Both the position numbers and the translations under genes were made by a program. From Haloarcula halophila (lineage in GTDB: Archaea > Halobacteriota > Halobacteria > Halobacteriales > Haloarculaceae), in contig NZ_CP119559.1 of NCBI RefSeq assembly GCF_029278565.1, forward strand, positions 2,294,001-2,358,000: a stretch of DNA of 64,000 bases. The letters run 5' to 3'. Positions 1 to 64,000 of this stretch are shown piece after piece. A model generated the notes under the pieces. The model searched no databases and was not told the origin of the DNA. It saw only the letters and a program-made list of their open reading frames with translations. Position 1 is the stretch's first letter. Every line of letters begins with the position of its first letter.

Positions 1-1822
<1,822 letters not shown>

Positions 1823-1994
1823 CGGTGTAACCTTTGTGCCGTCGGGGAAAAACGTTCCTTCTAGCTACGTCTGACAGTCCCGGAAGGTGTTGTCTTTCCC
1901 CGCTCATACGCACCGATAGCACAATTTGACTGCCAGTGTGTGCATTCAGTGGCACCAAATTCATGCAACTGGGGGAAATACCCTCCAAACGTGC

Positions 1995-3158
1995 ATGGAC
2001 GACACTGAAATTGAACGCGAAGCGCCTGGCGAACTCGTCCCCTACGGGAGACGGTCGTATTTCAGACCTGACCCACTACCGCCGGCTCGTGACCTCGAAC
2101 TGACGAGGGAGTTTTACGAACTCCTCGCCGATGCGACCTTCTGGCTCGGAAAGCTCAGCGGCATCAGCCTGGAACTGGATTTCCCACCCGTCCTCTACAC
2201 GTCACTCCTCCGGAAAGAAGCGATGGAATCCGCCGAGATCGAAGGCGCCGATGTCGACTACAACGCTCTTTACAGGCTCGAAACGCGACAACTCGACGAG
2301 ACTGTCGATAACGAGAGAGACAGCGATACGAAAGACACACAGGAGGTTCTCAACTACGAGCAGGCGGTCGAAGACGGACTCGACACGCTTGATAACGGTG
2401 AATCACTCTCCGTCGAACTGTTCCATGGCCTCCATGAAACGCTACTGACCGGTGTTCCCGACGATCGCGTCGACACCGACACCATCGGTCGCTACAAGAC
2501 GACGCCGAACCACCTGGGCGATTTCTTCCCGCCGGTACCGAACGAGATAGATGGCCTGATGGACGCGCTGGTGACGTACTACCGGACCGGCGGGAGCTAC
2601 CACACGCTCGTCGATATTGCATTGTTTCACTACCAGTTCGAAACGATCCATCCGTACGGTGATGGCAACGGACGGCTCGGTCGCCTCCTCATTACACTCC
2701 AGTTGTACGACCGTGGGCTGCTCGAACGGCCGAACCTCTATCTCAGCGAGTACTTCAATCGGAACAAGGAGGCGTACGTGGACCGGATGGGGGCTGTTCG
2801 GGCCCGTGGCGACTGGGAGGACTGGCTGTCATTTTTCATCCGTGGTGTCGCGAGACAGGCTGAGGAGTCCGTCGAGCGGACGCTCGCTCTCGACGACCTG
2901 CGGCGTCGCTACCAGGCGGAGTACGGCGGCGTCCAGTACTCGAAAAACCGTCTGGCGTGTCGCCTTTTCGAACAGCCCTATCTGACGATACAGTCGGCCG
3001 CAAACTCGCTCGACGTCGAACGGTCGACCGCCTCCCGCGCCATCGACACGCTGGTTGACGAGGGCCTCTTGGAGGAAGTGACAGGAAACCAGCGCAACAA
3101 GGAGTACCGTGCCCGCGAGATCTTCGAGATCCTCGAACGGCCACCGCAGACGTACTGA
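1995..3158 (+). CDS. Fic family protein (probable AMPylase) with C-terminal winged helix
   Basis: Fic proteins usually transfer AMP from ATP to a hydroxyl of a target protein. The core motif HPYGDGNGRLGR begins at about residue 219; its His is the catalytic base and the GNGR loop binds phosphate. A class II-like inhibitory motif SAEIEG ([S/T]xxxE[G/N]) lies at about residues 79-84, on the N-terminal side, so the enzyme is probably autoinhibited. The C-terminal 70 residues look like a winged helix (AANSLDVERSTASRAIDTL). I chose the ATG at 1995 over an in-frame TTG at 1926 because MDDTEIE... matches the usual Fic N-terminus. Haloarchaea often carry such solitary Fic-HTH proteins; the target is unknown. 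The next gene is close downstream but seems to have its own promoter. Confidence 0.9.
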   Translation: MDDTEIEREAPGELVPYGRRSYFRPDPLPPARDLELTREFYELLADATFWLGKLSGISLELDFPPVLYTSLLRKEAMESAEIEGADVDYNALYRLETRQLDETVDNERDSDTKDTQEVLNYEQAVEDGLDTLDNGESLSVELFHGLHETLLTGVPDDRVDTDTIGRYKTTPNHLGDFFPPVPNEIDGLMDALVTYYRTGGSYHTLVDIALFHYQFETIHPYGDGNGRLGRLLITLQLYDRGLLERPNLYLSEYFNRNKEAYVDRMGAVRARGDWEDWLSFFIRGVARQAEESVERTLALDDLRRRYQAEYGGVQYSKNRLACRLFEQPYLTIQSAANSLDVERSTASRAIDTLVDEGLLEEVTGNQRNKEYRAREIFEILERPPQTY

Positions 3159-3251
3159 GTGAACCGGAGGCCGTTCGCAACGCCGATGCCACGACCGATC
3201 CCCGGCGCGCGATATGAATTACTTTATCGCCAGCCCGTGAACGTCGACGGG

Positions 3252-4103
3252 ATGTCACGCCCTGACATCGGTCCGCAGTCGTTCGACGGCGGGCCGCTGA
3301 TCCCTGTCGTAACGTACGTGTTGACGGTCCTTGTCCTCTCCGCGCTCGCGCTGGTCTCCACAGGCGGGTCGCCATCCCCGCTTGCTGGGATCGCGTGGGG
3401 TGTCTTCCTCGTCGGCCTCGCGGTCGGTGCCTTCCTCGCCGAGGGGATCGAACCGCGCTCGGTCGTCCCGTCCGTCCGCTCACTCGGCGTCGCACTCGCC
3501 GTCGTCACCGCGTTCTGGGCGCTCTACAACGCCGTCGCGGCCGTGCTCGCGATCGGCGGTGTTCCCGGGTTCTCCGCCGGCGCGTCGCGAGTCGCGGCCC
3601 ACCCGCTCCTGTATCTCGCGGCGTTCGGAAGCTCGTTGCTGTTTACCGCCCTTCCGGAGGAACTCCTCTTCCGGGGGTACCTCCAGGGGAGCGTCGCCTC
3701 CTTGGTCGGCGAGCGGAGCCGTCGGGCAACCGGCGTCGGGATCAGCGTCGTGGCCGTACTGTTCGCGCTCTTCCACCTCCCGCGGTGGTTCCTCATGTCC
3801 GGCCACAGCGTCGGTGTCGATCTGGCCGCCCGCCTACTCGGACTGACCGCGGCCGGACTCGCATTCGGACTCGTCTACGCGCTGAGCGGGAACCTCTGGC
3901 TGGTGGCGCTGTTCCACGCGACGATGAACCAGCCGCCGTTCCTCGTGACTGTCCACACCGAGGGCTTGGTCCACTACCTACTCCCGTTCGTCGAGTACAC
4001 TGCCATCGTCGCGGCCGTGTTCGCGCTCTATCGGCTGACCGGAACCGAAGGACCGCTGTTCGGTCGTCCCGGCGTGTCTGCCTCCGTGCCGTCTGACGAC
4101 TGA
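3252..4103 (+). CDS. CPBP-family intramembrane metalloprotease (CAAX/Abi type)
   Basis: Integral membrane protein of the CPBP (CAAX protease and bacteriocin-processing) family, with about eight hydrophobic segments. All three family motifs are present: EELLFRGYLQG (Glu-Glu at about 136-137), FALFHLPRW with the second-motif His, and HATMNQ near the C-terminus. Together these form the glutamate/His metal site. An open frame extends upstream to a GTG at 3159 that overlaps the Fic stop, but that extension is not hydrophobic. An AT-rich TATA-like patch (about 3222-3229) is well placed for a leaderless start at 3252, so I chose that ATG. The substrate is unknown; proposed roles in archaea are prenyl-protein or membrane-protein processing. 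Confidence 0.85.
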   Translation: MSRPDIGPQSFDGGPLIPVVTYVLTVLVLSALALVSTGGSPSPLAGIAWGVFLVGLAVGAFLAEGIEPRSVVPSVRSLGVALAVVTAFWALYNAVAAVLAIGGVPGFSAGASRVAAHPLLYLAAFGSSLLFTALPEELLFRGYLQGSVASLVGERSRRATGVGISVVAVLFALFHLPRWFLMSGHSVGVDLAARLLGLTAAGLAFGLVYALSGNLWLVALFHATMNQPPFLVTVHTEGLVHYLLPFVEYTAIVAAVFALYRLTGTEGPLFGRPGVSASVPSDD

Positions 4104-4193
4104 CCGGGCGGCCGCCCTGCACTTCTCCCCAGGGTTGACCCACCGCCAATTGTCGCAGGCGATACTGGCGGCGGAACTTATATTCTCGATTGT

Positions 4194-4200
4194 CTATAAG
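4194..4200 (+). promoter_or_regulatory. TATA box for cheF
   Basis: CTATAAG lies 25-31 nt before the ATG at 4225, the spacing expected for a leaderless haloarchaeal mRNA. A second candidate, CTTATATT (about 4178), would give a leader of about 20 nt. Confidence 0.5.
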
Positions 4201-4224
4201 GGCACAACTGAGGCAGTTACGGGG

Positions 4225-5085
4225 ATGAGCAACACCGAGAAGAAGATCGCGGACACGCAGGGGAAGTACCTACTCGCGGTGTCCCAAGGCCAGCGGCTGA
4301 CCGACGCCGAGTGGCAGAACTGCCGGATCATCCTCACCACCGAACGCATCGCGCTGATGGCCGACGACAAGCGCCAGATCGCGCTCGACGAGATCGACCG
4401 GATCGCCGACCGTTTCGACGTCAACCAACAGAGCGCCGGCGTCTCCGAGTACGTCGGCTTCCACGTCGGCGAGGACGTGATCCTCGTCTCCGCGTCGAAC
4501 CACGCCGAGTTCGAGACGGACTTCTATCGGGCGAGCCTGAACGGCGCGGTCATCCGGGTCCAACATCCCGCACTGAAAGGCGGCGTCGTCCAGAACGCCG
4601 AGTGGACGAAAGGCCGGCTGAAAGTCAGCGACGAGGCGTTGCAGGTCGCGATGGCCGACGGGCAAGCAGTCACCATCGACCGAGCCGACATCGGTGATCT
4701 GGCCGTCGAGGACAAGGACATCGGCGGCGAGGAACGGGCCGTCATCGAGGTCGAACACTCCGAGGAAGGGATCAGCGTCGAGACCCACCTCGCCGGCGAC
4801 GAGTTCCACGCGACCGTCCTCCAGGTCATGCTAGAGGAGAGCGCCGAGCAGAACCGGGCCGATCTGGACCTCTCCTCGACGGAGAAACGCGTCATCATGG
4901 CCTTACACTCGGGCGTCTCCCCGTTCGACATCCCGAACTTCGTCGGCATCGACGTCGAAAAGACCGAGGCGATCTTCGACCGGCTCATCGAACTCGACGT
5001 GATCAGCGTCGTCCGCGAGCGGACCGAAGTGAACCTGACGACGAAAGGGCGACGGGTCGCTGGCGAGCGGATGGGAGAGCAATGA
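4225..5085 (+). CDS. cheF: CheF-type archaellum chemotaxis adaptor
   Basis: A 286-residue soluble acidic protein matching the archaeal CheF family (formerly DUF439). In Halobacterium salinarum CheF links the Che proteins (CheY, CheC/CheD) to the archaellum motor. The N-terminal two-thirds consists of repeated beta-rich segments (RIILTTERIALMADDKRQIA...). The C-terminus is a helical winged-helix-like segment (STEKRVIMALHSGVSPFDIP to TTKGRRVAGE). MSNTEKK at 4225 is the natural start because the upstream in-frame extension from 4135 crosses the TATA region. No other che or arl genes are visible here, so this is an isolated copy or one edge of a flagellar locus. Confidence 0.8.
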   Translation: MSNTEKKIADTQGKYLLAVSQGQRLTDAEWQNCRIILTTERIALMADDKRQIALDEIDRIADRFDVNQQSAGVSEYVGFHVGEDVILVSASNHAEFETDFYRASLNGAVIRVQHPALKGGVVQNAEWTKGRLKVSDEALQVAMADGQAVTIDRADIGDLAVEDKDIGGEERAVIEVEHSEEGISVETHLAGDEFHATVLQVMLEESAEQNRADLDLSSTEKRVIMALHSGVSPFDIPNFVGIDVEKTEAIFDRLIELDVISVVRERTEVNLTTKGRRVAGERMGEQ

Positions 5086-5107
5086 GCCCATTCGTTCGCA
5101 CCTCCGA

Positions 5108-5226
5108 GGAACAAAACGGACGCTTGAGGCGGTGCAACGCGATGACGAGACGTTCGGCGAACTCCTGAACCGATTAGTGGATTCTATTCGCTACCCTGTT
5201 CTGACGCGTCCTCTGGGCCGCCTTTG
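5108..5226 (+). pseudogene. Remnant of a small antitoxin-like gene
   Basis: One frame without a usable start reads TLEAVQRDDETFGELLNRLV, which resembles the C-terminal half of short haloarchaeal antitoxin-like proteins of the '(K/R)RDDETF.ELL.RLV' type. The N-terminal half and start codon are gone, and the frame runs into the antisense end of the next gene. It lies beside a nucleotidyltransferase pair that may itself be a toxin-antitoxin-like module. Confidence 0.35.
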
Positions 5227-5459
5227 ATATCGAGTATATCCGCTGCTACCTCGGTTACTCGCTGCTGATGCTCGGCCGTCGTTCCGGCACCCTGTGCAGC
5301 GTCGAGTTGCCCGTCGACGATGGCGTTCTGTTGGGGACCCCACACTTCCGGCGGGTTCGACTTGATGTACTCCACCCAGCGCTTGATCCCCTCGATGCGT
5401 TGCTCTCGGTTTCGCTCGTGCTTCCGATCGAGGCGTTCACGAACGTTCGAGTCGCTCAT
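5184..5459 (-). CDS. Small charged protein partnered with nucleotidyltransferase
   Basis: A 91-residue, highly charged, probably helical protein (starts MSDSNVRERLDRKHERN, ends DASEQGSE). The ATG at 5459 lies inside the 3' end of the upstream nucleotidyltransferase gene, a 23-bp overlap that implies co-translation. The same open frame extends further 5' to 5681, but only inside the overlapping gene, so I rejected that part. I do not recognise a domain. The order, nucleotidyltransferase first with a small charged partner overlapping it, resembles MNT-containing toxin-antitoxin modules, but the partner is not a recognisable HEPN protein. Confidence 0.6.
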   Translation of the reverse strand: MSDSNVRERLDRKHERNREQRIEGIKRWVEYIKSNPPEVWGPQQNAIVDGQLDAAQGAGTTAEHQQRVTEVAADILDIKGGPEDASEQGSE

Positions 5460-6039
5460 ATTCGGATTCCACGTCCAGCCGTGTAACCCACGTTTCGAGT
5501 CGTGAGACACTAAGGCTTTCCTCGAAGAGCGTATACAGGTGGACCGCGTCCTCGATGTCTTTTTGTGTACCAAGATAGAGCTTGTACGCGATCTGGAGTT
5601 CGAGCGGGCCGATTGGGATTGTTTCCCCTCCGATTCGAGCCGTGATCGAGTTCTCCAGAGAGGCGTGGTCGAATTCGTCACGGACGAACTTCACTTCCAA
5701 GTGGGGTGTAATTTCGTCGTCGGGGGCGACCCAGATGTTATCGCCGTTTTCGAGCATCTCGTACATCGACGTAAGCGGCATCGCTGGCCCCCAGAACTCT
5801 CGCTCATCGAGTATCGAAACGAGCTGATTGACAGTCGTTGCATCGACGGGTTCGATCAGCACGTCCACGTCTTCTGTGGACCGTGCTCGGCCAGAGAGGA
5901 TCGAGACGTACCCCGCGATGTAGACGTGGTCGATATCCACCTGACCGAGGACCTCGGAGAACTCGATCGCCAGTGTATCGAGTTTGTTGGGCTCACGTTC
6001 GACCACGAGAGTGCCATCTCGTAGCGCAACTCCGCTCAT
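5437..6039 (-). CDS. Nucleotidyltransferase-fold protein (MNT/AbiEii-like)
   Basis: A 200-residue protein with the nucleotidyltransferase superfamily pattern: an YIAGYVSILSGRARSTEDVDVLI stretch (about residues 40-62), with the Gly-rich strand followed by the (D/E)xD pair DVD that binds metal. A later acidic strand (HLEVKFVRDEF) could supply the third carboxylate. The C-terminal half (IGPLELQIAYKLYLGTQKDIEDAVHLY) is typical of AbiEii-like or DUF6036-like relatives, which act as toxins or antitoxins by NMP/AMP transfer. A TATA-like GATTTATGA on the minus strand lies about 30 nt upstream of the ATG. The gene overlaps its partner downstream. The class is fairly sure; the biological role is inferred. 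Confidence 0.7.
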   Translation of the reverse strand: MSGVALRDGTLVVEREPNKLDTLAIEFSEVLGQVDIDHVYIAGYVSILSGRARSTEDVDVLIEPVDATTVNQLVSILDEREFWGPAMPLTSMYEMLENGDNIWVAPDDEITPHLEVKFVRDEFDHASLENSITARIGGETIPIGPLELQIAYKLYLGTQKDIEDAVHLYTLFEESLSVSRLETWVTRLDVESEYERLERS

Positions 6040-6283
6040 GATCGGATTTCACTTGGATACGTCATAAATCAGTGGTTGTCAAATAGGACTCCGTGTGTTT
6101 GAGTATCCGCTATCTCTCTGGATGAATGAATCCTCCACGGCGATCTACTCTTCGAAACTAGTGGTAAGCGGACACAAACGACCTGTCCACACCCGTAGGC
6201 CCGGCGATACCAGCAGCCCACACACACGGCGCGAAACCCGCCGAGCCCAGAAGGTTGAAGCGGGCCGGCGTCCAGGGTGAGGT

Positions 6284-7474
6284 ATGCACATCGATACCGC
6301 GGTCATCCTCGCTGCCGGCGAGGGGACCCGGCTCCAGCCGTTGACACGGAACCGGCCGAAGCCGATGTTACCGGCGGCGAACCGGCCGATCCTCGAACAC
6401 GTCTTCGACGCCCTGGTCGAGGCCGGTATCGAGCGGCTGGTCGTCGTCGTCGGGTTCAAACGCGACCGCGTCCAGAACCACTTCGGCCCCGCCTACCGCG
6501 ACGTTCCAATCACCTACGTCCGCCAGGAGAAACAACTCGGGAGCGGGCACGCCCTCGCACAGGCTCGGAGCGAGGTAGACGGTCCCTTACTCGTCCTGAA
6601 CGGCGATCGTCTCATCGACGCCGGGACGATCGAGGCCGTCGATACATCCTTCGCCGAGACCGGTGACCCGAGTATTGCGGTCACCGAACGGCGAGACACC
6701 AGCCGGTACGGGGCCGTCGAACTGCGCGACGGCGACATCGCGGACTTCGTCGAGAAACCGAGCGACGACGGCTACCGGCTGATCAACGCCGGCGTGTACG
6801 CGTTCCCCGAGAGCATCTTCCAGTCCATCGAGGAGACGCCACGCACGGCCGGGGAACTGGGGATCACCGACACCATCGAGCGCTTGGTCGCTCACGAACG
6901 GGTCCGCGGTGTCGAGGTCGACGGGATGTGGGTCGACGCGACCTATCCGTGGGACCTGTTGACCGTCGCCCGCGAAGTCCTCGAGCGCGGGCAGGTCACC
7001 GAGACCGAACGTGATGACGGCGTCTGGGTCGACGACGACGCCAACGTCCACGAGGAAGCCGTCCTGCGTGGCCCGGTCGTCGTCGGGCCGGACTGTGAGA
7101 TCGGGCCGGACGCCGTCGTCGGTCCACACACCGCCGCGGGCGCGAACGTGACGATCGGTGCCAACGCGGTCGTCCAGCGGTCGGTACTCGACGCGGACAC
7201 GCGTGTCGGCCCGGGGTCGACACTGCTCGATACGGTCACCGGACAGGACGTGGATCTGGGCGCGAGCACGGTCGTTCCGGGTGGGACCGCCGACGTCCAG
7301 GTCGGGACCACCGTCTTCGAGAACCAGCGTCTCGGTGCCGTCATCGGCGACTGGACGACCGTCGACGGTGCCGCAAGTATCGCACCGGGGACGCTGATCG
7401 GCACGGACGCGACGCTGCACACGGGCGTCACGGTCGACAGCAACGTCGGCGAGGGCGTGGAGGTGACCCGCTGA
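6284..7474 (+). CDS. glmU: GlmU-like bifunctional sugar-1-P nucleotidylyltransferase/acetyltransferase
   Basis: Expected to acetylate glucosamine-1-P and transfer UMP to give UDP-GlcNAc. Residues 1 to about 230 form the nucleotidyltransferase domain (ILAAGEGTRLQPLTRNRPKP, then VLNGDRLIDAG and FVEKPSDDGYRLINAG). The C-terminal third is a left-handed beta-helix of hexapeptide repeats (GPVVVGPDCEIGPDAVVG...). The length of 396 aa fits archaeal GlmU-like enzymes. The stop overlaps the glmS start by one base, so the two are one operon making GlcN-6-P and then UDP-GlcNAc. An alternative is a glucose-1-P nucleotidyltransferase with a beta-helix; the GlmS neighbour favours GlmU. Confidence 0.88.
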   Translation: MHIDTAVILAAGEGTRLQPLTRNRPKPMLPAANRPILEHVFDALVEAGIERLVVVVGFKRDRVQNHFGPAYRDVPITYVRQEKQLGSGHALAQARSEVDGPLLVLNGDRLIDAGTIEAVDTSFAETGDPSIAVTERRDTSRYGAVELRDGDIADFVEKPSDDGYRLINAGVYAFPESIFQSIEETPRTAGELGITDTIERLVAHERVRGVEVDGMWVDATYPWDLLTVAREVLERGQVTETERDDGVWVDDDANVHEEAVLRGPVVVGPDCEIGPDAVVGPHTAAGANVTIGANAVVQRSVLDADTRVGPGSTLLDTVTGQDVDLGASTVVPGGTADVQVGTTVFENQRLGAVIGDWTTVDGAASIAPGTLIGTDATLHTGVTVDSNVGEGVEVTR

Positions 7475-9270
7475 TGTGTGGCATCATCGGCTGTGTCGGC
7501 CGCGGCGACGAGACGCTCGACACGCTCGTCCACGGGCTCTCGAAACTGGAGTACCGGGGCTACGACTCCGCTGGCGTCGCCCTGACGAGTACGGACGAAC
7601 CGGTCAGTATCTGCAAGAACGCCGGCGACATCGACGGGCTCAAACAGGCGCTGGAGAGCGTCTCGCTGTCGGGCGAGGTCGGGATCGGCCACACGCGCTG
7701 GAGCACACACGGCCCGCCGACCGACGCGAACGCCCACCCTCACCAGGACTGTCACGGCTCGGTCGCCGTCGTCCACAACGGCATCATCGAGAACTACCAG
7801 GAACTCCGTGACGAACTCGTCGGGGCCGGTCACACGTTCACCTCCGACACCGACACCGAGGTGATCCCCCACCTCATCGAGCGGGAACTGGAAGACGGTG
7901 CCAATCCCGAAGCCGCCGTCCGGAGCGCCGTCGCGCAACTCGACGGGAGCTTCGCCGTCGCGGTGGTCGTCGCCGGCACCGAATCCGTCTTCGCCGCGCG
8001 CAACGACTCGCCGCTGGTGTTGGGCCTGACCGAGGAGGCGACCTTCCTCGCCAGCGACGTTCCTGCCTTCCGTGATTTCACCGACCAGGTCGTCTATCTC
8101 GACGACGGGGAGTTCGCCCGCCTCGACGCCGACGGCTGGACGGTCACCGACACCGCGGGGACCGTCGTCGACAAGGAGGTCAACACCGTCGAGTGGGACC
8201 CCGAGGAGACCGGCAAGAGCGGTTACGACCACTACATGCTCAAGGAGATCCACGAGCAGCCACGGGCGCTCCGACAGTGTCTCCGCGGCCGGGTCGACGA
8301 GCTATCCGCGAGCGTGGACATCGGCGACCTGGGTGACCTCTCGCCGACGGGCGTCCAGTTCGTCGCCTGTGGGACATCCTATCACGCGGCGCTGTACGGC
8401 GCCCAACTGTTCCAGGCCGCCGGCATCCCTGCCCAGGCGTTCCTCGCCAGCGAGTACGCGACCGGTGTCCCACCGATCGGCGATGCGCTGGTCGTCGGCG
8501 TCACCCAGAGCGGCGAGACGGCCGACACCCTCTCGGCGCTCCGGGAGGCCCGCAGTCGCGGCGCGCGTACCCTGGCCGTGACCAACGTCGTCGGCTCGAC
8601 GGTCGCCCGCGAGTGTGACCACGCGCTGTACATCCGTGCCGGCCCCGAGATCGGCGTCGCCGCGAGCAAGACCTTCGCCTCGCAACTGGCCGCGCTGAAC
8701 CTGCTCGCGTTGGGGACGACCTCGACCGACGACACCCGCGAGGTCATCGCCGCGCTCCGGGACTTGCCCGGACAGGTCCAGTCGATCCTGGACAGCTCGG
8801 CGGCCGAGGCGGTCGCCGAACTGTACCAGGACGCCGACGCCTACTTCTTCATCGGCCGGGGCCAGCAGTTCCCCGTCGCGCTGGAGGGCGCCCTGAAGAT
8901 GAAAGAGATTACCTACAAACACGCCGAAGGGTTTGCGGCCGGCGAACTCAAACACGGGCCGCTCGCGCTCGTGACCGAGAAGACGCCGGTCTTCGCGGTC
9001 GTGACCGGCGACGACGAGCGCGCTCGGAAGACCGTCGGCAACATCAAGGAGGTCGAAGCCCGCGACGCCCCTGTGGTCGCGGTGACCGACGGCCAGAACG
9101 ACGCTGCTCGGTACGCCGACGAGGTGTTGGAACTGCCCGAGACCCACCCGCGGGCCGCGGCCGTGCTGGCGAACATCCATCTGCAGTTGGTGTCGTATCA
9201 CACCGCAGCGTTGTTGGGTCGGCCGATCGACAAGCCGCGGAACCTGGCCAAGAGCGTGACGGTGGAGTGA
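7474..9270 (+). CDS. glmS: Glutamine--fructose-6-phosphate aminotransferase
   Basis: Makes glucosamine-6-phosphate from fructose-6-P and glutamine, the entry step to all amino sugars in this locus. The N-terminal Ntn glutaminase begins MCGIIGCVG with the Cys2 nucleophile, followed by LEYRGYDSAG, IGHTRWSTHG and HNGIIENY. Two SIS domains follow (FVACGTSYHAALYG; GVTQSGETADTL; FFIGRGQQFPVALEGALKMKE). It ends DKPRNLAKSVTVE, the conserved C-terminal loop. The length of 598 aa is normal. The ATG overlaps the glmU stop (translational coupling). It converges on 9278-9736 with 7 bp between stops. Confidence 0.97.
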   Translation: MCGIIGCVGRGDETLDTLVHGLSKLEYRGYDSAGVALTSTDEPVSICKNAGDIDGLKQALESVSLSGEVGIGHTRWSTHGPPTDANAHPHQDCHGSVAVVHNGIIENYQELRDELVGAGHTFTSDTDTEVIPHLIERELEDGANPEAAVRSAVAQLDGSFAVAVVVAGTESVFAARNDSPLVLGLTEEATFLASDVPAFRDFTDQVVYLDDGEFARLDADGWTVTDTAGTVVDKEVNTVEWDPEETGKSGYDHYMLKEIHEQPRALRQCLRGRVDELSASVDIGDLGDLSPTGVQFVACGTSYHAALYGAQLFQAAGIPAQAFLASEYATGVPPIGDALVVGVTQSGETADTLSALREARSRGARTLAVTNVVGSTVARECDHALYIRAGPEIGVAASKTFASQLAALNLLALGTTSTDDTREVIAALRDLPGQVQSILDSSAAEAVAELYQDADAYFFIGRGQQFPVALEGALKMKEITYKHAEGFAAGELKHGPLALVTEKTPVFAVVTGDDERARKTVGNIKEVEARDAPVVAVTDGQNDAARYADEVLELPETHPRAAAVLANIHLQLVSYHTAALLGRPIDKPRNLAKSVTVE

Positions 9271-9277
9271 ACTGAGG

Positions 9278-9736
9278 CTATCGTTGACCGTCCTCGTCGG
9301 GTGGGGCTTCGGGTGGAGCAAACAGCGCGAGACAAAACGCCCACAGGTGGCTATTGGTGACGACTGTTCGAAGCGGCCCTGACCATTGCCACCCGACTGT
9401 AAGTACGGTGTGAAGCGTCGACTGGCGATAGACGTGGACCGCATACGAGCAGGCTCGACGAACCGGAGCGACGAATGGACCGACCCTCCGAGTTGCCGAG
9501 AGATCGATCACGATCTGGTCGGCGTTCGGCTCGCGGGTGACCCACTGTACGATGGCAGATGCGGTGACCACAGTGGCGAGCCATTCGAGGACTGTCTGTT
9601 CAGTCTGACCCGTAATCGACTGTTGATACATCGCAGCGAAACGATTGAAAACGGATGTACCGTACCGATACATGCGCGCTACGTTCGATGTATTGAGTGT
9701 CGTATCGATACGAGTGACGAATTCGGAACTGTCCAT
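9278..9736 (-). CDS. Hypothetical protein downstream of the DUF4330-type gene
   Basis: A 152-residue protein with a hydrophobic patch (VLEWLATVVTASAIVQWV, about residues 48-65) and a second one near the C-terminus (SHLWAFCLALFAPPEAPP); it may be membrane-associated. I recognise no domain. It starts 11 nt after the stop of the DUF4330-like gene on the same strand, and both lie downstream of the sugar transferase, so the three may be one transcription unit in which the two small proteins assist the transferase. Confidence 0.6.
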   Translation of the reverse strand: MDSSEFVTRIDTTLNTSNVARMYRYGTSVFNRFAAMYQQSITGQTEQTVLEWLATVVTASAIVQWVTREPNADQIVIDLSATRRVGPFVAPVRRACSYAVHVYRQSTLHTVLTVGWQWSGPLRTVVTNSHLWAFCLALFAPPEAPPDEDGQR

Positions 9737-9747
9737 ACCGAATACGG

Positions 9748-10536
9748 TTACCTCTCAGTGGTGTTCGTCGTTCCAATCCGTGTCACTCGACCGGTGATGA
9801 CGGCGTCATTTGTCACGACGGTCAGTTCGGTATCGACCCGCAGCGGACGATCGGTGTACCACGGCGTGTCGTCGCGGAGCCACGCAGTGAGTTCGAGGCC
9901 GACGAGCGCATGGCTGCCTTCCGTTTCCGGTGCTACATTTCGGATTGTTCCGACAGTCTGCGATCCGACACGGACGTTATCGCCAGTCTCGACGACACGG
10001 CCGACACTCTCGTTCACAGCGAGGACGACAGGTACGCTACTTGACTGAATTCGACTGCTGGTCTGGTTGACAGTCATAACCGTGACCGGCGTTCTGTACC
10101 CCCGCGTGAGAACGATGCTCTCGTCACCGCCGTACAGGGACCGCTCTCTTCTCAGTATTCCCTGTTCATCGATCGCTGGCCCGGAGAAGTTCCCCCGGTA
10201 CCGAACACGGGCGACGATTTGCACTCTGCTGTCGGACGTGAACCCCTTCGCGGTCGTTGTCACTTCGTATGAACTTCCGGATTCAGCGAACGCAAGTGTC
10301 GAACCCTTGTCTATCGATGCTGCGTCGCTCGATATGGGTACTGTATAAGTGACCGTTGCGTACCGTAGTGGCTGCGATTGGTCGGTCGTATCGGGCGACT
10401 CGCTGATGACGAGTGCGACGCCTGCCACTACGACTGTGACCAGAAGGACGACGACGAACGCGTCAACGATATTTACGATTCCGAACAGCGACCCGTCTTC
10501 GTCGAGAACTGGTCCCAACCGTCCCGATCCAGCCAT
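9748..10536 (-). CDS. DUF4330-family membrane-anchored protein
   Basis: A 262-residue protein with one N-terminal membrane segment (VDAFVVVLLVTVVVAGVALVI, about residues 21-41), preceded by the DEDGSLFGIVNIVDA signature typical of DUF4330. The rest is an extracytoplasmic beta-rich region. The ATG at 10536 fits the family; the 24-codon upstream extension is basic and not conserved-looking. DUF4330 proteins of unknown function often neighbour polysaccharide export or initiation genes in bacteria and haloarchaea, as here beside the sugar transferase. Confidence 0.75.
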   Translation of the reverse strand: MAGSGRLGPVLDEDGSLFGIVNIVDAFVVVLLVTVVVAGVALVISESPDTTDQSQPLRYATVTYTVPISSDAASIDKGSTLAFAESGSSYEVTTTAKGFTSDSRVQIVARVRYRGNFSGPAIDEQGILRRERSLYGGDESIVLTRGYRTPVTVMTVNQTSSRIQSSSVPVVLAVNESVGRVVETGDNVRVGSQTVGTIRNVAPETEGSHALVGLELTAWLRDDTPWYTDRPLRVDTELTVVTNDAVITGRVTRIGTTNTTER

Positions 10537-10662
10537 ACGGCAACTGTCCGGCCTCCTCCGTATGAGTGTTTCGAGGGTAATAGAGCGCGATCCGAGACCC
10601 CGACTCACGAACGGACGGCCGAAACACGGATTCCAGCGTCCGCCCGAGCCCGTCTGACCGAC

Positions 10663-12093
10663 TTACTCGTCGCTATCATCACGCGACAGGAGAAATCTGA
10701 GAGAATCTATCGCGACCTGATACAGTTGCCGAACGACGATCTTCGCGTCGAACGCGAGCGACTGACTCTGGATGTACTCGATGTCGTATCTGAGCTTCGC
10801 CTGTGGGTCGTGGCCGGTCACGTCGTTGATCTGTGCCAGTCCAGTCAGTCCTGGCTTGACGAACCAGCGGCTCCGCCACCCGGTCACGGTCGAGTCGATG
10901 TCGGCGTCGAGTTCCGGGCGCTCGGGCCGCGGGCCGACGACGCTCATGTCGCCCCGGAGGACAGCCAGAAGCTGGGGAATCTCGTCGAGATGGGTCGTTC
11001 GCAGGACGTGGCCGACACGGGTGATCCGTGGGTCGACACCACCGGCGTCTTCGGCACTGATCTGCGGGCCAGTCTTCGCTTCCGCCCCCGTGATCATAGT
11101 CCGGAACTTGTAGATCGTGAACGTATCACCAAACGACGCAGTTCGGCGCTGTGCGTAGAGGACTGGGCCGGCTGAATCGACTTTGATCGCGGCCACAATC
11201 ACGAGGATGACTGGGGAGAGAACCAGGAGGGCACTACTCGCGAAGAGGACATCGAACGAACGCTTGAGGATGTAATCCTGCAGGTCCCACGGTTCGAGAT
11301 CCGTCCGGACGAGATCACCACCGTCCGTATCGGCGATCAGCACGCCGTCCGCGTGCTGGCGGTGGACCATCGCCTGGATACCGTGTTCGTAACAGGCGGC
11401 GAGCGTCCCGAAGAATTCCTCGCGGTCCGGATGGCGAAAGCCGAGCAAGACGGTGTCGATATCGTGTTCGACCAGTACCTCGGTCAGCCCGGAGAGCCCC
11501 CCGAGACGGCGTAGATTCAGTTCGTTTCCGCCGTCGGTCACGTACCGAGTCGCTTGTTCTGGTGGCGTAGTGACGGGGTTCGGTGGCGCGACGTATCCGA
11601 CCACGTCCATCGTTGCTGCATCCTGAAGCCGTGCCATGATCGTCGCGTCGTCACCGACGATCACCGCTCGACGACTCGTCCGGGGCCGCTGCCGGATGAA
11701 GACGAACCACCCTGGAATGACCACGAGGAGACACAGCACGCTGGCCACCAGCGTCGTCCGTGGGAGCCGTGTCGACCAGTCGAAGTACCCGATCGTCGCC
11801 AGCCCGGTCGCAGCGAGCATGACGCGCTTGTGTGATAGTTCGACGGTGTCGAGAATCCGACGGGGACGCGGCTTGAATAGCGGCCACAGCGCCCCGACGA
11901 CGACGACTGCGGTGGTGACAATCTCGTCGAGAAGGTCGCCGTTACCGTAGGTCTCCGGTTGCAGGTTGTTCAGCACCGGCAGTGACGTGACTGCGTGCTG
12001 GACGATCGATAGATTCGAGACTGTGACTGCGAGCGTAGTGAGACAGAGGACGCCGCCGACAGCAGCGAGTCGGTAGCGCCACCCGGAAATCAT
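10663..12093 (-). CDS. Polyprenyl-phosphate sugar-1-phosphate transferase (WbaP/CpsE-like)
   Basis: Predicted to transfer a sugar-1-phosphate from a nucleotide sugar to a dolichol-type lipid phosphate, starting glycan assembly at the membrane. N-terminal membrane helices lie at about residues 8-30, 55-75 and 85-130. A CoA-binding/flavodoxin-like middle part (AVIVGDDATIMARLQDA) follows. The C-terminal Bac_transf domain starts near residue 276: LKRSFDVLFASSALLVLSP, YKFRTM, VGPRPERPELD and WFVKPGLTGLAQIND. The length of 476 aa is normal for the full-length CpsE/WbaP architecture. A 14-bp palindrome overlaps the start codon and a TATA box lies upstream. Confidence 0.92.
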   Translation of the reverse strand: MISGWRYRLAAVGGVLCLTTLAVTVSNLSIVQHAVTSLPVLNNLQPETYGNGDLLDEIVTTAVVVVGALWPLFKPRPRRILDTVELSHKRVMLAATGLATIGYFDWSTRLPRTTLVASVLCLLVVIPGWFVFIRQRPRTSRRAVIVGDDATIMARLQDAATMDVVGYVAPPNPVTTPPEQATRYVTDGGNELNLRRLGGLSGLTEVLVEHDIDTVLLGFRHPDREEFFGTLAACYEHGIQAMVHRQHADGVLIADTDGGDLVRTDLEPWDLQDYILKRSFDVLFASSALLVLSPVILVIVAAIKVDSAGPVLYAQRRTASFGDTFTIYKFRTMITGAEAKTGPQISAEDAGGVDPRITRVGHVLRTTHLDEIPQLLAVLRGDMSVVGPRPERPELDADIDSTVTGWRSRWFVKPGLTGLAQINDVTGHDPQAKLRYDIEYIQSQSLAFDAKIVVRQLYQVAIDSLRFLLSRDDSDE

Positions 12094-12105
12094 CTTCTAG
12101 AAGAT
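12092..12105. promoter_or_regulatory. 14-bp perfect palindrome at the sugar-transferase start
   Basis: ATCTTCTAGAAGAT is a perfect palindrome that overlaps the start codon of the initiating sugar transferase and sits downstream of its TATA box. The position suits a repressor operator; the regulator is unknown. Confidence 0.45.
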
Positions 12106-12114
12106 AGTAAGTCG

Positions 12115-12124
12115 AGTATAAAAT
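12115..12124 (-). promoter_or_regulatory. TATA box of the sugar transferase gene
   Basis: On the minus strand this reads ATTTTATACT, 22-31 nt before the ATG at 12093, giving a short or absent leader. Confidence 0.5.
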
Positions 12125-12309
12125 GTCTATGGGAGCTGTCGTGGTAGTGCTTATTTGGGTCATTATGCAATCGAGAACAACCTATGGCTAGCTTTCAGTT
12201 GTTTTTGCTTCGGCATTACTCAAGCTACCCCGTTACCATCCACGACAAGGGCGAACAGCGCAACCCATTTCATTTCACTTGAAAGACTGTCGAGGGGACG
12301 GACTAGTTG

Positions 12310-12630
12310 GCCCTGATCAACCCCGGCGACCTAATTGTTACAACCGGATCACGTGCACTATCGCTATCGGTGTGGTCGGCGAGTTCATCGCCGCAGTGGA
12401 CAACGAGTTCGAGTTGAATGTATCCGTCGAGCACTTTGAGAATATCTGCGACGAGAGCGATACCCACTAGATGGAGATCGAGACCGTCCGCTACGACGCC
12501 CTCGTCACTGGGAAGTTACAGGATTTCAATGCTGGCGTCTATGATCTATTCTAGACGCTGGCATGATTCACCGAAACGACTGAGAACCACGAGGACCGGT
12601 TCTTCCATGTCGTGCTGAACGAGAACTGAG
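12310..12630 (+). pseudogene. Relic of an SQD1-like UDP-sulfoquinovose synthase (C-terminal part)
   Basis: Translation with stops aligns closely to the C-terminal third of the intact SDR at 58357-59529. The relic reads GEFIAAVDNEFELN..VEHFEN...ESDTH*MEIETVRYDAL, against intact AETIADVGSEFDLD..VKHFEN..DEDETHKMEIENDRYADL. It ends EDRFFHVVLNEN, against EDRFLPSVLVDE. At least three in-frame stops and an upstream frame change are visible, and the N-terminal two-thirds is absent. The relic is the first of three consecutive decayed SDR genes, probably a former sugar-nucleotide operon. Confidence 0.85.
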
Positions 12631-12633
12631 CTA

Positions 12634-13521
12634 TGGACGTCCTCGTCACTGGTGCGTGTGACTATATGAGGAGTGGCCTCCTGCTGCTACTCACCGCCGA
12701 TGATGGGGTTGACCTGTGATCGTTCTCGACGACCTCTCGAAAGGGTTGCCACGGGCCCTGTTCGCGATTCTCGACAGCATATTCGATTTTCGCCGCGGCG
12801 ACGTTCGGGAGTGCAGCGACGTTGAGAGTGCGAGGCGTGGTGTCAACCGTATGATTTGGCAAGTATTAGTGCAGTGAGTACCCACAACCACCGTGAGGCG
12901 ACCCTAGCCGCCAACTACGAGAAGATCGAGAACGTCTTGAACGCTGCCGGAACCCGGCGTCAAGTGGATGCTCTTCACCTCCTTGTGTAACATCTACGAG
13001 CGGGCGCTAAGTACCGACATTGACGAGACGGTTGACTCGGACCGATCAGCTCCTACGCATATTCGAAACCCCAGTTGGAGGATCTCCTGGTGGAGTACTG
13101 GGAGGGGGTCGATATGACCGGGACGGCGTTGCGGATGGCCACCAAGTACGGCCGCTCTCCGGGTGTCCGATTCAACCTCTTGGTCAACTACTTCGTCTTC
13201 CGCGCCCTGACCGGCTGACCGTTCACGGTGTACGGCGACGGCTCGAACTGGCGGCCGTTCGTACATGTACGAGACGCGGCACGGACATACTACGACTCCG
13301 TGCGACATCTCGATATATGGGACGCCTTCATGTACCATGTCGGGTCGAACGACGGCAACTATCACGTCGCCGAAACCACCGACGTCGGTGCCGAGGGGGT
13401 CGCCCCGGTCGACGTACCGTGTCTGGAAGACGAACACTCTGGACCGTCGTATCACGTCGACTTCGGCCGCCTCGAAGGGACCAAGTTCGAAACCGAGTGG
13501 ACGCTCCGTGATCCTGCTTAG
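12634..13521 (+). pseudogene. Decayed NAD-dependent epimerase/dehydratase
   Basis: Begins MDVLVTGACDYMRSG, a damaged Rossmann GxxGxxG. Pieces in different frames read VVLDDLSKGL, STHNHREATLAANYEK, FTSLCNIYERA (damaged SSxxxYG) and TALRMATKYGRSPGVRFNLLVNYFV. A long tail follows: TVYGDGSNWRPFVHVRDAAR and YHVGSNDGNYHVAE. Internal stops and at least two frameshifts make it non-functional. The tail resembles the SDR half of the CBS-SDR fusion at 21516-22922 (for example VHVRDAARAY and FNVGSNAQNYRIAE), so the two belong to one subfamily. Confidence 0.85.
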
Positions 13522-13534
13522 CGATTTACCAACA

Positions 13535-14504
13535 ATGCCTGGCCCAATCGCCACCCCGCATATCGACGTCACCGACGCTGCGGGCTACATCGGTAGCCGC
13601 GTCGCACATCAACTACAGCAGGGGCATCCGGACTGGGAGATAACCGCGCTGGACAACTTCCATCTCGGACAAGTGAGAGTGATCGGCGATTTTTAGGCTC
13701 AGTACGTCGATATTCGGAACCGGGATTGCCTGGAGTTGGCCCTGGCGAGTCCTGATATCGTGATGGATCTGGCCGCGATTTCAGGCGTCGACAACTGTGA
13801 GGAGAATCAAGATTTGGCCTACAGGGTCAACGTTGAGGGCACGAACAACGTTGCCTGGTTCTGCCGGAAGACCGGTGCGGGGTCGATTTTCCCGTCCAGT
13901 ATGGCTGTGCTCGGTGACCTACAGGATTTCCCGATTACAGTCGATCACCCGCGCGACCCATGAACTGGTACGGCCGGACGAATTTGTTGCGTGAGCGTGC
14001 AATCGAGGACTTCGCCGAGGGGCGTTCCCGGCCCACCAGTTCATGACATCGAATCTCTACGGGAGCCGCGAGATCGACGGGCGGACGGTTTCGAAGGGGA
14101 CCGTGATCAACTTCTTCATCGACCGGGCGCTCGCGGGCAAGACGTTGACCGTGTATGCACCCGGGACGTCGTCGCGGAATTTCGTTCAGGTGAAAGACGT
14201 AACGCAGGCGTATCTTCGGGGTGTGGAGCGGATGGTGGAGCAGTTACAGACTAGGGAGACGGGTGTCGAAAAGTACGAGATTGCGAGTGACGAGGATCCG
14301 AGCGTGATGGATGTGGCTGAACAGGTACAGGCGGCCGCTTCGGAGCTCCTCGGTGCGGAAGTACAAATCGAACTAGTCGAGAACCCTCGCGGCGACGACG
14401 AGACACTCGTCGAGGAGTTCGCAGTCGATACTACGTGTGCTCGAGTGACAATCGACTGGCTGCCAGAACACACCGTCGCTGAAAGTATTCCTCACCTCCT
14501 CTAA
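13535..14504 (+). pseudogene. Second decayed NAD-dependent epimerase
   Basis: The N-terminus MPGPIATPHIDVTDAAGYIG keeps only part of the Rossmann loop. There is a stop after LGQVRVIGDF. DIVMDLAAISGVDNCEENQ continues in another frame, a second stop follows VDHPRDP, and the last 154 codons (14043-14504) are open: NLYGSREIDGRTVSKGTVINFF, NFVQVKDVTQAY and a C-terminus ending VAESIPHLL. The open C-terminal part might still be translated, but it lacks the NAD-binding half. It is the third of three adjacent SDR relics. Confidence 0.85.
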
Positions 14505-14518
14505 CCGCCAGCAACGAG

Positions 14519-15397
14519 CTACGGCAGTCCCGAAATCACAGCCCGGCACATACCGAGAAAATCTCTGATCGTCGGAATCGACGCTCTGTGGAGATACTTG
14601 ACGCCTCTCCGGTACTCACCGCTTGCGAATGCTAGCTTTGCAAGCGAAAAGCGGTGCCGACCGATGACTGGATAACCCTCTAGGGCGAGGTCGACGACCT
14701 CCTCGGAGAACTTATTGAGAAACGCTCGACGGGCACGGACTGCCGTCTCGATATCTGGAAACCCGGTGTCGTGTTTTGTGACCAGACACTCATCAACGAA
14801 CGCCAGTTTCCATCGTTGGAGAAACCGAACGAGGAACTCCCAGTCTTGATGGCGCTCGAACGATTCGTCGAACCCACCTAATTCCGCTAACACCGGGGTT
14901 CTAATCAACAGTGTCGACGCGCCACCGTGTGCGAACTCAAGTAAGAGCAGGTCTCGAAGGAGCCGTTCGTCGCCTTCGTATCCGGTCGGTCGTGGGACGA
15001 GCGTGTCCACGGTAGTCGTGAGTCGTGACCGCCGTTCGTGCTGGAAACCACAGTAGACGCCACCCCACCTCGCGGACCTGCTTTCGAGACAGGCCACCTG
15101 TCGCTCGATTTTCTCTGGGTGCCACTCGTCGTCGGAGTCGAGAAACGCCACGTACTCTCCGGTCGCGGCTTCGATACCCGTGTTCCGAGCGGCGCTTCCG
15201 CCACGGTTCTCACTGTGTGATAGATAGGTCACGGCCGACCCGTACTCGTCGACGAGGGCCTCGGTGTCGTCGGTCGAGGCGTCATCGACGACGATGACCT
15301 CAATTTCGGAGACGGTCTGGCTCAGTGCGGAGTCGATTGCGCGTGGGAGCACGCTCGCTCGATTGTACGTCGGGATGACCACACTGACCGTGACCAT
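14519..15397 (-). CDS. GT2 family glycosyltransferase
   Basis: A 292-residue GT-A fold enzyme: VSVVIPTYNRASVLPRAIDS at the N-terminus, EVIVVDDASTDDT, NRGGSAARNTGIEAATGEY, then the metal-binding FLDSDDEWHP (about residues 87-96) and later GGFDESFERHQDWEFLVRF with the ED/QD-type catalytic acid. There is no membrane anchor apart from a weakly hydrophobic tail. It probably adds a sugar to a lipid-linked glycan on the cytoplasmic side. It is transcribed divergently from the GT-C-like gene at 15542, and each has a TATA box in the shared 145-bp region. Confidence 0.92.
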   Translation of the reverse strand: MVTVSVVIPTYNRASVLPRAIDSALSQTVSEIEVIVVDDASTDDTEALVDEYGSAVTYLSHSENRGGSAARNTGIEAATGEYVAFLDSDDEWHPEKIERQVACLESRSARWGGVYCGFQHERRSRLTTTVDTLVPRPTGYEGDERLLRDLLLLEFAHGGASTLLIRTPVLAELGGFDESFERHQDWEFLVRFLQRWKLAFVDECLVTKHDTGFPDIETAVRARRAFLNKFSEEVVDLALEGYPVIGRHRFSLAKLAFASGEYRRGVKYLHRASIPTIRDFLGMCRAVISGLP

Positions 15398-15430
15398 ATT
15401 GTCTTGTTCGGTACAGTATCCGCCACCAGA

Positions 15431-15440
15431 TATAAATTAG
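15431..15440 (-). promoter_or_regulatory. TATA box for the GT2 gene
   Basis: The minus strand reads CTAATTTATA, 34-43 nt before the ATG at 15397, giving a leader of roughly 10 nt. Confidence 0.45.
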
Positions 15441-15510
15441 TCGACCAACAGAGTGTGGTGTCGTCGTCCATCCGGGTTCAATCGCCCGTTGAGCAAGACA
15501 CACACAACGT

Positions 15511-15520
15511 TTTTACTGAA
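15511..15520 (+). promoter_or_regulatory. TATA-like element for the GT-C-type gene
   Basis: TTTTACTGAA lies 22-31 nt before the ATG at 15542, typical leaderless spacing. Confidence 0.4.
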
Positions 15521-15541
15521 TGTCATCGGAACGCTTGAACA

Positions 15542-17002
15542 ATGCAGCGCCGTGTCGAACTTGTCGTGTGGATCGTGCCTGCGCTGGCGCTCCTTCCGCT
15601 TTTGACTACTCCAGTTCCGGTTACGATACACGGGCCACGAGAGATTGCGGGGTACTTTCAAGCACTCGCCCTCGCCCGGATTGGGCTGGAGTCGTACTTT
15701 TTGTTGACGCCTCAAGAGAGTTTCAGTGCCCTCCACCTTCACAGCCTGCTGATTGCTCCGCTGGTCGCGTTGGGGTACGTAGAAGGAGGACGCCTCGTCT
15801 CGCTACTGGCGGCGATCGGTTCCGTTGCTGGCGCTGGCTACGTCGGGTCACAGCTGGCCGATCAGAGATCAGCGCTTCTCGCCCCGGCTGTGCTGTGGGC
15901 ACAGCCCGTGTTCGTCCGCCACGCTTGGGTATTCGAGCCTGACACGCTGAGTATCTCGCTGACAACTGGTGCGGTGGCCTGTGTCCTTCGCTATCTCGAC
16001 ACGGAAGATCGTCGCTGGTTTGTCGGCTCTGCAGCCATGCTCGTTCTTGGTATCACGAATCGTATGTGGGAAGCGACGATTGTGCTTCCACTGGTCGTCG
16101 CGTTACTGTGGGAGGGGCGTCGACGGGAGGCGCTGTGGATGGCACTACTCGCTCCCTTGACTGCGGCGCTCGTGAGTTTCGTCACCGAGCTTCAACCCTC
16201 CGGTGCGAGTACACTCCTCGTTCACAGTACTCGTCAGACCGGCCTCGGTATCTTTCTCAGGCCACGGTTCTGGACCGCGCATCTCGACCTGCACTATGGG
16301 CTACCCGCCCCGTACGGGCTAGGACTCACTCTGTTGCTCCCTCTCTCGGTTGGCGCGTGTCTCTACTGGGCAATCCGCGCGCGCCGAACTGGTGAATTAC
16401 GGGTCGCAGTCTTGGCCGCTTGGCTCGCGAGTGGGCTGGCGATTCCGTTGATGCTCGCTCGTGGCTATCTGATTCACTACTACTATCTCTGGGCGCTGCT
16501 AGCCCCGTTTGCTGTCACCGTCGCTCTCGTCGGGAACGACGCGATTGACTGGATTGGGGCTACAGCCGACCAGTCTCCGGATCGAATCCGCAGTACCGTC
16601 GTCGCGATACTCGTGGTCGGTGCGCTCACTCACGCGCTGGTCTTTCAGGCTGGTGCGCTCGGCGGCACGACACTCCCGGTCGTCCAACACGTTGATAGCG
16701 AGCAGTACAAGAGTTCGGACGCGACGGAAGCGGGTGTAACTCTTCGAACGCTTGACCCACGACATGTGGCGAGCTTATTCGTGGGGTCTTGGGAACAGGA
16801 TTTCACGAGAGACACTGGCCGGGTCGCGGTCTACAGCGGAATTCTCTTTCGCCAGCGAATTGTTGGCGCTCCTGGCGGTCCCGACCTCGTCACCACCCTC
16901 GAAACAGTGACTCCGTGCGAGGCTCAGCAAGCCTCGGATCACGTCGTCGTCCAGAAGGCGAACGGAACGATCTCGGTCCACGACTGCCGGTCGACTGGGT
17001 AA
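15542..17002 (+). CDS. Polytopic membrane protein, GT-C (GT39/ArnT-like) glycosyltransferase
   Basis: A 486-residue protein with about ten hydrophobic segments and a short C-terminal soluble tail. An acidic residue in the first external loop ([19 protein letters not shown], about residues 29-47) is where GT-C enzymes keep their catalytic carboxylate. [20 protein letters not shown] and [20 protein letters not shown] also fit the PMT_2/GT39 layout. Such enzymes use lipid-phosphate sugars on the outer face. The sulfatase-like gene starts 68 nt after its stop on the same strand. The pairing of GT-C and sulfatase-like genes recurs at 52891-55502. The exact donor cannot be told. Confidence 0.75.
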
Positions 17003-17070
17003 CCAATCCTGAACCGTGGTCCCGGAGTCACAGAAAGAGCCAAACGAACGAACGTCCAATCAGGGGACAG

Positions 17071-18573
17071 ATGGACCGACCGCCGAATATCGTGTTCCTC
17101 GTCTGGGACGCCTGTCGGCTCGACTACGCCCGAGAACATGCCCGGACGTTGTGTGATTTAGGGTCGTCGAATCTCTGGTTCGAGCGAGCGGTTACGCCGG
17201 CCCCGTGGTCACTCCCGGCCCATGCATCTCTGTTCAGTGGGCAGTATCCACACGAACACGGGCGGACAGAACTGGGGGACGACCTCGACGGATTGCCCCT
17301 TACACGATGTCTGTCTGAGGAGGGATACACCTGCTACGGGGTATCAGCAAACGGGTTCGCTTGTCAGCGGACCGGGTTTCACGACGGATTCGACGAGTTC
17401 CACTACACGCGGGGCAGAGAGCGGTTCGACGACGCGCTCGCCGTCTCTGGCGCGGTGTTGGGCCACCTCCGTGAGACGGACGGGAGCAAACCCGGCGTTG
17501 CGATTCGGACGACCCGTTCTATTCTGGCCCACGAAAAGCCGTTGAAAAGCCTCGTCAACGCCGGCGCGGTCGGACTTGGGGCCGCCGCGGTTCGATTGCG
17601 CCCTCTCCAGCGGATCCCACATCCGCTCTGTGCTGCTGACAGCGGCTACGTGTACTCCTCGCGGGCGAACACGGCCCGACTGGAGACGATCATCCGGCGT
17701 GAGGCCGAGACGCAGACTCCGTTTTTCGTCTTCGCGAACTACATGGACACGCATCGGCCCTACAAACCGAACCAGGAGACACAGCGACGGCATCTCGGCC
17801 GCACACTCTCGCGCTCGGAACTGGAACGACTCAACGACGACGTGGCGGACCCGTGGGCGTTCATCGCCGCAGTGGAGAACGAGATGGTCAGTGACGACGA
17901 CGTTGAGGCTGTACGCGGCCTGTACGCGGGCGAGGTCGAGACCGTGGACGAACAGCTACAGCGCCTGCTGGAGACGCTCGACGAGACGGGCCAGCGGGAG
18001 AACACACTCGTGGTCGTCACGAGCGACCACGGGGAGAACTTGGGTGAAACCGACGAGCGCGGAGAACGCAGGATGGGCCACGAGTCGTCGGTCAGTGACT
18101 CGCTTGCGAGAGTACCGCTCGTCGTCGCACATCCAGCTCTACCGGCGAGAACCATCGAGAAGCCGGTGTCACTTCGTCGGCTGTTCGACATCTTCACCCA
18201 GCACAGAGAACGATTTCTCGACGCCGGCGGGCGTCTCGACAGTCTCCCCTCCGAACCGATTGTGACCTGTCAGTATCCTGCCGCCGGCGGGGAGCACCTG
18301 TATCAGGCACACCCGGCGGTGCAGGACGCTGCGCTCCAGTATCGGGTTAGCGACCACGCGGTCGTCGCCTACGGGGTTGACTGGCGGGTCGGTCTCGACA
18401 CGACCGGTGCCCGCTGGGCCGTCGCAGATGGGGAATCCTGTTCGTTCGATGCTGCCCCCGCTCGCCTGCGTGAGCGTGCGCACGAACAGCTCTCCGGACT
18501 TCGACACTTGTCAGACCCGACGGAACTTGACGACCCCCAAGTCTCACAGCTGGAAGCTCTTGGGTACATGTGA
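17071..18573 (+). CDS. Sulfatase-like protein (alkaline phosphatase superfamily), Ser nucleophile
   Basis: A 500-residue soluble protein. The N-terminus [18 protein letters not shown] carries the first metal Asp. [20 protein letters not shown] aligns with the sulfatase C-x-P-S-R block but has Ser for Cys and His for Arg. The second metal site is [11 protein letters not shown]. It ends LEALGYM, a tail shared with other members in this window. With Ser at the formylglycine position it is unlikely to be a classical sulfatase; it may be a phosphatase, phosphodiesterase or transferase acting on the glycan. The ATG at 17071 is chosen because the upstream in-frame stretch overlaps the previous gene and is not conserved-looking. 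There is no signal peptide, so it is probably cytoplasmic. The IS1595 insertion lies immediately after its stop. Confidence 0.85.
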
Positions 18574-18581
18574 TTACCCGA
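18574..18581. repeat. Left target-site duplication of the IS1595-type element
   Basis: TTACCCGA occurs directly before the left terminal repeat and again at 19565-19572 directly after the right one. The 8-bp length is the size known for IS1595-family insertion. Confidence 0.85.
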
Positions 18582-19564
18582 CGCTCTTGTGAAGCACGTT
18601 GTTGATTTTCAGAGGGCAGCGTCGAGAGCATGTTTGAGTGCTTCGTCACTTGGTTTTCTGTAGAGTTCGCAGCGGAGCTGAAAGGCTCTGAGATGCGGTG
18701 TTAGCTTGTCTTTTGACACTCCTCGGTGGGGCGAAAGCCACCGTCGCGTCAGCAACGCGTGGCTCTCGCAAGTGTTGACGTGGATGTCGCCGTCGCCGTG
18801 GACGACGTATTTTCGGGTGAATGCGTCGTCCTCTTCGAGCGGCTCGTAGGCCCGAAACCCGTCCGTATAGACGGTCAGCGACTCTTCGTCGTGGTCAGCA
18901 AGCAGGAGTCGGACGGTCGATTCGTTGGCGGATTTCGCTGGGACGACGTACCGATCGTCCGAGCCCCGATCGACCAGCGTGAACACCGGCGGTTTGTCCC
19001 CGTTGTACGATCCACGCCCGCGCGTAGACAGGCCAACGCGAGCGCGACTCCTGGTCGCGCTCGCGGCCTTTGAGACCGGCAGACACGTACACTTCGTCGA
19101 TTTCGACCGGTCCAGACAGCGTGATCGAAGGCGCGTCGAGCGCTCTGGCGAAGCGCTCGACGCGCCGTCTCACCGTCCTGTAGGAGAGATCGAGTTCCCC
19201 CCTCGATCTGCCGGATACTCGCGTTAAACCGTAAGAACACGTAGGTCGTGAAGAACCACTCTTTCAGCGAGAGCTTCGAGTGAGCGAAGATCGTGCCAGT
19301 CTTGTCGTTGAACGTGCGACCGCAATTCTTACACAAATATCGCTGATACACCCGATAGCTGCCGTTTCTGACCGTCAGGTCAGAACGGCAGCGGGGGCAC
19401 TCAACGCCGTCACGCCAGCGAACCTGTACCAGCAGGTCCGCTGCAGCCGATTCCGACACGAATCGGCTTACTGGGAACATATCGGGCACTGCTGGCGCGG
19501 TGCCCTTGCCCTCTTCGACTTTCAGCCGCAGCTCTCGCAATCAACAATCTACTTTGCAAGAGCG
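18582..19564 (-). mobile_element. IS1595-family insertion sequence (983 bp), transposase frameshifted
   Basis: Bounded by inverted repeats: CGCTCTTGTGAAGCACGTTG at the left end and the same type reversed at the right end (CGCTCTTGCAAAGTAGATTG on the minus strand). 8-bp direct repeats TTACCCGA flank both ends. It carries one transposase gene, broken by frameshifts. It lies between the stop of the sulfatase-like gene and the start of the ABC transporter gene, so it entered the intergenic region of a co-directional pair. Confidence 0.9.
18609..19540 (-). pseudogene. IS1595-family transposase, two frameshifts
   Basis: The N-terminal zinc ribbon is readable (VECPRCRSDLTVRNGSY, RYLCKNCGRTFNDKTGTIFA), followed by LSLKEWFFTTYVFLRFNAS. 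Then the frame changes near 19190. Frame two carries MRRRVERFARALDAPS and VEIDEVYVSAGLKGRERD (first DDE Asp). A third frame carries LVDRGSDDRYVVPAKSANES, VYTDGFRAYEPLEEDDAF, HVNTCESHALLTRRWLSPHRG and a natural C-terminus. All ISXO2-like DDE parts are present but in three frames, so the protein is not made intact. Confidence 0.88.
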
Positions 19565-19572
19565 TTACCCGA
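19565..19572. repeat. Right target-site duplication of the IS1595-type element
   Basis: TTACCCGA, identical to 18574-18581. Removing the element and one copy restores a 48-bp spacer between the sulfatase-like stop and the proposed ABC start. Confidence 0.85.
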
Positions 19573-19621
19573 TATATCCGACCGGGTCATTTTTGTAGCG
19601 CCTTCCGGTGATGTACACATC

Positions 19622-21433
19622 GTGACTAACGAGGGCGAGGACACCGAAATCTCTCTCGGTGAGAAATTTCGGGCGATATACGGCGTCGCGCAGTACCGGC
19701 CGCTGACCGCGGCGGGCATTATCGTTTTGAGTCTCTTTGCGGCGGTTCTAGAAGGGGTAGGACTGAGCTTCTTGATTCCTGTCATCTCGCTCGCACAGGA
19801 TGCCGGTGACACCACAGACATGGGACGTTTCGGCGAGGTTTTCGTACGTGCATACGAGTTCGTCGGCATTCCGTTCTCCCTCGAAGCCGTCATCGCCGGT
19901 GTCGCCGCCGTGATGGTACTTCGATACACGTCGAGTTTTGCTGTCTCGTGGCTGCAGGCGAGCCTTCGGACGTACTATGCCCGGCATTTGCAGACAGTCG
20001 GGTTCGAGAACGCGCTCGACGCCCGAATCGCATACTACGACGACCACGGATCTGACGAAGTGTTGAACGCCATCGTCACGCAGGCTCATCACGCCGCAAC
20101 CACGATTCAACGTAGCGTCAAGCTTATCGAACAAGGGCTGCTCGTCTTGATGTACGCCGCGGTGGCGGTGTATTTAGCGCCACAGTTGACCCTCTTTACT
20201 ATCGTTGTCCTCGGCGGCATTCTGTACGGGTTTCGTTCCGTGCTTGAAGCGGGATACGACGTCGGTGACCGGGTCGCAGAAGCGAACGAACGGATACAGG
20301 AGTCTGTTCAAGCGGGCGTACAGGGTATCAGAGAAGTCAAATTGTACGGGCTGCGGGACGAAATCTTCCGTGATTTCGATAGTGCTCTCGGGCAGTTTGC
20401 GCGCTCACAGATCAAACTCCGACGCAACCAGGCGATGCTGGAAAACGTCTATCAGATGAGTACCTCGGTTGCGGTGTTCGGTCTTATTTACGTCGCGATA
20501 GAGTTCGCGTCGATGTCACTCGCGTCACTCGGTATGTTTCTCTTCGCAATGTTCCGGTTAGCGCCGCGAGTGAGTACCTTGAATAATACGGTCTACCGAC
20601 TGGAAGGAGAGTTGCCACACCTCGTTCGGACTCAGGCGTTCGTCGCGGACTTACAGCACAAAGAGGAACTCGACGGCGGGACGACGCCACTTCCCGACTC
20701 CGTCGACCGACTTACGTTCGATGGAGTCGACTTTTCGTACGACGACGAGCGGATATTTTCCGACCTCTCGTTCGACGTCGAGCGAGGGGAGTTCATCGCG
20801 TTCGTCGGTCCCTCCGGGGCGGGTAAATCGACGATAGCCGCGCTCATCGCGAGGCTGTACGACCCGGATTCGGGCGAGATACGGGCCGATAATGCGGATA
20901 TCAGCGAATACGATATCGCGGCTTGGCGCGACCGTCTTGCAGTCGTCCAACAGAACCCGTATATCTTCAACGACACGCTCCGCTACAACCTCACTCTCGG
21001 TAATAGAAATGCGAGTCGAACTGCGATTCAGGAGGCGTGTGAGGTCGCTCAGGTGTCGGAGTTTCTCGATGAGTTACCGGACGGCCTCGATACCGTGCTC
21101 GGAGACGATGGCGTCCGTTTGTCGGGCGGCCAACGCCAGCGCGTGGCCTTGGCTCGGTCACTGTTGAAAGACGGTGATGTCCTCGTTCTAGACGAAGCGA
21201 CGAGTGACCTTGACTCCACTATCGAGGGACGGGTTCACCGCGCTATCGAAAACAGGGACCGAGACTACGCGATGATTGCTATCGCCCATAGATTGTCGAC
21301 CGTGATCAACGCCGACCGCATCTATACGCTCGAAGACGGTCATATCACCGAAGTTGGCCAACACGACGACCTCCTGGATTACGATGGGACGTACGCCAAT
21401 ATGTACGATGCACAGACTACTCACGACACCTAG
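19622..21433 (+). CDS. ABC transporter (MsbA/PglK-like lipid-linked glycan flippase)
   Basis: About 603 residues: six-helix membrane domain (TAAGIIVLSLFAAVLEGVGL near residue 24 onward) fused to an ATPase domain. Walker A GPSGAGKST starts at about residue 396, the signature LSGGQRQRVALAR follows, Walker B is VLVLDEATSDLD and the H-loop is IAHRLSTV. It is a half-transporter that should dimerise; in a glycan locus the likely cargo is a lipid-linked oligosaccharide. The open frame extends to 19280, but those first codons are antisense IS sequence. After removing the IS, the first sensible start is the GTG at 19622 (VTNEGEDTEISLGEKF), which also gives the usual family length. The true start is less certain than the rest. 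Confidence 0.88.
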   Translation: MTNEGEDTEISLGEKFRAIYGVAQYRPLTAAGIIVLSLFAAVLEGVGLSFLIPVISLAQDAGDTTDMGRFGEVFVRAYEFVGIPFSLEAVIAGVAAVMVLRYTSSFAVSWLQASLRTYYARHLQTVGFENALDARIAYYDDHGSDEVLNAIVTQAHHAATTIQRSVKLIEQGLLVLMYAAVAVYLAPQLTLFTIVVLGGILYGFRSVLEAGYDVGDRVAEANERIQESVQAGVQGIREVKLYGLRDEIFRDFDSALGQFARSQIKLRRNQAMLENVYQMSTSVAVFGLIYVAIEFASMSLASLGMFLFAMFRLAPRVSTLNNTVYRLEGELPHLVRTQAFVADLQHKEELDGGTTPLPDSVDRLTFDGVDFSYDDERIFSDLSFDVERGEFIAFVGPSGAGKSTIAALIARLYDPDSGEIRADNADISEYDIAAWRDRLAVVQQNPYIFNDTLRYNLTLGNRNASRTAIQEACEVAQVSEFLDELPDGLDTVLGDDGVRLSGGQRQRVALARSLLKDGDVLVLDEATSDLDSTIEGRVHRAIENRDRDYAMIAIAHRLSTVINADRIYTLEDGHITEVGQHDDLLDYDGTYANMYDAQTTHDT

Positions 21434-21484
21434 TGACGAGAACGGCCACTAAACGTCACTTTTCCAACCGTACACATCTGCAGA

Positions 21485-21490
21485 TATAAG
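21485..21490 (+). promoter_or_regulatory. TATA box of the CBS-SDR gene
   Basis: TATAAG within CAGATATAAGTAGC lies 26-31 nt before the ATG at 21516. The promoter probably drives the CBS-SDR, neuB and GT4 genes together. Confidence 0.55.
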
Positions 21491-21515
21491 TAGCTGAATG
21501 CAGTGACTGTACCCA

Positions 21516-22922
21516 ATGACGGTGGAGGTCTCCTCACTGATTGTCGATATCTCGTCCTCGCTCCGGGAAACGATGCAGGCGATAGACCAGACCGGGCTTG
21601 GGATCGCGTTCGTCACGGAGAATTCGGAACTTGTCGGTGTCGTCACGGACGGGGACATCAGGACGGGGATTCTCCGAGGGATGAGTATCGACGACCCGGT
21701 CGAACAGGTCGTCAACGACGATCCCATTTTACTCCGTAACTCGTGGGAGGACCAACAGCGACGGCGGAAACTTCGAAGACGGGACATCGAGTCGAAAGTC
21801 CGACACCATGGCTCCCTTGTCGTCCCCGTTATCGACGACCAACGGAGAGTCGTCGACTTCGAGTTCATCTCCGCAGACACCGAGATACTCAGCCGTCCAC
21901 AGTCCTACACTGGAAGTGTCTCGACCGTCCTCGTCATCGGCGGTGCTGGGTATATCGGCTCGGTCCTCTCTCGCTGTCTGCTCGAAGACGGCTACCGAGT
22001 TCGCGTCCTCGACAAGGCCGTCTACGGGACTGCGGGCATCAGCGACCTCCGTACGAACGACCGATTTACCTTCATCAAGGGCGACATGCGCTCGATAGAG
22101 ACGGTCAGCGAGGCGATCACGGGCGTCGACGCAGTCGTTCATCTCGGGGCGCTCGTCGGTGACCCTGCCTCCGAAATAGATCCCCAGAAGACGCTGGAGA
22201 TGAACTACCACTCGACCCGGATGATCGCGAACATCTGTAAGTACCACCAGATCAACCGGTTCATCTTCGCGTCTACCTGTAGCGTCTACGGAAAGAGTCA
22301 CGACGCTACGAAACTCCTGACCGAAGAAGATAGTCTCAATCCCGTCTCACTCTACGCGAAGACGAAGATCGAATCCGAGCAAGCGTTGCTCGATATGGCC
22401 GACGGGAACTTCTCACCAACGGTCTTTCGGATGGCGACGATTTACGGGCTCTCGCCACGAATGCGGTTCGACCTCGTCGTTAACATTCTCAGTGCCAAGG
22501 CACACTTCGAGAACACCATCCCGATCTTCGGTGGCGACCAGTACCGCCCGAACGTCCACGTCCGAGACGCTGCCAGAGCCTATATCGCCGCAATTGAGGC
22601 CCCGATAGACGACGTCGGTGGTGAGATATTCAACGTCGGATCGAACGCCCAAAACTATCGCATCGCGGAGGTCGGCAGGCAGATAGCCGATGTATTCCCT
22701 GATGCAGAGATTGACTTCCATCGCGATAAAGAAGATGACCGAAGCTACCAAGTCGACTTCTCAAAGATTCACGAGACTCTCGGGTACGAAGTCGAAGAGA
22801 CGATTCAGAGTGGGTGCTGGGAGATAAGGGATACCCTTGAAGTAGGTGAGTTTGCGGACTACACTACGGAACGGTACAGCAACTACAAGACCCTCGAAGA
22901 CGCACCGATTCTCGATATTTGA
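21516..22922 (+). CDS. CBS-domain pair fused to an extended SDR sugar-nucleotide epimerase/dehydratase
   Basis: A 468-residue two-part protein. Residues 1 to about 130 are a CBS pair: SLRETMQAIDQTGLGIAFVT, GVVTDGDIRTGILRGMS, DPILLRN and VPVIDDQRRVVDFE. The SDR part starts with VLVIGGAGYIGS (glycines from about residue 142), then DAVVHLGALVGDP, FASTCSVYG, the YAKTK catalytic Tyr/Lys pair, FRMATIYGLSPRMRFD and VHVRDAARAY. CBS pairs sense adenine nucleotides; in bacterial nonulosonic-acid loci a CBS pair is known fused to a nucleotidyltransferase (PtmE type), not to an SDR. neuB lies 73 nt downstream. It probably makes or epimerises a precursor sugar, perhaps with adenine-nucleotide control. Confidence 0.85.
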   Translation: MTVEVSSLIVDISSSLRETMQAIDQTGLGIAFVTENSELVGVVTDGDIRTGILRGMSIDDPVEQVVNDDPILLRNSWEDQQRRRKLRRRDIESKVRHHGSLVVPVIDDQRRVVDFEFISADTEILSRPQSYTGSVSTVLVIGGAGYIGSVLSRCLLEDGYRVRVLDKAVYGTAGISDLRTNDRFTFIKGDMRSIETVSEAITGVDAVVHLGALVGDPASEIDPQKTLEMNYHSTRMIANICKYHQINRFIFASTCSVYGKSHDATKLLTEEDSLNPVSLYAKTKIESEQALLDMADGNFSPTVFRMATIYGLSPRMRFDLVVNILSAKAHFENTIPIFGGDQYRPNVHVRDAARAYIAAIEAPIDDVGGEIFNVGSNAQNYRIAEVGRQIADVFPDAEIDFHRDKEDDRSYQVDFSKIHETLGYEVEETIQSGCWEIRDTLEVGEFADYTTERYSNYKTLEDAPILDI

Positions 22923-22995
22923 GTGCCTCGAGGTCCCACTGTGCCAATCGCCGCCGCCGGAACGGGTATAGGTATCGCCCAGTATACCACAGGGT

Positions 22996-24030
22996 ATGCA
23001 GATAGATGGGCGTGTTATTGAACCGTACACAGACGCATACATCATCGCCGAAATCGGTTCGACGCACAACGGCGAGTTCGAGCGGGCCAAAAAGTCGATC
23101 GACGCTGCTGCTGCTGCCGGGGCGGACGCCGTCAAATTCCAGCTATTTCGCGCCGACGAAATGTACACTGACGCCGTCGACCAAGAGGTCTACGACCACG
23201 TCGTCAAGATCGAAGTCCCCTACGACTGGATTCCCGAACTGGCCGCGCACGCCGAAGAACAGGATGTGACATTTCTCACGACGCCGTTCGACACCGAGTC
23301 GGTTGACGAGCTCGATCCGTACGTTCCGGCGTTCAAGGTCGGCTCGTCTTCACTGAGTCACGTCGAGTTCATGCAACACTTGGCCGGGACTGGGAAACCG
23401 ATTCTCGCCTCGACGGGTGCTCAAGACCTCGACGACGTACGGGATGCACGCGATACACTGACCACGGCTGGCTGTTCGGAGTTCGCGTTTCTCCACTGTG
23501 TGTCAGCGTATCCAACCCCGCTGGAAGATATCAACGTCCGCGCAGTCGCCACACTCCGTGAGGAATTTGGCGACCCAGTTGGCTTCTCGGATCACACGCT
23601 CGATCCGGGTACAGCCCCGACCGCTGCTGTCGCGCTCGGAGCATCCATCGTCGAGAAACACTTCACGCTCGACCGGTCACAGGACGGTCCCGACCACTCT
23701 CACTCGCTCGAACCGGACGAGTTTGAGACGATGGTCGACGCGATTCGCGCGACCGAACGAGCGCTTGGCACCGGAGCGGTCACTATCACCGACATCGAGC
23801 GTGATTGGTACGAGGACGCACGCCGAAGTGTCCAAGCAACGCGTGATCTCTCGGCGGGCGAGACTATCACGTCCGACGATGTCGGGGTCCATCGCTCCGT
23901 TGGAAAGCGACGTGGCGTCGACGCCAAGCAAATCGACACGGTCCTCGGAGCTACGCTTGTCGAACCCGTGGCCGAGGGTGACGGAATCACCGAAGACCTT
24001 ATCGAACGCGACGGGGAATTATCCGATTGA
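22996..24030 (+). CDS. neuB: Nonulosonic acid synthase (NeuB/LegI/PseI family)
   Basis: Condenses phosphoenolpyruvate with a six-carbon amino sugar to make a nine-carbon sialic-acid-like sugar. The TIM barrel has AEIGSTHNGEFERAKK, GADAVKFQLFRADEMY, TPFDTESVDEL, KVGSSSLSH, HCVSAYPTP, GFSDHT and IVEKHFTLDRSQDGPDHSHS. A C-terminal SAF (antifreeze-like) domain starts at about residue 280 (ARRSVQATRDLSAGETIT). The length of 344 aa is normal. Sequence alone does not separate sialic, legionaminic and pseudaminic synthases. It is followed by a GT4 and a SpsF-like cytidylyltransferase, which fit activation and transfer. Confidence 0.93.
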   Translation: MQIDGRVIEPYTDAYIIAEIGSTHNGEFERAKKSIDAAAAAGADAVKFQLFRADEMYTDAVDQEVYDHVVKIEVPYDWIPELAAHAEEQDVTFLTTPFDTESVDELDPYVPAFKVGSSSLSHVEFMQHLAGTGKPILASTGAQDLDDVRDARDTLTTAGCSEFAFLHCVSAYPTPLEDINVRAVATLREEFGDPVGFSDHTLDPGTAPTAAVALGASIVEKHFTLDRSQDGPDHSHSLEPDEFETMVDAIRATERALGTGAVTITDIERDWYEDARRSVQATRDLSAGETITSDDVGVHRSVGKRRGVDAKQIDTVLGATLVEPVAEGDGITEDLIERDGELSD

Positions 24031-24130
24031 GCGCCCGCGGCCGCGTCGAGAGCAGGACACACAGCACAGACTCCCCTCACAACCGACATCGTTAAAACAG
24101 CTCAAGGATGGCTATCCCTCACATCACCGA

Positions 24131-25234
24131 ATGACGACGGTCGCTATCTATCTCGGTGGCGAGGCCCATACAAGCATCGTCCGGTATCTTTCCGGGGTGT
24201 CTTGGGTCCGGCCAGACGGAATCACGTTCGTGCTCGTCGGGGACGACCTCGATGTTGGTGACCTCACCGACCAGTACAATAGCTACGATGTCGCCCGCTC
24301 TCCGGGAACTCGGGGAGCAGACAGTTTTCGACTCGCGTACCGCGACCTATGCCGATACCTCGGTGAAGATGTCGAGACGCCTGACGCGCTCTGGCAGGTC
24401 AAGTCGCCAGAGATTCACGCACTCCCGCTGATCGCCGCGGGCCGACAGTTCGGGGTGCCGACTATCACTCGAATCACGAACCAAAACTTCTCGGAGTGGC
24501 GTGAGCGTCCCGGCATCGGCGCGACTGTCAGAAGTCTGTTGTTGAATAATGTTGGGTTGCGCGGCCTGCGCTTTTCGGACCGAGTACAGGTGTTGAGCGA
24601 GAACAACCGACAGAACTTGACCGACCGCGGCGTGCCGCCTGAGAAGATTACGGTCCTTCGTTCTCCACTGAACACCGACCAGTTCGCACCCGTTTCCGAC
24701 GAGCGAAAGCGGGAATTGCGACGCGAGTTGGGATTCGACGAGACAGCGACGTGTGTCGTCTACGTCGGCCGATTGATAGATATCAAGGGCATGGACACGC
24801 TGCTGGATGCAGCATCACGCCTCCCAGAACTGAACTTTCACGTGGTCGGCGACGGTCCCTTCCGAGCACAGTTCGAGGAACACGAGAACACCGTCGCACA
24901 CGGACTCGTCCATCCAGATGATGTCCACCGATACTACAAGGCAGCAGATTTGCTGCTTCATCCCTCCTACACCGAGGAAGACGGCATTTCGTGGTCGATG
25001 ATCGAAGCGGCCGCGACACGTCTCCCCGTCGTCACGCGAGACATCGAGAACGCGGCCGAGACTGCGAGTTTCGTCTTCTCGGAGTTAGACGAACTGTGCC
25101 GATATCTCGAGCAACCTGAGCAGTGGCGGCCGGCGACCTATCCAGAAAAGTGGTCTATCGACTCGCTCCGGGGCGACTACCAATCGTTTTTCAGGGCGGT
25201 CGTGGAGTCGCCGTCGGCCGTCCGGCAGTCCTGA
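24131..25234 (+). CDS. GT4 family glycosyltransferase
   Basis: A 367-residue GT-B enzyme. C-terminal half: VVYVGRLIDIKGMDTLLDAA, FHVVGDGPFRAQFEEH, VHPDDVHRYYKAADLLLHPS and the EDGISWSMIEAAATRLPVV nucleotide-binding acid (retaining ExxxxxxxE-type). The N-terminal acceptor domain starts MTTVAIYLGGEAHTSIVRYL. A long in-frame extension to 23498 overlaps neuB and is a shadow, so I start at 24131. The neighbouring neuB makes this a candidate for transfer to or around the nonulosonic acid, though GT4 members rarely use CMP-sugars. Confidence 0.88.
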   Translation: MTTVAIYLGGEAHTSIVRYLSGVSWVRPDGITFVLVGDDLDVGDLTDQYNSYDVARSPGTRGADSFRLAYRDLCRYLGEDVETPDALWQVKSPEIHALPLIAAGRQFGVPTITRITNQNFSEWRERPGIGATVRSLLLNNVGLRGLRFSDRVQVLSENNRQNLTDRGVPPEKITVLRSPLNTDQFAPVSDERKRELRRELGFDETATCVVYVGRLIDIKGMDTLLDAASRLPELNFHVVGDGPFRAQFEEHENTVAHGLVHPDDVHRYYKAADLLLHPSYTEEDGISWSMIEAAATRLPVVTRDIENAAETASFVFSELDELCRYLEQPEQWRPATYPEKWSIDSLRGDYQSFFRAVVESPSAVRQS

Positions 25235-25244
25235 ACGCGCCGAG

Positions 25245-25979
25245 TCACTCGACGAGATGCTCGTTGAGGCGGTAGAGTTCCTGCTGATCGACACAGTTCA
25301 TAATCGTCGCCGATGGGATAATTTTCCCCGCCGAGCAGTGGTCGTACACTTCGCGGATGAGTTCGTAGTCGTCGGCGTGGTCGAGCGTCAACCGTCGCTC
25401 GACACGGTTCTGGAGACTTTCGTCGTCGAATACGTCGGTTGACGTAACGTTTTCCAGGTCGAACTCTTCGGGGAACTCTCTGTAGTACGGTGTGACGTGC
25501 TCGCGATGGTAGGTCGTCTCGGCATTGGCTCGCACCCGTTTGAAGCTCTCTCGTGTGAATGCCTCACATCCCCATCCCAGCGGGAACGTGCGCGGCATCG
25601 AGTTTGACACGTAGTCGACGGCCTCCCGTTCGAGTGATTCGACCACACCGTCGGTCACCTCGGGCGGGATGAGCGGCCGGTCGCCGCACATCCGGACGAT
25701 AGTGTCCGGTTCGACGGTCTCGGTGGCGCGGTAGAGCCGCTCCAGTACGTCCGTTTCTGACCCGCGGAACACGTCGACACCCGCACGTTGGGCGTATCGT
25801 TCGAGGATGTCGTCTGCAGGCTGATCTGACGTGGCGACGATCACCTCGTCGACTCGCTCGGCCGCTTTCGTCCGCGCTATGACGCGTTCGATGACGGGCG
25901 TCCCTGCCAATGGGAGCATCATCTTTCCCGGGAGACGGGACGATCCCATTCGTGCCTGGATGATTGCGAGAACGTCCAT
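25245..25979 (-). CDS. SpsF-like cytidylyltransferase (CMP-sugar synthetase family)
   Basis: A 244-residue protein of the CTP-transferase family: VLAIIQARMGSSRLPGKMMLPLAGTPVIERV at the N-terminus (mononucleotide-binding loop), EVIVATSDQPADDILE, VFRGSETDVLERLYRA, IVRMCGDRPLIPPEV and LDHADDYELIREVY. SpsF/NeuA relatives activate sugars, commonly nonulosonic acids, as CMP-sugars. Its convergent position 10 bp from the GT4 and close to neuB supports a role as the CMP-nonulosonate synthetase. No C-terminal phosphatase domain is seen. Confidence 0.85.
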   Translation of the reverse strand: MDVLAIIQARMGSSRLPGKMMLPLAGTPVIERVIARTKAAERVDEVIVATSDQPADDILERYAQRAGVDVFRGSETDVLERLYRATETVEPDTIVRMCGDRPLIPPEVTDGVVESLEREAVDYVSNSMPRTFPLGWGCEAFTRESFKRVRANAETTYHREHVTPYYREFPEEFDLENVTSTDVFDDESLQNRVERRLTLDHADDYELIREVYDHCSAGKIIPSATIMNCVDQQELYRLNEHLVE

Positions 25980-26067
25980 TGGAATAATAGTTAGAACCAG
26001 TTGCGAAAGCTATGCTGACGCTTGCGGGTGCAGTTCTATTCTTCCGTCTTGTTAGTGGAGGACTAGG

Positions 26068-26075
26068 CTTATATT
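26068..26075 (+). promoter_or_regulatory. TATA box of the FemAB-like gene
   Basis: CTTATATT lies 25-32 nt before the ATG at 26100; a leaderless transcript is likely. Confidence 0.5.
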
Positions 26076-26099
26076 TGTTGGGAGGGGCGTACTCTCTAT

Positions 26100-27158
26100 A
26101 TGCGTAGCCGTGTACTCTCGGGTGCTTCTATTCAGGAATGGTACAAATATTATGATTCGCTTTCCAGTGGTGGAGCGTATCACAATCCAGCATATCTTGA
26201 CCTTCTCGCCGGGAATTTTGAATCCCCCGATGAACAGATCGAACTGTTTGTGCTAGAGGACGGTGATGATTACGTGTACTATCCATACTTTCGTCGGTCG
26301 TTAGCCTATGCTTCTGTCACCTCAGACGAGTACGATTTGTCCAACTTCTCTGATATCGTGTCTTCGTGGTACTATGGCGGCCCGCTCCTCTCGTCGAACA
26401 ACTGTGAATCTCTGGTTGAGGAATTTGTAGACTCGTTTTCCGACTATTGTGACCGAGAAAACATCGTCAGTGAATTCGTTCGGTTCGACCCAAATCTGTG
26501 TAATCACGAGGTGTTCGACGACCTCTCGTCAGTTTGTAATCGCCAAACGGTCTATGTCGACCTGACCAAGTCGACCAAGACGCTGTGGGACGAATTCGAA
26601 AAGCGAAATCGGAATGCGATCCGTCAAGCACAGGAGGCTCCAATACAGATCATGCCCGCGACAGAGACTTTTCACTACGAATCACTCTATCGTATCTATC
26701 GTGAGGCGATGGAAGCGAGAGGTGCCTCGAAGCATTATGAGTTCTCAGATAGATTTTTTGACCAATTGCGCGAGCTTGAGCTCTCTGAATATATGATTGC
26801 GCTATACGAGGGTGAAGTTATTGGCGGATCGATTGTGGTCTACGAAGACGGTGTCGCTCATGATTATCTGCGTGCGTCCGATCCCAAATACTGGGATATG
26901 CGAGTGAACAATTTGCTTTGTTACGAGACGATGATGGAGATGCGTGACCGAGGTGTAACACGGTTCGATTTCCAGGGTGGGAGACCTGGTGTATTCAAAT
27001 TCAAAAAAGCGTTCTCCCCTGACCGGGGTGAGTTCCATATCAGCCGTAGAACACACAATCAGGAGGTGTATGACCATCTTTCTGCTCGAGCCAGGCAACA
27101 GGGTATCGACACAGATTCGAATTATTTTCCAGCATACCGCCGGGATTTGAGCAACTGA
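26100..27158 (+). CDS. FemAB/GNAT-fold acyl- or aminoacyltransferase
   Basis: A 352-residue protein with two GNAT-like halves. The second carries LWDEFEKRNRNAIRQAQEAP (the FemAB-type 'k.R..ir.a' segment), YEGEVIGGSIVVYEDGVAHD, LRASDPKYW and the typical C-terminal block VTRFDFQGGRPGVFKFKKAF. FemAB relatives in glycan loci N-acylate amino sugars. Here it sits between the nonulosonic acid genes and an aminotransferase, so N-acylation of a 4-amino sugar is plausible. Its base composition is clearly more AT-rich than the neighbouring SpsF gene, which suggests separate acquisition. Confidence 0.8.
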   Translation: MRSRVLSGASIQEWYKYYDSLSSGGAYHNPAYLDLLAGNFESPDEQIELFVLEDGDDYVYYPYFRRSLAYASVTSDEYDLSNFSDIVSSWYYGGPLLSSNNCESLVEEFVDSFSDYCDRENIVSEFVRFDPNLCNHEVFDDLSSVCNRQTVYVDLTKSTKTLWDEFEKRNRNAIRQAQEAPIQIMPATETFHYESLYRIYREAMEARGASKHYEFSDRFFDQLRELELSEYMIALYEGEVIGGSIVVYEDGVAHDYLRASDPKYWDMRVNNLLCYETMMEMRDRGVTRFDFQGGRPGVFKFKKAFSPDRGEFHISRRTHNQEVYDHLSARARQQGIDTDSNYFPAYRRDLSN

Positions 27159-27208
27159 GTCCAGACCGCCCCGTGCGTTGTCGCTCTCATTGTGTTCGGC
27201 GAGACGAA

Positions 27209-27940
27209 CTACAATTCAAGTTTGACGATGTATCGGTTCGGTCCTGAATCGGGTGTATACTCATCAAGTGAGAGTGGGATTGGGTCGAAATATGGTTGCT
27301 CGGACCCCTCGTCCTGAAATTCTAGCGGGAACAGTGTGCACGAAGCGATGGAAGTGCACTGTTCCAGGTCGCGGATGATGCTCCCAATATCGTCCGAATT
27401 ATACCGTCCACTGTTGCGCTCGACGACTCGCTGGATGGTCTCGTTGTGGACGTTTGGGAGCGAAAACACGACTGTCCCGTGCGCTTGCGTCGCATCAACC
27501 AGTTGTTTGAGCCCCTCGCGAGGATTCGCGTATTGTAATACCTCGGTACAGATCAACACAGATGCACCTTCATCCCTGATCCCAAGTGACAGTATGCTTG
27601 ATTGGAGAACTCGCGTCGCAGTCGTCTCTGGGACGACCCGTTCGAGGGCGTCCTGTGCCTGCTGGAGCAAGCCTGCCGAGATATCCACTGCAATAATTCG
27701 GAGGGTGGAGAAATCAGATGTTTCGACGAGCAAAGCGAGAGTTCTGCCTGTCCCACAGCCCACGTCGACGACTGTATCTCCATCTTCGAGACACGACTGG
27801 GCTATGTTCACGGTGATGTCATGGATCTGCTTCATCGTCTTTTCGTTCGAGAAGTCCAGTATCTCATGCTCAGCAGTATATTGTTCTACCTGCTGATCGA
27901 AGTGAGATTTCCAAAAGGAGACATGGCCTTCATTTCCCAT
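27209..27940 (-). CDS. Class I SAM-dependent methyltransferase
   Basis: A 243-residue protein with motif I VVDVGCGTGRTLALLVE (about residues 58-74), RIIAVDISAGLLQQAQDAL, a motif with VLICTEVLQYANPREGLKQL and VVFSLPNV. It is similar in layout to UbiE-like small-molecule methyltransferases, and the substrate is probably a sugar of the glycan. It is convergent with the FemAB-like gene and divergent from the DegT aminotransferase. Confidence 0.85.
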   Translation of the reverse strand: MGNEGHVSFWKSHFDQQVEQYTAEHEILDFSNEKTMKQIHDITVNIAQSCLEDGDTVVDVGCGTGRTLALLVETSDFSTLRIIAVDISAGLLQQAQDALERVVPETTATRVLQSSILSLGIRDEGASVLICTEVLQYANPREGLKQLVDATQAHGTVVFSLPNVHNETIQRVVERNSGRYNSDDIGSIIRDLEQCTSIASCTLFPLEFQDEGSEQPYFDPIPLSLDEYTPDSGPNRYIVKLEL

Positions 27941-28091
27941 AAACCGTCTAGTGCCGGGAGAATAATGTAAATAACTGTCCGAATTCTCAAACGAGACCTG
28001 TCGACGACTGTCCGTCGGAGGGAAATTGATTGCCGTTCAAACTGTTAATACGTGTATTTCCAGTGGCTTCATTGTCCCCGTTTCATAATGG

Positions 28092-29252
28092 ATGTGCATG
28101 GACGAACGGGTAACTGTCGCCGAACCGATTATTGGCGAGGAAGAACGCGAGAACGTTGACCACGTTCTCGACAGCGGACGGTTTCTACAGGGGCCGTACG
28201 TCAAGGCGTTCGAAGACAAGTGGGCGGATTTCGTCGGCGTCGACCACGCGGTCGCCGTGACCAACGGCACGACGGCGATCCAGCTAGCGCTGAACGCGCT
28301 GGGTCTACAACCTGGGGACGAGGTGATCGTCCCCAGTCTCACGTTCGGGTCGACAGCGACTGCCGTCGTCCATCAGGCAGGGGTCCCTGTCTTCGCCGAT
28401 ATCGACGCCGAAACGTATACCCTGGATCACACCGATCTGGAACGGTGTCTCTCCGACCGAACTGAAGCCATCCTCCCGGTGCATCTATATGGCCATCCTG
28501 CGGAGATGGATGAAATTGTCTCGTTCGCCAGGAAGCACGATCTCGCTGTTGTCGAGGACGCTGCACAGGCACACGGCGCTCGATACAGGGGTTCGGTCGT
28601 GGGTAGTATCGGTGATGTCGGCTGTTTCTCATTCTATGCGACGAAGAACATCACCACTGGCGAAGGGGGGATCGTGACGACTGACGACACTGATCTCGCC
28701 GAGCGAATTCGTCTCCTTCGTAGCCACGGGATGGAGACCCGGGATAACCACATCGATTTGGGCTATAACTATCGAATGAGCGAACTCAATGGGGCAATCG
28801 GGACCGAACAGATAGACCGTCTCTCCGGCTTCAATCAGCGTCGGCGAGCAATCTCCGAACGGCTGTTCGACGAACTCGCGGATGTAGAGTGGTTGACTCC
28901 CGCAACAGTCCGTCCTTACGTTGAACACGCCTACTTCTGGGCACCGTTCGAAATCGACACCGACGCCATCGGGAAGACCGGAAAAGATGTCTGGCGTGAC
29001 CTTGACGAGCGCGGTGTCGAGACTCGCCACCGATACACCGAACCACTCTACAAACAGCCGGTCTTCCAGGAACATCGCGGCTTCAACAGCGACTTTCCCT
29101 GGAGCGAGAATCCACGCGACCACGCGTACGACTTGGAGCTAGAGACGGTCGAACAGGTCGCCGGCAATATGATCGGACTCCCGAATCACCCGAGCCTTAC
29201 GGACGAGGAGGTCGCCCGTGTCGTCTCGGTCGTTCAGGAGTATGGAACATGA
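28092..29252 (+). CDS. DegT/DnrJ/EryC1/StrS sugar aminotransferase
   Basis: A 386-residue PLP enzyme that aminates a keto-sugar nucleotide. Signatures: VDHVLDSGRFLQGPYVKAFE, AVTNGTTAIQLALNALGL, PGDEVIVPSLTFGSTATAV, PVHLYGHPAEMDEI, VEDAAQAHGARY (Asp contacting PLP) and FSFYATKNITTGEGGIV with the PLP-binding Lys, then SHGMETRDNHIDLGYNYRMS. ATGs at 28092 and 28098 are both possible. It likely supplies the 4-amino group of a dideoxy or nonulosonic precursor; the 4-dehydro sugar would come from an SDR in the locus. Confidence 0.93.
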   Translation: MCMDERVTVAEPIIGEEERENVDHVLDSGRFLQGPYVKAFEDKWADFVGVDHAVAVTNGTTAIQLALNALGLQPGDEVIVPSLTFGSTATAVVHQAGVPVFADIDAETYTLDHTDLERCLSDRTEAILPVHLYGHPAEMDEIVSFARKHDLAVVEDAAQAHGARYRGSVVGSIGDVGCFSFYATKNITTGEGGIVTTDDTDLAERIRLLRSHGMETRDNHIDLGYNYRMSELNGAIGTEQIDRLSGFNQRRRAISERLFDELADVEWLTPATVRPYVEHAYFWAPFEIDTDAIGKTGKDVWRDLDERGVETRHRYTEPLYKQPVFQEHRGFNSDFPWSENPRDHAYDLELETVEQVAGNMIGLPNHPSLTDEEVARVVSVVQEYGT

Positions 29253-29317
29253 CGGCCACTCGCCCGGCTAGTCCGCGGAGCCGACAGGGTTAATCGGATT
29301 GGTGCAGACCTCGTCGT

Positions 29318-29989
29318 ATGGCCAGTGACGGATTTTCCGAGGAATGGGACTCTCTCTGGGAAATGGCACACTCCTACGGGAAGTGGCCGTGGACGGACGT
29401 CGTCGCGCTCGTCAACGAATACTGCTCTCTCGGGGAGTTGCGGGTGCTCGAACTTGGTTGTGGACCGGGGACTAACATCCCATTTTTCCAGACACACGAC
29501 GCCGACTACTACGCCGTCGAGGGAAGTGACCACGCTGCTCGAATCGCCCGGAATCGGTTTCCGAGGTACGCTGACCAGATCGCTGTTGCCGATTTCACCG
29601 AGTCGATCCCGTTCGATGGCCCGTTCGATCTGGTACTCGACAGGGCCTCACTCACCGCGAACTCGACCGAACGGATCGAACAGTGTCTCTCGATGGTCAC
29701 CGATCGCCTTCGATCCGATGGCCATCTCATCTGTATCGATCTCTACGCCACGGACGACCTGAACTACGACTCGGACGGGAACGGTCCCGACGAGTACACG
29801 CGACGTGGATTCGAGGACGGGCGGTTCGAGGGCATGGGTAAAATTCACTTCTTCGACGAGGACCATCTGCAAGAGACCTTCGACGCGTTCGAGCCACTAC
29901 ATTTGACTCATACCACTGAACAACTCAAGATTCCTCAACAGGAGCAACGCGCTCAGTGGACGTTCGTCGGAACACCGGTCACAGAGTGA
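29318..29989 (+). CDS. Class I SAM-dependent methyltransferase
   Basis: A 223-residue protein with motif I VLELGCGPGTNIPFFQTHDA (about residues 47-66), AVEGSDHAARIARNRF and FDLVLDRASLTANSTERIEQ. It starts WDSLWEMAHSYGKWPW, as in several sugar O-methyltransferases and thiopurine-like methyltransferases of polysaccharide loci. It is co-directional with the aminotransferase, 65 nt downstream, with its own ATG at 29318. Confidence 0.85.
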   Translation: MASDGFSEEWDSLWEMAHSYGKWPWTDVVALVNEYCSLGELRVLELGCGPGTNIPFFQTHDADYYAVEGSDHAARIARNRFPRYADQIAVADFTESIPFDGPFDLVLDRASLTANSTERIEQCLSMVTDRLRSDGHLICIDLYATDDLNYDSDGNGPDEYTRRGFEDGRFEGMGKIHFFDEDHLQETFDAFEPLHLTHTTEQLKIPQQEQRAQWTFVGTPVTE

Positions 29990-30008
29990 GCAGGGGTCGG
30001 TGTCCCTG

Positions 30009-30722
30009 TTACAAGTAGCCGAATTGTTGCATGTGTCGCTCGACGTCGGTCGAATCACTCTCGGCTGGCGCTGTCTGATCCTCGGTTAGCGAGGAGACAT
30101 CTGCCGTCCCTACCATCGAATCGTCGACGACGAACCACGGGAGTTCTCGCAGTGTCGGATGTGTGATGTTGGGATGGCCGAACCGTCCGTCTTCGCCGAG
30201 ATGCTCGCCGTGATCGGCAGTCAGCAGGACCGTGCAATCTAGATACTTGATGAGGTCAGTGACCTGCTCGAGGACTAGTCGGAAATTTTCTTTGTATGCC
30301 TGTCGGAGTTCGTCAACAGTGGGTTCGCCGTTCGCGATCTGATCCGGTACATGATAGTGCGGAAGCGACTTACTGTGCTCGGTCCGCGTTTTTGGAGCGA
30401 CTGCCCCCTCAATATCGTCTAGCTCCCGTTCATCGCGCTTGGGTTTCCAGGTCTCGATCGGCGTCTCACCGATATAGGGTTCGTGTGGTTGGAGGTAATG
30501 GACGACCGACCTCGTCGTATCGCTCGTCTGTAAGTAGTCGTAGACGTGTTCGTTGACCGCTTCTGGACGAACGGTGAACAGTTGGTCGTTGAAATCTGTT
30601 TCCCAGACGTGAACGATCTCCTCGAAGTGTTCGCGTGGCCTGAAGTTGGTGTTTCGCTGTTCACACTGAACTCGGACACGTGGGATGTGGCCGAAATGTA
30701 CGTCAGGTCGTAGTCGCCGTCC
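30009..30722 (-). pseudogene. Truncated sulfatase-like protein, catalytic N-terminus missing
   Basis: The C-terminal half of an alkaline phosphatase superfamily member is readable: HFEEIVHVWETDFND, SVVHYLQPHEPYIGETPIE, VLLTADHGEHLGEDGRFGHP and the end MQQFGYL. Upstream, DYDLTYISATSHVSEF is in a different frame, so there is a frameshift near 30675. The block with the metal Asp and Ser/Thr nucleophile is absent upstream. An open frame continues to 30884, but its first 50 or so codons do not look like the family. It is the third family member in this window. Confidence 0.75.
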
Positions 30723-30936
30723 TAAGTTTCTGGGACCCACCGTGGTGTCAGGTTTGTCGCGCTCCAGGCTTTCGTGAGGAACTGCAAGACTCCTTTTTAC
30801 GCAAGAAAATGATATTTCGGATCGATCACCGACATCTATGTATGCAACTAATCTGCGTTGGTAAAAAGGTTGGCGCCACGGCACGGAGCACTGCTCAGAT
30901 GTCGAGTGAGCCGCGTTAATTTTGGTGTGAATTGTG

Positions 30937-31041
30937 ATGGACCGCGAAGGGTTCGAGTCACTTTTCAGCTACGAGAAAATCATCGCGTCTGAACGAGAGC
31001 TTACAGATGAGTATTCTGCCACAAAATTACAGATATCCTAA
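30937..31041 (+). other. Short open frame of unknown meaning in the relic intergenic region
   Basis: ATG to stop gives 34 residues (MDREGFESLFSYEKIIASER...). It overlaps the antisense end of the next gene by 15 bp. It may be a remnant of a larger gene. Just upstream, GCGTTAATTTTGGTGTGA nearly repeats the sequence around the GT61 stop at 43344-43361, suggesting recombination. The remaining 30723-31026 holds no gene I can recognise. Confidence 0.2.
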
Positions 31042-32448
31042 ATTTCGAAGTTGTTGTTTAGATAACTCTTTGATACTGTCGGTAGTGTTTTCAAGTTCCT
31101 GTTTTACCGCCATCCGTTTTGCTTCCAGAATACTCGTCTGAAAACGGTGTTCTTCTGCATCGGGAAACGTCTCGTCGGTTTCAACGAACGTCTGATTACA
31201 CGCATCGGTCGGGCTAAAATTATACCGTTTTACTGTCCCGATGCTGTCCCAGACAATTTTTTCGTTGTCATGATAAATACATCGGATTAGGCGATCCCAG
31301 TATGTGAGGTTCTCTGAAATAGGTATTGAACCCGCTCGCCCAATCACTTCAGCAACTACTGGATCATCACTGAAACAGTACCGCTCGTCCTTGGCAAGTG
31401 CCGTGATCAACGAACCAATTTCAATGTTACTCGTCAAGGTACTGACCTCTTTGGGGTATCCGTCGGGGGGATTGACAATGACGAGCGGTACGTGGAGTAC
31501 ACCTTCGGTGAGACTGGTTATGTGTCCGATAATATCATTATCTTCCTCAAACCCGAGATTCTCGCCATGATCAGCTGTCACGACGATAGTCGTCTCATTG
31601 TCGGTCGCTGACTGGACTTCGTCTATCCAGGCGGTGAGATGTCGGTCGAGATAATCAATTGCGGCGCGATACAGCTCACGCTGATTCTGTAAGAACTGTC
31701 TGTACTCTCCGGTATTATGGCTAATCCCATAGTTGCCTGATTCAGGAGTTTCTTCGGCACCAGGGCGAGATGGTGGAACCGAGTAGAGGCTAGTATCGTA
31801 CCCCCGCTGGACTGTCGGTGAGTGGGCCTCCATCAAGTTCAGATACATAAACACTGGCTCATCCAATGATTCGTGGGTATCAAGATAGTCTTGCGCGACC
31901 GAGAGCGTCGTCTTCGTCCCTGCGTCTCTGATCTGCCGCCATGGACGATCAACAAATAAATGATCGTAGATTGATAGTTTCGTAAGAATACCATTCGCTA
32001 GACTGCGAACCGGATTAGCATCACGTAATGCTGCAGTAATATAACCGAAAGTGCCTGTTTCGGCGAGATTGAGATCGGCCGGCGACAGAGCATCGTCGAA
32101 TTGAAAATCGTTAGTTGATACTTCGAAGAACTCGTCGAATAGCGAATCAAAATCATACGTGCTACTCAAATAGGCGTTCGGACTGACACCGATTCGTGTA
32201 TGTTTACTGAAATTATCAAGAAAAGTCTCAGTACGGTTGATTTTCGAGAATTGTGGTGGATGGGTGTGTACCCCGTGTTCGTGTGGGAGAGTCGCTGTGA
32301 ACATACTCCCATGGCTCGGTACTGTCCAGCAGCTGGCGGCTCGAGCCTGGTGGTAGACAGTATCCGCGCGTTTATTCACCAGAGGTGCGAATTCCTCAAA
32401 ATAATCCTTTCGGACGGCGTCTAGACAGACGAGAATGACATTTCTCAT
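31027..32448 (-). CDS. Sulfatase-like protein (alkaline phosphatase superfamily), Thr nucleophile
   Basis: A 473-residue protein starting MRNVILVCLDAVRKDYFEEF (metal Asp). The active block is SCWTVPSHGSMFTATLPHEH: Thr replaces the formylglycine Cys and His the Arg of C-x-P-S-R. It continues NLMEAHSPTVQRGY, then VTADHGENLGFEEDNDIIGH (second metal site), and ends LRNLGYL like the other members. It has no signal peptide or membrane segment. It is markedly AT-richer than the 17071 and 52891 relatives, so it was probably acquired separately. The role could be a phosphate or sulfate ester hydrolase or transferase. Confidence 0.85.
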   Translation of the reverse strand: MRNVILVCLDAVRKDYFEEFAPLVNKRADTVYHQARAASCWTVPSHGSMFTATLPHEHGVHTHPPQFSKINRTETFLDNFSKHTRIGVSPNAYLSSTYDFDSLFDEFFEVSTNDFQFDDALSPADLNLAETGTFGYITAALRDANPVRSLANGILTKLSIYDHLFVDRPWRQIRDAGTKTTLSVAQDYLDTHESLDEPVFMYLNLMEAHSPTVQRGYDTSLYSVPPSRPGAEETPESGNYGISHNTGEYRQFLQNQRELYRAAIDYLDRHLTAWIDEVQSATDNETTIVVTADHGENLGFEEDNDIIGHITSLTEGVLHVPLVIVNPPDGYPKEVSTLTSNIEIGSLITALAKDERYCFSDDPVVAEVIGRAGSIPISENLTYWDRLIRCIYHDNEKIVWDSIGTVKRYNFSPTDACNQTFVETDETFPDAEEHRFQTSILEAKRMAVKQELENTTDSIKELSKQQLRNLGYL

Positions 32449-32552
32449 CTTATCAATTTACAAGCTGACTGAGTATATGTTTTTTTGCTCCATATCGTCT
32501 CGTAGAACCAATCTCATTGCGTGAGCTTCTCACGATCTGGATCATCTTCCCG

Positions 32553-32691
32553 TTAGATGATAGTGATCCAAACGATAATCAGTTCATACCGTGTCTTCAG
32601 CTCACGAAAGAGCACCCCACTCTCCCAGCGACACCGGTCGGTTGTTGCGAGATCGCACGGGAGAAACTCACTTCTCGGGTGATTCGCGATA
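32553..32691 (-). pseudogene. Fragment of an ISH8-type transposase
   Basis: Read on the minus strand: SEFLPCDLATTDRCRWESG followed by VLFRELKTRYELI, against EEFLPADLATLYRCRWEVE and TLFRELKTQYELD in the intact transposase at 40576-41880. About 45 codons remain. The fragment is cut at 32692 by the end of an IS1595-type element, which shows the IS1595 element inserted into it. Confidence 0.75.
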
Positions 32692-32937
32692 CGGTCTTGT
32701 GACGGAGACTGTTGACGGCCAGAACTGCCAGTGAAAGCCGAAGGGCATAACTAAACCGCGCCAGAGGACCAGATATTTTCCCGGTAGACCGATTTGTGTC
32801 GGAATCGGCTGCCGCGGACCTGCTGCAACAGGTCCGCTGGCGTGATGCAGTCTACTACCCCCGCTGTTGTTCTGACCAGCCGGTTAGGAACGGCAGCTAT
32901 CGAGCGTACCAACGGTATCTGTGTAAGGATTGCAGAC
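32692..32937 (+). mobile_element. 5' fragment of an IS1595-type element
   Basis: It begins CGGTCTTGTGACGGAGACTG, matching the terminal repeat of the 18582-19564 copy, and continues into the transposase N-terminus with the zinc ribbon damaged: VDRFVSESAAADLLQQVRWR, RNGSYRAYQRYLCKDC. It stops abruptly at the left end of an ISH8-like element at 32938. The DDE part is missing. Confidence 0.8.
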
Positions 32938-32950
32938 CATTGGTGTTCGG

Positions 32951-33776
32951 TTAAGCACTGGATCGCCTCATGAAGGCCTCAGCTACTCGTTCGCTGAGTA
33001 AGAGCCGCGATTTCTCTGGTTGGCGGGTGTCACGAAACATCAGTTCCGACAGATTCGGCGGTGGATGGCCGAACGACTGGGCTAGATCTTCGAGAATGAG
33101 CTGGGCGAGGGACCGGAAGGTCTTCGCCCAGCGCTCAAGCGGGAACACCGTCTCTGGAAACTGCTCTTGAAACACGCCGAGCAAGGCTCTGCTGACCGTC
33201 AACGTCAGCAGAGCCGCCACCACCAACAGGTGAACGATCGCTGGATCACTCGTCTAGAACTTCTCCAGCCCATACAGCGACTTCAGTTCCCGAAACAGCA
33301 ACTCCACTTCCCACCGCAACCCGTACAGCGCCGCGACCTGCCTCGGAGTGAACTCATCGGGCAGATTCGTCACGTACAGAAGGTAGTCGTCGGTGTCCGC
33401 AACGAGGACACCGACGACGCGAAACTCCATCGAATCGATTGACTGCTTCCCAGCGTATGCCCGCCGTTTGAACTCGATCTCCACGGTTACGTGGATGATC
33501 TCCCGAGTCAGATCTCCCAGAATGTCCCGAAGACGACGCTCCGGCAAGGAAATGGCGCGCGAGTGATCACTGGAACTATTGAATATTCAGCGAAATGCGC
33601 TACAGCCATTGGCTCCAGGTGAAAACAACTCTATGCTTTCACTGGGGCTCTCACTCGTCTCAGCGCTGTATTCAGTTCTTGCGCATACCACTCCGCGCGA
33701 TGTCTTCGATTAGCTCGGCTGGAAACAGGGAAGTCAACCGCCGTCGTATGAGATCCGGGGAGGGTTGCTTGAACAC
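32951..33776 (-). pseudogene. ISH8-type transposase relic
   Basis: The N-terminus KQPSPDLIRRRLTSLFPAEL is followed by the 133-bp element instead of the central region. The rest continues RAISLPERRLRDILGDL, FRVVGVLVADTDDYLLYVTN and LYGLRWEVELLFRELKSLYG, a stop, then ALLTLTVSRALLGVFQEQFP to the C-terminus. Roughly 200 residues with the first DDE carboxylates are deleted, so it cannot be active. Confidence 0.85.
33561..33693. mobile_element. 133-bp miniature element, copy 1
   Basis: Sequence GAGTGATCACTGGAACTATT to TTGCGCATACCACTC. A second copy at 36009-36141 has the same length and 4 mismatches. The ends are short inverted repeats (GAGTG/CACTC). It contains perfect palindromes AGTGATCACT and TGAATATTCA. 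It lies inside the ISH8-like transposase relic, flanked by CGCGC on the left and GCGCG on the right. It has no coding capacity worth noting. Confidence 0.8.
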
Positions 33777-34052
33777 ATTCTCTCCCCACGCGGTCTACAA
33801 CGATAGCTTCGTCACCAGAGCGCTGCCTGTCGGTTTCTCCGCCTAACCGAACACGGATGGTTGTAGTGATTAGAACTAGTTGCTTATTTCTGGTAGAGAA
33901 ACCTGGCAAAGAGCTGTATCGATCGCTGTCGTTAGCTCGTCGAGTGAGTCGAAAAATCGATTGCTGAGAGCATTCTGGAATCTATCACCTTCTACGCGAA
34001 TCCGTATTGCATTAGCAGCCGAAACCGACACCATCTAACGATTCACCAGAGT

Positions 34053-34062
34053 CCCCCCCCCC
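34053..34062 (+). repeat. Homopolymeric C10 tract upstream of the RmlD-like gene
   Basis: Ten consecutive C lie 30-39 nt before the ATG at 34092, at or beside the expected BRE/TATA position. The rest of 33860-34091 holds no gene I can recognise. Confidence 0.75.
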
Positions 34063-34091
34063 TTTTGTTATCCCTGTACTAATAACCGAGT

Positions 34092-35012
34092 ATGAAGATA
34101 CTCGTTATAGGTGGATCAGGTCTTGTCGGCTGGTTCTTCGTTGAGTCGTGCGTTGCAGAGGGACTCGATGTCGCCTATACGGTTCATACGAATGCCGTCG
34201 AACACAAGGGCGTACCAGTCTACACGGTAGATATCCGAAATGCCGAAGAGACAGCCTCCGTTATCAAGGATATAGATCCAGATATTGTTTTTCACACTGC
34301 AGGGATATCTGATGCAGATCAGTGTGAGCGCTATCCGGACCAATCGCATGAAATCAATGTTGACGGGACTACATATATTGCAGACGCTTGTGAGGTACAG
34401 GGAATCCCACTAGTGTTCGTCTCCACGAGTATGGTATTTGATGGTTCTGAGGACAGCTACACCGAAGACGATACGCGAAGTCCGAAAACCACGTATGGCG
34501 AACAGAAGGTTGCTTGTGAAGACATCGTCCGAGATACGACGGTTGATTCGACAGTTATCAGAATCGATCAACCGTATTGCTGGCCAATGGAATGGCATAC
34601 CGGAACATTCGTATCGTGGACCTATACCCACCTCTTAGCGGAAAACCCGTTTCCCGTGTTCACCGACTGGTACAATACTCCGGTGTTCATGGACGATCTT
34701 ACCGATGCTGTCATGACGGTGATTAGGACGGGATCCACAGGGACGTACCATATTGTCGGTTCAGAGTTTGTCTCCCGATATGAATGGGCACGTCAGATAG
34801 CGAACGCTCTTGGATATGATCCGGACCTCATTCGACGCGGACACTCGGAAGGAGCGGGCCTCCCTGCCGATCGTCCTGCTGTCAACCTCAGCAACGAACG
34901 GATCAAGGGCTCTCTGAATGTAGAGTTTCGATCAATCTCGGAAGCGCTCTCTGTGCTCGCATCCCGCCGTCAGATCAAGAATCTCTCTACCGAGGGGCAT
35001 ATGCACCGATAG
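34092..35012 (+). CDS. RmlD-like NDP-4-dehydro-sugar reductase (SDR)
   Basis: A 306-residue extended SDR of the RmlD substrate-binding type. MKILVIGGSGLVGWFFVESC is the Rossmann loop. PDIVFHTAGISDADQCERYP and INVDGTTYIADACEVQGIPL follow, then FVSTSMVFDGSEDSYTEDD and YGEQKVACED (catalytic Tyr and Lys). A conserved late block is FMDDLTDAVMTVI. It would reduce a 4-keto deoxysugar nucleotide. With the RmlA-like and C-methyltransferase genes nearby it points to a branched or deoxy sugar; no clear RmlB 4,6-dehydratase is seen in the window. A C10 tract precedes the start. Confidence 0.85.
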   Translation: MKILVIGGSGLVGWFFVESCVAEGLDVAYTVHTNAVEHKGVPVYTVDIRNAEETASVIKDIDPDIVFHTAGISDADQCERYPDQSHEINVDGTTYIADACEVQGIPLVFVSTSMVFDGSEDSYTEDDTRSPKTTYGEQKVACEDIVRDTTVDSTVIRIDQPYCWPMEWHTGTFVSWTYTHLLAENPFPVFTDWYNTPVFMDDLTDAVMTVIRTGSTGTYHIVGSEFVSRYEWARQIANALGYDPDLIRRGHSEGAGLPADRPAVNLSNERIKGSLNVEFRSISEALSVLASRRQIKNLSTEGHMHR

Positions 35013-35162
35013 ACACTGTCTGAAACCATACCCATTTTCAGATTGCGGTGAATTACTAAAAACGTGTCATAGAAAATCTCACAGCGGGACTGCAGGGTGT
35101 GTGATGTGCGTCCAGCCAAGTCCAGTCTTGCAAGACGTAGCTTCGATCCATCCCAATCGACA

Positions 35163-35170
35163 TCTTGGCA
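35163..35170. repeat. Left target-site duplication of the second IS1595-type element
   Basis: TCTTGGCA is directly repeated at 36312-36319. The 8-bp duplication matches the size for the first copy. In 35013-35162 I see no gene. Confidence 0.85.
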
Positions 35171-35261
35171 CGCTCTTCTGTAGAGGATTGTTAGTCAGTT
35201 CTCAGCAGTAGCTAGAAGTCACAGCGGGCAAGGGTGGCGCAGCCGCGCCACCCGACGAACG

Positions 35262-36281
35262 ATGATGCCAATCAATGTGTCCGTCTCGGAGCGTCGGGCC
35301 GCGAATCTGCTGGCACAGATTCTCTGGCGTGACGGCGTCTATTGCCCGCGCTGCTGTGGCGAATCTGTGATTCGGTACGGCAGCTATCGAGTGTTTTCAA
35401 CGGTATCTGTGTGAGGATTGCGGCCGCACATTCAACGACAAGACGGGCACTGTCTTCGAGTACTCGGCGATACCGCTCAGGAAGTGGTATCTTGCCGTCT
35501 ACACCTATATCCGACTGAACGTCAGTATCAGACAACTGGACGCTGAACTCGCTGTCACCTACAAGACGGTCTACCGGCACGTCCAGCGCTTCCTGCGGGC
35601 GCTGGACGCGCCTCGGCCACCGCTCGAAGGCCCAGTCGAGATCGACGAGCTGTATGTTTCCGCCGGGAAGAAGGGCCGCGAGCGCGACCGCCCGTCGCGC
35701 TCGCGCGGCCTGTCCACGTGCGGCCGTAGAACGTATCACGAAGACAAGCCGCCGGTGTTCATCCTCGCTGACCGCGGGAGTGGAGAGACGTACGTTCACC
35801 CGGCGAAAGCCGCCGAGGAATCGACGATTCGACTCCTGCTTGACGACCGTCAGCAGGAGTCGCTGACCGTCTATATTGACGGCTTTCGAGCGTACGAACC
35901 CCCCTCGACGGCGACGACGCCTTCGACCGGCAATACGTCGTCCACGGCGATGGTGAATACGCTGCTGGAGACGTCCACGTCAACACCTGCGAGAGCCACG
36001 CGTCGCTGGAGTGATCACTGGAACTATTGAATATTCAGCGAAGTGCGCTACAGCCATTGGCTCCAGGTGAAAACAACCCTATGCTTTCACTGGGGCTCTC
36101 ACTCGTCTCAGCACTGTATTCAGTCCTTGCGCATACCACTCACGCGACGGTGGCTCCCGCCCCATCAAGGCGTCTCCAAAGACAAGCTCACACCCTACCT
36201 CAGAGCGCTCCAGCTACGGAAGTAAGTCCGCCGCAGACCCGGCGACGAAGCGCTCAAGACCATCCTTGAAACTGCGCTATG
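35262..36281 (+). pseudogene. IS1595-family transposase, frameshifted and interrupted
   Basis: Fragments in order: SERRAANLLAQILWRDGVYC, RCCGESVIRYGSYRVF, a frameshift near 35395 (about one extra base), then YLCEDCGRTFNDKTGTVFEY, VEIDELYVSAGKKGRERD, FILADRGSGETYVHPAKAAE and VYIDGFRAYEP. After CESHASL the 133-bp element intervenes, and TRRWLPPHQGVSKDKLTPYL continues exactly where it would if the insertion were removed. The C-terminus ends GDEALKTILETAL. Confidence 0.88.
36009..36141. mobile_element. 133-bp miniature element, copy 2
   Basis: Identical to copy 1 except at 4 positions. Removing exactly these 133 bp rejoins the transposase frame (HASL/TRRW), so insertion left no target duplication. 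The target CGTCGC-TGAC-GCGACG is itself an inverted repeat and the element sits in its loop. Confidence 0.85.
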
Positions 36282-36311
36282 ACGTCACCAACAATCGCTT
36301 ACCCAAGAGCG

Positions 36312-36319
36312 TCTTGGCA
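36312..36319. repeat. Right target-site duplication of the second IS1595-type element
   Basis: TCTTGGCA, identical to 35163-35170. The following 36320-36554 contains a short in-frame stretch (VAESVNFAGDRHLVSAVKR) with no start of its own and no family I recognise, then the promoter region of the RmlA-like gene. Confidence 0.85.
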
Positions 36320-36554
36320 AGTCGCTGAATCAGTGAACTTCGCTGGTGACCGCCACCTTGTTTCTGCAGTGAAGCGATGTGCTGAACCAACGGATTTCGC
36401 CGTCACAGTTGAGAGCTATCGCCTGCTGAACTCACCGAGAATCTATGAATACATCTACTGAACCCTATGATTTTAGGAAGTACCGAATATCGAAACCGTA
36501 CAACGGGCTGTTCAAACAGTGACTATATGAGCAGGTACCACTAATACGGTCATT

Positions 36555-37628
36555 ATGAAGGGTGTGATTCTCTCGGGCGGGCGCGGAACTCGACTCCGGC
36601 CCATTACTCACACAGGCCCTAAACAACTTATTCCAGTTGCAAACAAGCCTGTCCTTGAATACGCGATCGAGGATCTCAAGGACGCCGGTATAACTGATAT
36701 TGGTATCGTTCTGGGTAACGTCGGCCGCGAGGAAATTCAAAAACATATAGCCGACGGATCAAAACTCGGAGTATCAATCACATATATCGTTCAAGGAAAT
36801 CCTCTCGGTCTCGCTCACGCAGTCGGTTGTGCACGAGATTTTGTGGGAGACGATGATTTTGTTGTCTATCTAGGAGACAATATAACAAAATTTGGTATCA
36901 ATGCTCTCGTAGAACGGTTTCAAAGGGGATCATATGCTGCGACCGTCGCGGTTCAGGAGGTAGATAACCCGAGCCGATTCGGTATTGTCGAACTTGATAA
37001 AAACGGAGAGGTGGTATCTTTTGTAGAAAAGCCAGAAAACCCTCCGACGAATCTTGCGTTGATTGGAACGTTCGTATTTTCACCAGATATATTTGGGGCA
37101 ATAAAGGCAATCAGTCCATCGGATCGCGGCGAATTAGAGATAACAGATGCCATCCACTGGTTATTGCAGACCGGCCATAGTATCGATCCTCACATAGTCG
37201 AAGGCTGGTGGAAAGATACTGGAAAGCCAGAGGATATTTTAGAAGCAAACAGATTCCTCCTTGATCAGATCGAATCGTGTCTTGATGGCTCAATCGGGAA
37301 GCATGCAACTGTTTCTGGGATAGTCGAAGTTAAAAAGGGTGCAACAATTGAGAGCGGTGCAGTCGTCAGAGGCCCGGTATCGATCGACCAGGGCTCGCTT
37401 ATCAAAGACGGCACGTACATCGGACCATACACGTCCATCGGACCGGATACTATGGTGAAGAACAGCCACATAGAGAACAGCGTTGTAATCGGCGAATCGG
37501 AAATAGAGACAAACGAAAATATTGTTGACAGCATTATCGGACGGCGGACAGTGATCGAGAGTCGAGAGGAAAAACTCCCAGATGGGAACCGATTAGTAGT
37601 TGGTAAGGGTTCACAACTCGGAATATGA
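36555..37628 (+). CDS. RmlA-like glucose-1-phosphate thymidylyltransferase, long form with beta-helix
   Basis: A 357-residue protein. The nucleotidyltransferase domain begins MKGVILSGGRGTRLRPITHT, with GPKQLIPVANKPVLEYAIED, VYLGDNITKFG (metal Asp), VVSFVEKPENPPTNLALIGT and GWWKDTGKPEDILEAN. A left-handed beta-helix follows from about residue 250 (GPVSIDQGSLIKDGTYIGPY). This is the long RmlA/StrD form used for dTDP- or UDP-deoxysugars. The start is at 36555. Its stop overlaps the start of a small zinc-ribbon gene (ATGA). It is noticeably AT-richer than aglF and glmU. Confidence 0.92.
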   Translation: MKGVILSGGRGTRLRPITHTGPKQLIPVANKPVLEYAIEDLKDAGITDIGIVLGNVGREEIQKHIADGSKLGVSITYIVQGNPLGLAHAVGCARDFVGDDDFVVYLGDNITKFGINALVERFQRGSYAATVAVQEVDNPSRFGIVELDKNGEVVSFVEKPENPPTNLALIGTFVFSPDIFGAIKAISPSDRGELEITDAIHWLLQTGHSIDPHIVEGWWKDTGKPEDILEANRFLLDQIESCLDGSIGKHATVSGIVEVKKGATIESGAVVRGPVSIDQGSLIKDGTYIGPYTSIGPDTMVKNSHIENSVVIGESEIETNENIVDSIIGRRTVIESREEKLPDGNRLVVGKGSQLGI

Positions 37629-37804
37629 ATATAGTAACACTATCCTGCCCGGTATGTGAGACGATCGTCGCGGGAAATGTCTTGGAGGAGCACCGTGTGA
37701 TGAAGTGTCCCCGGTATGATTGCTACGAGATTCTTCGGTTCAATGACCTATCTGAGGAAGAACGTACCGAACTGGTAGAGAACAGAGAAAAATACGAAAT
37801 ATAA
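37625..37804 (+). CDS. Small zinc-ribbon protein coupled to the RmlA-like gene
   Basis: A 59-residue open frame whose ATG overlaps the stop of the RmlA-like gene in ATGA, so it is probably translationally coupled. It has CPVC at residues 8-11 and CPRYDC at 28-33, which would form a four-Cys zinc site, followed by an acidic helix (LSEEERTELVENREKYEI). It is too short for most automatic gene callers. I do not recognise the family. It could be a regulator or a partner subunit of the nucleotidyltransferase. Confidence 0.65.
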   Translation: MNIVTLSCPVCETIVAGNVLEEHRVMKCPRYDCYEILRFNDLSEEERTELVENREKYEI

Positions 37805-37815
37805 GACTAATAACG

Positions 37816-39054
37816 CTACACCAGATCAACTGACGGCTGTGGGATGATGAACCGACCGCCTTGCCCCCGAAACTCGTGCTCATTTTTCAGTATCGTGTCG
37901 GCGTAATTCCATGCCAAGAGCAAAGCATAATCGGGAAGTTCTTCATTGAACCTTTCTGGAGGATGCACCGGAATTCCTGTCCCGGGTGCGAATCTTTGCT
38001 GTTTGGCCGGTGTCGTGTCAACGAGAAATTCAATCATTTCCCCTCCCAAATTACAGTAATTTAACAAAACATTGCCTTTCGCAGGAGCACCATATCCCAC
38101 TATTTTTCCCCCAATATCACGTATATCCGTCAAAATTGATCGTAATTGAACCCGGAAAAATTCAACATTATTTGCAAACGCATCGAAGGTGTCTGAATCA
38201 TTGAGGCCCATTGCTCGTTCAAGAATCATGAGGTCATCAACATACCTACATTTTGGGTACGGGCCGGTTTCAGGCTGAAGATATAGGCGGATCGAACCAC
38301 CTTGCGTATCGATCCGGTCAACGTCAAAGACTTCCATATCGAATTGGTTAGCCAACTGTTGGAGTGGTCGGACAGCAAAGTACGAGAGGTGTTCGTGGTA
38401 GATCGTGTCGAATGTGACATCATGGATGAGATCAACAAGATACGGAACTTCCATGATGAATATCCCATTATCACCAATCAGGGTTTTTATCCCAAGCATA
38501 AGGTCGTGCAAGTCGTCAAGATGGCCGACAACATTGTTTGCCAGAACTGCTGCTGCCGTCCCGTGTGAGTCGACGATATCCAAGGCTACGTCAGCACTGA
38601 AGAACGAATTTCGGATGTTTAGACCGTGTTCCGTTTCGGCCACTTCCGCGACATTCTTTGCTGGTTCGATACCGATTGTCCGAATATCGTCATCGAATTG
38701 ACGGAGTAGAAGTCCATCGTTGCATCCAATCTCAACGACTAGATCATCCGAACCAAGGAATCTATCCGCTACAACTGATGCATAGTCCGTGAAATGTTCC
38801 ACCAACGGTGTGGAGGCTGACGAAAAATATGAATATTCTTCGAATAATTTTGTTCTATCGACGGTGTGTCGTAGTTGGACGTGGTTACAGTTCTGACAAA
38901 ATGTGGTGACAAGTGGATATGTCTCGATATCTTCATCTGGTGAATCAGCAAATGAATTTACTGGAGGAATATCACCGAGATGTAAAAAATCGTACAGTGA
39001 ACTTTCGGAGCAGATGCGACAGGTATCTCTAGTTGAATACGCGTCACCAGACAT
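37816..39054 (-). CDS. Sugar C-methyltransferase with N-terminal zinc motif (TylC3/EvaC-like)
   Basis: A 412-residue SAM-dependent enzyme of the NDP-hexose C-methyltransferase type. The N-terminal zinc-binding region has CRIC and, about 40 residues later, CQNC. Then come the methyltransferase motif VVEIGCNDGLLLRQFDDDIR, GIEPAKNVAEVAE, LANNVVGHLDDLHDLMLGIK, DTIYHEHLSYFAVRPLQQL (conserved EH...Y active-site block) and the C-terminal GYGAPAKGNVLLNYCNLGGE. The ATG at 39054 has a TATA box 25-33 nt upstream; an ATG at 39108 would lie upstream of that box, so I chose 39054. It works with RmlA/RmlD-like enzymes on a branched deoxysugar. Confidence 0.88.
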   Translation of the reverse strand: MSGDAYSTRDTCRICSESSLYDFLHLGDIPPVNSFADSPDEDIETYPLVTTFCQNCNHVQLRHTVDRTKLFEEYSYFSSASTPLVEHFTDYASVVADRFLGSDDLVVEIGCNDGLLLRQFDDDIRTIGIEPAKNVAEVAETEHGLNIRNSFFSADVALDIVDSHGTAAAVLANNVVGHLDDLHDLMLGIKTLIGDNGIFIMEVPYLVDLIHDVTFDTIYHEHLSYFAVRPLQQLANQFDMEVFDVDRIDTQGGSIRLYLQPETGPYPKCRYVDDLMILERAMGLNDSDTFDAFANNVEFFRVQLRSILTDIRDIGGKIVGYGAPAKGNVLLNYCNLGGEMIEFLVDTTPAKQQRFAPGTGIPVHPPERFNEELPDYALLLAWNYADTILKNEHEFRGQGGRFIIPQPSVDLV

Positions 39055-39078
39055 GGCTTTCCGTTTTAGCGGTGGCTG

Positions 39079-39087
39079 ATAAATAAA
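39079..39087 (-). promoter_or_regulatory. TATA box of the C-methyltransferase gene
   Basis: The minus strand reads TTTATTTAT, 25-33 nt before the ATG at 39054, and decides between the two candidate starts. Confidence 0.55.
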
Positions 39088-39142
39088 GCCATCGTGATGA
39101 TTAGACAACTATTCACATTCGGCAAATCCTACCTCCGCGGTC

Positions 39143-40553
39143 CATCCGCATTCGGTTAAGACACGAAACCGAGTGACAGCGCTCTGTTGATGTGGTTATT
39201 GCTGTAGACCGCATGGGGAGAAGTTGTGAAACCAGATTTCTCCCCAGATGTTGTACGACGGCGGTTGACTTCCCTGTTTCCAGCAGAGCTTATCGACGAC
39301 CTCGCCCGCGAGCGCGAGGTCGTCGAACGGCATCGAACACTTGACGTTACGATGTTCGTCTGGACGCTCATCGCGGGCTTCGCCTCTGGCGGCGAAGCAC
39401 GCTCCATCGCTGCATACCGTCGATCCTATAACATCGTCACTGGGCACGGACTCTGTCCATCGATCTTCTACGACCGGTTTACCGAGGACGTTGCCGATCT
39501 TCTTGGCGACCTCCTCGAACACGCTGTCGAGGAGGTCGCCGTCCCACACCATCTCTCACCAGCCTTCGAGCGATTCCGTGATGTTGTCGCAGTTGACGCT
39601 ACTATCGTCCGATTACATCGGTTCCTGTCGGCGTTTCCAGCAACCCACGAGGGCGTCTCTGGTCTCCAACTCAATCTTGTTCATCACGTGACCGAGCAGT
39701 CGGTGATCTCGGCCGAGATCACCGACGAGCGTACCCACAAGAGTACGCTGTTCAAAACCGGCGCATGGATGGGTGGACGGCTGTTTCTGCTTGATTTGGG
39801 CTTTTTCAAATATCGACGGTTCGCGCTGATTGATGAAAATGACGGCTTCTTCGTGAGCCGTCTCAAGCGAAGCGCTAATCCGCTAATTACCGAGGAACTG
39901 AAGGAATGGCGCGGCCACGCCATTCCGTTGGTCGGAAAGCGAGTATTCGACGTTGTTGACAGGCTTGACCGGGAGGAAATCAATGTTACAGTCGAAGTAT
40001 CCGTCGAGCGGCGGCCCTACGATGGGAACCAATCGGTGACGCCCAAGGAGTTTCGAGTCGTCGGCGTCCGCGACGAGGACGCCGACGACGGCTACCGCCT
40101 GTACATTACGAATCCGCCTAGTGAAGAGTTCAGATTAGGTGCAGTGAAAGCGTTGTACCGTGCTCGGTGGTCCGTTGAATTGCTGTTTCGTGAGTTGAGG
40201 TCTCGGTACGAACTAGGGGCATTCCAGTCTGAGAAAGAGCATATCGTTCGAATACAGGTGTTGGCGGCTCTGCTGACACTGGTGGTCAGCAGAGCCCTTC
40301 TGCGGGTGTTCATCAACCAGGCCAGTGAATGCCAAGATGGTGTGACGTTTCCAGCAGAACGCTGGGCGACCGACCGGAAGGTCGTCGCCCAGCTTGTACT
40401 CCTCTAAATCGCAGCCAGCTACGGGTATCTCCGGCCAAATCTAGCCGAATTCTTGTATCGTGAGGCACAGCAACCAGCTCCATCTCGGCTACGCTGCTTG
40501 GGGAGGTGACTGCAGAGCTATGCAGCGGTTTCTGAGCTTAACCGAATACGATG
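39143..40553 (+). mobile_element. ISH8-type insertion sequence (IS4 family), 1411 bp
   Basis: Terminal inverted repeats CATCCGCATTCGGTTAAG and (minus strand, right end) CATCGTATTCGGTTAAG. A 10-bp target duplication CTCCGCGGTC lies at 39133-39142 and 40554-40563. It encodes one transposase. The second ISH8-type element begins at the last base of the right duplication. Confidence 0.9.
39226..40407 (+). CDS. ISH8-type transposase with probable premature stop
   Basis: A 393-residue IS4-family DDE transposase starting at GTG (KPDFSPDVVRRRLTSLFPAE). It has FRDVVAVDATIVRLHRFL (first Asp region), TLFKTGAWMGGRLFLLDLGF, YRRFALIDENDGFFVSRLK and RWSVELLFRELRSRYELGAF (Glu of DDE). After AQLVLL a TAA at 40405 ends the frame. 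The following codons (SYGYLRPNLAEFLYREAQQ) continue the homology to the tail of the 40576-41880 transposase, so about 35 C-terminal residues are lost through a nonsense change. It may or may not still be active. Confidence 0.85.
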   Translation: MKPDFSPDVVRRRLTSLFPAELIDDLAREREVVERHRTLDVTMFVWTLIAGFASGGEARSIAAYRRSYNIVTGHGLCPSIFYDRFTEDVADLLGDLLEHAVEEVAVPHHLSPAFERFRDVVAVDATIVRLHRFLSAFPATHEGVSGLQLNLVHHVTEQSVISAEITDERTHKSTLFKTGAWMGGRLFLLDLGFFKYRRFALIDENDGFFVSRLKRSANPLITEELKEWRGHAIPLVGKRVFDVVDRLDREEINVTVEVSVERRPYDGNQSVTPKEFRVVGVRDEDADDGYRLYITNPPSEEFRLGAVKALYRARWSVELLFRELRSRYELGAFQSEKEHIVRIQVLAALLTLVVSRALLRVFINQASECQDGVTFPAERWATDRKVVAQLVLL

Positions 40554-40563
40554 CTCCGCGGTC
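40554..40563. repeat. 10-bp target duplication of the ISH8-type element (right copy)
   Basis: CTCCGCGGTC, identical to 39133-39142. It is also the left border of the second ISH8-type element. Confidence 0.85.
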
Positions 40564-41965
40564 ATTGGTCTTTAGTTAGCCCTCACACCTCGGTTGCGTC
40601 GCGGTAGCGAGCGTCTCTTGTAAGATCGGTCGTTGCTGGTGGATCTTCTGTGCATCTTCGATCAGCCGCTCCAACAGCGGCGGTGGCGAGTAGCCGAGAT
40701 ACTCACCGAGTTCGTGGAGGACAAGCTGGGCGTGCGACCGGGAGGTCGCCGCCCAGCGTTCTGGCGGAAACACGATCTCATCGTCAGCCTGTTCAGTGAC
40801 CAGGTCCAACAGCTCACGGCTCACCAGCAGTGACAGCAACGCTGTGTACAACAGAATTTCCACGACAGCCGGGTTGCTTGTGTCGCATTCGTCCAGTTCG
40901 TACTGCGTCTTCAGCTCACGGAACAATGTTTCTACCTCCCACCGACACCGATACAACGTTGCTAGATCCGCCGGCAAGAACTCTTCTCGAGGCAGATTCG
41001 TGATGTACAGGTGGTAGTCGTCGGCGTCCTCGTCGCGGACGCCGACGACGCGGAACCGCTTCGTATCCAGCGACCGCGTTCCCTCGTACTGCCCGCGCTT
41101 GAACTCCGCTTCGACTTCTACATCAACGTATTTCCGCGAGAGGTCACCGACCACATCGTGGATCTGCTCCCCCTCTAAGGGAATGGCGCGCCCGCGCCAT
41201 TCCCGTAATTCCGCCGTTATCACCGGATTCGCGTTCTGTTTCAGCCGACTCACGAAGTAGCCGTCGTTCTCGTCGATCAGCGTGAAGCGGCGGTACTTGA
41301 AGTACGCGCGATCGAACAGAACCAGCCGTCCGTGCAGCCACGATCCTGTCTTGAACAGTGTGCTGTCATGCGTTTTCTCGTCAGTTACGTCGATCCGTTC
41401 AATTGTCTGGTCGGTGGCGTTGTGGAGCAGGTGGAGCCGTGCTCCAGCCTGCTCCTCGTGGCGAGCTTCGTACTCCTCAGACAGAAACTCGTGCAACCGC
41501 AACACGGTTCCATCAGCGATCATCACGTCCCTGAAGCGGTCGATATCAACATCGACAGTGTCGGGAACAGCGACCTCGTCGAGCGCGGCCTCGACGAGGT
41601 CGCGGAGATACTCTGCGAGTGTCGGTGTTAGTCGATGGTAGGAGCCATCGGGCGAGAGTGGCTCGTCGGCTGTGGCGTTGTAGCTGCGTCTGAACCCAGC
41701 GAGTGTTCGGCTCTCGCCGGCGGCGAAGCCGAACACGAGCGCCCACACGAGGACAGGAACCTGCAGATCACGGTTACGTTCGACCACGCCGAGTTCCTCG
41801 GCGTGCTCTTCGAGGAATTCGGAGGGAAACAGTGTAGTGAGCCGACGCATGATTCTCGATGAGGAGGTTTTGGTGTGCACAGCCGTTACCTCCTCATTCC
41901 TCTCGAAAAGAACCCTCGATAAGACGCTGCTGTCACGCGGTTCCTCGACTAACTAAAGACTGATG
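40563..41965 (-). mobile_element. Second ISH8-type insertion sequence, intact transposase, 1403 bp
   Basis: Inverted repeats CATTGGTCTTTAGTTAG (left) and CATCAGTCTTTAGTTAG (right, minus strand). It abuts the previous element back to back. No 10-bp duplication is visible: GCTCCGCGGT on the left, TTTGAGCAAG on the right. This suggests a later deletion or recombination rather than a simple insertion. Confidence 0.85.
40576..41880 (-). CDS. ISH8-type (IS4 family) transposase, full length
   Basis: A 434-residue DDE transposase starting MHTKTSSSRIMRRLTTLFPS. Key blocks: FRDVMIADGTVLRLHEFLSE, TLFKTGSWLHGRLVLFDRAY, KYRRFTLIDENDGYFVSRLK, FRVVGVRDEDADDYHLYITN, RCRWEVETLFRELKTQYEL and a C-terminal tail (LGYSPPPLLERLIEDAQKI). 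It is open from end to end with no damage seen, so the element may be active. It shares the same family blocks as, but is distinct from, the 39226 transposase and the 32951 relic; the 32553 fragment resembles this one most. Confidence 0.92.
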   Translation of the reverse strand: MHTKTSSSRIMRRLTTLFPSEFLEEHAEELGVVERNRDLQVPVLVWALVFGFAAGESRTLAGFRRSYNATADEPLSPDGSYHRLTPTLAEYLRDLVEAALDEVAVPDTVDVDIDRFRDVMIADGTVLRLHEFLSEEYEARHEEQAGARLHLLHNATDQTIERIDVTDEKTHDSTLFKTGSWLHGRLVLFDRAYFKYRRFTLIDENDGYFVSRLKQNANPVITAELREWRGRAIPLEGEQIHDVVGDLSRKYVDVEVEAEFKRGQYEGTRSLDTKRFRVVGVRDEDADDYHLYITNLPREEFLPADLATLYRCRWEVETLFRELKTQYELDECDTSNPAVVEILLYTALLSLLVSRELLDLVTEQADDEIVFPPERWAATSRSHAQLVLHELGEYLGYSPPPLLERLIEDAQKIHQQRPILQETLATATQPRCEG

Positions 41966-42063
41966 TTTGAGCAAGTCATGGCGGTCTGACGAAAGATTTA
42001 ATAACCGGTAGAAATTCCGAAACAGACAGTCAGTTCGAAAAATAAACGTATGTGAGTATCAAA

Positions 42064-43350
42064 ATGTCTAATGAACAAACTGAGTGGCTATTGTTTCAAT
42101 ACATACGAAGAGGTACGAGCTCAATACAAAGAAACGGTCTAAAAAAAACTGTCTCACGGGCGACCGACATTTTCCGGAGACAATTGTATCAACCTGTTGG
42201 GAGACAGCTTTTCAATCGATATTCTTTTCCAGTCGCTGAAGATTCAGGTGCTGGCTACCAAACATTCTACTACGGTTCTAAGAGTTCGTTAACTATCGAC
42301 TCTCTGGAGGGAATAGATCACCCTGGTCCTCTCCTCAAATATGAGGGGAAGACGTTTGACATCGGACGTCCGTTCTGTCTGGTTATTCCGAATGGGACGC
42401 TTCTTGGTTCCTCCACCCACAAATACGTAAGCACGCCAGTGTCAGTCCATGGTCAGATTCCAATCACATCAGACAGAGAAGCTAAATGGCAGCGTGACTA
42501 CTTAGAGCGTCTCTGTCAAGACTGGCTAGGAACACTCTCTACGCTGTACGAGTTAGAAATTGGGTCCACTGGAACTTCGAGATACTCGGAAGACATCATC
42601 TGTCCGCTCGTCATGAAAGGGAGTGGGTACGGCCACTGGATGACTGAATTTCTCCCCCGCGCTGAGGGTATTCTCAAGTATCAAGAGCAAACCGATCGGT
42701 CGGTTCGTGTTCTTCTCAATGGGGATGCACCCGACTGGATAGTTGAGTCGTTGATAATGGTAGGAATCGAGCCAAGCAAGATTTCGCGCTGGAACGGACA
42801 AACTATCCTCAACCACGACATCCTATATCCGGCTAGACGCCACACAATTCGGGAAATCCTAGCGGATGTTGACCACGCCCCAGATGTTAAGATACAATCT
42901 AATGAAGGGCTAAACTGGGTAAAAAAAAGAGCACTTGGAATTAATACTAATGTTAGAACTCCAAGGAAAATATACGTATCACGGAACGATGTGAGTGATA
43001 AACCTGAGTTCTCGAACGAACGCCAAATCAGAAATGAATCAGAGCTCATTTCACTACTCAGCCAGTTTGGATTTGAGCGAATCTTCCCAGCTGAGTATAC
43101 GATACCAGAACAGGCAGCACTTTTTGCTGGCGCGGACGAGATCGTGATACCCCTTGGTGCCGCGATGGCTAACCTCATGTTCGCCGAAAATGCTAACGTT
43201 GTGACTATTTTTGGAGAGAAGATTCATCCGTGGGGCCAGTACTTCGAATCACTCGGCAAAATCCAATACGATTATGTCAGGTGTACGGAGAAAAACGGGT
43301 ATATCAATGTGGATATCGACCGTCTAAAGAAGATAATTCGGTCGCGTTAA
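42064..43350 (+). CDS. GT61 family glycosyltransferase
   Basis: A 428-residue protein with the GT61 (DUF563) C-terminal signature: KIYVSRNDVSDKPEFSNERQ, then FGFERIFPAEYTIPEQAALF and AGADEIVIPLGAAMANLMFA. GYGHWMTEFLPRAEGILKY near the middle is the usual histidine-containing block. There is no signal peptide, though a weakly hydrophobic N-terminus is possible. ATG 42064 is preferred over GTG 42052; a TATA-like AAAATAAA lies about 25 nt before it. It is strongly AT-rich compared with both flanks, with two A8 runs (42131-42138 and 42921-42928) inside the frame, the first at about codon 23. It is probably acquired, with potential for slippage. Confidence 0.85.
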   Translation: MSNEQTEWLLFQYIRRGTSSIQRNGLKKTVSRATDIFRRQLYQPVGRQLFNRYSFPVAEDSGAGYQTFYYGSKSSLTIDSLEGIDHPGPLLKYEGKTFDIGRPFCLVIPNGTLLGSSTHKYVSTPVSVHGQIPITSDREAKWQRDYLERLCQDWLGTLSTLYELEIGSTGTSRYSEDIICPLVMKGSGYGHWMTEFLPRAEGILKYQEQTDRSVRVLLNGDAPDWIVESLIMVGIEPSKISRWNGQTILNHDILYPARRHTIREILADVDHAPDVKIQSNEGLNWVKKRALGINTNVRTPRKIYVSRNDVSDKPEFSNERQIRNESELISLLSQFGFERIFPAEYTIPEQAALFAGADEIVIPLGAAMANLMFAENANVVTIFGEKIHPWGQYFESLGKIQYDYVRCTEKNGYINVDIDRLKKIIRSR

Positions 43351-43396
43351 TTTTGGCGTGAGTTTCGTAACGTGACCCGGTTCTGGAGGCGAAGAG

Positions 43397-44326
43397 CTAT
43401 AACAGACCGCGGAATTTGTCTGCCAGTTCGGCTACACCCTGATCAAGCGTATACGTCGTGTCGAACCCGGCCTCCGAAATCCGTTTATCGCTGACAATAT
43501 AAGACAGTTGATTGAGTTGTTCTGCTTCGGTGTATCCGATCTCTACTTCGGGGAAGTGGCGTTCGATCGCGTCGATCACGTCTTGAAGCTCGGCGTTTTG
43601 TCCCACAACGTTGTACGGTCGGCCGTCTCCGAGTTCCGTCGCGGCGAACAGCATCGAATTAACAGCATCTCCTACGTGTAAATACGGGCGTTTCTGTTCT
43701 TCTGCACCCTCATAGACGGTGAGTGGCTGGCCTGTTGCTGCCAGCAGTGCAAACTTGTCGACGACAGTGTCGAACCGCATTCCCGTTGTCCACCCATAGA
43801 CTGTTCCAAGTCGCAACGCAGTTAGTCCCATAGTTCCATCATCTTTGCTGAGCATTTCCTTTTCAGCATGTAACTTCGCTTCTCCGTAGGGTGACTCTGG
43901 CTCACAATCGAAGTCTTCCGTAATTTCGTGCTCGGTTGTCCCGTAGACAGAACACGTCGACACATTTACAAATTGTTCAACATCTGCCTGTCGTGCTATC
44001 TGGAAAAGAGTTACCGCGCTCTCGTAGTTCACCTCACGAGTCTTTTCAGGGATGTCGAATGATTCCGGTGCGTTCGTAACAGCCGCTAGGTGAAAGACAG
44101 TGTCGACGTCTTTGATAGCAGCTTCGACGGCTTCCCTATTCCTAATATCGGCCTGAATAAAACTGTACTCGGCATAGGACGGAAGATTCCACAGCGTGTT
44201 GAAACGGGGCTGTCGGAAATTGTCCAGTATCCTGATTTCCTGGTTCGAAAATACCGGATGATCCGCAAGTTCGCGCACCAGTCGTGAGCCAAGATAGCCT
44301 AGTCCTCCAGTTACTAGAACTGCCAT
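43397..44326 (-). CDS. NAD-dependent epimerase/dehydratase (extended SDR)
   Basis: A 309-residue protein: MAVLVTGGLGYLGSRLVREL (Rossmann GxxGxxG), YSFIQADIRNREAVEAAIKD, DTVFHLAAVTNAPESFDIPE, NVSTCSVYGTTEHEITED, SPYGEAKLHAEKEM (catalytic Tyr/Lys), LRLGTVYGWTTGMRFDTVVD and PYLHVGDAVNSMLF. A TATA box (CAATATATTATCC on the minus strand, about 44349-44359) sits about 28 nt upstream. It makes or epimerises a nucleotide sugar; which one cannot be told. It converges on the GT61 gene. Confidence 0.9.
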   Translation of the reverse strand: MAVLVTGGLGYLGSRLVRELADHPVFSNQEIRILDNFRQPRFNTLWNLPSYAEYSFIQADIRNREAVEAAIKDVDTVFHLAAVTNAPESFDIPEKTREVNYESAVTLFQIARQADVEQFVNVSTCSVYGTTEHEITEDFDCEPESPYGEAKLHAEKEMLSKDDGTMGLTALRLGTVYGWTTGMRFDTVVDKFALLAATGQPLTVYEGAEEQKRPYLHVGDAVNSMLFAATELGDGRPYNVVGQNAELQDVIDAIERHFPEVEIGYTEAEQLNQLSYIVSDKRISEAGFDTTYTLDQGVAELADKFRGLL

Positions 44327-44510
44327 ATTGAATCCATGGTAAGAGGGATAATATATTGTTGGTCTAGTAGGATGGTGAGCAAGGCATTTAGATAGTGGAA
44401 TAATACTGGTAACAGGGAGGGCCCGAATGCTCAGATTTGTTCCGACGGATGATACACAGTATGTTCAACCCTGTCAGAGTATATGAGTGGTGGTTGACGG
44501 AGAACGGACT

Positions 44511-46094
44511 ATGAATAAGAGAAACCTAATTCGATCCCTCGGAATCGACAAGCGGGGTGCGGAGTTGTACTATCAGTTCACGCCAGCACTTCCGACGGAC
44601 ATCCGGGAGTGGCTGTCGAATACCGAGTTCGACCGGATCGACGCCCGGGAAGCCGACGAGGTCGCGCTCTTCCCGATATTTCACTCTCACCGGTACCGGA
44701 CGATTCTATTCGGGTTGCTGGCTCACGCTCTCAACTACCGCGGCGTCGGGTCCGTGTTCGTGTTCGGAGACGGGCATTTCGAGGCATGCAAGGGAAACCT
44801 GACCGATTACGAGGACAAGTGTGTCACCTGCGTCAAAGAGAGCGAAGCGCTCACGTCGGCGATGAATCTACCCGTAGTGTTTCTCGACGAATTCGATTAC
44901 GAGGGGGATGTCTCTCCCGATGTCCGGACTGGACTGGAAAAATACGCACGGGCGACGACGATTTATCAACTTCAAACCGCACAGCTCGACTCCGACGACG
45001 ACGCTCAGATGGACCTGTTGTCTCGATTCACCGACACAGCCAGCGAGGCGTGGAACGCAGTCGAAGCACTCGACGCCGAGTACGACTTCGACTACGTGGT
45101 CTCGACCGGGTCCGTGTACGCGCCCCGCGGGGCCGCCATCGAATATGCCAGTCGAAACGATATCCCGATCACCGCGTTCTCCGACCCGGCAAACGGGACC
45201 AGCGGCAACGAGTTTCTCGTCGGTCGTATGGACGGACCACGCCTTCAGTACCTCTCCGGCGACGCGTGGGAGTGGCTCAAATCGGATCCGCTCTCTTCCG
45301 AGCAGGTCGAACAGGTCGACGCGTACATGACCGAAAAAATGGAAACCGATCGGCATCTACGGTTTTCGAATCCCGACGAATCCATCGAGACGGACGCGGA
45401 CACCGAACTGTACTCGATGTACACCCATCTGCCGTGGGACGCGGCGATAGCCGGGCGGTCACATCCGTTCAGCGACCAGTACGAGTGGGTCACGGAGACT
45501 ATCCGGGCCTTTCGGGAGTTTCCCGAGCGCGAACTCGTCGTCAAGGTCCACCCTGGGGAGAAACTCTACGGGACGAACGAGAGCATGAGCGAAATCATCG
45601 ACAGCCGTTTCGACACGCTTCCCGACAACGTTCGCGTCCTTCCGGCAGATACCGACGTCAACCCCTATACCTTGATTCGAGCCAGTGACGTGGTCCTCGT
45701 TTTCCGGTCGACAGTGGGGATGGAGGCGACTTATCTCGGAGTCCCGGTGATCACGGCGAGCAACGGCCACTACGCTCATCGCGGATTCACCTACGACCCG
45801 GAGACGACGGAACGATACGTCGAGTACCTCGAATCCGGGCGTGAGTCGCTGACTGTAACCGACGAGATGCAATCGCTGTTGTGCCGGTATCTCTACAACT
45901 TCGTCTTCGAGCGACCAATCGACTTCCCGTTTGTCACGCAGGAACCTCGCCAGGGCGAGTGGCACCTCCGTGACCTGCATTCCATCGACCAACTCAAACC
46001 CGAAGGAAACGACGTGTTGGACGAACTCTGTACCGCCATCATCGACAATACGTCTTATTTTTACACCAAGACACACGAGACGTTTCAATCGTGA
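44511..46094 (+). CDS. Capsule polysaccharide biosynthesis protein (KpsC/KpsS-like glycosyltransferase)
   Basis: A 527-residue protein. The C-terminal half carries the Capsule_synth-type signature: FREFPERELVVKVHPGEKLY, VNPYTLIRASDVVLVFRSTV, GMEATYLGVPVITASNGHYA and HRGFTYDPETTERYVEYLES. The N-terminal half is a second GT-B Rossmann-like part (TILFGLLAHALNYRGVGSVF, DFDYVVSTGSVYAPRGAAIE). Bacterial relatives add Kdo from CMP-Kdo. A CMP-activated nonulosonic acid donor would fit this locus but is inference. The ATG at 44511 is preferred over a GTG at 44487. The GT2 gene follows after 55 nt. Confidence 0.8.
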   Translation: MNKRNLIRSLGIDKRGAELYYQFTPALPTDIREWLSNTEFDRIDAREADEVALFPIFHSHRYRTILFGLLAHALNYRGVGSVFVFGDGHFEACKGNLTDYEDKCVTCVKESEALTSAMNLPVVFLDEFDYEGDVSPDVRTGLEKYARATTIYQLQTAQLDSDDDAQMDLLSRFTDTASEAWNAVEALDAEYDFDYVVSTGSVYAPRGAAIEYASRNDIPITAFSDPANGTSGNEFLVGRMDGPRLQYLSGDAWEWLKSDPLSSEQVEQVDAYMTEKMETDRHLRFSNPDESIETDADTELYSMYTHLPWDAAIAGRSHPFSDQYEWVTETIRAFREFPERELVVKVHPGEKLYGTNESMSEIIDSRFDTLPDNVRVLPADTDVNPYTLIRASDVVLVFRSTVGMEATYLGVPVITASNGHYAHRGFTYDPETTERYVEYLESGRESLTVTDEMQSLLCRYLYNFVFERPIDFPFVTQEPRQGEWHLRDLHSIDQLKPEGNDVLDELCTAIIDNTSYFYTKTHETFQS

Positions 46095-46149
46095 CGTCAA
46101 ACCGACTCGAACCGCGTCGATTATCAGACCCGACTCCGAGTGGGAACTA

Positions 46150-47034
46150 ATGGGTGAGATTGCCCTGGGCGTCACTGTCTTCAAGCGGATCGAGAAATTG
46201 GAGACGCTCCTTGCGTCGGTCGACCACGACACTATCTCCCACGTCTACGTGGCCGACGACGGTGAGATGACCGACAGGAAATGCGAGGTTTACCATCGCG
46301 AGTACGAGTTTCCCCTCACCGTTTTCGACCTCCCGTTCGATGCAGGTCTGGGGGCCGGACGCAACAGAATCGTCGAGGCATTCGACGAGGAGTACTTCCT
46401 GCTCGTCGATAGCGATATGGAAGTCCCACACAACGTCGACCTGTTACGAGAGCAGATAGCCCAGCGGCCATCGGTCGGGGGCATCTGTGGAATGTTTCTC
46501 GAGAACGACCGGTTCTACACGCCGTGTTCGGATTTGTTCGTCGAGTCGAACACGGTGGTCAAGGACATCAGAGAACGCAAGCGAATCGAGTCGGTCGCGG
46601 GAGCACCGTTCGTGGAGTTCGACTTCGTCGCGAACGCGGCACTGTTCCGCCGAGAGTGTCTTGAGGCGTACGCGTGGGACCCCGAGTACGTCATCGGGCG
46701 AGAACACATCGACTTCTACTTCGGACACTATCGAGAGACCGACTGGCGATTCGGTCTCTGTCCCGAGGTTCAGTTTCCACACCACCCCGGCGGAACTCAG
46801 ACTTACGAGGCACACCGCTTCGACGCCGACAAGTACGACGAGGCAGAGCGGTACTTTCTGGACAAGTGGAACCTCGACGGATTCGTCTCGAACAAGACGA
46901 CGTGGGTGGATACACACGACCCGGTCTACGGACGCAAGCCGCCGTTCTCGCTGCTCGATAAGGCTCGGATGAAGTACAGGACTGGAGGACTCGGCCACCT
47001 CTTGTTCGAGGGTCTCAAGTACGTCGTCAAGTGA
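46150..47034 (+). CDS. GT2-like glycosyltransferase
   Basis: A 294-residue GT-A fold protein: IALGVTVFKRIEKLETLLAS, HVYVADDGEMTDRKCEVYHR, LPFDAGLGAGRNRIVEAF and FLLVDSDMEVPHNVDLLREQ (DxD), then FDFVANAALFRRECLEAYAW and DPEYVIGREHIDFYFGHYRE (catalytic acid region). The start at 46150 follows the stop of the KpsC-like gene; the longer open frame from 45931 overlaps that gene. The two co-directional genes probably act together on the same polysaccharide. Confidence 0.88.
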   Translation: MGEIALGVTVFKRIEKLETLLASVDHDTISHVYVADDGEMTDRKCEVYHREYEFPLTVFDLPFDAGLGAGRNRIVEAFDEEYFLLVDSDMEVPHNVDLLREQIAQRPSVGGICGMFLENDRFYTPCSDLFVESNTVVKDIRERKRIESVAGAPFVEFDFVANAALFRRECLEAYAWDPEYVIGREHIDFYFGHYRETDWRFGLCPEVQFPHHPGGTQTYEAHRFDADKYDEAERYFLDKWNLDGFVSNKTTWVDTHDPVYGRKPPFSLLDKARMKYRTGGLGHLLFEGLKYVVK

Positions 47035-47049
47035 GCAGTGTACTAGCCG

Positions 47050-48438
47050 TTAGGTGTGGAAGAAATTCAGGCAATACGAGAGCCCACGTTCGTACACATT
47101 TGGGTCCCGTTGGTACGCGATGTGTGATCCGACGGATGCGTTGTTCCAGTGTGCGTACTTCGGCCCTTTCAACAACCGCAATAGCAGACGAGGATCAACG
47201 CGTAGTTCGACATATGGTGGCTCTCTTGCGTTCGATCGCTCACAGTACTCGTATCCATCGCCACGCATGCTAATTTTCGCACACTCTTGATCCGAGAGCC
47301 GAATTAGCACGTCTTTTTCACTCTTGAATCCGATCTGCCGCCGCATCTCTTCCATCTTTTCGTACGCGTCTGGTATCTTCGTCTTCAACGCTTCGACTGC
47401 AGGGAAGTCGTCGCTCTCGTATGCGAGTCTTTGGTCCGCCAGTTCGGTTCTGATGTAGTGTTCGAGTTCTGCTTTCGTTGGTGGTGCAAACTGGTTTAGA
47501 CGGCGTCGGTCCTCGATTTGGAAGACGTTTCCGGGCTGTAGCGGGACACATTTGTGGCTCTCTGAGTCGATTTCTGCAGTTTGTTTAAAATATTTAGCCG
47601 CCTCAGCCGGCGAAGGAACCCCTCTGAACTCGTTCATCTCTACGAGGCTTTGCACCCCGCCGTACTCGTTCAGTTCGTGAAGTTGTCCTTGGAGAAGGTA
47701 CGTTCCTGCAAACGGCGTGTATGTGTCGGGCTCGAATAGGTCGACGAACTGTTCCCCTTGCTTGTAGAATTGCTGTCGCTTTGCTAGGGCCTCTCGCCGC
47801 TTCTCTGTCCGAGTGAGGTTTGCAAAACATTGGGGATACGGCCCTGCACCGGCGTAGCCGACTAGAAGATGGTTGATGTTTTGGTATCGCTGTTTGACAA
47901 TTCTCGCGGCGGGCTTGGATAGCTCAAACGGGCAGTCGTTGACATTGACAAGTGTTGTTTCGCCGTTGTCGAATACGCACATCGTGTCGATGTGTGACCC
48001 ACCGTATCCATCGCTCGAATCGTCGAGCCAATCACATCCAAACCATCGACCGCAGTTCTCAGGGTTGCAATTGTCGGCGGCAAATATATTGATATGAAGG
48101 TCACCGTCCAACTGCACTCGTTCGTCGTGTGGGAGTTCGACCGCGTCGAATCCCATGCTCTGCACGTTCTCTTTTAGATAGTCAAACTGGAAGTCGTGGA
48201 TCAACACTGGTACGTCCGTGCTGAGTCTGTCGAACGTCTGCCGATGAATGTGGTCCGGGTGGATATGGCTTACGTATATGTAGTCGACATCAGTGTAATC
48301 CTCGATGCTGATGTCGTCTGATGGGTGATGGGCCCACGACCCATAGTAAGCCCCATCGAGAATCCACGGGTCACACAGAACTTCAGTCCCTTTGTTCCGG
48401 ACAACAACTGCAGCCGACCGGACGAATTTTAATTCCAC
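47050..48438 (-). CDS. MBL-fold protein related to CMP-Neu5Ac hydroxylase (CMAH-like)
   Basis: A 462-residue metallo-beta-lactamase fold. VLCDPWILDGAYYGSWAHHP precedes the metal motif YVSHIHPDHIHRQTF (HxHxDH). NIFAADNCNPENCGRWFGCD and TTLVNVNDCPFELSKPAARI follow. The C-terminus has LLRLLKGPKYAHWNNASVGS, then HIAYQRDPNVYERGL and FFHT, which I associate from memory with CMAH-like MBL proteins of polysaccharide loci. The Rieske [2Fe-2S] domain of true CMAH is absent, so hydroxylation of a sialic-acid-like sugar is not assured. It is the last gene of a minus-strand run with the HprK-like, GT4 and carbamoyltransferase genes. Confidence 0.7.
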   Translation of the reverse strand: MELKFVRSAAVVVRNKGTEVLCDPWILDGAYYGSWAHHPSDDISIEDYTDVDYIYVSHIHPDHIHRQTFDRLSTDVPVLIHDFQFDYLKENVQSMGFDAVELPHDERVQLDGDLHINIFAADNCNPENCGRWFGCDWLDDSSDGYGGSHIDTMCVFDNGETTLVNVNDCPFELSKPAARIVKQRYQNINHLLVGYAGAGPYPQCFANLTRTEKRREALAKRQQFYKQGEQFVDLFEPDTYTPFAGTYLLQGQLHELNEYGGVQSLVEMNEFRGVPSPAEAAKYFKQTAEIDSESHKCVPLQPGNVFQIEDRRRLNQFAPPTKAELEHYIRTELADQRLAYESDDFPAVEALKTKIPDAYEKMEEMRRQIGFKSEKDVLIRLSDQECAKISMRGDGYEYCERSNAREPPYVELRVDPRLLLRLLKGPKYAHWNNASVGSHIAYQRDPNVYERGLSYCLNFFHT

Positions 48439-48560
48439 AATTTTGACACATCTTTGAAAAGGTATAAAACCATCGAATACGATAGCGTTTAATATTCGAT
48501 GTTACAGCCTCGTTCCGAGGAGTGGCCGAGGGAGTTGACGCGATGTCCTGTCGGGGCCGA

Positions 48561-49676
48561 TTAGCGAACATTCACCGCCGCGACGAACTGTTCGTGGAGG
48601 GTGTCGGGCGATGCGTCTTCGGGAACGAGAAACTCGTGACACGGGGTATCGGCGATACCTCGGGCCATCACCGTTGCTAATTCATCAAAGTATGCCGACA
48701 ATTCCAGCATCCCGAGCGAGCCAAGTTCACACAGGATTGGGAGCTCGCTCTGCCACTCTCGGAGGATAATCGAAAACAACCGGTTCCGAAGTTCGTCGTG
48801 GGACAGCGGTGCCAATTTAAACTCGGTGTCGTCGACGCGGCGAAGGAAGACCACCCGGTCGAGAGTCCCACTCGTCGCGATGGATTCGGGCCCGTAAATC
48901 TCGTCGGCCGGTACCGTCGCGAGGTAGTCTCCGCCCCGAATCTTCGACAGTGCAAACGACGTCTGCTCGTAGTACCCGAACCGGTGCAGTAGCGATTTCG
49001 TGAGACCGACGAACGGAGCGTTGTCGATGAGAGACCTGAGGACTACCGTGGCGATCCGCTCTCGCACTCGCTTGGTGTCCATGTCGTACTTCTCGAAAAC
49101 CGCTGGATACACGTCGCGATGGTACGCTTTGAAAACGAACGAGCGTGGGAACGAAAAGCAGTCACCGGCCACGTCCAGACAGACAATGTCGTCGCCAAGC
49201 ACCTGCACGTCGTGTGAGGTCACTAGTTGCCCCAAGAGTGCGGTTTTTCCGACCCCGCCCGCGCCAGGGAGGAGCGTTGCACCCCCGTCGCTGTCGACGT
49301 AGCCAGCGGCGTGGACGAACACGCACTCCTGATGGAGTAGTTGTGACTGCAAGAGCGGATACAGATTGACACCGCTCGCAGTGTAGACCGTGAATCCGTC
49401 GTCGGTTCGTACGACCGCGAGTTTTCGGTCCGTGTCGTACCAGTAGGTCCCGTATCGACCCGACGTGTCGTAGTGAACCGTCTCGCCGGGACGGGTCTCG
49501 AACGTGTCGAACGGATACACCTCGATGGACGGAGTCTCCGCCCCTCGCTCGACTTCGAAGTAGTCGAACTGAAAATCGAACTGATCCAAAAGGGGACCGG
49601 GAAGCGCCGTCGAGACCGAGATATGGAGAAAGTCGTGGATCTGATAGTGTCGCATCGTCGGAGACATACGAGTCAT
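48561..49676 (-). CDS. HPr kinase/phosphorylase-like P-loop protein
   Basis: About 371 residues. The Walker A loop GGATLLPGAGGVGKTALLGQ lies at about residues 148-167, followed by VQVLGDDIVCLDVAGDCFSF (HprK-type Walker B-like acid) and FVFKAYHRDVYPAVFEKYDM. The N-terminal 140 residues are beta-rich and unlike HprK. Archaea have no PTS HPr substrate, so it must phosphorylate something else, perhaps a sugar or protein of this pathway. A start at 49676 is supported by a TATA-like TACGTAAT about 27 nt upstream. The frame extends to 49751, and 49667 and 49655 are other ATGs. Confidence 0.75.
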   Translation of the reverse strand: MTRMSPTMRHYQIHDFLHISVSTALPGPLLDQFDFQFDYFEVERGAETPSIEVYPFDTFETRPGETVHYDTSGRYGTYWYDTDRKLAVVRTDDGFTVYTASGVNLYPLLQSQLLHQECVFVHAAGYVDSDGGATLLPGAGGVGKTALLGQLVTSHDVQVLGDDIVCLDVAGDCFSFPRSFVFKAYHRDVYPAVFEKYDMDTKRVRERIATVVLRSLIDNAPFVGLTKSLLHRFGYYEQTSFALSKIRGGDYLATVPADEIYGPESIATSGTLDRVVFLRRVDDTEFKLAPLSHDELRNRLFSIILREWQSELPILCELGSLGMLELSAYFDELATVMARGIADTPCHEFLVPEDASPDTLHEQFVAAVNVR

Positions 49677-49778
49677 ATCCAGAGGGGTACTGAAATTACG
49701 TATGCTTTTCCCACCGCTTCTTGAAGGAGGTCCGGGACCGTCTCTCCGCATTGATTACGTCCACCGAGACGGGCGCTC

Positions 49779-50960
49779 TCATCTACGGCCACCCGTCCGT
49801 TCCTCGCAGACACTTTCATAGATTCTGCCGACTACTTCGGCGTTACGTTTCCAAGTAAACCCGTAGTGGGCCACGCGTTCTGCCCGCGCTCCGACTCGGT
49901 CCCGAAGTTCGGGTGCCTCGATAAGTTCCTGCAGGAGGGTGGCCAGCGGATCTACCTCGCGCGGCGGGACTAAAAAGCCGGTTTTTCGGTCAGTGACGAA
50001 ATCTTCCGGCCCCTCTCCCCGGCACGCGACGACCGGCAGTCGACACGCCATCGCTTCGAGATATGCGATACCGAACGCTTCGACGTAGCTGGGTAGTACG
50101 AAGATATCCGCCGATTTGAGATGCGAGAATACATCCGCCTGTGGGAGTTCTCCCATGAACCGAACCTGACCCCGGATATCTCGTTCCGTGGCTTTTCGTT
50201 CGATGTTTGCTCTTTGAGGTCCGGTCCCGACGACGACGAACTCGAACGGAGGGGAAAGTCTCGCCAACGCGTCCAGTACGTAGCGATGCCCCTTCGTTTC
50301 GGTGAGGCTGCCGACGCTGACTATCCGTGTTCCGTCAGCCGTATCGAGGCATGGCTGTGCCCGGTCGATTGCTGCAACTGGGACACCGTTGTGGACGACG
50401 TGTGACTGGATGTCGGTGCCGACGTGCGTTTCGAGTAGACGCTGAATTTTGGTGCTATTGACGATAATTCGGTCGGAGGCTCTGACCGTCCGTTTGACCA
50501 ACGGCCGGACGAACGGGCGGTGGATCGACTTCTGGAGGTCGGCACCGTGGATGGTCGTAACGAGCGGCGTATTGGTTTTGTGTGCGACTGGATAACAGGC
50601 GAAGCCGTCGGGAACCGCGACGTGAGCGTTGACGACATCGGCCCAGCTGAACGACTGGCGATATTGCGAGACTGCCTCTCGTACCGAGAATGCGACGAGT
50701 GGGAGCGTCTCAGGACGGGGCAACGAAACGTATCGAGGATGTTCGACAGAGATACCGCTGATTTCCTGCTCGCCCGGGAGCTTCGCCGAGGGGGTTCGGC
50801 CAGTCAGATGAGCGACACTGTCCGGGATGTACGGAACAGGAGCGATGACACGCACCTGGTGACCGGCCGTAGCTAGCGCCTCTACTTGGTTGCGGACAAA
50901 GATTCCGGATGAGAGATCAGTCGGAGTCGGAAAGAGATGAGAGACGACGAGAACGTTCAT
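49779..50960 (-). CDS. GT4 family glycosyltransferase
   Basis: A 393-residue GT-B enzyme: MNVLVVSHLFPTPTDLSSGI and FVRNQVEALATAGHQVRVIA at the N-terminus, TTIHGADLQKSIHRPFVRPL, IIVNSTKIQRLLETHVG, VSVGSLTETKGHRYVLDALA, PQADVFSHLKSADIFVLPSY and VEAFGIAYLEAMACRLPVVA (retaining GT4 Glu pair). I start at ATG 50960 because the frame beyond it is not conserved-looking. It is downstream of the carbamoyltransferase gene on the same strand with a 96-bp gap. Confidence 0.92.
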   Translation of the reverse strand: MNVLVVSHLFPTPTDLSSGIFVRNQVEALATAGHQVRVIAPVPYIPDSVAHLTGRTPSAKLPGEQEISGISVEHPRYVSLPRPETLPLVAFSVREAVSQYRQSFSWADVVNAHVAVPDGFACYPVAHKTNTPLVTTIHGADLQKSIHRPFVRPLVKRTVRASDRIIVNSTKIQRLLETHVGTDIQSHVVHNGVPVAAIDRAQPCLDTADGTRIVSVGSLTETKGHRYVLDALARLSPPFEFVVVGTGPQRANIERKATERDIRGQVRFMGELPQADVFSHLKSADIFVLPSYVEAFGIAYLEAMACRLPVVACRGEGPEDFVTDRKTGFLVPPREVDPLATLLQELIEAPELRDRVGARAERVAHYGFTWKRNAEVVGRIYESVCEERTGGRR

Positions 50961-51056
50961 CTGTCGTTGAGCACGTGCCGACGGTGTGGGTCGATACACG
51001 TTTTGGATAGTCTCGGAGTTCCTGTCTCGCGAGGGCGCATCGCCTGGGTACACACA

Positions 51057-52796
51057 CTACAGCGTGACATGGGGTTTAGTGACGAGATACTCCTCGAGCA
51101 CGAGGACATCCAAACCGGTCGAATAGAAGTCACGGAGCGCCTGCTCTGGCGATTCCACGATTGGCTCCCCGGCGACGTTGAACGACGTATTTAGCAGGAC
51201 AGGCGTCCCCGTTATCGATTCGAACTCGCGGAGTAGTCTGTGGTATCGGGGATTCGTCTCCTCTTTGACCGTCTGTGGCCGACACGTACCATCGACATGA
51301 ACGATGGCGGGCACTTCGTCCTGCTTTGTCTCACTAATGCGATCTAGCACGATCATATATCCAGACTCATCTCCAGATTCGAGGTATTCGTCTCTACGCT
51401 CGGCCAGCAGACTCGGGGCGAACGGTCGCCACTTTTCTCGGTTCTTCACGTTTGCGTTGACTAAATCTAGCGAGTCTTCGTCGCGGGGGTCAGCTAGAAT
51501 ACTTCGGTTGCCGAGGGCTCGTGGGCCGTACTCCATCCGTCCCTGAAACCATCCGACTAGATAGCCGTCTGCGAGATAGCGCGCCGTCTCAGAGCAGATG
51601 TCTTCGAATCGCTTCGACTCGAGTTTCGTGTTTTCGAGTAACTGTTCGATCTCTTCGTTGCCGTAGGATGGGCCAAAGTACACTCCGTCGAACGTCGGGT
51701 CGGGGGCCTCGCCGGTCACTTGTCTGTAGGCATCAAGTGCAGCTCCCAAGCAGACTCCCGCATCGTTGGCAGCGGGCTGTGCGAACAGCGAGTCCACGAA
51801 CGTCGCGTCTTTGAGCGCTCGATTAGCCTTGCAGTTCAGGGCTACACCGCCCGCAATCGCGAGATCGTGGTTCCCTGTCTGAACGGTAAGTGACCTCGCT
51901 AACTCGACGACGATCTGTTCCGTCGCTATCTGTAGATGGTGGGCGAAATCTTGGTGATGTGGCTCGAATGGTTCCCCATAGCGGCTACGCTCTCCGAAGT
52001 ACGATTCGAGCAGGGCGACGGGATCCTCGGAACGTGTGACTGTGGACACATTATATGTCCCTTCACCCACCTCGACGAACTCTTCGAAGGCCGTCTCGAA
52101 TGACTCTCTGTGACTGCCGTACGAAGACAGTCCCATAACCTTTCCTGCGTCCACTCGGCCGCGAAACCCGAGATACTTTGCGCCCAAGGAGTAGAGCTTT
52201 CCGACGGAGTTCGTGTGGGGAATCGTCTCGATCCGGTTCAGATTCTCGTCCCAGAGGACTGTACTTTCGTACTCAGCCCGTCCGTCAATGGTCAGTGTGA
52301 CCGGCTCTGGTTCGGAAGCACAGTAGGCCGCAGACGCCGCGTGGCATCTGTGGTGCGGGACTGTCAGATACTCCACATCGAACGTACCGTCAGCCAAATC
52401 TGCTAGCCGACTCGCTACCTCTCGAATATGGACGTTCCCGTACGCTGCGAGTGCCGACTCACCCGCCGTGGCGAGATCGTATAGATCGCGGAGCGAAGTT
52501 GGGGGGGATTTGCGTTCCTTGTACTCCTCGAAAGTGGCATTCTTCTGAAGACGTGGATCCCGCCCGATGGCGACGACGTCTATGGCGTCAAGCTTGAGTC
52601 CGGCTTCTCGTAGGACGTATCTGATACTCTCGGTCGGAAACGTGTGATTCGCGTGCTTATCTCTGGTAAACCGCTCTTCTTCCGCAATTGCGAGGATCTT
52701 GTCGTCGCGTAAGAGACAGGCACCCCCGTCGTGATACCCCCAATAGTTAAACGGAGAGAGTTTGCCGAGGGACGGCTTGATCCCGAGTATCCACAT
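51057..52796 (-). CDS. Carbamoyltransferase (NodU/CmcH family)
   Basis: A 579-residue protein that would transfer carbamoyl from carbamoyl phosphate, via carbamoyl-AMP, to a sugar hydroxyl. The N-terminal Kae1/HypF-like domain: MWILGIKPSLGKLSPFNYWG, YHDGGACLLRDDKILAIAEE and ERFTRDKHANHTFPTESIRY; PHHRCHAASAAYCASEPEPV (metal His); LAIAGGVALNCKANRAL. C-terminal YrdC-like part: GWFQGRMEYGPRALGNRSIL, EKWRPFAPSLL and PVLLNTSFNVAGEPIVESPE. The length is typical. A G7 run (52501-52507) lies inside the frame. It is the first gene of the minus-strand run and divergent from the sulfatase-like gene at 52891. Confidence 0.95.
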   Translation of the reverse strand: MWILGIKPSLGKLSPFNYWGYHDGGACLLRDDKILAIAEEERFTRDKHANHTFPTESIRYVLREAGLKLDAIDVVAIGRDPRLQKNATFEEYKERKSPPTSLRDLYDLATAGESALAAYGNVHIREVASRLADLADGTFDVEYLTVPHHRCHAASAAYCASEPEPVTLTIDGRAEYESTVLWDENLNRIETIPHTNSVGKLYSLGAKYLGFRGRVDAGKVMGLSSYGSHRESFETAFEEFVEVGEGTYNVSTVTRSEDPVALLESYFGERSRYGEPFEPHHQDFAHHLQIATEQIVVELARSLTVQTGNHDLAIAGGVALNCKANRALKDATFVDSLFAQPAANDAGVCLGAALDAYRQVTGEAPDPTFDGVYFGPSYGNEEIEQLLENTKLESKRFEDICSETARYLADGYLVGWFQGRMEYGPRALGNRSILADPRDEDSLDLVNANVKNREKWRPFAPSLLAERRDEYLESGDESGYMIVLDRISETKQDEVPAIVHVDGTCRPQTVKEETNPRYHRLLREFESITGTPVLLNTSFNVAGEPIVESPEQALRDFYSTGLDVLVLEEYLVTKPHVTL

Positions 52797-52890
52797 ACTG
52801 ACTTCGATGGTACAGTGTCCACATAGCGTTTGTGATACTTAAAAGGCAGATAGCCTCAATACGTTCGAGTCACTGGGTTCAAACAACTAA

Positions 52891-54357
52891 TTGATGAGAC
52901 CTAACGTTGTTATCGTGGTCCTGGACACTGCACGATTCGACGACGCGCGTGGAACCGTGGGCGGGGCCCCAGTTATGCCGGCACTCGACCGGCTGGCGAG
53001 CGAGGGCACCGAGTGTATCCGGGTCTCGGCGACTGCACCGTGGACGCTGCCCTCTCACGCGTCGCTGTTTACCGGGACATATCCCTCGAAGCATGGTGCA
53101 CATGCTGGTCACAAGCGACTCACCGACGACCTTCCGAGGCTCCCATCCGTCCTCCAGACGGCGGGCTACGAGACTGTCGCTGTGTCGAACAATACCTGGA
53201 TCAGTGGTGAGTTCGGCTTCGACATCGGCTTCGACACGTTCTATCAGACCTGGCAGTATATCCAGTCGCCGACGGATCTTGGACGGATCGCTCGAACCCG
53301 TCACGGCTGGGAGATGTATCGTTCGCTCGCTCGCGAACTGCTCTCTGGAAATCTTCCGGTCAATGTCTTGAATGCTCTCTATGGTCGATTCGGACGGAAA
53401 CGAACCGACAGTGGTGCAGCCCAGACCAATGAATTTGTCCGTGGCTGGTTGCGTGACCGAACCGACGACGCCCCGTTCTTCCTCTTTGTTAACTATCTCG
53501 AACCGCATCTCGAGTATCGTCCGCCTAAATCCTACACGGACCGGTTCCTGCCGGCGGACGTCTCCCACGACGAGGCGATGTCTGTGCCTCAGGACGCGTG
53601 GGGCTATCTCGCCGGCGATGTGGAACTCAGCGCCCACGAGTTCGACATTCTTCGGGGGCTTTATCAGGCCGAGCTAGCCTACGTTGACGATCGCCTTCAG
53701 GAGTTACTGACGACACTGGATACGGCGACTGACCGGGAGACGTTTGTCGTCGTGACGAGTGACCACGGGGAAAATATCGGCGACCACGGGTTGATGGACC
53801 ATCAGTACTCACTCCACGAAACACTGTTACACGTTCCGCTCGTCATGTCTGGCGGGCCGTTTACGGGAACGGGAGAGGTGAGTCGGCCGGTCCAGTTAGT
53901 CGATCTGGCCCCGACTATCCTCGACACCGTTGGCGTCGACGCCCCTGCTCTTCGCACTGAAACACAAGGACTGTCGTTCCACCCTGACGCGGACGACCGA
54001 CGTGACTACGTAATCGCGGAGTACCTCGCTCCACAACCCTCGATGGACGCACTGGAAAAGCGTGTCGACGCGGTCCCTTCCGAGGTCAGACGCTACAACC
54101 GTTCGCTTCGGTCGATCAGTGTCGACGGGCGCAAACTGATTCGAGGCTCTGACGGCAGTCGGTGGCTCTACGACCTCACAGACGACCCTGACGAATGCAC
54201 CGATGTCTCGGACACTCACCCGAGTGTTGCCTCCACTCTGGAACAGCAATTGGAGACGTGGCTCGACTCGTTCGACCACGCGACCAATCGAGATGGCCCC
54301 GATATCGGTGCAAGCACCCGACAGCGACTTGAAGAACTCGGATATCTTCAAAAATAG
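52891..54357 (+). CDS. Sulfatase-like protein (alkaline phosphatase superfamily), Thr nucleophile
   Basis: A 488-residue protein starting MRPNVVIVVLDTARFDDARG (metal Asp). The active block APWTLPSHASLFTGTYPSKH has Thr at the formylglycine position and His for Arg. Further blocks are [39 protein letters not shown] (metal Asp/His), QLVDLAPTILDTVGVDAPAL, and the C-terminus LEELGYLQK. There is no signal peptide. It overlaps the convergent GT-C-like gene by 10 bp at its 3' end. It is closely similar in plan to the 17071 protein, which also neighbours a GT-C-like gene. Confidence 0.87.
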   Translation: MMRPNVVIVVLDTARFDDARGTVGGAPVMPALDRLASEGTECIRVSATAPWTLPSHASLFTGTYPSKHGAHAGHKRLTDDLPRLPSVLQTAGYETVAVSNNTWISGEFGFDIGFDTFYQTWQYIQSPTDLGRIARTRHGWEMYRSLARELLSGNLPVNVLNALYGRFGRKRTDSGAAQTNEFVRGWLRDRTDDAPFFLFVNYLEPHLEYRPPKSYTDRFLPADVSHDEAMSVPQDAWGYLAGDVELSAHEFDILRGLYQAELAYVDDRLQELLTTLDTATDRETFVVVTSDHGENIGDHGLMDHQYSLHETLLHVPLVMSGGPFTGTGEVSRPVQLVDLAPTILDTVGVDAPALRTETQGLSFHPDADDRRDYVIAEYLAPQPSMDALEKRVDAVPSEVRRYNRSLRSISVDGRKLIRGSDGSRWLYDLTDDPDECTDVSDTHPSVASTLEQQLETWLDSFDHATNRDGPDIGASTRQRLEELGYLQK

Positions 54358-55502
54358 TGCTGGAACTGGATTCGGTTCGAAATTCCGATGGCCCCGAACA
54401 GAAACAGTACCCAGACGAACATTTGCCGTTGTCGGACCGCCGTTCCGTAGTTCGCGTTCGCGAGGCCGTACAACGTCGCACCTGCGAGCAACCCGACGAT
54501 CAGCGTTATCGTGAGTGCGGTCGCATTCCGAGCGACGGTGCGGACCCCATCCAGACTTGCGACCCCGAAGACGAGCGTTATCATCGCTTCGACACACGCG
54601 ACGAGGTCCCGCGGAAGCACGACCATCCACGGGAACGGGGTAAACAAGAAATATGCGGCAGCGATCCACGAGAAGGCCACCATCTGGAAGATGTTGTCCG
54701 GCAGGACATCCGGTAGATAGACCGCCCGACCGCGGGTGCGTTGCTTTCGAATGTCGCGCAGGAACCCGACTATTCGACTCCGTTGCCAGATAGAGACGAT
54801 TCCCCCTATCACCATAGCACTCAGCGTGACATGGTCGGCGTACTCTACGTCTCTGGCGTAGAGTGAACCCGCGACACCGGTCCCGACAGCGAGGGCGTAC
54901 AGTGGGACGTTCTCGATTCGAAGTACTGTTGCCACGGTGAGGAGTCCAACGATGGCTACGAGATCAAAACTCCTTCGGACGTTCTCTGGTGGAGCGACGT
55001 AAAGACGTACGACGCCAGTTAATGCAAAGAGGATGATTCCCTCTCTGAGCAGCGTCGCGTGGATAGCGACGAACGTTGGAAATACAGCAACTGGGAGTGC
55101 GGCAAGCACCCCCGCCTGCTGTGAGTGTAATCTGTGCCCAATTACGACGACCTGATAGGCTGCCGCTGCCCCAACCCCGGCAAGCACGATACGAGCAAAA
55201 ATCTCACTCGGCCCGGGTACCAACCAGAACGGTGCCAGTAGCACGCCCCAGACTTGGTCGACGTTCCTGAACGCATCTATCGTTGACCCGGTAAATAGTT
55301 TCGACACGAGTTTTGGTGGCTCTCCTGATGCAAACGCCTGGGCCGCACTGACTGCGGCCGCTTCGAACAACCGTGAGTCGCCTTGCGAGTATGGGTTGAT
55401 TCGAAGTACCGAGAGCGGGATGGTAAGCAGGCGCAGGACTAACGCGAGGGCACCGACCTGGAGTGCCGCCACTGGACGGTCAGTCACGGCAACTCTCCTC
55501 AA
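54348..55502 (-). CDS. Polytopic membrane protein, possible GT-C transferase or polymerase
   Basis: A 384-residue protein with about nine or ten hydrophobic helices. An acidic first loop (INPYSQGDSRLFEAAAVSAA, about residues 36-55) and a late NYGTAVRQRQMFVWVLFLFG resemble the pattern seen in GT39-like enzymes and O-antigen polymerases (N.GT..R.R). ATLLREGIILFALTGVVRLY is a possible active loop. Which of these activities it has cannot be decided. It is co-directional and downstream of the GT4 gene at 55536 (33-bp gap). Confidence 0.65.
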   Translation of the reverse strand: MRRVAVTDRPVAALQVGALALVLRLLTIPLSVLRINPYSQGDSRLFEAAAVSAAQAFASGEPPKLVSKLFTGSTIDAFRNVDQVWGVLLAPFWLVPGPSEIFARIVLAGVGAAAAYQVVVIGHRLHSQQAGVLAALPVAVFPTFVAIHATLLREGIILFALTGVVRLYVAPPENVRRSFDLVAIVGLLTVATVLRIENVPLYALAVGTGVAGSLYARDVEYADHVTLSAMVIGGIVSIWQRSRIVGFLRDIRKQRTRGRAVYLPDVLPDNIFQMVAFSWIAAAYFLFTPFPWMVVLPRDLVACVEAMITLVFGVASLDGVRTVARNATALTITLIVGLLAGATLYGLANANYGTAVRQRQMFVWVLFLFGAIGISNRIQFQHYF

Positions 55503-55535
55503 TCCACGTTCTGTGACGAGTCATGTCTAACGATA

Positions 55536-56639
55536 TCACCCTGTACTGACCCGTTCTAAGTGCGCGGTTGTCTTTCGTACAGTTCGTTTCCACTCGTACT
55601 CACGTGTGGCCGCCATCGGTTCGTAGTCGGCTCTGCTATCAAGCACGTGAACGAGGGCTTGGGCCAGTGCTGTGTGCTCGCCGACAGGCACACACTCGCC
55701 CCCGCCGGCAACTACTGTGCGGATTTGCGGAAGGTCAGACACGACGACAGGGACGTCGGTCGCCATCGCCTCCAGAACAGTCCGAGGAACCCCCTCCGCA
55801 CGGCTCGGTAAGATGAGCACGTCTGCACTCCTGTAAATCTCTGGCATCGCGTCATACGGTTGTGTTCCAGTGAGAGTCACGTGGTCTTCGAGACCGGCTT
55901 TCTCGATTTGAGTCTCGAGTTGTGCACGAAGTGGCCCCTTGCCGACAAAATAGAGGTGAGAGTCAGGGTACTGTCTGACCACCCGTCGGAATGCCACAAG
56001 TGCGTCGGTCGGCCGCTTTCCATCGACGAATCGCCCGACAAATAGCAGCGTCGGTCCCTCGGAAGTGAGTAAATCGCTCTGTGGCCCTTCTGGAGAAAAT
56101 CGCCCACGGTCGATTCCGTTGGGAACAACCGCGATTTCGGTCGATACATCTCGTTCACGAAGGCGGTCCCTGTCGGCGTCAGTGTAGCAGAATACAACGT
56201 CTGCACTGTCAAACGTGAGGCGTGCAACGGTCCGAAGATACACGTCGAAGAGCCACCTCGCCGCGGTCTGTGAGTACAGCCCGTGGTTAGTGATTGCTAG
56301 CGGTGGCCCACCCAGCCGCCGTACCGCTGCTGCGAGGTTCGTGGAGAAGTAGAGATGAGAGTGTGCGTGAACGATGTCGAACCGATTCGCGCGTTGTTGG
56401 AGGAACTGCATCACTCCGGGAGATATCGAGTTACCAACTGGTTCAGTCACTGATGGAAACCGAACGACATCGTACCCATCGCGTCGCTCGATGTGGGGCT
56501 CCGCATCGCCCTGTGTAACCGTTAGAACGGTCACGTTGTGTCCCAAGGACGCTTGATCACGGCTCATCGCGTGGACATGATATGCGCCACCCCCCTTGGT
56601 CTCGGGATAGAGTTTCTGTGCCACCCGTAAGATTCGCAT
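55536..56639 (-). CDS. GT4 family glycosyltransferase
   Basis: A 367-residue GT-B enzyme: MRILRVAQKLYPETKGGGAY and HVHAMSRDQASLGHNVTVLT, FDIVHAHSHLYFSTNLAAAV, AVVPNGIDRGRFSPEGP, LLFVGRFVDGKRPTDALVAF, LYFVGKGPLRAQLETQIEKA and IYRSADVLILPSRAEGVPRT followed by VLEAMATDVPVVVSD (nucleotide-binding Glu). The length is normal. It is the first gene of a two-gene minus-strand unit with the polytopic protein. Confidence 0.93.
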   Translation of the reverse strand: MRILRVAQKLYPETKGGGAYHVHAMSRDQASLGHNVTVLTVTQGDAEPHIERRDGYDVVRFPSVTEPVGNSISPGVMQFLQQRANRFDIVHAHSHLYFSTNLAAAVRRLGGPPLAITNHGLYSQTAARWLFDVYLRTVARLTFDSADVVFCYTDADRDRLRERDVSTEIAVVPNGIDRGRFSPEGPQSDLLTSEGPTLLFVGRFVDGKRPTDALVAFRRVVRQYPDSHLYFVGKGPLRAQLETQIEKAGLEDHVTLTGTQPYDAMPEIYRSADVLILPSRAEGVPRTVLEAMATDVPVVVSDLPQIRTVVAGGGECVPVGEHTALAQALVHVLDSRADYEPMAATREYEWKRTVRKTTAHLERVSTG

Positions 56640-56767
56640 CCGTCACCTGTCTCACTCGGTCCACGCAAAAAACGTCGTCGGTATTTCGGATGTTTCTCCC
56701 ATCGTCGAATCTAAAAACATAATTACCGAACGACGCACTGACAGATGTAATACTGTAATAACGTTCC

Positions 56768-57150
56768 CTCGTGGCATTTGCTCTGGTCTCGGCGCTCGGT
56801 GGACTGTTTGTCCACGCCGACGTGACCAGCCAAGACCGGTCGCTATATCCCGACGCGGCGACACTGGCGAACGTGTACTCCTGTTCGGTACCGCGACCGA
56901 TCGCTCGGACGGCGAACTGACCGTCCGGGCCCGGCACGTGGAGAGAGCCTAACACTCAGCGTGACGGGCGTCACAACTGCGATCGAACCGGGTGGTGTCG
57001 TCCAGGTGTACGACACCGTCGAGGTAAACAACGCCCTCAGGGCAGATCAGATCGCCGTCGTCAGCAGCAGTTTCGGAGCCGAGTTGTACAAGTATGGAAC
57101 GTCAGCTATCGGCGTGCTTGGATTCCCGGTCGTGTTCTTCCAATACTGGT
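56768..57150 (+). pseudogene. Decayed membrane-anchored protein gene
   Basis: Conceptual translation with one frameshift near 56880: FALVSALGGLFVHADVTSQD, RSLYPDAATLANVY, then LTLSVTGVTTAIEPGGVVQV and VEVNNALRADQIAVVSSSFG. There is a signal-like hydrophobic start and a beta-rich remainder. I recognise no family and see no usable start codon. It is the first of three relics in a row before the intact SQD1-like gene. Confidence 0.5.
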
Positions 57151-57157
57151 GCTGGGG

Positions 57158-57659
57158 ATGCACGATATGGCTGATCTGCTCACGCATCTGCTGGCCCCCC
57201 TCATCGTGTTGACTGTCGTCGGCTGGCGCGTCGAGTGGCTCGAGACGCGGTTGATCGCCCTCGTGATGGGTGGGGCCGCGATCCCGGATCTCGTGAAAGT
57301 AGGTATCGTCCTCGACAGTACCCTCGTCCGGACTGCTCTCGGCGTCCCGTTCTCCTACGCCCCTCTCTCGACGCTGGGTGGTGTCTTGATGGTCGCCGGA
57401 CTCATCACCCTTCTATTCGCTCGTCGCCACTAGCGACGCTTGTACGGCCACGTGGTGTTCAGTGGCCTAATTTCGCTCGTCCTTGACGGACTGCACGTCT
57501 ACGCCGAAGGCTGTGTTTCGGTGTGGCTCTATATGTTTACGACCTGATGCCCATCGACACCAAGTCTGTGCGTCTCCTCAGACCCGACCGTGCTGGTCGA
57601 TGCGCTCGTCGTTGCAGGGAACGAGTTCCTCGTCGACAGACGCGTGATAGATTCTTGAC
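57158..57659 (+). pseudogene. Decayed YdjM-like membrane metal-dependent hydrolase
   Basis: The open part MHDMADLLTHLLAPLIVLTV, LIALVMGGAAIPDLVKVGI and FSYAPLSTLGGVLMVAGLIT resembles the N-terminal half of haloarchaeal YdjM-type membrane proteins (HxxxD...PD motifs). A stop at 57431-57433 follows ARRH. Beyond it LVLDGLHVYAEGCVSVWLYM and CVSSDPTVLVDALVVAGNEF continue the family in other frames, so the gene is truncated and frameshifted. Confidence 0.6.
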
Positions 57660-58263
57660 CAAGCGATCGAACACCGTCGGCAGTCCTTCGAGCAGTACCA
57701 GTCGGACATCGAGGCGATGGCCGACGAGTTCCTCGCGACGTTCGAACCGCGCTACCGGGAAGCTGCCAAGGATGTCACACCGACCGAGGAGTTGTTCTAC
57801 GTCGTCGACGTGGGACAGCCCAGCGAAACAGAGACACGGGCAGTGTACCGGGACGCAGACAACTCGGTCAGCGTCCTGACCAAGAGCTTCGAGTACTTCG
57901 ACGCCGTCGAGACGGCGCTCGCGGACGCACTTGACCAGGGTGTCGACATCGACGTCCTCTTTCTCCATCCGGACCACCTCTCTCCGGAGAACCGGGCCGT
58001 CCAGGAACGGATCGTAGACCGGATACGGTCGTCGTACCCTGTAGTGGGAATCCGATTCAGTGAGGAGCAACTACCCTGGCGAGGGACGCTCGCGGACCCG
58101 AGTATGGAACGAGACGGGGACGGCGATCCTCCTCGTCGAAGAGAAAGATATCCCGCTCCACATGCGCCAGGCCGCCGTCACCGAGAACGGCTCGTTCGTC
58201 GCCGGACTGCAGCGGTACTTCGACCTCATCTGGGAGTACGAGAGCACCGAACAGCCTGATTGA
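57660..58263 (+). pseudogene. TrmB-type transcriptional regulator relic
   Basis: QAIEHRRQSFEQYQSDIEAM starts without a start codon or the N-terminal winged helix. YREAAKDVTPTEELFYVVDV, VSVLTKSFEYFDAVETALAD and SSYPVVGIRFSEEQLPWRGT follow. A frameshift near 58105 then leads to TAILLVEEKDIPLHMRQAAV and LQRYFDLIWEYES. TrmB relatives are sugar-responsive repressors/activators. This one lacks the DNA-binding domain and is broken. It immediately precedes the SQD1-like gene and its operator-like repeat. Confidence 0.7.
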
Positions 58264-58316
58264 GGCCCCTGTTTCTCATAGTCAATCGACTCGAACTCAC
58301 GTGTCGGTTGGAGGAG

Positions 58317-58326
58317 ATATTTAAAC
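58317..58326 (+). promoter_or_regulatory. TATA box of the SQD1-like gene
   Basis: ATATTTAAAC lies 31-40 nt before the ATG at 58357. Confidence 0.55.
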
Positions 58327-58333
58327 CAAGAAT

Positions 58334-58354
58334 GTTACTCACAGACTGAGTAAC
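58334..58354. promoter_or_regulatory. Perfect 8-bp inverted repeat (operator candidate)
   Basis: GTTACTCA-CAGAC-TGAGTAAC. Perfect arms of 8 bp with a 5-bp spacer sit between the TATA box and the start codon, ending 2 nt before the ATG. This is a classic position for a repressor that blocks transcription start. Confidence 0.6.
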
Positions 58355-58356
58355 CG

Positions 58357-59529
58357 ATGTCTATCCTCATCACCGGTGCCGACGGCTACCTCGGGTGGCC
58401 GGCGACCCTGCGGATCGCCGACCGGACCGACGATCGAGTCATCCTCGTCGACAACTTCGGCCGCCGTGAGTGGGTTGAGGAGGTCGGCGCTACGAGCGCG
58501 ACGCCAGTCTCCAGTATCGACCGGCGACTCGACGCCGCACGGGAGGTCCACGGGCTCTCGAACCTCTCGTTCGTCAAGGGCGACCTCGTCGAGAAGTCCT
58601 TCGTCGACGAACTCCTGGTGGTCCACGAACCGGACGTGGTCGTCCACACGGCGGCCCAGCCCTCCGCGCCGTACTCCCAGATCAATGGCGAGCGGGCCAA
58701 CTACACCCAGCACAACAACATGCAGGCCACGCGGAATCTCCTGTGGGGTCTGGAGGAACACGACCTCACCAACACCCACTTCATCGAGACGACCACGACG
58801 GGTGTCTACGGCGCACCCGAATTCCCCATCCCGGAGGGTGGGGCGACGATGGAGAATCAGGGCGAGGCCGACGATGTGCCGTTTCCGGCGATGGCTGGGA
58901 GCTGGTACCACCTCACGAAATCGCACGACGCAGCGAACCTGCGGTTGGCCCACCAGCAGTTCGACATCCCGATCTCGGACGTCCGAACCGCTATCGTCTA
59001 CGGGACCGAGACCGCCGAGACGCGCGAGGACGACCGACTGAAGACCCGATTCGACTTCGATTACTACTTCGGGACTGTAGGACATCGTTTCTGTGCACAG
59101 GCGGTCGCGGGCTACCCGGTCACGGTCTACGGCAAGGGCGAGCAGCGCAAGCCGTTCATTTCGCTGGAGGACGCAGTCGAGGGGCTGGCACAGGTCGCAC
59201 TCGAAGACCCGGACGACCGGCCTGAGGGGCTGACCGTCTACAACCAGGTCACCCGCGCTATCAGTATCGTCGAGATCGCGGAGACGATCGCGGACGTCGG
59301 TTCGGAGTTCGACCTCGACGTGGCTGTCAAGCACTTCGAGAACCCGCGTGACGAGGACGAAACCCACAAGATGGAGATTGAGAACGACCGCTACGCCGAC
59401 CTCATCGGCGGCCAGAACCAGACCTTCGAGGAGGGTGTCCGCGACATCTTCGAGACGCTGACCCGCTACGACGACACCATCGAGTCCTACGAAGACCGGT
59501 TCCTCCCTAGTGTCCTTGTCGATGAATGA
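58357..59529 (+). CDS. SQD1/Agl3-like UDP-sulfoquinovose synthase family SDR
   Basis: A 390-residue extended SDR. MSILITGADGYLGWPATLRI is the Rossmann loop. Family-specific blocks are VVVHTAAQPSAPYSQINGER, NNMQATRNLLWGLEEHDL, FIETTTTGVYGAPEFPIPEG, GSWYHLTKSHDAANLRLAHQ (catalytic Tyr/Lys with the SQD1-type 'YH..K.HD') and YGKGEQRKPFISLEDAVEGL. SQD1 and archaeal Agl3 make UDP-sulfoquinovose from UDP-glucose and sulfite, and Agl3 supplies the sulfonated sugar of the Sulfolobus N-glycan. A decayed C-terminal copy lies at 12310-12630. Substrate assignment is by family only. Confidence 0.85.
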   Translation: MSILITGADGYLGWPATLRIADRTDDRVILVDNFGRREWVEEVGATSATPVSSIDRRLDAAREVHGLSNLSFVKGDLVEKSFVDELLVVHEPDVVVHTAAQPSAPYSQINGERANYTQHNNMQATRNLLWGLEEHDLTNTHFIETTTTGVYGAPEFPIPEGGATMENQGEADDVPFPAMAGSWYHLTKSHDAANLRLAHQQFDIPISDVRTAIVYGTETAETREDDRLKTRFDFDYYFGTVGHRFCAQAVAGYPVTVYGKGEQRKPFISLEDAVEGLAQVALEDPDDRPEGLTVYNQVTRAISIVEIAETIADVGSEFDLDVAVKHFENPRDEDETHKMEIENDRYADLIGGQNQTFEEGVRDIFETLTRYDDTIESYEDRFLPSVLVDE

Positions 59530-59563
59530 GAATTAAATACTGACATCTCAATCAGAACTGAAA

Positions 59564-59591
59564 ATGTATCTTGAGATACATTTATTCTTTT
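59564..59591 (+). terminator. Hairpin plus T-rich terminator after the SQD1-like gene
   Basis: ATGTATC-TTGA-GATACAT (7-bp stem, 59564-59581) followed by TTATTCTTTTT. The rest up to 59727 holds no gene. Confidence 0.55.
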
Positions 59592-59727
59592 TCAGATAAC
59601 TAATTACACTATAGTATTGAGACGCTCAACGACTGTTTGGGACAGATACCAGCAAGTATGGTAACTTAGTCGGCTGACGATCGAACGACGGTCCAACGAG
59701 ATCGTACGAGAAGCGTTCCAGTAGCAC

Positions 59728-60714
59728 TCAAGAGTTCCGTACCAGCGGCTCGTACCACTCGCGGTTCTCCCGGTACCAGTCGATGAACTTCGAGACGCCC
59801 TCCCGGATCGTATGCGAGGCCTCGTAGCCCAGCAGTTCGCTCGCACGCTCCGTACTCGCGTGGGTGTGCTCGGCGTCGGCGTCGTGGCGCTCCTCGTAGA
59901 CAAGCTCTAGCTCGGGCGCCAACTGATCGCGGATCTCCTCGGCCAGTGTCTTGATCTCGATGTTGTCCGTCGAGCCGATGTTGATGGCCTGGCCGTCGGC
60001 GGCGTCCTCCTCCAGCAACGTGACGTTGGCTTCGAGGATGTCATCGATGTACGTGAAGTCCCGCGTCTGTGTGCCGTCGCCGTAGATGATCGGCGGGTCG
60101 CCGTTCATACACCGGGAGACGAAATTGGAGATGGCCATGTTCGGGCGCATCCGGGGACCGTATACTGTAAAGTACCGCAGCGCGACGGCGGGGAAGTCGT
60201 ACACCTCGCTGTAGGCACAGGCGTACCGTTCGGCGGCGAGTTTCGAAGCGCCGTAGGGCGAGACCGGCGTCGTCGGATGTTCTTCGTCGTACGGGAGGTA
60301 CTGCGGGACGCCGTACACCGACGACGAGGAAGCCATGACGAACCGCTCGATGCCCTCGTCGCGACAGGCGTCCAGCAGATTCAGCGTGCCGCCGACATTG
60401 ACCTCGTCGTACTTTCGGGGGTTCTCGACGCTCGGGCGGACGCCGGCCTGGGCAGCCTGGTGGTAGACGTAGTCGGCGTCGGCGACGAGGTCGGTGACCA
60501 ACTCGGCGTCGCGGACATCGCCCTCGACGAACTCGTAGCTACCGTCGCTGGCGTCGGCCGCCGCGCGGCCCGCCTCGACGTTGTGGGACTTGATGTCCAG
60601 GTCGTAGAACGGGTCCCGGTTGTCCAGGACGACGACGTCGTGGCCGTCACCGGCGAACCGTTCGGCGAGGTGGCCACCGATGAAGCCCGCACCGCCAGTC
60701 ACGAGGATTCTCAT
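59728..60714 (-). CDS. UDP-sugar 4-epimerase (GalE/WbpP-like SDR)
   Basis: A 328-residue SDR: MRILVTGGAGFIGGHLAERF, VVVLDNRDPFYDLDIKSHNV, YEFVEGDVRDAELVTDLVAD, YVYHQAAQAGVRPSVENPRK, MASSSSVYGVPQYLPYDEEH, SPYGASKLAAERYACAYSEV (catalytic Tyr/Lys) and RDFTYIDDILEANVTLLEED. YHQAAQAGVR(P)SV is typical of UDP-GlcNAc/UDP-glucuronate 4-epimerases (WbpP/CapI type). It is backbone-like in composition. It converges on the SQD1-like gene. Confidence 0.9.
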   Translation of the reverse strand: MRILVTGGAGFIGGHLAERFAGDGHDVVVLDNRDPFYDLDIKSHNVEAGRAAADASDGSYEFVEGDVRDAELVTDLVADADYVYHQAAQAGVRPSVENPRKYDEVNVGGTLNLLDACRDEGIERFVMASSSSVYGVPQYLPYDEEHPTTPVSPYGASKLAAERYACAYSEVYDFPAVALRYFTVYGPRMRPNMAISNFVSRCMNGDPPIIYGDGTQTRDFTYIDDILEANVTLLEEDAADGQAINIGSTDNIEIKTLAEEIRDQLAPELELVYEERHDADAEHTHASTERASELLGYEASHTIREGVSKFIDWYRENREWYEPLVRNS

Positions 60715-60985
60715 TACCCCAAGCGGGTCGGGGAAGCGACAAAAACCCGTCGGGTTCGAGTGTTGGGTCCGTTATGCCGAGATTGAACTGCCCGTTGCAG
60801 CTACCCAAACGAGCGTGGGTTTCCGGTACATGATGCCGCCTGCGAATCGTCAGAGCGTGTCGACCACCTCGCACGCGATATCCGACATAACGAGGCACTA
60901 CTCATGGTATTTATAAAGCACCGAGTTTTCGAGAATTCCTGGCTCGGAACCGACTAAGTATCCGCACGGCCGACGTTAATATCGA

Positions 60986-61396
60986 ATGCCGACAGATCAA
61001 CCAGATCCTTCTGAGCGGGAGATGCCGTCCGACCCAGCCGATCTCCTGCCAGCGGATAGCGTCCTCTCACTGGACGAATATCTCGCCATGCACGCTGCTG
61101 TCGGCCACCGCACTCGATACGAGATTCTCTATCGCCTCGTTCACAGTGGCGAGATGAGCCCCAGTGAACTCGAAGACACTATGAAAATCGACGACAGTAC
61201 GCTCCACTACCATCTGAACAAACTCGTCGCCGTCGGATTGATTGAGAAACGTCAGCGTACGGGGTGTGGACAGGAAGGGTTGCACACCTACTATCGAGCG
61301 ACTGTGTTCGGAGAGGTCACGCTAACTGACGGTGTCGACGAGCTGATCCGCGGTGAGCGAGAGTTCGACCGTATGTACGACAGCTCGGCGGAGTGA
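60986..61396 (+). CDS. ArsR-like winged-helix transcriptional regulator
   Basis: A 136-residue protein. The winged helix is VLSLDEYLAMHAAVGHRTRY, EILYRLVHSGEMSPSELEDT, DDSTLHYHLNKLVAVGLIEK and a wing KRQRTGCGQEGLHTYYRATV. The acidic N-terminal 30 residues are disordered-looking. Two possible starts lie close together; MPTDQPD at 60986 has a TATA-like GACTAAGTATCC about 30 nt before it. It is the only intact DNA-binding regulator in the right-hand part of the locus and so a candidate for the repeats at 58334 or 12092. In 61397-61550 I see no gene. Confidence 0.8.
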   Translation: MPTDQPDPSEREMPSDPADLLPADSVLSLDEYLAMHAAVGHRTRYEILYRLVHSGEMSPSELEDTMKIDDSTLHYHLNKLVAVGLIEKRQRTGCGQEGLHTYYRATVFGEVTLTDGVDELIRGEREFDRMYDSSAE

Positions 61397-61550
61397 AAAC
61401 AGCGGATTGGATATGCCCATAGCCGAGACGTGAATTCAGCGTTGTTGTCGGACGAGGATCTCGGTCGTGTAGACGGACACGACTCTTCCCGACGAACCGT
61501 TTCTGGGACTGAACGAGGTTCTCGACGGCTGAACTACCGATCCGATCGTC

Positions 61551-62306
61551 CTACTCGCTCGCAGCGAGGTTCTTCGCAGCCAGTTCCGGATCGACCTCGC
61601 CCTGGAGGCGTTCCTCGGCCTGGTCGCGGTCCTCGGGGTAGCCGATGTCGTTTCGCCAGCCGTCCATGCGGATGGCGTCGATGGTCCGGCCCGAGTGAAG
61701 CAAGAGGTCGACGGCGTCGCTGATCTCGTACTCGCCGCGATTCGAAGGCTGGACGAGATGACAGGCGTGGAAGATGGCTGGCGTGAACGTGTAGAAGCCG
61801 GTCATGACGAGGTTCGACGGCGGGTCCTCGGGCTTCTCGACGACCTCGGTGATTTCGCCGTACTTGTTAGTGTCACAGACGCCGTACCGGGATGCCTTCT
61901 CCCAGGGGACTTCCTCGACGAGGAAGGCCGCGTCGGCGCGGTCCTCGCGCTGTCGGTTGACGACGTCCGCGAGGTTCGCCTCGAAGATGTTGTCCCCCAG
62001 CATCAGCATGAAGTCCTCGCTGATCTCGTCCTCGACAGTGAGGAGGGCGTGGGCCAGCCCCTTCTGTTCGCGCTGGTGGGTGTAGGTGATCGGGACGCCT
62101 TCGAACTCGTCTTCGAAGTGGTTGATGATGACCTGCTTCTTGTAGCCGACGACGACGAGTAGTTCGTCGGCACCGAGTTCGATGAGTTTCTCGAAACAGT
62201 GGGCGAGGATGGGTTTCCCGGCGACTTCGACCATGCCCTTGGGCTTGTCTTCGGTGAGGGGGCGGAGTCGGGTGCCCTCACCGGCGGCGAGTACAACAGC
62301 TTTCAT
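61551..62306 (-). CDS. aglF: AglF-like sugar-1-phosphate nucleotidyltransferase
   Basis: A 251-residue protein with the nucleotidyltransferase loop MKAVVLAAGEGTRLRPLTED, GMVEVAGKPILAHCFEKLIE, THQREQKGLAHALLTVEDEI, FMLMLGDNIFEANLADVVNR (metal Asp), TEVVEKPEDPPSNLVMTGFY and GWRNDIGYPEDRDQAEERL. It lacks the beta-helix. In Haloferax volcanii AglF is the UDP-glucose-forming enzyme of the N-glycan hexuronic acid branch. The ATG at 62306 is chosen because codons upstream of it overlap a TATA-like AGGTTTTACC about 27 nt before it. It is divergent from aglB. Confidence 0.9.
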   Translation of the reverse strand: MKAVVLAAGEGTRLRPLTEDKPKGMVEVAGKPILAHCFEKLIELGADELLVVVGYKKQVIINHFEDEFEGVPITYTHQREQKGLAHALLTVEDEISEDFMLMLGDNIFEANLADVVNRQREDRADAAFLVEEVPWEKASRYGVCDTNKYGEITEVVEKPEDPPSNLVMTGFYTFTPAIFHACHLVQPSNRGEYEISDAVDLLLHSGRTIDAIRMDGWRNDIGYPEDRDQAEERLQGEVDPELAAKNLAASE

Positions 62307-62425
62307 ACAATACTCTGCTGTGGTGACCGGTAAAACCTTTATTGCTTTGAACGGTCCAGAGCCGGAACGAGCACCCAAACCGCACAGCTATTAGGCTACC
62401 GTGCTGTACGGCCGGGCACTGACAG

Positions 62426-64000
62426 ATGGACGACCAGGTTCGGGACGCGACCGAGGCCCTGATCGAACGCAAGCCCGCCCTCCGGGACGACATCGAAACG
62501 CTGCTCGAACGCGACGGGGACGGCGTCTGGGCGTTCGATGAGGTCGCCGTCGATTCGGGTGCGTTCGGCGAAATCGTGGGTTCCGGCTTAGTCGAGGAGA
62601 CCGACGATGGCTACCGGCTCAGCGATCGTGCGGCGATCCGGGCGGCTATCGAGCCGCCGTCCGGCGACGACAGCGACGACGCCCCTGCGTCGGTCAGCGT
62701 TCAGTCGTCCTTAGAGTCCGTTTCGTTCCCGAACCGTCGACGAACGCTCGCGCTCGGCGCGGCGCTGTTGGCGCTTGCGTTGGTTCGTATCCTCCTGATG
62801 GCCCCGGCCGTCTTCCGTCCGACGGGGATCGTCCTGGCCGGTAACGATCCCTACATGTACCATCACATCGTCGAACAGCTGACGACGAGCGGCCCCGCGG
62901 CGTTCAGCCCGAGCGCGCTCGGACAGTTGGACATTGATTTCCTCCAGTTCGAGGTTCGAACCCACGATACGCTGCTGATCGTCGTCTTGTGGTGGGTGGC
63001 AGCGTTGCTGGGCGGCGAGAGCGCGGTGGGGACCGTCGTCGCGTGGTACCCGGTCCTGGCCGCCCTCGGCTGCGCGATCTGTGTGTATCTGCTGACGGTG
63101 CGGCTGACCGACGATATCCGCTGTGGGCTTGCAGCGGTCCTCCTGTTGGCGATAACGCCCGCTCACGCGTACCGCACTGCGCTTGGATTCGGCGATCACC
63201 ACGCGTTCGACTACCTCGTGCTTGGGGTCACTGCCCTCGCGGTGGCCGTTGTCGCGACCGAACGGGTCAGCCGAACGGACGATCGACTCGGTGTCTCGCC
63301 TACTGGTTGGCTCGCCGTCGGCGTCGGTGGGGCCGGGATCGCGGCACAGACTGCCGCTTGGCGTGGTGGTCCGCTGCTCGTCTTGCCCATTGCACTCTAC
63401 GTCGTCGCCCGGACCTACGTCGATGTCCGGGACGACGTGGACCCATTCGCGACCAACGCGCTGCTACTCGCGTTGACTGGCGTCGGTGCGGTGCTGTCGT
63501 TGGTCCCGCACCTGGCGTTCGACTGGTTCCAACCGGCCCGGGCGTTCGCGCCGCTGTTGCTCTTTGTCGGGGCGGTCGGTGTCGTCGGCTTCGCAGCGCT
63601 CGTGGGCCGCTTTGACGTCCCGGCCTGGACGACGCTTGCCGGCGAGGCTGCGGGTGTTCTCGCTGCCCTCGTGGTCCTCCCCGCTGTGTTTCCACCGATC
63701 GCCGATGCGGCGACCGAGGCCATCAGCTACTTCCAGACCTACGGCGGGAGCGGTATCGCCGAGACTCAGTCGCTGTTCAGCGGGAACCTCGGTGCGACAA
63801 TCGCACCCATCTTCCTGTTCGGGTTCGTGCTCTTCCTGGCGCTGCCGTACATGGCGTGGGCGGCCTGGGTACAGGGCGGCCAGCGCGGTCGGCCCGACTG
63901 GCTGGCCGTCTCGGCGTACGCCTGGTGGTTCTTCCTGTTGGCGATCGTCCAGAACCGCTTTAGCGGGGAACTGTCGCTCTTCACTGCTGTCTTCGCCGGG
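62426..64000 (+). CDS. aglB: Oligosaccharyltransferase AglB (STT3 family), 3' end outside window
   Basis: 525 codons are visible, open to the window edge. AglB transfers lipid-linked glycan to Asn of secreted proteins on the outer membrane face. Residues 1 to about 100 are soluble and look winged-helix-like (FGEIVGSGLVEETDDGYRLS). Then membrane helices begin (TLALGAALLALALVRILLMA). STT3 motifs: first-loop GNDPYMYHH with the metal Asp; GFGDHHAFDYLVLG (DHH-type second acidic motif); SYFQTYGGSGIAETQSLFSG (TIXE-like loop); QNRFSGELSLF. The C-terminal WWDYG-containing domain lies beyond the window. It neighbours aglF, as in other haloarchaeal agl clusters. Confidence 0.93.
   Translation, partial: MDDQVRDATEALIERKPALRDDIETLLERDGDGVWAFDEVAVDSGAFGEIVGSGLVEETDDGYRLSDRAAIRAAIEPPSGDDSDDAPASVSVQSSLESVSFPNRRRTLALGAALLALALVRILLMAPAVFRPTGIVLAGNDPYMYHHIVEQLTTSGPAAFSPSALGQLDIDFLQFEVRTHDTLLIVVLWWVAALLGGESAVGTVVAWYPVLAALGCAICVYLLTVRLTDDIRCGLAAVLLLAITPAHAYRTALGFGDHHAFDYLVLGVTALAVAVVATERVSRTDDRLGVSPTGWLAVGVGGAGIAAQTAAWRGGPLLVLPIALYVVARTYVDVRDDVDPFATNALLLALTGVGAVLSLVPHLAFDWFQPARAFAPLLLFVGAVGVVGFAALVGRFDVPAWTTLAGEAAGVLAALVVLPAVFPPIADAATEAISYFQTYGGSGIAETQSLFSGNLGATIAPIFLFGFVLFLALPYMAWAAWVQGGQRGRPDWLAVSAYAWWFFLLAIVQNRFSGELSLFTAVFAG

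Follow-up and report, generated by a model that had tools for sequence, protein, structure and literature searches.

A CBS-domain pair fused to a Cj1427-like SDR: a candidate regulated NDP-sugar C4-dehydrogenase in nonulosonic-acid-type loci of archaea and bacteria

The mechanisms by which archaea and bacteria meter their sialic-acid-like surface sugars are mostly unknown. Among the enzymes described so far, Cj1427 is a GDP-heptose C4-dehydrogenase that works by a ping-pong mechanism, alpha-ketoglutarate re-oxidising the bound NADH (PMC10680097), and the known 4,6-dehydratases need additional acid/base residues, namely Asp-Glu, Asp-Lys or Glu (PMC8987622). In haloarchaea, formyl-legionaminic acid occurs in a Halorubrum glycan and the genes of Halorubrum PV6 run in the order legC-legB-legF (PMC6137143). 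Here we describe a haloarchaeal protein in which a pair of CBS domains precedes an extended SDR and we propose, with a probability of roughly 55%, that it is a CBS-controlled NAD-dependent NDP-sugar C4-dehydrogenase that replaces LegB in nonulosonic-acid (NulO)-type pathways; the ligand, the catalysis and the feedback are what we infer.

The fusion gene occupies positions 21516-22922 on the plus strand of the window (the whole 64,000-nucleotide stretch of Haloarcula halophila DNA that was analysed), starts with ATG and encodes 468 residues with no internal stop; it is intact. Pfam matches the Epimerase family (PF01370) to residues 138-375 (E 1.4e-45) and CBS (PF00571) to residues 9-51 (E 2e-4; 21.9 bits, narrowly missing the gathering score of 24 bits), and PF00571 is matched at E<=1e-3 by 29 of the 35 members of an alignment that holds the window protein and 34 relatives, all with the same CBS-SDR architecture. 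The full-length AlphaFold2 model made from this alignment (mean pLDDT 89.4) predicts both the CBS pair and the SDR fold. Because a structural search with the whole model covers the SDR part only, a separate model of the CBS part was made and searched: the N-terminal 135 residues alone give a pLDDT of 88.6, and solved CBS pairs are matched by this model at Z about 11-13 across 104-119 residues. By these models the N-terminus is a tandem CBS fold, which disposes of the concern, raised in the first-pass annotation, that this part might have no such fold; the CBS-SDR fusion which that annotation had read from the frame is borne out in both halves by the domain search and the models.

The CBS pair spans residues ~5-119 and has one canonical site, T44-DG-D47. 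The first, canonical repeat (21528-21674, residues 5-53, from the Pfam match at 9-51 and the models) carries the putative ligand-site signature T44-D-G-D47-I-R49 (21645-21662; alignments A2 and A3). The second (21732-21872, residues ~73-119) is too divergent for Pfam and is present in both structure models; it has no T/S-x-x-D motif, and its final helix is absent from the model. The two CBS motifs announced earlier for residues 1-130 are thus both there as folds, the T/S-x-x-D motif itself belonging to the first repeat only. A linker of low confidence (21873-21926, residues ~120-137, with pLDDT < 50 at 128-132) leads to the SDR domain (21927-22901, residues 138-462; PF01370), which, as annotated, is a complete extended SDR: it has the NAD-binding glycine motif GGAGYIG (21939-21959, residues 142-148), near-invariant in alignment A2, and the catalytic Y280-x-x-x-K284 (22353-22367), invariant in the same alignment. 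Between them lies the active-site loop STCSVYG (22272-22292, residues 253-259), with no Asp, Glu or Lys at the dehydratase acid/base positions. All these features are on the plus strand.

The SDR half is closest to Cj1427 in sequence and in fold. Cj1427 is its top solved relative by phmmer (1.9e-48; next match 4e-28) and its top fold match (6vo6/6vo8; Z 39.5, rmsd 1.7, 305 residues aligned, 34% identity), and Foldseek ranks it first as well (2e-29 against 2e-24 for the next family). By analogy, ping-pong oxidation at C4 with alpha-ketoglutarate is possibly the activity of the window SDR. The loop is STCSVYG or SSCSVYG in 37 of 37 CBS-fused rows of the tree set and in 46 of 47 otherwise-fused rows, LegB having STSETYG, and the acid/base residues that LegB and NDP-sugar 4,6-dehydratases carry in this S-T-x-x-x-Y-G loop are absent from all 37 CBS-fused rows; because of this absence the SDR is unlikely to be a dehydratase. 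Against the LegB model TIGR04180 the window protein scores 98 bits, for a cut-off of 475 bits. An epimerase or dehydratase step had been suggested for this enzyme: the latter is improbable in view of the loop, and a C4-dehydrogenase is a better fit than the former.

The genes around the fusion fit such a role. A neuB-type nonulosonate synthase with a SAF domain (22996-24030, plus strand; PF03102 5.6e-77, PF08666) starts 73 bp downstream, scoring under the equivalog cut-offs for NnaB and for PseI, and nearby is an SpsF/NeuA-like cytidylyltransferase (25245-25979, minus strand; PF02348 1.9e-36), a candidate CMP-nonulosonate synthetase and the single PF02348 match in its genome. With a NeuB-type synthase and a CMP transferase the locus is one of nonulosonic-acid biosynthesis, in agreement with the setting beside neuB pointed out at the start. 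Further along the plus strand come a GNAT/FemAB-type acyltransferase (26100-27158; PF13480), possibly an N-acyltransferase, and a DegT-family aminotransferase (28092-29252; PF01041 3.6e-114), a candidate partner of the SDR that is PseC/LegC-like, under the cut-offs, and lies 5 kb from the SDR, being adjacent in most relatives. NeuC/LegG (PF02350) and PseG (TIGR03590), which would provide the hydrolysing step, have no match across this genome; PF02350 is present in the four haloarchaeal relatives. Either the pathway is perhaps incomplete here or the hydrolytic step is achieved by other means, in a hypervariable island that bears transposases. Transposase-like ORFs or remnants, found by eye at 18609-19540, 35272-35799, 39226-40407 and 40576-41880, flank the region and suggest a mobile, hypervariable surface-sugar island. 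Upstream, at 6284-9270, a GlmU-like nucleotidyltransferase and GlmS lie side by side, as in one relative's cluster (G174, locus L041), and could supply amino sugar as there; in Halorubrum PV6, too, a nucleotidyltransferase gene adjoins glmS (PMC6137143).

A scan of GTDB genomes with the family alignment, of which the best 80 loci were taken, yielded 29 loci with a CBS part. An adjacent DegT aminotransferase is the neighbour to be expected if the enzyme forms a ketosugar, and an aminotransferase is found within 600 bp at 21 of the 29 CBS-fused loci and at 35 of 48 loci with another fusion. NeuB, NeuA or NeuC genes, on the other hand, are near 13/29 CBS-fused and 0/48 otherwise-fused loci (Fisher p 4e-7, relatedness ignored), an association that, like that between CBS motif and NulO genes described below, reflects few independent evolutionary events; at 16 of the 29 no NulO gene was seen within the flanking DNA, some contigs being short. 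NeuB, NeuC and NeuA-type genes surround the CBS-SDR/aminotransferase pair in G156 and G159 (one genus, G159 matching L049, Halomarina oriensis), G174 and G259, with formyltransferases too in part of them. No LegB-like ORF above 130 bits was detected near the CBS-fused loci, and among 56 NeuB-bearing haloarchaea not one has a LegB (TIGR04180) match that reaches the curated cut-off, 11 having weaker matches at 205-243 bits. In a Diapherotrites locus (L058, 2618-3994) the CBS-SDR is directly followed by an SpsF-like ORF of 459 residues, about twice the length of the window SpsF and perhaps fused to a further domain. We also considered whether the Halorubrum PV6 legB (HrrPV6_1047) might be a CBS-SDR, as its place between legC and legF had suggested; this is unsupported, judging from two genomes that are probably Halorubrum (G008 and G015), since both have NeuB and a LegB-like SDR (5 kb from NeuB in G008) and no CBS-SDR.

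The proposed C4-dehydrogenase would work as follows. By comparison with Cj1427, the SDR half would oxidise an NDP-sugar, probably one resembling NDP-GlcNAc, at C4 to give a 4-ketosugar, possibly with tightly bound NAD(H) that alpha-ketoglutarate re-oxidises; to go by gene adjacency, the DegT-type aminotransferase would then turn this ketosugar into a 4-amino sugar, glutamate becoming alpha-ketoglutarate. Because the aminotransferase regenerates alpha-ketoglutarate, the pair would be self-sustaining. As the neighbouring genes suggest, NeuC (absent here and present in relatives), NeuB and the CTP transferase would take the amino sugar to CMP-nonulosonic acid, CBS-SDR and aminotransferase thereby standing in for LegB and LegC, and the PtmE-type CBS pair, with a nucleotide-bearing ligand in its one canonical site, would control the committed step. 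Several observations weigh against this scheme: with neither NeuC nor PseG in its own genome the route is incomplete by known standards, the aminotransferase of the window is 5 kb away instead of adjacent, and the SDR substrate is not readable from sequence.

What the CBS half might sense is best approached through its relatives. Nucleotide binding is possible, given the signature T44-x-x-D47, and D45, I48 and R49 are invariant over 16 members from many phyla in alignment A3, in which CBS is mostly intact. With a CBS-half profile as query, PtmE-type nucleotidyltransferases, most of them from legionaminic clusters, reach 63-92 bits in their CBS part, compared with 32-46 bits for generic haloarchaeal CBS proteins; profile-profile comparison with the PtmE-type CBS (hhalign) gives E 1.8e-33, and the five plasmid matches of the CBS half are all PtmE-type nucleotidyltransferases. 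The analogy with PtmE drawn in the first-pass annotation is therefore sound. Among solved structures the KpsF-type CBS pairs 3k2v and 4o9k rank among the best matches by both profile and structure, and the CBS-only model fits 4o9k (Z 12.0) as well as the AMP-bound pair 2rif (Z 12.1). We take 4o9k to be a CBS pair complexed with CMP-Kdo; a literature search, thin in its coverage of subscription journals, found no publication for it.

The state of the motif follows the presence of NulO genes in haloarchaea, of which 56 of 292 genomes have NeuB. TDGDIR is intact in five genomes, all with NeuB and a PF02348 CTP transferase, and is eroded (TDERLR and similar) in eight Natrialbaceae-type genomes that retain the SDR, and also the aminotransferase in those whose flanks were read; neither NeuB nor the CTP transferase is found anywhere in these eight. 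Taken over all 35 aligned rows, the association is weaker (14/8 versus 2/11, Fisher 0.012) and has exceptions: two Omnitrophota loci keep NulO genes although their motif is altered (SDSEIR), and T/S-x-x-D is intact in eight CBS-fused loci with no NulO genes seen. On independent pairs it is not significant, the pairs being too few for the test to reach significance. Erosion of the CBS half in place, with loss of TDGD next to a strongly conserved SDR half, was seen at L014-L018, L021, L022, L025 (family f3), L051-L054 and L057, and the second repeat is shortened in L052, L054 and L057.

We tentatively favour CMP-nonulosonate as the ligand, and thus end-product feedback, over AMP, ADP or ATP: it matches the distribution of the CBS motif at least as well as adenine nucleotides do. 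An energy-charge sensor, that is, an adenine-nucleotide-binding CBS pair on the same dehydrogenase, is possible and somewhat less probable. CBS pairs of known ligand mostly bind AMP, ADP or ATP, and the fit of the CBS-only model to AMP-bound pairs such as 2rif agrees with it; such a sensor would nonetheless leave unexplained why the motif erodes in the eight genomes without NeuB and CTP transferase while the SDR persists, and why the nearest relatives of the CBS pair are found on enzymes of CMP-ulosonate pathways, the PtmE-type and KpsF-type ones.

The SDR half could instead be a C4-epimerase of the UDP-GlcNAc/GalNAc type, in which case the aminotransferase would serve another step. We consider this unlikely. 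Many epimerases follow Cj1427 among the best fold matches (7ys8, 6wjb and others, Z 36-37), the Y-x-x-x-K dyad is common to both classes, and the top NCBIfam match of the window protein is GalE, far under the cut-off; yet Cj1427 is clearly nearer in sequence and fold, and an aminotransferase conserved beside most loci of both fusion types needs a free ketosugar. The odds are poorer still for a CBS part that is a ligand-free structural or oligomerisation domain, which would account for its erosion in Natrialbaceae under a strongly conserved SDR and for the missing motif of the second repeat, but a spacer would not need D45, I48 and R49 to be invariant in 16 members from many phyla. Last, a noncanonical 4,6-dehydratase, a true LegB substitute whose product is 6-deoxy and leads to ordinary legionaminic acid, would suit the LegB position of the SDR in the pathway and the formyl-legionaminic acid of the Halorubrum glycan, and is very improbable since every dehydratase type in PMC8987622 needs an acid/base residue where the loop here is STCSVYG, and since in the two probable Halorubrum genomes the LegB-like SDR near NeuB is a protein of its own and CBS-SDR is absent; as a true 4,6-dehydratase the protein is rejected on its loop.

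The fusion is old and spans many phyla. Besides the 29 named-genome loci among the best 80, about a dozen haloarchaeal genomes carry CBS-SDR; the archaeal carriers comprise haloarchaea, Thermoplasmata, Desulfurococcales, Diapherotrites, Woesearchaeota, Aenigmatarchaeota, Pacearchaeota and Helarchaeota, and the bacterial ones Omnitrophota, Bacteroidota, Gemmatimonadota, Acidobacteriota, Zixibacteria, Chloroflexota and Patescibacteria. In a quick tree of 89 SDR halves (SH-aLRT support only) the CBS-fused rows cluster, only three label changes being needed; the fusion may have had a single origin, and the window SDR falls inside a fully supported group of 14 haloarchaeal CBS-fused rows. None of the 15 same-genus genomes sampled has a match; the gene is therefore patchy within the genus. 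This deep spread contradicts the earlier suggestion that the fusion may be recent. The resemblance of the decayed SDR at 12634-13521 to the SDR half, from which that suggestion was drawn, comes to ~35% identity at 13036-13509 only, no closer than to other SDRs, which makes the decayed copy uninformative on the age of the fusion, and a recent fusion derived from it is rejected. Viral carriage finds no support either, none of 64 viral-contig relatives aligning across the whole CBS part and nearly all matching the SDR part only. The other SDR relatives mostly have a different N-terminus, mainly transmembrane-like stretches as judged by eye. These form a second architecture, seen in Planctomycetota, Chloroflexota, Deinococcota and Armatimonadota (L068, L073, L076, L112 and others), usually beside a DegT aminotransferase and with NulO genes absent. 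The annotation had allowed that CBS-SDR might already be common and characterised: common it is, and no description was found. We found no paper that treats a CBS domain together with either legionaminic acid or a fusion to a nucleotide-sugar epimerase, subscription journals being thinly covered, and the architecture is widespread yet apparently without description in the literature searched.

A bolder and doubtful extension is that one type of CBS pair acts as a CMP-ulosonate sensor on KpsF (for Kdo), PtmE and CBS-SDR alike, together with a novel class of nonulosonates bearing a 9-hydroxyl. If so, early-step enzymes of CMP-activated ulosonic acid pathways would share a feedback-sensor module. 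Without dehydration the product would keep its 6-hydroxyl, which becomes the 9-hydroxyl of the predicted nonulosonate (5,7-diamino-3,5,7-trideoxy); we know of no nonulosonic acid class of this kind, and dehydrogenase-based nonulosonic-acid pathways, if real, thus predict sugars so far undescribed. A single purified protein could address both the ligand of PtmE-type CBS pairs and the existence of NulO routes that use a dehydrogenase instead of a dehydratase.

Set against known systems, the window protein compares as follows: (i), the arabinose-5-phosphate isomerases KpsF/GutQ/KdsD (4o9k, 3k2v, 3fna) have a CBS pair with a TDGD-L-R-R version of the motif, placed C-terminally on an isomerase of the Kdo pathway, whereas here the pair is N-terminal on an SDR; (ii), Cj1427 (6vo6, 6vo8), a GDP-D-glycero-D-manno-heptose C4-dehydrogenase, shares with the window SDR the S-P-R-M-R motif and a loop without dehydratase acid/base residues but has no CBS part, belongs to a heptose capsule pathway and is only 34% identical; (iii), LegB (NDP-GlcNAc 4,6-dehydratase, TIGR04180) is likewise an extended SDR that precedes a DegT-type aminotransferase in NulO clusters, and differs in the acid/base residue of its loop (STSETYG). 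The PtmE-type CBS-nucleotidyltransferases (for example Sulfitobacter L193, 351 residues) are also NulO-cluster enzymes with an N-terminal CBS pair; their catalytic, C-terminal half is a nucleotidyltransferase where CBS-SDR has its SDR, and their clusters usually contain LegB, which was not found near the CBS-SDR genes.
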